21,616 nucleotides of DNA from a virus. Below, one piece after another: positions 1 to 21,616 of the stretch. Each line of letters opens with the position of its first letter. Position 1 is the first letter of the stretch. Under the pieces are notes generated by a model. The model was given only the letters and a program-made list of their open reading frames with translations. It had not been told where the DNA came from and searched no databases. The translations under genes and the position numbers were made by a program. The stretch lies in IMG/VR virus record IMGVR_UViG_3300027896_000259, positions 1 to 21,616 of that record. One strand, written 5' to 3'.

Positions 1-85
1 ATGAAGGATCGCCTATGTTAAGACACTTCTGAGTACCTGTATCATAGGAGTAACCTGGTAGACAACAATTTTGTGCAACTGCCAT
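1..85 (-). CDS. N-terminus of a further tail/fibre-type protein (partial)
   Basis: Only the first 28 codons lie in the window; the gene continues past the left edge. The ATG at 85-83 shares its A with the TAA stop of the upstream collar gene (TAATG), so translation is probably coupled. The visible peptide begins MAVAQNCC and contains a C-x-GY-x-YD-x-T-x3-C pattern (CLPGYSYDTGTQKC). Short Cys-Gly-Tyr repeats of this kind are common in large virion proteins of Bacteroidota phages. Start and coupling are seen directly; the tail-protein role is inferred from the motif and from its place next to the collar fibre. Confidence 0.6.
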   Translation of the reverse strand, partial: MAVAQNCCLPGYSYDTGTQKCLNIGDPS

Positions 86-1215
86 TAGCTAAGTCTTTGA
101 ATATAATATAATATTGTTGATGGCTGTACATTAGTATGTGGTTGACTACCTCCATTAATTGCAACATTAGCAGGTAAGCCGGGATTAGGGAAATTACCAT
201 AAACTGGGAAAGTCACATTAGGGTCTACACCATTTACCAATTTAAGGAATCCGCCTACACTACCACCATGTGCACCACCTGTAGCTACAGTGACATTACC
301 TAAATTAGCCCCATTAATAGGTACATAAGTAGTGTGTCCATGTGCTGGCATTTCTGATACACTCAATATATGGGCAGCTTCACCAACCTGTGAACCTATA
401 GGTAATGTAGTAACATATCCTGTATTACTTGGTGGTTTACCCCCCATTTGCATAGAACCCATTGGTACCTGACCCATCATGTTGATAGTACCATTATTAC
501 CATTGCATAATGCCCATCCACACATATCAGTATTGGCTAATCCTAAACCAGTAGCATCGACCTTACCAGTAAGAGGACCTGCATAAGGTATGATACCTCC
601 TATAGGTGTAAAGCCTTGGAAAGATATTTGTAATGATGAACCAGAACTATGTTTGGTTACATTTGTACTACCGGTACATGCAGTAATGGCGTTATATAAA
701 AAGTTACCTATAGTAGTATTGATACCTAAAGTAAAACCTTTTACTGTAGTATTAAGTACGTTAAACGCTGCAAGTAGGTTACAGTACTCATTAAGCAATT
801 CCTGAAAGATAACCGGAAAAGGATCTGCACTGGTAACATTTGACAAACAGCCTGTTACATAAGGTCCATCGTACATTGAGTTAACCTTAGTAGTAAGTGT
901 TTGTACCTGAGTATATAACTTGCACATACAATCAGCATATGCTTGCAATATACAATTAAGGTCAGTACATGTACCACAACAAGTAACTGCATTAGTAAAG
1001 CAATCACAACCGGTAAGATCTAAACCAGTTATTTCAATTCCTACACCGGTAGCATAGTCTATTATCTTTTGTAAGATAACAGCATCTACTTCGGCCAAAG
1101 TATCTCCTGTACATATTCCCAATGCTGGTATACTTGGCCCAGTATACTTTACTCCTGTATCAGGAGTTAATTGTTGAAAGTAGTTAGAACAACCTGAATT
1201 ACACCCCTGTCCCAT
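85..1215 (-). CDS. Tail fibre protein with C-terminal phage tail-collar domain
   Basis: Probable receptor-binding or short tail fibre protein at the tip of the virion. The C-terminal third carries the tail-collar pattern. It starts with PIGGIIPYAG (residues 204-213), continues with GWALCNGNNGTINMMGQVPMGS (split around residues 233-254), then EAAHILSVSEMPAHGH (279-294), and ends with NVQPSTILYYIQRLS. These are the hallmarks of the Tail_Collar (PF07484) family. The N-terminal part has a YTGPSIPALGICTGDTL segment (24-40) resembling the attachment region of other Bacteroidota phage fibres. Next comes a dense cysteine patch at residues 70-98 (CDC, CC, CxxC, CMC) and a helical middle. The start ATG at 1215 follows two bases after the stop of the preceding gene. 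Fibre identity is well supported; the receptor is unknown. Confidence 0.85.
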   Translation of the reverse strand: MGQGCNSGCSNYFQQLTPDTGVKYTGPSIPALGICTGDTLAEVDAVILQKIIDYATGVGIEITGLDLTGCDCFTNAVTCCGTCTDLNCILQAYADCMCKLYTQVQTLTTKVNSMYDGPYVTGCLSNVTSADPFPVIFQELLNEYCNLLAAFNVLNTTVKGFTLGINTTIGNFLYNAITACTGSTNVTKHSSGSSLQISFQGFTPIGGIIPYAGPLTGKVDATGLGLANTDMCGWALCNGNNGTINMMGQVPMGSMQMGGKPPSNTGYVTTLPIGSQVGEAAHILSVSEMPAHGHTTYVPINGANLGNVTVATGGAHGGSVGGFLKLVNGVDPNVTFPVYGNFPNPGLPANVAINGGSQPHTNVQPSTILYYIQRLS

Positions 1216-1216
1216 A

Positions 1217-1525
1217 TTAGCAAATTAATTTTTGAACTTTTGACATTATATATAATAAGTACTCATCTTCTAAACAATTACAGCCCATTAGCTTATCAAT
1301 TATTATTTCTCGATAATCACATAGTCTATCATACAAAGTAAAATCTACTTTATCCTGAAAACCAAACACCTGATTAAGGTACTGTGTACTGGCTAACTTT
1401 GCTATTGTTCTATCAATGTCAGCAAGCAACTTATTGTACCCATCATTGTTTAGGTTGTTGTTTGTTAATAATGGATTGATTAAGTACATTTGTTTGATTT
1501 TGTTGTGGTTGATTTGTCTTTGCAT
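1217..1525 (-). CDS. Small cysteine-containing protein of the tail cluster, unknown function
   Basis: A 102-residue protein not recognised from any family. It looks mostly helical and carries a C-terminal GCNCLEDE motif and a terminal cysteine. It ends two bases before the collar-fibre start, so the two are likely translated together. The first 83 nt overlap the end of the upstream cysteine-rich small gene (1443-1616) in another frame. A start at the internal ATG at 1489 would shorten the overlap but not remove it. Its place between tail genes suggests a fibre-associated or chaperone-type role, which is inference only. Confidence 0.6.
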   Translation of the reverse strand: MQRQINHNKIKQMYLINPLLTNNNLNNDGYNKLLADIDRTIAKLASTQYLNQVFGFQDKVDFTLYDRLCDYREIIIDKLMGCNCLEDEYLLYIMSKVQKLIC

Positions 1526-1616
1526 TACATGCAGGACACTTACCTCTTATCATTTGACATGCTGGCAGTTTAGTGCTACATGTTGATTCTGAACATTTTA
1601 CTTGTCCACATGCCAT
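1443..1616 (-). CDS. Cysteine-rich 57-residue protein
   Basis: This short reading frame starts at ATG 1616-1614 (peptide MACGQVKCSESTC...) and stops with TGA at 1445-1443. Cysteines sit at residues 3, 8, 13, 20, 27 and 30, the last two as CPAC; the C-terminal half is Gln/Asn-rich. The start lies behind an A/T-rich leader (TTAAATTAAATTAT before ATG), as for other genes here. It fills the otherwise empty gap between the 192-residue protein and the 102-residue protein. The N-terminus resembles the Cys-rich start of the collar fibre (MGQGCNSGCS). It may bind metal or form disulfides with the tail proteins. The open frame, leader and composition are seen; expression is inferred. Confidence 0.55.
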   Translation of the reverse strand: MACGQVKCSESTCSTKLPACQMIRGKCPACNAKTNQPQQNQTNVLNQSIINKQQPKQ

Positions 1617-1626
1617 ATAATTTAAT

Positions 1627-2205
1627 TTAACAGTTACTACATTGTTTCCATTTACTTTGTGGGAATTTACATCCCAACTTACTCAGCATCTTATCTGCTT
1701 TACCATAATATTCATAAGATAACCGGTAGTTCCCATTATTACACTCAGCTACTGATCCATCTATATATAACTTTATTCTTCTCAGTTCATCTATTTGCTT
1801 GTAATAATTTGCATCATGACAGCTACAGTTCAGATCTACTTGTAAAAATGCATGTTGATAGTTACATTTAATATGGTCGATCTTAATAAACTTTTGATCA
1901 ATAGATGTTTGTGCTTTACCCTGAGATGCTGTTACAGTGTATACCACTTCATAAATACCGTCTGGCAAAGGAGTACAACCACTATCTGAACAAGTAATAC
2001 CCAGATCAACACACTTATATATATTTACATTCAAAGGTACGAAAGGTACATTAACTGTAGGGTACCCAGGTGGTGTTATTTGTAAAGAAAGTTGTGTACT
2101 TGTTGGTACTGCAGCATAAGTACTTAAGTCACTAATGGCAATACATGAACTATCTCTTAGATCAATAAGAGCAAGTTGTAAAATGGGAAGTTGCTGTACT
2201 AACAT
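1627..2205 (-). CDS. Putative tail-associated protein, beta-rich N-terminus and Cys-rich helical C-terminus
   Basis: A 192-residue protein of unrecognised family. Residues 1-110 alternate hydrophobic and polar residues and include a LPDGIYEVVYTVTAS stretch typical of a beta-sandwich (Ig-like) strand. Residues 115-192 look helical and carry CSCHD, CNNGNYRL and a C-terminal CSNC. It starts behind an A/T-only leader (AAAAAATAAAATATG), and the preceding gene's stop lies just upstream. The position between the lysis genes and the fibre genes suggests a virion surface or tail component. That is inference from place and composition, since no catalytic motif is visible. Confidence 0.6.
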   Translation of the reverse strand: MLVQQLPILQLALIDLRDSSCIAISDLSTYAAVPTSTQLSLQITPPGYPTVNVPFVPLNVNIYKCVDLGITCSDSGCTPLPDGIYEVVYTVTASQGKAQTSIDQKFIKIDHIKCNYQHAFLQVDLNCSCHDANYYKQIDELRRIKLYIDGSVAECNNGNYRLSYEYYGKADKMLSKLGCKFPQSKWKQCSNC

Positions 2206-2208
2206 ATT

Positions 2209-2652
2209 TTATTTTTTAATTGCCCTATTGGTAACCCAACCATAAAAGAACTTCTTATTAGTTGGTTTCTTTTCACATATCTTAATATAGTACTTAACTG
2301 TATTCAACTGTTTGTTATCCATATAAAGTATATGTTTAACACTATCTAGTTTCTTCTTGTAAACAGTACAATCAGTAGGTATACTAAGTGCAATATTGCT
2401 TGGAGTAGTTTTAGTAGCAGCAGTTACTTTCTCATAGAAGGTAGCTTTCTCAGCAGGTTTCTTCTTGCATATTTTCATGCATAATTTAATACTATTTAAT
2501 TGAGATTCTGCTATTGCAACTTTCTCCATTGATACCTCAAGCTTTTTCTTGTATGCAATACAGCTATCTACCGGTTGTTTATTAAAATCAAATGTCTGAC
2601 CGGTAGAAAAGGTAGGGATACTAAGTGCAAATATAAATAATATCTTTTTCAT
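2209..2652 (-). CDS. Secreted protein with two copies of a GH108-like C-terminal segment
   Basis: A 147-residue protein beginning with a signal peptide (MKKILFIFALSIPTFSTGQ). It holds a tandem duplication. Unit 1 (about residues 29-80) and unit 2 (about 92-142) share D-S/T-C-x-x-YKKKL, then QLN-S/T-I/V-K, then KIC-K/E-KKP and FY-x-x-VT. Even ALSIPT precedes both units. The last unit ends NKKFFYGWVTNRAIKK, which resembles the terminal kkF-x-GW-nR segment that normally closes GH108 lysozymes. That segment is missing from the lysozyme encoded immediately upstream. The ATG overlaps the lysozyme stop (TAATG). It may be a cell-wall-binding partner of the lysozyme. The repeats and signal peptide are visible; the GH108 relationship is motif recall and needs a profile search. 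Confidence 0.7.
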   Translation of the reverse strand: MKKILFIFALSIPTFSTGQTFDFNKQPVDSCIAYKKKLEVSMEKVAIAESQLNSIKLCMKICKKKPAEKATFYEKVTAATKTTPSNIALSIPTDCTVYKKKLDSVKHILYMDNKQLNTVKYYIKICEKKPTNKKFFYGWVTNRAIKK

Positions 2653-3083
2653 TATGCTGGATTATTTTCATTAAGAATGTTAAGAGTAGTTGAATCCATT
2701 TTACCGCTTTCAGGAATATCTAATGATCTTTGACAAAGCACAACTGCCTGTTTGATACCCATATTTACTGCACTATCAAAAAGATCTGCAGCTACTTCCT
2801 GGTTAAATATCTCATCACCCATTACCTTATCCCAAAAGTTTGCCTTATAAAAAGCATGACAGTCTGCTTCTAAACCAGGTATCTCTGCATCAGTAAAGAT
2901 CTTACCGGTCTTTGGTTGACCATTTGCTGCTACCCAGGTAGCCAGTTTAGCCCATCCTGCCCATGTAGGAAAGTTCTTTTTAGTAATACCTCTATAGGTA
3001 TATCCACCTGCATCTGCAGGATCATTTACAAAACCACCCTCAGCTTTGAGAGTATCTACTATTGCTTCTTTAAAATTTGCCAT
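2652..3083 (-). CDS. Endolysin, glycoside hydrolase family 108 (truncated C-terminus)
   Basis: A peptidoglycan-degrading lysozyme-like enzyme of the lysis cassette. The N-terminus has the GH108 signature: EGGFVNDPADAGGYTYRGIT (residues 15-34), with E15 the expected catalytic glutamate. This is followed by FWDKVMGDEI and VAADLFDSAVNMGIKQAV (around residues 107-124), which begins the PG_binding_3 region. At 143 residues it is about 30 shorter than typical members. It stops at NENNPA, before the usual terminal kkF-x-GW-nR helix; a similar segment lies in the next gene, which overlaps by one base. There is no signal peptide, so export depends on the holin. The family call is firm; its activity without the missing segment is uncertain. 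Confidence 0.88.
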   Translation of the reverse strand: MANFKEAIVDTLKAEGGFVNDPADAGGYTYRGITKKNFPTWAGWAKLATWVAANGQPKTGKIFTDAEIPGLEADCHAFYKANFWDKVMGDEIFNQEVAADLFDSAVNMGIKQAVVLCQRSLDIPESGKMDSTTLNILNENNPA

Positions 3084-3094
3084 TATATGTTAGT

Positions 3095-3790
3095 TTACTT
3101 TTTAAAATAATATGTATGTATCATATCTGCTATTATTCCAAGCATTCCTGCTACAAGTCCACCTTCTATAAATGCCCTTGTAGTTTTGTACTTGGTAGCT
3201 TTCTCTTCATATTCAAGCTTGTACTTATAGTCCTCAAGTTTCATCTCTGTCGTGGTCTTGTATAGTTCAAACTTACCTTGTACATCTGTCTTTGACATAT
3301 CTACCCTCAGTCTTTCAAAGTCTAACCGGTAGTTCATAGCCTTGATGGTATCATTCAGACTAGCAACATTCTGGGTCAGCTTGTAGTTCTTATCGGCTAT
3401 CAAGTTCAGTTCACCTTCAAGATCTCTGTTCTTTATCCATACAGCATGACTATAATCACTCAAGAAAAGATTGGCAGCATTTAAAGTATCTACCAACCTA
3501 TGGAAACTCTTCATGCTATCCTTGAAGATAGTGAACCTTCTGTTCATGTCCTTTCCTTGCTGTACTGTCATCACCACTACTGTATCATCATCTAGGATCC
3601 TGGTCATGGGGTATTGGTTCTGAGTCTTAGGTACCGGTAGGGTAGTAGGTAGCGGAGTTACATTAGGGGTAACTGTAGGACTACTCTGAGCTTGAACCTG
3701 AGGTGCTATTATCTGGCTCGTTGACTGGCAGTAGGTTGAAATGCTTATTAACATTAACAACAGTGTCACCAAGTTTTGCTTTAAGTTCAT
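3095..3790 (-). CDS. Signal-peptide, coiled-coil, C-terminal membrane-anchor protein (unimolecular-spanin-like)
   Basis: A 231-residue protein with an N-terminal secretion signal ending near Cys21 (ISISTYCQ) and a Pro/Thr/Gln-rich linker (about residues 25-60). A long helical region of coiled-coil character follows (about 75-200), then a C-terminal hydrophobic segment (about 205-225, EGGLVAGMLGIIADMI) and a basic KK end. An N-terminal outer-membrane anchor plus a C-terminal inner-membrane anchor is the layout of unimolecular spanins (T1 gp11 type). The residue before Cys21 is Tyr, which is unusual for a lipobox, so lipidation is uncertain. It sits directly before the lysozyme, and its first 110 nt overlap the upstream lipoprotein gene. 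A structural fibre or stalk protein is the alternative. Confidence 0.65.
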   Translation of the reverse strand: MNLKQNLVTLLLMLISISTYCQSTSQIIAPQVQAQSSPTVTPNVTPLPTTLPVPKTQNQYPMTRILDDDTVVVMTVQQGKDMNRRFTIFKDSMKSFHRLVDTLNAANLFLSDYSHAVWIKNRDLEGELNLIADKNYKLTQNVASLNDTIKAMNYRLDFERLRVDMSKTDVQGKFELYKTTTEMKLEDYKYKLEYEEKATKYKTTRAFIEGGLVAGMLGIIADMIHTYYFKK

Positions 3791-4049
3791 TGTTTTCCTT
3801 TTTTAATACTCTTACTTCTGTATGTAAAACTTCTATATTTTTAACTGTCTTTTCTATTTTCGTGGAGACTGTTGAATCAGATTGCTGATTTGCTTTTCCA
3901 ACTGAAGTAACATTGTTTTTACTTTTAAGAAGAACTGAGTCAAGTTTTTCATATTTATCTTTTATTGAATTTGTAGAAAGACTGCCTGGATGATTACAAG
4001 CTATCATTACGATTGTTGAAATATATATTGCTGTCTTTAGTATTTTCAT
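3681..4049 (-). CDS. Lipoprotein, candidate outer-membrane spanin subunit
   Basis: A 122-residue protein starting MKILKTAIY with lipobox MIAC and the lipidated Cys predicted at residue 18. The rest is a polar, helical, coiled-coil-prone chain (EVRVLKKENNELKAKLGDT) with a Ser/Thr-rich tail. The ATG at 4049 was chosen over an in-frame TTG at 4067. It follows one base after the stop of the upstream membrane-anchored protein (TAG-T-ATG), and it gives a standard signal peptide. The C-terminus overlaps the next gene by 110 nt in another frame. Lipoprotein, overlap and neighbours (holin, membrane-anchored coiled coil, lysozyme) fit an o-spanin of the Rz1 role, though it is longer than Rz1. No sequence homology is claimed. 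Confidence 0.65.
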   Translation of the reverse strand: MKILKTAIYISTIVMIACNHPGSLSTNSIKDKYEKLDSVLLKSKNNVTSVGKANQQSDSTVSTKIEKTVKNIEVLHTEVRVLKKENNELKAKLGDTVVNVNKHFNLLPVNEPDNSTSGSSSE

Positions 4050-4050
4050 A

Positions 4051-4386
4051 CTATTTAATTTTACCAAGTTGTTGTAATAAAGATATTTTAGATTCAGCAG
4101 CAGCTAATGTACTATCAGATACCCTGAGTTGATTTACTACTCTGTCAACCTTATCTTCTAAGATCTTTATCTTTTCACCCTGATTCTCTATCTGTTTAGT
4201 ATAGTTCATTTTACCATCTACATATAGATAACCAATAGCTATCAATACAATGAACAGAAGACCCTTTACCGGATCCTTACTAAAATCTTTAAAGCTGATA
4301 GGCATCATAGAAGGGGCCTTAACTGATACTTGTTTGGTAGCAGCCTTGACCCCTCCTTTAACCCCTGTACCTTTAACTGGTGACAT
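4051..4386 (-). CDS. Membrane-anchored coiled-coil protein, candidate inner-membrane spanin subunit
   Basis: A 111-residue protein with a basic cytoplasmic N-terminus and one transmembrane helix (about residues 39-57, PVKGLLFIVLIAIGYLYV). A heptad-rich coiled coil follows (about 58-108, with KIKILEDKVDRVVNQL). An N-in, C-out helix followed by a periplasmic coiled coil is the i-spanin (Rz) architecture. Its start shares the A of the holin stop (TAATG), and its stop is one base from the lipoprotein start, so holin, i-spanin and o-spanin candidates form one coupled unit. The assignment rests on architecture and context, not sequence similarity. Confidence 0.65.
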   Translation of the reverse strand: MSPVKGTGVKGGVKAATKQVSVKAPSMMPISFKDFSKDPVKGLLFIVLIAIGYLYVDGKMNYTKQIENQGEKIKILEDKVDRVVNQLRVSDSTLAAAESKISLLQQLGKIK

Positions 4387-4637
4387 TAAGCTTCTGATTT
4401 AGTTTCTGGGTGCTTCTTGGTGAACTTATCTACTGTATCTGCTCCCATGCCTACAACAGTAATTATCATTACTGCATTAACTAATTCTGGCGCCGGTTTA
4501 ATATCACCATGAGAATAACTATTAAGTAATGTTGTAACACTCAAAAACAAACATCCGATAAGTGCTACTACCGGTTTGATCGATGTTACACCTCTTTCAT
4601 CTTTGAAGAGGTCTACAAGCCATGCTTTGAAATTCAT
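4386..4637 (-). CDS. Holin
   Basis: An 83-residue protein with two hydrophobic helices (about residues 21-40, KPVVALIGCLFLSVTTLLNS, and 51-68, ELVNAVMIITVVGMGADT). They are joined by a short polar loop, with a charged KDERG before the first and a DKFTKKHPETKSEA tail. Size, two-helix topology and charged C-terminus match small phage holins; the GMGADTVDKF end of helix two recurs in holins of Bacteroidota phages. It opens the lysis cassette just after a strong terminator and is coupled by TAATG to the i-spanin candidate. It would form inner-membrane lesions that release the signal-less lysozyme. Confidence 0.75.
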   Translation of the reverse strand: MNFKAWLVDLFKDERGVTSIKPVVALIGCLFLSVTTLLNSYSHGDIKPAPELVNAVMIITVVGMGADTVDKFTKKHPETKSEA

Positions 4638-4651
4638 ATTTTAAATTATTT

Positions 4652-4690
4652 AAAAAAAGGGGGGTAGGGTATTCCCATCCCCCCTCTTTT
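4652..4690 (-). terminator. Rho-independent terminator between structural and lysis genes
   Basis: On the minus strand a GC-rich hairpin (arms GGGGGG at 4659-4664 and CCCCCC at 4679-4684, extended by GGG/CCC inside) is followed by a run of seven T (complement of 4652-4658). The A-rich 5' side also gives a short T tract on the plus strand, so it may act both ways. No promoter box is visible in the 21 bp before the holin start. Lysis and tail genes probably depend on read-through or antitermination, which would delay them relative to the capsid genes. Confidence 0.8.
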
Positions 4691-4712
4691 GGGTTATTTA
4701 TTTAATTAACTA

Positions 4713-5837
4713 TTACGGTGTTACATTGGTTGTAGTCGTAGTAGTAGTTGTACTTGTACTGTAAGTAGTCGTAGTACTTGGTGTAGCCAGTTCATTATCT
4801 GGTGTACCAAATGCAGCATACAGAATTGATTCTATAGTTGATTGAGCACCTGCACCATTTGGTACAGCTATACAAGTCCACTCATCTTTACGAGTTACTC
4901 CTATGTCACGACCAGTAGTGATCGGTTCAAAGTAATGCAAATAGTACAGGTCATATGCACTTGTGCTGTCAACGTATGATTGGAACTCTCCATTATAGTT
5001 GACGTTGCTAAAGATATGCTTGTACTCAGCCTGGTATGACCAGTAGTCTTTTTCAAGCTGTTGGATCTCAGCAGGAAGATTCTGTGGGTAAGAAGCTCTC
5101 TGTGTAACAGCTACATTAGCAACTGTAGAACAGTAGTTCTCAACTTCGTAATCAGTGGTCAACTGAGGACCATTCATCACATATGTCCAGAAGAACATAC
5201 GATCATACTGGTAAGGGAAGTTGGTAAGATCCACTGAAGTACCTTGTCCATAAACCTGTAGAGGATTACCTTGGATATAGATACCATCACCGGCAGTATT
5301 CAAACCTGCAGTTACAAATTGAGAAAGGATCTCATCTGTATTAATTGCTATTACAAAAGCATTCCATACACTTGTGATAGCTGCTGCATCCAATGTATCA
5401 CATGGATTGCTACCACAATTACAACATGGAGTTGTAACCATCACTGTACGAGTCAGTGAGTTGTTGTATGCAGCCCTGATGTAGAATGAATCAAGACGAA
5501 GTGTGATAGATATATCTTCCTGACAACCAGCATTAAGACCAGTGATCTCAGTTACCTGAGGATCTTGCTCTAGGCTACCTGGAACTTTATACCAGTCAAT
5601 GATGTTTTCAGCAAGGATCCAATCGGACTTCTTTGTACCTTCATTCATTGAATATATGTTCCTGCCTTGAGCAAGATAGATATACTTTGCAGTAGGTGCT
5701 GTAACTGCTGTAGCTGCTTGGTTGTTTGGTAAGAAGATACCAAGCTGGCCTCCAGTTAATGCATTAGTTGAACCTGTAGTGGGTATTGTACTCAATTCAG
5801 GTACCACGAATAAGGTGGTTAATAATTGATCTGCCAT
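4713..5837 (-). CDS. Virion structural protein with Thr-rich tail, unknown
   Basis: A 374-residue protein of unrecognised family. The N-terminus (MADQLLTTLFVVPELSTIPT) has no signal peptide. The body is mixed alpha/beta with a cysteine cluster CCNCGSNPC around residue 140 and several YW-rich stretches (YDLYYLHYFEP). It ends in about 20 residues that are nearly all Thr/Ser (TPSTTTTYSTSTTTTTTTT). Its leader (AAACTAAAATAAAATAAA before ATG) is nearly the same as that of the major capsid gene, and a strong terminator follows. Both suggest a protein made in large amounts, for example a head decoration, tail-tube or neck component. That role is inferred only from position. Confidence 0.7.
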   Translation of the reverse strand: MADQLLTTLFVVPELSTIPTTGSTNALTGGQLGIFLPNNQAATAVTAPTAKYIYLAQGRNIYSMNEGTKKSDWILAENIIDWYKVPGSLEQDPQVTEITGLNAGCQEDISITLRLDSFYIRAAYNNSLTRTVMVTTPCCNCGSNPCDTLDAAAITSVWNAFVIAINTDEILSQFVTAGLNTAGDGIYIQGNPLQVYGQGTSVDLTNFPYQYDRMFFWTYVMNGPQLTTDYEVENYCSTVANVAVTQRASYPQNLPAEIQQLEKDYWSYQAEYKHIFSNVNYNGEFQSYVDSTSAYDLYYLHYFEPITTGRDIGVTRKDEWTCIAVPNGAGAQSTIESILYAAFGTPDNELATPSTTTTYSTSTTTTTTTTNVTP

Positions 5838-5857
5838 TTTATTTTATTTTAGTTTTT
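5838..5857 (-). promoter_or_regulatory. A-rich translation leader without Shine-Dalgarno
   Basis: Read on the minus strand, the bases before the ATG at 5837 are AAACTAAAATAAAATAAA. There is no AGGAG-like site. The major capsid gene has almost the same leader, which fits Bacteroidota, where A/T-rich leaders drive initiation. Confidence 0.5.
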
Positions 5858-5866
5858 GTTATTTAA

Positions 5867-6592
5867 TTATTCGACTTCTTTTGTTCTTGTTCTACTTAAC
5901 TGTGATTGTTCCTGATTTGCTGTAGCATCTGCTAATTGCTCTACTACAAGGTCTATCAATTCATCTTCTAAATAACTTTCAAGTTCACAATCTACTGTAG
6001 TAGAAGGTGTACCATCAAGGTGAATGTATCCTGCTATATCCATATCCACCGGATAACGGAGATAAGAAAGATGTAATTCAGTTATCGTAAATGTCTTCTC
6101 AGGGTCACCATAGATATAAATTATATCTGAAGATATTGAACCTAAGGTTTCTTGATACTGATAACTTGGCTGATAATGAGGAGACTTTAATAACATTCTA
6201 ATGTCTCCATGTTTCATAAAATCTATAACATCTAATATTCTATCCTTGCAGTTACCTCTTGTAGCTAATACATAAGAGTTCACCGGTATGATCATGTCAT
6301 GTTTCAGACTTGATATCGGAAGACTATAGTTGTTAAGTAGATCATTATTAGCTGTTAATGAATGCTTTTCGTAAGGGACTTGAAAATTTTGCAAATCTTC
6401 GTATCTCTTAGTAAAAGCATCCATTCCCAACTGGTAGTTGTTATTAGCATCTACCTTTTTTAATATCAGCTTTACCTGTGCCTTATTTAAAAGATCTATT
6501 TTAGTTTCGTTAGGTATGAACTGGCCTCTTAAGTTACTAAGTCTATTAAGCTTAGTGTCTATGTCGAATAATAAATTCTGAACTGGTATCAT
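5867..6592 (-). CDS. Putative head-tail connector / ring protein
   Basis: A 241-residue protein. Features resembling T7 gp11-like adaptor (tail tubular A) proteins are an N-terminal helix pair with KIDLLNKAQVKLILKKV (about 31-47), a repeated NYQLGMDAFTKRYEDLQNF helix, and a strand ending in SYLRYPVDMD. There is also a C-terminal helix, CELESYLEDELIDLVVEQLA (about 201-220). It lies downstream of the capsid gene and before the 374-residue structural protein, the expected place for a connector. The resemblance is to fold pattern and length, so the call is tentative; a generic virion protein is the fallback. Confidence 0.5.
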   Translation of the reverse strand: MIPVQNLLFDIDTKLNRLSNLRGQFIPNETKIDLLNKAQVKLILKKVDANNNYQLGMDAFTKRYEDLQNFQVPYEKHSLTANNDLLNNYSLPISSLKHDMIIPVNSYVLATRGNCKDRILDVIDFMKHGDIRMLLKSPHYQPSYQYQETLGSISSDIIYIYGDPEKTFTITELHLSYLRYPVDMDIAGYIHLDGTPSTTVDCELESYLEDELIDLVVEQLADATANQEQSQLSRTRTKEVE

Positions 6593-6604
6593 ACATAACT
6601 ACTA

Positions 6605-7678
6605 CTATTCCTCGTTATTTGTTTCTGCTTTTGATCCCTTCCTTCTTTTATCAGTAGTTGTTACTACTTCTTCTGCAGGTAAAGGACTTACATATTCAAA
6701 ATTCTCTATTGCATTTCTCATTTTCTTTTTGTCAGCAACTCTTGTTTCAAGAGCAAGTAGTTCCATCTGTTTTGAATCAAGTGCCAATTGTGCAATTAAC
6801 TCTTCTTCTGATGTAGCTATTACTGTTTCTCCCTCATATATAACTCCTTGTCTCTTTCCAAGGACCCTTAACACGAGAGCTTCTCTTACAAGACTTCTAA
6901 CATTCAAGAACTTGTCGGTCATACCGGCTATCCTGTTGAACAGGTCAACCGAGTTTTGACCTTTGTACTCTCCACTATCTACAGTACCTTTCGATATCAT
7001 TGTATAGATAGCATTGAATACAACTTCTTCCTTATCATTATCTGTGACCGGTAGGCCTATCAGTTTAGCTATTTTCCTTTGTTTTGAAAGATCCATTTGT
7101 TTAATAGATTCTATAGCCTTAGCTACAGACATATTCTTCTGATAAACAAGTGAAGCTTCAGCTTCAGGATTAGAAACGTAGAACTGAACATTAGCTCCAC
7201 AATTTCCTCTTTTCCATTCTTCCTGAGATGGTGCAATGAGATCTTTAATTTGTGTTACCCACCAAAACTCTATCTCCTTATGAGGGTTTCCAAAGTTGAA
7301 GGTGTTCTCACCATCCACTAACTTTACTCTTGATGCCACTTGACCAGAGTTAAACTTTGAACCATATACTCCAGAATAATATTCTGAACGTGGCCCAAGC
7401 TCTAGTCCTGTTATCATTTCAAGTCTTTCTTTCCTTTCTCTAACTATATTTGCTTCTATTCTTGCAGCTTCAGGATTGGTCATTGCCATCCTTCTTATAT
7501 AATTAGCTTCAGGGTCAAGTCCTGTAAGATATTTCCCATCTATACCTTGTATCGGTACTACACCTATTCCGGTGCCTGGGTGTCTCATGTATCCCTTTTC
7601 TGCCAGAGAATTTTTCATTGTCATCTCTCCTTGTTTATATTCTACAGGAAGAGGTAAGATTTTAGCTATCCTTGCCAT
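6605..7678 (-). CDS. Virion-associated protein downstream of the capsid gene, unknown
   Basis: A 357-residue, charged, mostly helical protein of no recognised family. The ATG at 7678 (MARIAKILPLPVEY) was chosen over an upstream in-frame GTG at 7687. Residues about 40-60 carry HPGTGIGVVPIQGIDGKYLTG (split there), followed by helices. A segment around 145-175 (EFWWVTQIKDLIAPSQEEW, then CGANVQFYV) looks like a globular core, and the end is Lys/Glu-rich and disordered. It is co-directional with capsid and connector genes and separated from the capsid gene by a hairpin. It may be a head completion or inner-head protein, inferred from context only. Confidence 0.6.
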   Translation of the reverse strand: MARIAKILPLPVEYKQGEMTMKNSLAEKGYMRHPGTGIGVVPIQGIDGKYLTGLDPEANYIRRMAMTNPEAARIEANIVRERKERLEMITGLELGPRSEYYSGVYGSKFNSGQVASRVKLVDGENTFNFGNPHKEIEFWWVTQIKDLIAPSQEEWKRGNCGANVQFYVSNPEAEASLVYQKNMSVAKAIESIKQMDLSKQRKIAKLIGLPVTDNDKEEVVFNAIYTMISKGTVDSGEYKGQNSVDLFNRIAGMTDKFLNVRSLVREALVLRVLGKRQGVIYEGETVIATSEEELIAQLALDSKQMELLALETRVADKKKMRNAIENFEYVSPLPAEEVVTTTDKRRKGSKAETNNEE

Positions 7679-7701
7679 TTTGATCACAGTATGTAATTGG
7701 T

Positions 7702-7727
7702 GCTCCCCTACTTTGGGTGAGGGGAGC
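7702..7727 (-). terminator. GC-rich hairpin after the capsid gene (weak terminator or RNA-stabilising stem)
   Basis: An inverted repeat GCTCCCC (7702-7708) / GGGGAGC (7721-7727), with T7709/A7720 adding a pair, encloses a 10-base loop. No T run follows on the minus strand, so full termination is unlikely. Its place directly behind the capsid gene suggests partial attenuation or protection of the capsid mRNA 3' end, which would lower expression of downstream genes relative to capsid. Confidence 0.55.
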
Positions 7728-7762
7728 TTAACCCTTATTCTTTATTATTAGCCAAAGTTCTA

Positions 7763-9328
7763 TTAGAACTGTGGTACCTGCTCGATAAGTGCTGTACGAG
7801 TGATATCTTCGATAAACACATCGTAACGGTCTTTCATCCAGATCTTGTATCCAGGGAACATACTGGCTGATGCCATACCCTTAGATGCTGCATGACCCAT
7901 GTGATGGTAAGTACCATCTATATAACCCCAAGTCATTGATGGAGCAGATGCTGGTCTTACTTCTCTAATGTTATCAGAGCTCATCTGATCACCACCTGGA
8001 GATACATCAAACACCATAAATACTGGAGTAGATTTTTTATTCCTACCAAATTCAGAGTTTGTCTGAGGCAGGTCAAGCTCCATCAGGTGAGATACTTCGA
8101 TCCTGCCGGTATCCATAGTTACCATTGAATCAAATGCCCAGTTGATGGTCATGTTCTGGCCTTTACCTTCAATGAAACGGTTGTCAGCTATAATCGTAAA
8201 ACCAGCTTTCAACAGGTCATCCTTAGCAGCAGTACGGAATACTTCAATACCAGCTTCGTTGGTAAACAGTTTTACTCTACGGTTCTTAACATCTTCCCTA
8301 CGGTAGAACAGGTCACCAAATACATTACGGATAATGTTAATAGAGAATTGACCAGCATTGTATTGCTCAAGGTTACCATAAGCTCTCATACGAGGATAAA
8401 CACCCATAGACAACTTCTTCATTTCCTGAGTACCAGAACCGGTATTAGATGAACCACCCTGAGCCCAGATCATTTTCTTAACCTTCATGTCAAGCATTCT
8501 CTTACGAAGTTCCATTTCAATGAATGGCTCCCATGCTGTAACATATTTATGCTCACCTTCTTGGTTACGTACTTTCTTAGAATACATGATCAGGTCGATC
8601 AGATTACCGTCCTTGTCTGTACCACGAGTATTAGCGTTAGCTACTTTAGTATCAGCCCAGTCAGTTACTGTGTGCTCAACCAAACTTGCAGAACCCAAAG
8701 ATTCATACAGTGTGATCTCATCACCCAGTGATCCAAGACCTGAACCTCTTTCATCAAACTCACCGGTAGCATTGTAAAGGAACTCAAATTCACGACCTTC
8801 AGCCAACCATTGTGGATCAACAGAAGTGGTCATTGGATTCTGTGTTACAAGCTGCATAGTGTACTTCCAAGCACGACCATAAGGAACAGGATCATTCATT
8901 ACGATGAACTGTTGACCATACATACGGTTAGCACTAATAACGTCATTGATAAAAAACTCCTTCTTATCAAACACCATTTCAAATGTCTGACGGTCAATAC
9001 CAATGTTTGGCATAGCCAAAGTAGTATCAGGAACTTCTACCAGTACAGGGAACTGATAAGGTACTGCTACCTTCCATTTCCAATAATCAGTTGCCTTATT
9101 AATAAAATAAGGTTTTGACTTCATGATCATCTGCAAGAAGTCGTTAGAATACAAACTGGTCTGAGTGTACAGGCTTATGATCTTTTTATCATAGTCTGCA
9201 GGAGACTCAGAGTGTAACATTTGGATGTGGTTAGAATCCGTAAATTTACCCAAAGCCCTCTTATTCATAGAGGAGTATCTTGTCGCAATGTACCCTGAAC
9301 TATAGCCAGGTATCTGTTGTAATGCCAT
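7763..9328 (-). CDS. Major capsid protein
   Basis: A 521-residue protein identified mainly by context. It follows portal and an acidic scaffold-like gene and has its own strong A-rich leader. Its codon use includes many C-ending codons compared with its neighbours, as expected for an abundant protein. Body features fit a HK97-type capsid: a long N-terminal region (MALQQIPGYSSGYIATRYSS) and a charged helix with EMELRKRMLDMKVKKMIWA (about residues 267-285). It continues as beta-rich sequence with SINIIRNVFGDLFYRRED and FEVFRTAAKDDLLKAGFTII-like segments. It then reaches VFMVFDVSPGGDQMSSDNIR and a long C-terminal strand region. I do not recognise a specific family signature, so the capsid role is strong inference and not a motif match. 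Confidence 0.75.
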   Translation of the reverse strand: MALQQIPGYSSGYIATRYSSMNKRALGKFTDSNHIQMLHSESPADYDKKIISLYTQTSLYSNDFLQMIMKSKPYFINKATDYWKWKVAVPYQFPVLVEVPDTTLAMPNIGIDRQTFEMVFDKKEFFINDVISANRMYGQQFIVMNDPVPYGRAWKYTMQLVTQNPMTTSVDPQWLAEGREFEFLYNATGEFDERGSGLGSLGDEITLYESLGSASLVEHTVTDWADTKVANANTRGTDKDGNLIDLIMYSKKVRNQEGEHKYVTAWEPFIEMELRKRMLDMKVKKMIWAQGGSSNTGSGTQEMKKLSMGVYPRMRAYGNLEQYNAGQFSINIIRNVFGDLFYRREDVKNRRVKLFTNEAGIEVFRTAAKDDLLKAGFTIIADNRFIEGKGQNMTINWAFDSMVTMDTGRIEVSHLMELDLPQTNSEFGRNKKSTPVFMVFDVSPGGDQMSSDNIREVRPASAPSMTWGYIDGTYHHMGHAASKGMASASMFPGYKIWMKDRYDVFIEDITRTALIEQVPQF

Positions 9329-9348
9329 TTTATTTTACTTTTAGTTTA
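9329..9348 (-). promoter_or_regulatory. A-rich translation leader of the capsid gene
   Basis: On the minus strand the start is preceded by AAACTAAAAGTAAAATAAA. It matches the leader of the 374-residue virion protein except for one extra base. No Shine-Dalgarno site is present. It probably sets high translation of the capsid gene. Confidence 0.5.
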
Positions 9349-9351
9349 TGA

Positions 9352-10632
9352 TTATAATCCGTCAAGGAATTGGAAATTCTTTTTACCCCCACCTTGATTA
9401 TCTTTAGAAGAAAGAGAACTCTTTGGTTTTTTATTCTTTATAAAATTAAAAACTTCATTACTCTCTTTACTTACTGCTTTCTTTGCTACTGGCCCAAGAT
9501 CAAGATTTAATGGTTTACCTGGTTCATAATTCTTCAACAACAGTAAAGCTAACTTTACTTTTGTTTCATGATTTTGTGGATTCTGAAGATCCATTATTAC
9601 TCTATCAAAATCAGTAATAAGTTCACCAGTAGGTAGTTTCCATTTCTTTGTTTCTAAAAAATCAACTGCTTTGTTAGCTGATTCTCTGTTAACCGGGATA
9701 CCATCAAACTCAGATGTTTTAATTTTATCATTTAATATACTTCTTATATTATTTGAATACTGAGCTTCTAGTTGTTTCTTTCTTTCAAAACGAGCTTTAG
9801 AGTCTTCTTGCATTCTTGCCAACTGAGCTTCCTCAGTCTTAACAAGTGCTTTATGATGTCTCTGTGCTGTACTTTCAAGGTCAGAGTTAAGTCTTAGTTT
9901 CTTAACTTCTGCTCGGATATCTTCATCCTCCCATCCTTGATTTCTTAAAGCTGCTTCAACAACTCTTTGTTGGTTATCCTCATCGGATAGGTCCATGTCC
10001 TTAAAGTTCTGTGTTTCTATGTATTTAGAAACAAACTCTCTTGGATCTGCACCATTTACAAAAACTGCATTGAACAGATCTCTTGCTTCTTCACCATGTC
10101 TACCGGCAAAGTTATAGACCATTTGTTCTGCCATTTTTTGCTTCTCCCAGTTAAACCTCTCAATGAACTCTTCTGAGGTAGTTGGTAGTTCATCATCATC
10201 ACCATCAGTAGTAAAGATACCGACCTTATATAGATCTTTTGCTAATTCTTCAAACTCAGTTAGAGGTTCGTCATTACCATCTTCACTATCGTTATCATCG
10301 TCATCATCGTTTTGCTCAGTGACTTTAGATTTAGATTTTGTTGATTTGTTATCATCATCACCGTCATCATCACCTTCAATGAACTTACGAGCTTCTTCTT
10401 CTTCTTTCTGTTTAGCTGCCTTTATTTCAGCTACTTTTTCATCATCAGACTTAGCTTTACCTTTTTCTTCTGCTTGTTTTTTATCTTCTTCAGAAGCAGG
10501 TTTGATGTCTTTTGCTGGAACATTTGTCATAGGAGCATCATTCATATATGCTTCAAACTCCTGTATATCAGCCTGTGAACTACCCTCAATACCAAAATCG
10601 AGGTCTTCATTTAAGAAGTTATCTTGTGCCAT
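9352..10632 (-). CDS. Acidic scaffolding-like protein
   Basis: A 426-residue protein with a very acidic, low-complexity N-terminal third. It has runs of Asp/Glu, with GDDDGDDDN near residue 88 and NDDDDDNDSEDGNDEP near 110. Helical, charged segments follow (EEAQLARMQEDSKARFERKKQLEAQ near 268-292), then a basic C-terminus ending KKNFQFLDGL. A disordered acidic N-terminus, helical middle and basic tail that could contact the capsid subunit, placed between portal and capsid genes, are typical of phage scaffold proteins. No protease motif (Ser-His or ClpP-like) is seen, so it is not obviously a fused protease. Function is inferred from composition and gene order. Confidence 0.65.
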   Translation of the reverse strand: MAQDNFLNEDLDFGIEGSSQADIQEFEAYMNDAPMTNVPAKDIKPASEEDKKQAEEKGKAKSDDEKVAEIKAAKQKEEEEARKFIEGDDDGDDDNKSTKSKSKVTEQNDDDDDNDSEDGNDEPLTEFEELAKDLYKVGIFTTDGDDDELPTTSEEFIERFNWEKQKMAEQMVYNFAGRHGEEARDLFNAVFVNGADPREFVSKYIETQNFKDMDLSDEDNQQRVVEAALRNQGWEDEDIRAEVKKLRLNSDLESTAQRHHKALVKTEEAQLARMQEDSKARFERKKQLEAQYSNNIRSILNDKIKTSEFDGIPVNRESANKAVDFLETKKWKLPTGELITDFDRVIMDLQNPQNHETKVKLALLLLKNYEPGKPLNLDLGPVAKKAVSKESNEVFNFIKNKKPKSSLSSKDNQGGGKKNFQFLDGL

Positions 10633-10652
10633 ATGTAATTGTATTTATGATG

Positions 10653-10685
10653 TAAAGATATGCAGGTAATTACTTACAATACAAA
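10653..10685 (-). promoter_or_regulatory. Candidate promoter for scaffold and capsid genes
   Basis: In the 114-bp gap between portal and scaffold genes, the minus strand carries TTTG (10685-10682), a 21-bp spacer and TATCTTTA (10660-10653). This matches the Bacteroidota -33 TTTG / -7 TAnnTTTG layout with one mismatch in the last base of the -7 box. It would give an extra transcript for scaffold and capsid. The rest of the gap is A/T-rich and holds no gene. Confidence 0.5.
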
Positions 10686-10746
10686 CTTTCTTTACTGATT
10701 AGGAAAAAAATGTTAATTTTATATACCGTTGTTTTAAAAAAATAAA

Positions 10747-13428
10747 CTATTTACCCTTGTTAGAACTCTTCATTTTCTTCTCCATGATCTTGACTTTATT
10801 CTTTTCAATATCATTTCTTTCTGATTCAAGAGCCAACTTATGCTGCTTCATGGTCATATCATTGGCATCTCTGCCACTTTGATCTTGCATTTTCTGCTTT
10901 TCCATCTGGAGCTTAAGCTCTTCTATATCTCTTTTATAAATAGATTCTTGTTGTTTTACATTATAAGATAAGATATCACCATAATCAGGACCTTCCGGTG
11001 CTTTGTTTTCTTTAGCTATTTGTATACGTTCTTTGATCTGGGCTACTGTAATTGCAGTATTAGCTTCAGTATCTATCTTGTATACCTGTACCTGTATATC
11101 ATCCTGATGTTTCTTCTCTTCTATAGCAGCTTCCTGTTGCATCTTTTGCTCTTCCATTTGTTGAGCTTGCTGCTGCATTTGTTGATTCTGCTGTTGTATA
11201 TTATCTTGTTTCTCTTTCAACTTTTTATATGTATCAAGAAGCTTACGAGTAGATGTTTCTGTATACATTTGTGCAACTTCATAAAGACTTGCACCATTCT
11301 GTAATGCAGGTTGTGCAAGACCTTGTATCTGTTGGAACACTCTCATATCATCTGCCCTTGATGTCATGAACAGTTTAATATCTCTATTCTTTAACTGTGT
11401 TTCTGTTTGTATTTTAACAAAAGCATTGCCACCTTCTGAATCAATGAAGCTAAGTGTTGATTCTGGTTTTCTTGATTCTAGGTATTGTGCTATGTCAAGT
11501 ATACATTGCAACTCCTGGTTCTCAATATACTCTTGTTGAACAAAGTAGGGTTCTGTTTGTGCGTAGGATTGGGATACTGCGGTATTAGTACCGGTAGCAG
11601 ATTCAGAGGCAGTTATAGACCCAAGTCGTTGCCTATTAAGGCCTATAAGTTCCCAACACTCATTTTTTAACTGTGCAGCTAAGTCATACCTTGTTTGCAT
11701 CTGTTGAGAAAGTGTCCAATCTATTACTGTGTACTGGTTAAAAGAAGATGGTTTTTTAGTATTATCCGGAGAGTCATCTACCCATATAACACCTTGCTCT
11801 TCAGCTTGTCTTTCCCATATCTCCATAGAGTCTTCATATGTTCCACCTTTTTGAAGAGGTACATGTCTACGAGACATTAAAAGTACTTTACCTTTTTCTT
11901 TCTCAAGCAATCTGTATAATTGATTCATACAGATGTTATAAAGTGTTTGGAAAGGTTTCATAAGATCTACAAGAGATACAGATACAGTATTCTCTATTTC
12001 ATGTACTACACCAATGATAGGACAGTAATCTATTATCTCCAATGGTTCAACATAATAAATATCATCACCTATCTTCATTCCCTTGTACCACTGGTTCTCC
12101 CATTTCCATTCAATAGATATTTCTTGTGGGTGCATACCATCCTTATAGTTATCATCAACCATATCTGATTGCATGTTACCATCTTTATCTATATAAGTAA
12201 GCAAGCCTATTTTACGTTTAGATTTCCAGTAAGCAGTAGTTACTATAAACCTATTACCAAAAGTGCCTACAGATGGTGCAGCATTCCCAAGTAAACCATT
12301 TGTATCTTGTCTATTATCATTCTGCATCCATGCTTCCATGTTCTCTCTTTCCTGAAGTACTAATGGGTCATATGGGTTATACTGTACACTCTCTGAACCA
12401 GTCTTACCTGCCTCAAGATTTGTAACTCTTGAGTATGGAAAGAATGCTTGCATGGCATAATTACGAAGATGGTCTATCTCTTCTTCTGTTAGATCAAACT
12501 TATCAATTATCTCACTAAGCTCCATTATCTCTATAAGACCTGCAGCATAGGCATCCTTGATATATTTTTTATCCGGAGTAGTAAGCCACCATGCATTCTT
12601 GGGATTTACTTTCTCGGCTTTAAATCCTGTCCTATCTCTTGTCTCATAGTTATGAAAGAACTCTCTATTAGATATTAACAAATCCCTAAAGCCTTGTTCA
12701 AAATGTTCTTTCATATTGAACTCTCTCTTTAAAGCTTGTAGCATATTAGCTGCCCATACCTCTGCTGCAGAAGTATAGTCCATCATGTATTCTTTAACTT
12801 TATCAGCAGTAAGTTGTTCTACCTGTTGATTGAAACCTTCAAGGTCTGATAGGTCTGCTCCTTGTTCCTTAAGTTTATTTGCTATTTGTTGTCTTGCATT
12901 ATCTTGTATATATTGCATATACAGATTTGTATAGAACTGACCCTCTTCACTTTTAGATAGGTCATCAACTGCTTTAGCTCTTGCTACATCGGGTCTTTTA
13001 CTTTTCTCACCTACCATTGTATTGATAGGTGGATTAAGTATTGGGTAATGCTGTACATATGCAGGTAGATCTGCATCACGTATAAGCTCATCAACAAAAG
13101 ACATTACCGGACCTTCCGCATAAAAGTCTTCTGGTTTAAGGATACCTTTCATCAACTCATAGTTTCTAACTAATCTTGTTCTCTGAAAGTTATACTGAGC
13201 AAGTGCAACTGTATAGAAATAATCCATATTGATCTTCCACCAGTTACCACTTCTTTTTGTAATACCATCCACATGCTGCCGAGGCATAGGTATAACATTA
13301 CCTGCTTTATCAGTAAGTCTTCTTTCCTTATCTATATCTAAACCCTCACCAATGAACTGATCAGGGAATAAATTCAAAAGCACCTCTTGAGGTGCATTGT
13401 ATTCGGCTAAATATTTTATAATTGCCAT
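10747..13428 (-). CDS. Portal protein
   Basis: An 893-residue protein forming the dodecameric DNA channel at the capsid vertex in related phages. It directly follows TerL (5-bp gap) and precedes scaffold and capsid genes, the classic portal place. The N-terminal region has NMDYFYTVALAQYNFQRTRL and NYELMKGILKPEDFY. A central segment, VSVSLVDLMKPFQTLYNICM (about 480-499), is followed by a RRHVPLQKGG loop and ELIGLNRQRLGSI. The C-terminus (about 735-893) is a long Gln/Lys/Glu-rich coiled coil (QQQNQQMQQQAQQMEEQK). Long portals with Gln-rich tails occur in crAss-like and related Bacteroidota phages. Gene order and length make the call strong; exact family membership was not checked. Confidence 0.82.
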   Translation of the reverse strand: MAIIKYLAEYNAPQEVLLNLFPDQFIGEGLDIDKERRLTDKAGNVIPMPRQHVDGITKRSGNWWKINMDYFYTVALAQYNFQRTRLVRNYELMKGILKPEDFYAEGPVMSFVDELIRDADLPAYVQHYPILNPPINTMVGEKSKRPDVARAKAVDDLSKSEEGQFYTNLYMQYIQDNARQQIANKLKEQGADLSDLEGFNQQVEQLTADKVKEYMMDYTSAAEVWAANMLQALKREFNMKEHFEQGFRDLLISNREFFHNYETRDRTGFKAEKVNPKNAWWLTTPDKKYIKDAYAAGLIEIMELSEIIDKFDLTEEEIDHLRNYAMQAFFPYSRVTNLEAGKTGSESVQYNPYDPLVLQERENMEAWMQNDNRQDTNGLLGNAAPSVGTFGNRFIVTTAYWKSKRKIGLLTYIDKDGNMQSDMVDDNYKDGMHPQEISIEWKWENQWYKGMKIGDDIYYVEPLEIIDYCPIIGVVHEIENTVSVSLVDLMKPFQTLYNICMNQLYRLLEKEKGKVLLMSRRHVPLQKGGTYEDSMEIWERQAEEQGVIWVDDSPDNTKKPSSFNQYTVIDWTLSQQMQTRYDLAAQLKNECWELIGLNRQRLGSITASESATGTNTAVSQSYAQTEPYFVQQEYIENQELQCILDIAQYLESRKPESTLSFIDSEGGNAFVKIQTETQLKNRDIKLFMTSRADDMRVFQQIQGLAQPALQNGASLYEVAQMYTETSTRKLLDTYKKLKEKQDNIQQQNQQMQQQAQQMEEQKMQQEAAIEEKKHQDDIQVQVYKIDTEANTAITVAQIKERIQIAKENKAPEGPDYGDILSYNVKQQESIYKRDIEELKLQMEKQKMQDQSGRDANDMTMKQHKLALESERNDIEKNKVKIMEKKMKSSNKGK

Positions 13429-13433
13429 TGTAT

Positions 13434-15497
13434 TTATTTTAAAAGTCTACTTATTCTACTTTTACTTGTTTGATATTTGAATGTATTACCAAGCTCTTTG
13501 AAAACTCCCTGATGCCTTTTACGAACAGGTTCTTTAAATCTTGGGTCAACATCTTCTATAGTTACCTGGATACGTTGACTATCCATTTTTCTTGCACATG
13601 TAATTGCTATAGAAATAGCTCTTATTCGGTCAAAGTTACCATCTTTGTTCCATTTAATTATCTCATCAAGTAATACAGGGTCATTTATCTTTGATACACC
13701 AAGTATCTTTTTTGTTTCCTCAGATCCTGGTACCGGTACAGAAGCAAAGTGTTCTTCCATGTACTGCTTAAGATTTGTATTGAAAAGTTCTATATTCCTT
13801 GGAGAAGAGCTGACACCCTTTTGTCTCAGGTTCGCACTACTGGTAGGACTATACTCTTTTATCCAATCAGGTGTATCCATTAACATATGCCCCTCTCCTT
13901 TAGCCATCATATAATCAATAAATGACATTTCATCATTCTCACACAATGCTATAGCATTATAGTACTTAATAAGTAATCGAACATTATTATTCCAAGTTTC
14001 TTTACTATCTGGCCTTGCTACATACCATGCTACTGGCATATCCTGAAAACTATCTGACAAAGCATCATATGATCTTTTAAAAATATAGATAGCTCCAAGT
14101 GAATCTGAGTTAGGAGCTTTCTCAAACCTGTAGGGGTCAATACCAGCTACGTACAATCCATAAGGAGGATCTGGTACAGGATGCTCAATAATAACTATAG
14201 GACAATTGGTATCTTCTTTAGGGCTCTTTGGGAAACTGGACACCGGTAGTTTGTTAGATGGTCGATGTACTACTTTATCTCCTTCTTCAAAAAGGTCTAC
14301 ATATATACCTACCTTAAGGCCAGGGAACTGAACTTCCAATCTATCCTTTTGCTGCCTGGCTATATCTGCATTAAAATAATTCTCAGATGAAGATAGGAAA
14401 CATTCCTTTGGGGTCAAAGGATAATACATAATAAGCTTGAGGTATTCTGTTTGGTCAGGATCAAGTGCTTTTTTAGCTCTTTCATCCTTGATTATTTTCA
14501 TAGCCTTTAACTTATCAGAAGCTTGCATTTCTATCTTATCAAGCTCTTTTATTTCCTTGTCTTCAGCTATCTTACCTTCCTTCTTAAGATATTCCCCTAA
14601 TGTAGTTTTATACTTACAATCAAGTCTGTACAGACCCGACATAAATACACATGTCCTTTCACCGGTAACAGGATCAGTAACACCGAGAAAGTTATTAGCA
14701 TCAGGATGATAAAAATATCTTTCAGCATCAGCACCTTTCTCAAATGAACCTCCTGTACCAAAAAGTATAGGTACGCATCTCCAACCAAATTTAGATTTAA
14801 AGGCTGGCTTTGCTGCCTCAAAAGATTGTGCAAATGGGAACTTACCTATCTCATCTGTTGCATATGCCTTTGCTGTAACACCGGCAGGACCTTCTGTATT
14901 TTTACCATCTGCCACGTTCCTTATAATAAGATATGACCATATTTCATCTTCATTATCTTTAGATTTAAGACCAAGGCGTACCATTGGTTTTCTCCAATCC
15001 TTATCTAATTTAGGTATCTTAAGTCCTTCCCATAAGTTCCCAAGACCATAATCTATTTTATCTTTTAATAGTGATAGGTCAGAATCATTACCACCTACAA
15101 TTACGTTCTGAGTATCTTTAAATAATGTTGCATGATAACCAAGATAAGATGCCATTATTTCAGACTTACCGAACTGACGTACTCCAATATGTAAATAACC
15201 TTTCTTCTCTATCCTGCATTGTTCTAAATACTCTGATACAAGCCATTCGTTATCTCTAAGAGAGGGAAGGAGTTTCCTTCTTACAATGTTCCCATACTCA
15301 TCTTCCATATCATCTCTGATATACCAATGATTCAGATGCCAGTATAACCAGCCTGAAAAGAATATGCCATCTACAGTTACTCCTCCCAAACACTTATCTT
15401 CTTCTTCTTTAACAAGCTTATTATAACTATCAGAACCTTTTGGTGGAAGGTTCTTTTTATTTTTAAAGAAGTCTGAAAATTTTATTTCCTTTACCAT
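13434..15497 (-). CDS. terL: Terminase large subunit (ATPase and nuclease)
   Basis: The 687-residue motor that pumps and cuts phage DNA at the portal. The ATPase domain shows Walker A HIGVRQFGKSE (residues 103-113, GxxxxGKS) and Walker B AYATDEIGKF (211-220, catalytic Asp215-Glu216), plus a coupling-type FGTGGSFEKG (246-255). The C-terminal RNase H-like nuclease has an acidic strand YVAGIDPYRFE (Asp454), then IALCENDEMSFIDYM (Glu520/Asp522). Near the end is GNFDRIRAISIAI, whose Asp fits the third metal ligand. Both domains are complete and length is normal. The gene lies between a small upstream gene (possible TerS) and the portal, with 2-bp and 5-bp gaps, in one transcription unit. Confidence 0.93.
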   Translation of the reverse strand: MVKEIKFSDFFKNKKNLPPKGSDSYNKLVKEEEDKCLGGVTVDGIFFSGWLYWHLNHWYIRDDMEDEYGNIVRRKLLPSLRDNEWLVSEYLEQCRIEKKGYLHIGVRQFGKSEIMASYLGYHATLFKDTQNVIVGGNDSDLSLLKDKIDYGLGNLWEGLKIPKLDKDWRKPMVRLGLKSKDNEDEIWSYLIIRNVADGKNTEGPAGVTAKAYATDEIGKFPFAQSFEAAKPAFKSKFGWRCVPILFGTGGSFEKGADAERYFYHPDANNFLGVTDPVTGERTCVFMSGLYRLDCKYKTTLGEYLKKEGKIAEDKEIKELDKIEMQASDKLKAMKIIKDERAKKALDPDQTEYLKLIMYYPLTPKECFLSSSENYFNADIARQQKDRLEVQFPGLKVGIYVDLFEEGDKVVHRPSNKLPVSSFPKSPKEDTNCPIVIIEHPVPDPPYGLYVAGIDPYRFEKAPNSDSLGAIYIFKRSYDALSDSFQDMPVAWYVARPDSKETWNNNVRLLIKYYNAIALCENDEMSFIDYMMAKGEGHMLMDTPDWIKEYSPTSSANLRQKGVSSSPRNIELFNTNLKQYMEEHFASVPVPGSEETKKILGVSKINDPVLLDEIIKWNKDGNFDRIRAISIAITCARKMDSQRIQVTIEDVDPRFKEPVRKRHQGVFKELGNTFKYQTSKSRISRLLK

Positions 15498-15499
15498 AA

Positions 15500-15808
15500 T
15501 TACATTCTTGAAGGTCTTTCACCACCACCTCTAACATCTTTCTTTTTATGTTCTTCGGCCTGTCTCATCTTATTGACCTGTTCCAATAATGCAAGATATT
15601 CTTTCATGGTATCCCTGATACACTTTATCTGAGACTCTATTGAAGCAACTACCATTGGCATAGTACCACCTTTAGCTGTAGGCTTCCATTCGATCCTATC
15701 CTTTAGTTTATCTATCGGGTTATTATCAATGTACTCTCTCCACTCATTAAGTTTCTGTTCAGCCCAATCTAACTCTGCATCAATATATATCTTCTTAGCT
15801 GTTGCCAT
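15500..15808 (-). CDS. Small helical protein upstream of TerL, possible terminase small subunit
   Basis: A 102-residue, charged protein of two or three predicted helices (ELDWAEQKLNEWREYIDNN, then SIESQIKCIRDTMKEYLALLEQVNKMRQ) with a basic Arg/Gly C-terminus. It ends two bases before the TerL start. Size, oligomer-like helices and position fit a small terminase subunit, but no helix-turn-helix is evident and I recognise no family. The winged-helix protein at 16650-17057 is an alternative candidate for the DNA-recognition role. Confidence 0.55.
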   Translation of the reverse strand: MATAKKIYIDAELDWAEQKLNEWREYIDNNPIDKLKDRIEWKPTAKGGTMPMVVASIESQIKCIRDTMKEYLALLEQVNKMRQAEEHKKKDVRGGGERPSRM

Positions 15809-15820
15809 GTCTTATAAATT

Positions 15821-16213
15821 TTATTGATGTTCGTCTAATTTATTGTGCATTAATTTCATCTTATAATCATCCAGATCTTTCTTAATTTCCGGTGTTTCAA
15901 GTATAACATCAGATACCTGACCATCTGTAGTTATTGCCGGCCATTTGGATACCTCATTAGGGAAGTGTGAAGTAGCACTTCCAAGAGGACAGAATGCAGA
16001 CAGTGCTCTGGTTTTTAGATACATGTTACAACCACAATCCAAACAGAACTTATCCTTTCTTGTAAAGGTTGCTCCTGCTAATTTAGCATTAGGAGAATAG
16101 TGAGAGCATAATTCACAAATAGCTATTCTTTCTGCAGCTATCTTTTCTATCTCTTCTTTAATAAAGATAGCATTACCTATACCCTCAAGTAACTTTCCAA
16201 ATTCTACTTTCAT
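15821..16213 (-). CDS. Zinc-ribbon protein
   Basis: A 130-residue protein with a clear zinc-binding array. ICELCSHY (Cys33, Cys36) is followed by FCLDCGCNMYLKTRA (Cys57, Cys60, Cys62) and FCPLG (Cys75). This R-x3-C-x2-C ... C-x2-CGC ... CPL pattern is found in small phage proteins often encoded near terminase genes; their function is not settled. The C-terminal half contains KWPAI and a charged helix. The start overlaps the stop of the upstream gene as ATGA, so translation is coupled. A DNA- or RNA-binding role in packaging or late regulation is plausible but inferred. Confidence 0.7.
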   Translation of the reverse strand: MKVEFGKLLEGIGNAIFIKEEIEKIAAERIAICELCSHYSPNAKLAGATFTRKDKFCLDCGCNMYLKTRALSAFCPLGSATSHFPNEVSKWPAITTDGQVSDVILETPEIKKDLDDYKMKLMHNKLDEHQ

Positions 16214-16668
16214 TTATTTTTGTTTTTAGACTTTTTATCTTTTTGCATACACTTGGCAAGCTGTTCTCTTAATGTCTTAATTATATTCTGTCTTTCTATT
16301 ATCTTATCATGCAATTTTTTTCTTGCATCAGAACCAATAACATTTTCATATCTATCTTCAAGTTCTTTTATTTCAGTATCTATCTTTTTGATAAAACCAT
16401 TTACTTTATGCTCACTTAATTTTAGTTTAAAGAACTTTGATGCAAAGATCGTCCTGAATGTATCAGTACCTTCTTTTATCATAGCCCATTGAAAGTCATG
16501 TATACTTCTTACAATATTTTCATTTATACCTTTTTGTTTAGCTATTGCTGTTATACACTCCTCACCTATCTTTTGCTCCGGTATTCTAAAAGGATAGTTT
16601 AACAAACGTGGGTTTGTTTCATTTATATCAGGGAACAAGTCTACTTTTTCTAACCGTTTAGCACACAT
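16210..16668 (-). CDS. Putative HU/IHF-like DNA-binding protein with coiled-coil tail
   Basis: A 152-residue protein. Residues about 35-85 (ECITAIAKQKGINENIVRSI, then HDFQWAMIKEGTDTFRTIFASKFFKLKL) follow the helix-helix-strand order of HU/IHF-like proteins, with FASKFFKLKL in place of the usual GFGxF strand. Similar short proteins occur in other Bacteroidota phages. Residues 90-150 are a Lys-rich coiled coil (ERQNIIKTLREQL) ending in a poly-Lys/Asn tail. It overlaps the upstream winged-helix gene by 19 nt and the downstream zinc-ribbon gene by 4 nt. The fold call is tentative. Confidence 0.55.
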   Translation of the reverse strand: MCAKRLEKVDLFPDINETNPRLLNYPFRIPEQKIGEECITAIAKQKGINENIVRSIHDFQWAMIKEGTDTFRTIFASKFFKLKLSEHKVNGFIKKIDTEIKELEDRYENVIGSDARKKLHDKIIERQNIIKTLREQLAKCMQKDKKSKNKNK

Positions 16669-17057
16669 TTGAATGAGAATATAAAATTATTATTGTTACT
16701 AAAATCAAGATTTATTTTAGGATTAAGTGTGACAATATTATTTTTCTTCTCCAGTATCTTCTTCTTCTTTAATTTACTAATAGTATTATCTATTGCCGGT
16801 ATAGAACTATCGAACTTCTCAGCAAATCTTATTTTGCAACTACCTGATACAATACCACCATTAAGAGCTATATGAGCAAGAAGTTTTATTTCTCCATCAC
16901 TTAGTTTCAGACCATTAAATGCAGAGAGTAGCTGGAAGTATATTACAGCAATATCTCTTTTGTCTTCTTTCTTTTTCTTAAATGGGAGACTCAGCCACCT
17001 TTGCCCTTGGGCATCGGTGAATGAGTTTCCATTTTGTATTGTTATTCCCTGTTGCAT
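16650..17057 (-). CDS. Winged-helix DNA-binding protein
   Basis: A 135-residue protein. After an N-terminal TDAQGQRWLSLPF motif (residues 14-26) and a basic linker, it shows a helical segment DIAVIYFQLLSAFNGLKLSDGEIKLLAHIA (described here as residues about 35-64). A recognition-type helix with SSIPAIDNTISKLKKKKIL (about 88-106) and a wing, NIVTLNPKINLDF, follow. This helix-helix-wing order resembles small winged-helix regulators. The ATG shares a base with the stop of the upstream gene (TAATG). It could regulate late genes or serve as a DNA-binding partner of terminase; the sequence does not decide. The TDA-x-G-x-x-W motif also occurs in the nuclease at 18025. Confidence 0.6.
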   Translation of the reverse strand: MQQGITIQNGNSFTDAQGQRWLSLPFKKKKEDKRDIAVIYFQLLSAFNGLKLSDGEIKLLAHIALNGGIVSGSCKIRFAEKFDSSIPAIDNTISKLKKKKILEKKNNIVTLNPKINLDFSNNNNFIFSFKCVLNG

Positions 17058-17245
17058 TACTTACCTGGTTTAAGTGGTTTTAAATAAAGGTCAACTACAT
17101 CTTTTGCTTCAATGCCATATACCTTTTTTAAGTCGCTTAGTATCTTCTCAGTGACCTTACTATGTCGGGAACTCTTCCCTTTATAGTTCATATGGATTAT
17201 CTTCTCATCAGATAATTTAGCTACAAACTCAAATATGTGTTGCAT
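17057..17245 (-). CDS. Small basic protein, unknown
   Basis: A 62-residue Lys-rich protein (theme: SSRHSKVTEKILSDLKKVYG, then a short strand DVVDLYLKPLKP). I recognise no family. It sits 9 bp after the GroES-like gene and is coupled by TAATG to the winged-helix gene, so it is part of the late operon. Size and charge would allow nucleic-acid binding, but nothing specific is visible. Confidence 0.55.
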   Translation of the reverse strand: MQHIFEFVAKLSDEKIIHMNYKGKSSRHSKVTEKILSDLKKVYGIEAKDVVDLYLKPLKPGK

Positions 17246-17254
17246 AAAGTATGA

Positions 17255-17635
17255 TTAATGTTGAGGGATCACCGGTACAAGATCTTTTGCTATTATAGAC
17301 CTTTCCTGGTATACAAGATAACCTACACCATTCAAAGCTATGGTAGCCTCAAACTGATTAGGATATACGTATACTATGTCTCCAACTGCAGCAACCTTTA
17401 CGTCACCACCTATTGATCTTACAATAGCCCTTTCAAGAGCATTACCTTTCAAGTCTTTTTTTATTTTCTCATCTATAATAATGAGACTTTCTTTCTCCTC
17501 TTCCATAATAGGGAGAAGTAACAAACGAGTTCCGAGTACAGCAATACTTACCTCGGTAGTATATGCTTCCTGTGTCCTTTTCATTTCTGCTTTAATGTCA
17601 GCTCTCTCTTGTGCTGATACTGCGATGTCTATCAT
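17255..17635 (-). CDS. GroES-like co-chaperonin
   Basis: A 126-residue protein with the strand order of the GroES fold. RLLLLPIMEEE, near residue 37, takes the place of the RPL-x-DRV strand, followed by IIIDEKIKKDLKGNALERAIVRSIG. VAAVGDIVYVYPNQFE is the VGD-x-V strand, and GVGYLVYQERSIIAKDLVPVIP is the final ey-x-il-x-e-x-dIla strand. Phage-coded GroES analogues (T4 gp31 type) adapt host GroEL to fold large capsid subunits. The ATG at 17635 is preferred; the alternative at 17680 would overlap the preceding gene by 28 nt. Its place in the packaging/head operon fits a capsid-folding role. Fold assignment is by pattern and needs a structure-based search. Confidence 0.6.
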   Translation of the reverse strand: MIDIAVSAQERADIKAEMKRTQEAYTTEVSIAVLGTRLLLLPIMEEEKESLIIIDEKIKKDLKGNALERAIVRSIGGDVKVAAVGDIVYVYPNQFEATIALNGVGYLVYQERSIIAKDLVPVIPQH

Positions 17636-17652
17636 ATATTTATTATTTGTTT

Positions 17653-17907
17653 TTAATAAGTTGTGTTTAACTTTACCCATAAAGAGTACTCTGCTTTACT
17701 TATCTCTTTCCAGTTTATTAAAATTATCCTACCCCATTTTTGGTTAGGTTCATTTAAGTTATGAGTATAAATAAAATCAAAAGGATGTACAGTAATGCAT
17801 TTACTAACATGATCGTTATTTTGGGTTTTATAAAGTACCCAATAATACTTAGGTGGTTGTGTACTGTAGAATACAGATGGCCCATTAGGAAAAGTAGTAT
17901 CTTGCAT
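17653..17907 (-). CDS. First gene of the late operon, small protein of unknown function
   Basis: An 84-residue protein, aromatic-rich (VFYSTQPPKYYWVLYKTQNN, HPFDFIYTH, RIILINWKEI), with no recognised family. The ATG at 17907 was chosen because the -7 promoter box ends at 17926, leaving a leader of about 14 nt; an in-frame TTG at 17928 would overlap the promoter itself. It leads the long minus-strand block from GroES-like protein through terminase and capsid. A one-domain mixed alpha/beta protein is likely; its role is unknown. Confidence 0.6.
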   Translation of the reverse strand: MQDTTFPNGPSVFYSTQPPKYYWVLYKTQNNDHVSKCITVHPFDFIYTHNLNEPNQKWGRIILINWKEISKAEYSLWVKLNTTY

Positions 17908-17925
17908 GTAGTTAGTATTTCCTAA

Positions 17926-17933
17926 CAAAGGTA
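17926..17933 (-). promoter_or_regulatory. Promoter of the late (packaging/head) operon
   Basis: The minus strand reads TACCTTTG, a perfect TAnnTTTG -7 box, with expected transcription start near 17920 and the first ATG at 17907. There is no TTTG at the -33 position. Instead one copy of the GTTAGGTTTT repeat lies 19 bp upstream of the -7 box, which suggests an activator-dependent promoter. Confidence 0.7.
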
Positions 17934-17952
17934 ATTAGTTTTATTTAATTTA

Positions 17953-18003
17953 GTTAGGTTTTATAAAAATATTTTTTAACGAGCTTGGTTAGGTTTTTTA
18001 AAA
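17953..18003 (+). repeat. Direct repeat of 16 bp in the divergent promoter region
   Basis: GTTAGGTTTTATAAAA (17953-17968) and GTTAGGTTTTTTAAAA (17988-18003) differ at one base and start 35 bp apart. Each copy sits upstream of one of the two divergent -7 boxes. A shorter match, GGTTAGGTT, lies at 17742-17750 inside the first late gene. The copies are likely binding sites of a phage transcription factor; the protein is unknown. Confidence 0.6.
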
Positions 18004-18012
18004 TAGATGTTT

Positions 18013-18020
18013 TATCTTTG
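18013..18020 (+). promoter_or_regulatory. Promoter of the nuclease gene, nearly leaderless
   Basis: TATCTTTG is a perfect TAnnTTTG -7 box. The ATG at 18025 begins four bases after the box, close to the expected transcription start, so the mRNA would have little or no leader. CTTGG at 17984-17988 is a poor -33 candidate; a repeat copy occupies the spacer. Confidence 0.65.
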
Positions 18021-18024
18021 TGCT

Positions 18025-18651
18025 ATGACAGCAACTATAAAAAAGATATTTAAAACTTTGTTTGGGCATCCTGTAGTAGATAGAAAGCCTATTGTGGGAT
18101 CTAAGGTAGTAACTGATGCAAGAGGCAGAAAATGGCCAATAAATCAAAGTGAGATAGATGAGTACTTGAAATATCTGATACAGGAGAACCTGATCGGGAA
18201 TCCTAAAGAAGTAAGATCAGAAAAGAAAGATAGCTCACCGGTAGTCTCTAAGGAGAATGAAGCTTGTAGTATACCTAATTGGTTCTCGGCACCTATTAGT
18301 TCATTACATACTCCTTCACAGGCTGAGATAAAGATAATAGAGCAGTTAATAAGATATCCTATTAAATGGTATAGTGAGGTAAGCTTTGAAGGGTTTAAAA
18401 CAAATAATGGTGGTTTCTACCGGTTTGATTTTTATATACCTTCTCTTGATCTTATAATAGAATATGATGGAGAGAGATATCATAATACAGAAGAAGCTAT
18501 TGCAAGAGATAAGATAAAGACAGAGTTTTGCACGACCTATGGTATCAAGTTAGTTCGATATAATAAACAACATTATTATCATCTTGATACTCAGATAGCT
18601 GGTTTATTAAAAAAGTATGGTATCTATAAAATGATAGATACGCATAATTAA
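18025..18651 (+). CDS. PD-(D/E)XK endonuclease of DUF559/Vsr-like type
   Basis: A 208-residue protein. The C-terminal half has the restriction-type nuclease core: PSQAEIKIIEQL (Glu101 in helix one), FYRFDFYIP (Asp135) and LIIEYDGERYH (Glu146-x-Asp148). It continues with EAIARDKIKTEFCTTYGIKLVRYN. This matches the DUF559/very-short-patch fold, which also occurs in stand-alone phage homing endonucleases. The N-terminal half has a short basic helix and a TDARGRKWPI motif (residues 30-39) and may bind DNA. The start ATG at 18025 was chosen because the promoter -7 box overlaps the alternative start at 18007. It is divergent from the late operon and convergent with the metallopeptidase gene, one base away. 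Substrate is unknown: homing, host-DNA breakdown or branch cleavage are all possible. Confidence 0.75.
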   Translation: MTATIKKIFKTLFGHPVVDRKPIVGSKVVTDARGRKWPINQSEIDEYLKYLIQENLIGNPKEVRSEKKDSSPVVSKENEACSIPNWFSAPISSLHTPSQAEIKIIEQLIRYPIKWYSEVSFEGFKTNNGGFYRFDFYIPSLDLIIEYDGERYHNTEEAIARDKIKTEFCTTYGIKLVRYNKQHYYHLDTQIAGLLKKYGIYKMIDTHN

Positions 18652-18652
18652 T

Positions 18653-19009
18653 TTATTGGATATCAACCTTTTTTTCTTTGAGGAAGTTATATATCTCTTG
18701 TCCTATATATCCCATCAGCCAGCACCTGGCCTCTTCTTCATAGATACCTCTGTCAAAGGTAATGCACATAACACAATGAAGTAGTTCATGTAGGATAGTA
18801 TTATGACTGAACCAGTCTTTATTTATGACTATCCGGTATTTATCCAATCCTATTGCTACCATTGCTCCAGAAGGAGCATCTGTCCATTTAGGGGTACTTA
18901 CATTATGTTTCTTGTAGATATTATTAACTGTCTTGGCAATATCAGAGGTCACTATGAACTGAACCCTAGTTTCATATTGAGCAACTGTTATTGTCTTTTT
19001 CAGATACAT
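18653..19009 (-). CDS. Small zinc metallopeptidase-like protein (HExxH)
   Basis: A 118-residue protein with a zincin motif HELLH (His74, Glu75, His78) preceded by SHNTIL. A later acidic stretch, EEEARCWLMGYIG (Glu91-93), could supply the third zinc ligand, as in SprT- and ImmA-like folds. The N-terminal part (residues 1-65) is beta-rich. Small HExxH proteins of this size are known in phages, but their substrates are mostly undefined. It is the last gene of the minus operon that begins at 20287; the start is two bases after the stop of the 54-residue gene. No terminator separates it from the converging nuclease gene. Confidence 0.72.
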   Translation of the reverse strand: MYLKKTITVAQYETRVQFIVTSDIAKTVNNIYKKHNVSTPKWTDAPSGAMVAIGLDKYRIVINKDWFSHNTILHELLHCVMCITFDRGIYEEEARCWLMGYIGQEIYNFLKEKKVDIQ

Positions 19010-19011
19010 AT

Positions 19012-19176
19012 TTAATCTTTGGGTAGTGGTCGTAATGAATTTTCTCTTACTCTTGCTCTAAGATCATCGACATAAAGTTCTAATATCTGCAGGTACAATG
19101 TCAATTCTTTAGAACTCATTTTATCTAATTCCTTATCAGTATATAACTTGGTCATATTGTTCTTCTGTTTACTCAT
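19012..19176 (-). CDS. 54-residue helical protein, unknown
   Basis: A short frame starting at ATG 19176-19174, overlapping the metallophosphoesterase stop as ATGA, and ending TAA at 19014-19012, two bases before the metallopeptidase start. The peptide (MSKQKNNMTKLYTDKELDK..., ending RPLPKD) is charged and predicted helical, with SSKELTLYLQILELYVDDLR in the middle. It accounts fully for the 163-bp gap and keeps perfect coupling on both sides, which supports a real gene. No family is recognised. Confidence 0.65.
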   Translation of the reverse strand: MSKQKNNMTKLYTDKELDKMSSKELTLYLQILELYVDDLRARVRENSLRPLPKD

Positions 19177-20168
19177 AGTATTTGACCATCAATTATTGTA
19201 TAATTCTTCACTGTATAATTCTTATCCTTGTGTACTTGTATGTGTGCAAACCCATGTACAAATTTATTTGTCCAGGGGTTGTATGCAGGTTGAAGTTCAC
19301 AAAGGCAGCCGGTAGACCAACAGGAAGTTAGTTCTTGTGCTACATCTTTTTCTGTGTGCTGGGATACACTATGAGTATGCCCCATTATCGCAGACCGTTT
19401 TAAGCGTGTCCATAAACCCCTTGCAGCGTTCACTGGTGAGAATTGTCCATTGCTCCATTTATGACCGTGTGCAATAAACAACTTACCTGCCTTGACCATT
19501 GTAAGTTCATCGACTACTTTTATCTTTAATTCATTAAGTCTGAGTCTCTCTTCTAACTTATAATAGCTATCATCAAATATCTCTGGTGCCTTCGTCATCA
19601 GCCAATGTTCGTACCTCATATCATGATTACCCATTAACCAGTAGATATCAGCTTTAGGGAACACATGCCGTATATAAACAAGCAATGCTCTTGCAGCATC
19701 GAACTCCTGCTTTACACTACGTTGCCGAGGATCTTTCATAAACCTTGATAGCATATAAAAATCCATAACATCACCATTCAGCAAAATAGTATTTATTTTT
19801 TCTTTCTTACCATACTCCAAAGCGCAGTTAATAGCGTCATTGTCGTGATACGGTACATGGAAATCAGATAGAAGCAGTATATTATTATTAGCTAAAGGTA
19901 GCTGCAATGGTGTTCTTTTTTCCTGATGTGATTCAGGTAACACCGGTACAGGTGTCTTGCCAAGATGTGTCTTATCTTTCAACTGTTTTCTATGTTTATT
20001 TCCATAAGAACCCCTTGCATATCTGACCCTACTTCTAACCTCTTCAACATCTTTATACAACAACTTGTTCTCATTGTATATCTTCTTTGAAATAGTAAGT
20101 GAAGGAAGTTGTGGGAACCTATTAAGATAATCTTTTACCACAATAAGTTTTTGTGAAGGATTTGACAT
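19173..20168 (-). CDS. Calcineurin-like metallophosphoesterase with N-terminal DNA-binding-like region
   Basis: A 331-residue protein. The dinuclear metal centre is complete: SDFHVPYHD (Asp102, His104), LNGDVMDF (Gly132-Asp133), LMGNHDMRYEHW (Asn181-His182-Asp183), AHGHKW (His234, His236) and MGHTHS (His264, His266). Residues 1-60 (KDYLNRFPQLPSLTISKKIY, then VEEVRSRVRYARGSYG) resemble a small helix-turn-helix followed by the Arg-rich linker often fused to phage phosphoesterases. The enzyme probably cleaves phosphodiesters in nucleic acids or nucleotides; substrate is not known. It lies two bases after the small CxxC gene and is coupled to the 54-residue gene. Family is firm, role is open. Confidence 0.88.
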   Translation of the reverse strand: MSNPSQKLIVVKDYLNRFPQLPSLTISKKIYNENKLLYKDVEEVRSRVRYARGSYGNKHRKQLKDKTHLGKTPVPVLPESHQEKRTPLQLPLANNNILLLSDFHVPYHDNDAINCALEYGKKEKINTILLNGDVMDFYMLSRFMKDPRQRSVKQEFDAARALLVYIRHVFPKADIYWLMGNHDMRYEHWLMTKAPEIFDDSYYKLEERLRLNELKIKVVDELTMVKAGKLFIAHGHKWSNGQFSPVNAARGLWTRLKRSAIMGHTHSVSQHTEKDVAQELTSCWSTGCLCELQPAYNPWTNKFVHGFAHIQVHKDKNYTVKNYTIIDGQIL

Positions 20169-20170
20169 AA

Positions 20171-20287
20171 CTATGATTTAAAAGTTAAACAACTACAAAT
20201 ACCTAAACGTGCATCATACTCATAACCGCATATAGTACACGTGGTCCAAACTTCATGGTTAGCTATTACAAAGATACCGGTAGTCAT
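20171..20287 (-). CDS. 38-residue zinc-ribbon-like protein
   Basis: A short frame on the minus strand, ATG at 20287-20285 to TAG at 20173-20171, two bases before the metallophosphoesterase start. The peptide contains WTTCTICGYEYDARLGICSC: Cys17-x2-Cys20 followed by Gly-Tyr, then Cys31-x-Cys33. This CxxCG-Y...C-x-C spacing is what a small rubredoxin or zinc knuckle would show. A perfect -7 promoter box lies 25 bp upstream (20312-20319). It heads a four-gene operon. Reading frame, motif and coupling are seen; expression as a protein is inferred. Confidence 0.6.
   Translation of the reverse strand: MTTGIFVIANHEVWTTCTICGYEYDARLGICSCLTFKS
20269..20276 (-). promoter_or_regulatory. Second -7 box, inside the small zinc-ribbon gene
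   Basis: The minus strand reads TATCTTTG, a perfect TAnnTTTG box fused to an ACCGGT copy (ACCGGTATCTTTG). A transcript from here would start inside the 38-residue gene and serve the metallophosphoesterase with a leader of about 95 nt. It may be a backup promoter or a chance result of the coding sequence. Confidence 0.4.
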
Positions 20288-20311
20288 ACAGTAATGGAAA
20301 TATATATACAG

Positions 20312-20319
20312 CAAAGATA
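20312..20319 (-). promoter_or_regulatory. Promoter of the metallophosphoesterase operon
   Basis: The minus strand reads TATCTTTG, a perfect -7 box; the predicted start near 20306 leaves about 20 nt before the ATG at 20287. No TTTG is seen at -33. The ACCGGT copy at 20344-20349, within a TACTACCGGTA context, lies 25 bp upstream and could be an operator. Confidence 0.6.
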
Positions 20320-20365
20320 ACACCTTTCCCCATACTACCTACTACCGGTAACACAAATAAAATAT

Positions 20366-20399
20366 CCCCCCCTACCAAAACACCCATATAAGATCCCCC
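20366..20399. other. C/G-tract cluster in the intergenic region
   Basis: The plus strand has C runs of seven (20366-20372), two (20375-20376), three (20383-20385) and five (20395-20399) in an otherwise A/T-rich stretch, giving a G-rich minus strand. It could fold as an irregular G-quadruplex or mark a replication or packaging signal. The non-coding interval from 20288 to about 20490 holds this tract, the minus promoter, the palindrome at 20415 and nothing else recognisable. Confidence 0.35.
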
Positions 20400-20410
20400 A
20401 GGTATGACCC

Positions 20411-20429
20411 TATATTTCTATTATAGAAA
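20411..20429 (+). promoter_or_regulatory. Possible promoter with overlapping inverted repeat
   Basis: TATATTTC (20411-20418) is one base off the TAnnTTTG box. It overlaps the inverted repeat TTTCTA-TTA-TAGAAA (20415-20429). This would be a -7 box with an operator over it, driving the plus-strand gene at 20491/20521. A 5-bp stem CCACC (20470-20474)/GGTGG (20486-20490) follows directly before the first possible ATG. Confidence 0.35.
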
Positions 20430-20520
20430 TTTTATAAGTGTGTTATGTGGTTAGGGAGTCCATCAAAGACCACCCCTCTAAAAAAGGTGGATGATGTTAT
20501 CCCCCATAAAACAATTTGTT

Positions 20521-20757
20521 ATGTTATCATTAAATGCGTTCAAAGCACAGTTAGGAGTACAAAAATTAGAATTTCTGAAGTCTCAAAGGACAGGTCAGCA
20601 ATTCTGTGAGGTTGACGGAGAGAAGATATTTATCTCCAAGAAAGCTAACCTCAAGGAGCCACTGTTCGTCATCTGTAATGACGGTAAGGTTGTTGCTGAC
20701 CTTAAAGGCACATGGTGGATCTGTAACAGCAGTGTAGATGCAGGTGACATCCTGTAA
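20521..20757 (+). CDS. Small plus-strand protein, unknown (probable early gene)
   Basis: A 78-residue protein (MLSLNAFKAQLGVQKLEFLK...) with a helical start and a beta-rich second half (EKIFISKKANLKEPLFVICN, GTWWICNSSVDAGDIL). I recognise no family. The alternative start at 20491 adds ten residues and lies on a GGTGG stem. The ATG at 20521 has an A/T-rich leader like other genes here, and the two choices are about equally likely. It is followed within two bases by a strong terminator, so it forms a one-gene transcript, often a sign of a highly expressed early or DNA-binding protein. Function is not inferred. Confidence 0.6.
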   Translation: MLSLNAFKAQLGVQKLEFLKSQRTGQQFCEVDGEKIFISKKANLKEPLFVICNDGKVVADLKGTWWICNSSVDAGDIL

Positions 20758-20758
20758 T

Positions 20759-20782
20759 AAAGGGGGGAGCAATCCCCCTTTT
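20759..20782 (+). terminator. Rho-independent terminator
   Basis: AAAGGGGG (20759-20766) pairs with CCCCCTTT (20774-20781) around a short loop, and T residues follow. The A-rich 5' arm makes it work on the minus strand as well. It closes the small plus-strand gene directly after its stop. Confidence 0.8.
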
Positions 20783-20820
20783 ATTGTTATTCTATTATAG
20801 TAAAACCTTTTGAATTGTTA

Positions 20821-20861
20821 TACTACCGGTAGTAGGTAATACATAATACTACTGGTAGTAT
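20821..20861. repeat. Pair of palindromes built on CTACCGGTAG
   Basis: TACTACCGGTAGTA (20821-20834) is a perfect 14-bp palindrome. ATACTACTGGTAGTAT (20846-20861) is a second copy with one central mismatch. Their centres are 26 bp apart, about two and a half DNA turns. They lie between a terminator and the structured element at 20879, and look like a double operator. ACCTTTTG at about 20803-20810 is a possible weak -7 box just upstream. Confidence 0.6.
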
Positions 20862-20878
20862 ACTCTAATGCATCATAA

Positions 20879-20978
20879 CCTGTTTCCCAAGGACAGGCAG
20901 TTGTAATACAGGGTGAATAGTGCTAAAGGTGGGAACCTTTACTCTATTCTTTACGAAATGAGAACCGTATTACAACTG
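20879..20978 (+). ncRNA. Structured RNA element with stacked hairpins
   Basis: Hairpin A is CCTGT (20879-20883)/ACAGG (20893-20897). It abuts without a gap helix B, CAGTTGTAATAC (20898-20909)/GTATTACAACTG (20967-20978), a perfect 12-bp stem. Inside B are helix C GAATAG (20915-20920)/CTATTC (20944-20949) and, within it, helix D TAAAGGT (20924-20930)/ACCTTTA (20935-20941) with a GGGA tetraloop. The segment 20950-20966 (TTTACGAAATGAGAACC) remains single-stranded. No reading frame of note runs through it. It could be a stand-alone RNA or the 5' leader of the gene at 21050. It matches no riboswitch or ribozyme that I can recall; hammerhead core bases are absent. Strand is uncertain. Confidence 0.5.
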
Positions 20979-20992
20979 AATGCAGAGGGGTA

Positions 20993-21015
20993 TATTATTA
21001 CCTTTTATAATAATA
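20993..21015 (+). other. A/T-rich inverted repeat before the 59-residue gene
   Basis: TATTATTA (20993-21000) and TAATAATA (21008-21015) form an 8-bp stem around CCTTTTA. TACCTTTT within it is one base off a -7 box, so this may be a promoter/operator for the gene at 21050 or a weak transcript hairpin. Confidence 0.35.
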
Positions 21016-21049
21016 AAAGTGTGTGCCTACTACAGTGGCTTATTGTATT

Positions 21050-21229
21050 ATGCCATTTAACGAACTTGGTAAAGAAAAAGGATTAGATGAAAGAAAGTTT
21101 GAAATACTTACAGACTTATTAGCATCTTTACCTGATGGTTTATTCACAAGCTGTGATGAGCTTGCAGATTATCTTAGGTTTACTGCAGATGGTATAGAAT
21201 CTAAAGATAGATATGCAATGTCAGCTTAA
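21050..21229 (+). CDS. 59-residue protein, unknown
   Basis: The peptide MPFNELGKEKGLDERKFEIL..., ending RYAMSA, is predicted helical and has the composition of a small regulatory protein (FEILTDLLASLPDGLFTSCD, then ELADYLRF). The ATG at 21050 was preferred over an in-frame GTG at 21023 because of its A/T-rich leader. No family is recognised. It lies downstream of the structured element and an A/T-rich hairpin, and is followed by another inverted repeat, so its expression may be controlled at the RNA level. Confidence 0.5.
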   Translation: MPFNELGKEKGLDERKFEILTDLLASLPDGLFTSCDELADYLRFTADGIESKDRYAMSA

Positions 21230-21230
21230 T

Positions 21231-21284
21231 AACATAGTGGTAGGCTTTACAGCAACCTTAATGGAGAGTATCTCTAGCTATGTT
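21231..21284 (+). other. Inverted-repeat structure after the 59-residue gene
   Basis: AACATAG (21231-21237) pairs with CTATGTT (21278-21284). Inside, GAGA (21264-21267) and TCTC (21271-21274) form a small hairpin, and GGT/ACC can form a third stem. TTTTC follows the outer arm. It may be a weak terminator or a processed leader RNA of the repressor-like gene. Confidence 0.4.
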
Positions 21285-21307
21285 TTCTTGGCTTCAAAAA
21301 GTCTACT

Positions 21308-21324
21308 TACTTTTGTACAAAAGT
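21308..21324 (+). promoter_or_regulatory. Promoter with 16-bp palindromic operator of the HTH gene
   Basis: TACTTTTG (21308-21315) is a perfect TAnnTTTG -7 box. It is overlapped by the perfect palindrome ACTTTTGTACAAAAGT (21309-21324). A dimeric repressor bound there would cover the -7 box and the start point. The gene just downstream codes for a helix-turn-helix protein, so autoregulation is the simple reading. Confidence 0.65.
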
Positions 21325-21364
21325 GAATAGTTTGTTCCGACAAACCTTATTAAAACAGAAGTAT

Positions 21365-21577
21365 ATGTTCCACTTAAGAGAGAAAATAACCCTTGAACAG
21401 CTACTCAAGGATAAGAAAATAACCAAAAAACAGGTAGCTAAAGCTCTTAAGAAGTCTCCAAGGTGGGTATCAGAACTCCTATCCAGGGATATAGAACTGC
21501 TCCAGGTAAGACAAATAAAGGATATTCTTAAGGTGGCTAATCTTAATTTATCTATGTACCTGGAACAAGAATTGTAA
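21365..21577 (+). CDS. Small XRE-type helix-turn-helix regulator (Cro/repressor-like)
   Basis: A 70-residue protein. ITLEQLLKDKKITKKQVAKA (residues about 8-27), followed by LKKSPRWVSELLSRDIELLQ and VRQIKDILKVANLNLSMYL, gives the five-helix order of Cro/CI-type domains, with the recognition helix at SPRWVSELL. The ATG at 21365 gives a leader of about 44 nt from the promoter at 21308. An upstream in-frame GTG at 21323 lies inside the operator palindrome and would make a nearly leaderless mRNA. It probably binds the palindrome in its own promoter. Whether it governs lysogeny or only early/late timing cannot be told; no integrase is in the window. Confidence 0.7.
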   Translation: MFHLREKITLEQLLKDKKITKKQVAKALKKSPRWVSELLSRDIELLQVRQIKDILKVANLNLSMYLEQEL

Positions 21578-21583
21578 TACATT

Positions 21584-21616
21584 ATGTTAAGTAGAAATTA
21601 TAAGAATCCTCTGAAA
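21584..21616 (+). CDS. Possible start of the next plus-strand gene (partial)
   Basis: An ATG at 21584 opens a frame of 11 codons (MLSRNYKNPLK) to the window end, seven bases after the HTH gene stop. Too little is visible to assign anything; it is listed because the spacing fits an operon. Confidence 0.3.
   Translation, partial: MLSRNYKNPLK

Follow-up and report, generated by a model that had tools for sequence, protein, structure and literature searches.

A new family of pseudoknotted RNAs with probably exchanged inserts in a lineage of crAss-like phages

What kind of element gives rise to the dense base pairing seen at 20879-20978 of an environmental virus fragment, and what might it do for the phage that carries it? 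The window, which is the whole stretch of 21,616 nucleotides (21.6 kb) analysed here, has protein matches to the PHROG terminase, portal and major head families, and its TerL is related to those of Crassvirales, Cellulophaga phage phi17:2 and Leptolyngbya phage Lbo-JY46. An HNH homing endonuclease gene lies at 18007-18651 (+) inside the late arm. The minimum free energy of 20879-20978 (+) is -35.3 kcal/mol, whereas shuffles average -20.3 (z = -5.1) and 0/200 of them are as stable; the minus strand of the same segment has a z of -4.4. The folding reproduces the parts named in the preliminary description, namely a hairpin (20879-20897, plus strand) that abuts, with zero unpaired bases between them, a perfect 12-bp stem (20898-20909 with 20967-20978), as well as nested stems under a GGGA tetraloop and about 15-17 nt of single-stranded sequence. 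Its contention that so much pairing exceeds chance is borne out both by the shuffles and by homologues with compensatory changes, and the existence of an RNA fold can be regarded as virtually certain.

The structure placed at 20879-20978 is real, but those boundaries are too narrow, because P1, P0 and a pseudoknot fall beyond or straddle them. The whole element at 20858-20995 (+), about 138 nt, folds at -50.7 kcal/mol (z = -6.3), and again 0/200 shuffles are as stable. P0, P1, the pseudoknot, the exchangeable interior of the 12-bp stem and an extended form with three sockets were all missed in the first reading. The features of the element in the window, where the P0 helix is 2 nt off its usual register, are as follows.

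20858-20863 (+): P0 5' strand, GTATAC; pairs with 20990-20995 (P0 pairing across loci; window fold)
20869-20873 (+): P1 5' strand, TGCAT; TGCAY/RTGCA covaries, 37/37 paired in A1
20874-20878 (+): P1-P2 junction, CATAA; CA invariant in A1
20879-20883 (+): P2 5' strand, CCTGT; five of five P2 pairs covary
20884-20892 (+): P2 loop, TTCCCAAGG; insertion point of two socket helices (A, B) in the extended form elsewhere
20886-20888 (+): pseudoknot 5' strand, CCC, in the P2 loop (covariation)
20893-20897 (+): P2 3' strand, ACAGG (covariation)
20898-20909 (+): P3 5' strand, CAGTTGTAATAC, the socket stem (fold; covariation; divergent P3 stems elsewhere)
20910-20966 (+): variable insert, or cassette, made of the GGGA-capped hairpin and a single-stranded stretch; unrelated in other phages
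20967-20978 (+): P3 3' strand, GTATTACAACTG (fold; covariation)
20980-20984 (+): P1 3' strand, ATGCA (covariation)
20987-20989 (+): pseudoknot 3' strand, GGG; CCC/GGG, CAC/GUG and CCA/UGG across loci
20990-20995 (+): P0 3' strand, GTATAT (P0 pairing across loci; window fold)

The pattern of the 12-bp stem alone has matches in three IMG/VR contigs, two of which are copies of one phage locus in which the arrangement is kept and the interior differs. Two relaxed patterns returned ten stretches and then at least 120 in IMG/VR, and inspection recognised at least 89 canonical and at least about 40 variant copies among the matches listed; in total, the IMG/VR pattern scans yielded over 80 homologous loci. 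Because part of P3 and the 3' strand of P1 were prescribed in the search patterns, these regions look more conserved in sequence than they are; P0, P2 and the pseudoknot were left free in the second relaxed pattern. According to a covariance model built from 37 sequences, every one of 20 large carrier records contains 1-2 copies, and further divergent copies occur in the loci. Searches of cultured phages in INPHARED with the compact or the extended consensus gave nothing beyond chance, model R1 gave chance-level matches only in Leptolyngbya phage Lbo-JY46, Cellulophaga phi17:2, crAss002 and cr55_1, and plasmids gave zero matches. Bacterial genomes contain four pattern matches, and real copies are present in only one of them, a metagenome-assembled contig binned as Neisseriaceae that carries two copies (L134:5707-6129) and is probably a mis-binned phage fragment.

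The canonical element reads P0, UAA, P1 (UGCAY), CAuaa and the P2 hairpin with loop UUCCCAAGG, followed by P3 (CARUUGUAAUA), the insert, P3', A, P1' (RUGCA), GA, GGG and P0'. Standard pairs are formed in 98.8% of the pair cells of the 37 sequences, and double-sided changes occupy 87 cells compared with 19.6 in shuffles, a value reached in 0/500 of them; when the partner is shifted by one column, pairing is about 30%. Covariation in homologues, which the preliminary description had named beforehand as a check, is present in every helix and in the pseudoknot, where CCC in the P2 loop and GGG in the 3' tail co-change to CAC/GUG and CCA/UGG. P0, the next helix outward, keeps its pairing in register while its sequence is almost free, giving a mean run of 3.61 pairs versus 1.57, with a maximum of 2.16 in 2000 between-locus shuffles. 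The excess of G·U over A·C cells in the helices taken together (80 vs 20) marks the plus strand as the probable RNA strand. The element is a member of a structured-RNA family on the plus strand in a crAss-like phage lineage, and its constant part, or chassis, comprises P0 and P1 together with the three-way junction where P1, P2 and P3 meet, which is locked by the pseudoknot of the P2 loop with the 3' tail.

Not all copies have this form. Some carry a short tetraloop on P2, and the pseudoknot partner is absent from them. In the extended form, P2 is made of GUGG/CCAC (also GUAG/CUAC and GCAG/CUGC) and encloses AUAUAAAGACUU...AUGUGAAA, between which socket A sits on a CUUAG/CUAAG-like stem; CUGAUUA/UAAUCAG with socket B, then CUCCCAAGG and then the P2 3' strand follow. 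The extended form thus has three sockets, the helices of A and B lying inside the P2 loop. It is found in 4/20 large carriers and in 25 pattern-matched IMG/VR contigs, and stands in tandem with compact copies in four loci (L113, L043, L108 and L063).

The GGGA-capped nested stems singled out by the preliminary description are real but belong to the variable insert, and the conserved part lies elsewhere. P3 acts as a socket for inserts of 17-209 nt, which can be unrelated between phages whose flanks are 85-97% identical. For copy 3 of L105 and L009, the flanks are 97% and 84% identical and the scaffold 100%, and the insert is at 51%, which equals background; likewise, flanks and scaffold are conserved and inserts unrelated in L025/L091 and L020/L039. 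Conversely, inserts that are 94-98% identical occur in phages without flank similarity. The insert common to L060 and L072 is 97% identical over 110 nt between dissimilar flanks, and further inserts are common without their flanks to L042/L092 (98%), L021/L113 (95%), L018/L027 (96%) and L025/L126 (97%). The flank cut-off of 60% is the noise level for this AT-rich DNA, and only the top rows were used. Inserts also recur in other stems (L118) and in another socket (A of L027 with C of L054). One recombinant (L122) and one insert-less copy (L038) were found, and these single cases could be chimeric; assembly chimerism is unlikely as a general cause of insert sharing because identities are 94-98% rather than 100% and the metagenomes differ. 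Judged from sequence comparison, inserts have very probably been exchanged, being replaced wholesale between close relatives and common to distant ones.

The inserts are probably structured RNA domains, with weaker support than the chassis, since their changes keep base pairs and include a few double-sided changes (two in the L032/L043 insert and one in L108B/L153B, with almost zero broken pairs). Folding energies are only mildly above background (mean z of -0.83 vs -0.44 in control segments), so that it is mainly the covariation seen in a few pairs of inserts that speaks for a structured domain. Tandem T-arm-like hairpins give 4 matches in 175 inserts against 0.7 expected, a weak signal because two of the four matches are the same insert.

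As to the carriers, the TerL family of the window (phrog_6681) is present in 16/18 records tested, including 16/16 of those of 88-128 kb, and by these protein matches the carriers classify as crAss-like phages. Each phage has 1-3 copies of the element, on the strand opposite to the terminase (late) arm and divergent from TerL; conserved genes upstream of it are on the other strand, on the late side, and those downstream are on its own strand. Across 60 loci, the first ORFs downstream represent about 50 families and begin 7-436 nt away, and the suggestion that the element is the leader of the 59-residue gene is not upheld. Because the downstream ORF families differ between loci, a riboswitch or gene-specific leader is excluded. 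A terminator stands directly 3' of the element in only 3/77 cases, and since terminators so rarely follow directly, a discrete RNA would need processing. Given this context, the element is either released as an RNA by processing of a longer transcript or works in cis on the transcript that contains it. Upstream of the element, the window has a terminator-like hairpin at 20754-20787, and such a hairpin is found upstream in a few other loci as well. The motif TACTACCGGTA occurs in the window at 20340-20350, 20821-20831 and 20847-20857; two copies form a 16-nt dyad (20819-20862) just 5' of the RNA and the third lies in the divergent intergenic region, and they are possibly operator or promoter sites. 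A repeat, TTCTATTATAG(A/T)AA, at 20416-20429 and 20790-20803, lies about 75 nt 5' of a unit in each case (an 88-aa ORF and the RNA) and is a possible early phage promoter.

Known RNA classes do not account for the element. The preliminary description saw no match to hammerhead or riboswitch cores, and the Rfam covariance-model search that it proposed likewise places nothing over the element: Rfam 15 gives chance-level matches over it for the whole window, for the region at E up to 10, for 14 carrier loci and, at E up to 1, for the extended form of L113. A Hatchet ribozyme well over the gathering score is present on a carrier contig (L108:3088-3239, minus strand). No tRNA or tmRNA was detected in the window, and the carrier loci scanned are mostly without a nearby tRNA; a tmRNA gene followed by tRNA-Thr is encoded by a 116-kb carrier phage (L063:7798-8271, plus strand). 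In retron msr-msd RNA, an outer helix surrounds two hairpins, one short and one long and variable, and the outer helix of the element encloses a comparable pair. The carriers differ in having no reverse transcriptase (PF00078 in 0/20 carrier records, with three control genomes positive), and a retron was rejected on this ground. Also rejected were a Y RNA or YrlA (Ro60, or TROVE, PF05731 in 0/20 carriers) and a guide RNA of TnpB or Cas12f (PF07282 in 0/20 carriers). No precedent was found in the open-access papers covered by the search, and to our knowledge no such RNA is known in this group of environmental crAss-like phages. The RNA family is real, and its absence from Rfam 15, the lack of an open-access precedent and its unusual cassette behaviour make it new.

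A display model, in which a fixed chassis shows interchangeable RNA domains as an active surface toward host factors, is favoured because it accounts for a chassis that stays constant, inserts that are exchanged and an element that does not depend on its neighbouring genes, although its probability is put somewhat short of even. In this model, a noncoding RNA would arise early in infection, either cut from a longer transcript or folding out of it. Its chassis would supply stability and a common handle, and the inserts may bind or titrate putative factors that vary from one host to the next, such as proteins of RNA-acting defence or of RNA processing; this analysis found no host target or binding protein of the element. 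Insert swapping could take place by recombination in the conserved sequences flanking both sides. A more ambitious picture, and a more doubtful one, is an RNA platform with a fixed pseudoknotted chassis, one to three sockets and cassettes that spread independently, probably driven by an arms race with the host. Variable inserts are exchanged between conserved structured boundaries in integron gene cassettes with attC hairpins, and the inserts of the element are similarly swapped; in contrast to integrons, they are short gene-free RNA domains and their boundaries form a pseudoknotted RNA. If true, the cassette platform would be an RNA counterpart of gene-cassette exchange. The family adds a well-supported RNA with a covarying pseudoknot to environmental crAss-like phages, and is unusual in that a constant RNA frame has fixed sockets at which whole RNA domains are exchanged. 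Should the inserts bind host factors, the family would amount to a collection of naturally evolved RNA inhibitors or decoys, each insert leading to a host target.

The cis alternative left by the genomic context may take the form of an antiterminator like HK022 put, which, transcribed near the start of the early arm, would modify RNA polymerase and let it ignore downstream terminators, the insert being a tolerated stem extension. put RNAs are about 70 nt long, have two adjacent stem-loops and lie downstream of early promoters in phage early regions, independent of the downstream gene (PMC9378689), and the element resembles them in its adjacent stem-loops and its placement: its 1-3 copies are found on the arm that diverges from the late genes, whatever gene comes next, with a terminator-like hairpin just 5' of it in the window and a few loci. 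However, it differs in its three-way junction with a pseudoknot, its outer helices and its hypervariable insert; the travel of inserts, their kept pairing, their occurrence in other sockets and the three sockets of the extended form would be left unexplained, and the next ORF begins anywhere between 7 and 436 nt away. Such an antiterminator is rather unlikely. A general processing or stability element of long early transcripts, such as an RNase site or a degradation block, would fit a position between same-strand genes with a terminator rarely directly after, but the pseudoknotted core and exchanged inserts exceed what it needs and each phage has only 1-3 copies, making it quite improbable.

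Slightly less probable than the put-like reading is an architectural, ornate RNA that acts by self-assembly, its inserts being peripheral domains under loose selection. ROOL and GOLLD are phage-encoded RNAs of unknown function that form homo-oligomeric cages and are often near tRNAs (PMC12286853). Like them, the element is an elaborate, pseudoknotted phage RNA with a constant core and a variable periphery, and tRNAs are sometimes near it. Unlike them, its compact form is only about 110-200 nt, it has so far been found in one crAss-like lineage, and it has fixed sockets with horizontally exchanged inserts; the ROOL and GOLLD models of Rfam have zero matches in the window, 14 carrier loci and the extended form of L113, and tRNAs are absent near most loci scanned. 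DNA that folds in single-stranded form, be it an origin, a site of packaging or recombination or a short mobile element, would agree with inverted repeats bounding exchanged inserts and with the recombinant and insert-less copies. Against such a DNA-level element stand the excess of G·U over A·C on one strand, the fixed orientation relative to genes and a P0 that pairs by structure with its sequence free, and it is very improbable. The display model remains the preferred reading.

A second conserved RNA-like module, GGGUAGUAUCCUAUAGGUCAGGCAGAAAUCCUGAUUACAA, occurs in several carriers, at L083:5024-5092, at L057:10043-10081 and upstream of L103:11420, and is sometimes immediately 5' of the element. 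A recurrent motif, CCUAAGCAUGUGUUUAAACUGCUU, abuts the 5' side of the element in six loci (L009, L105, L069, L023, L096 and L056).
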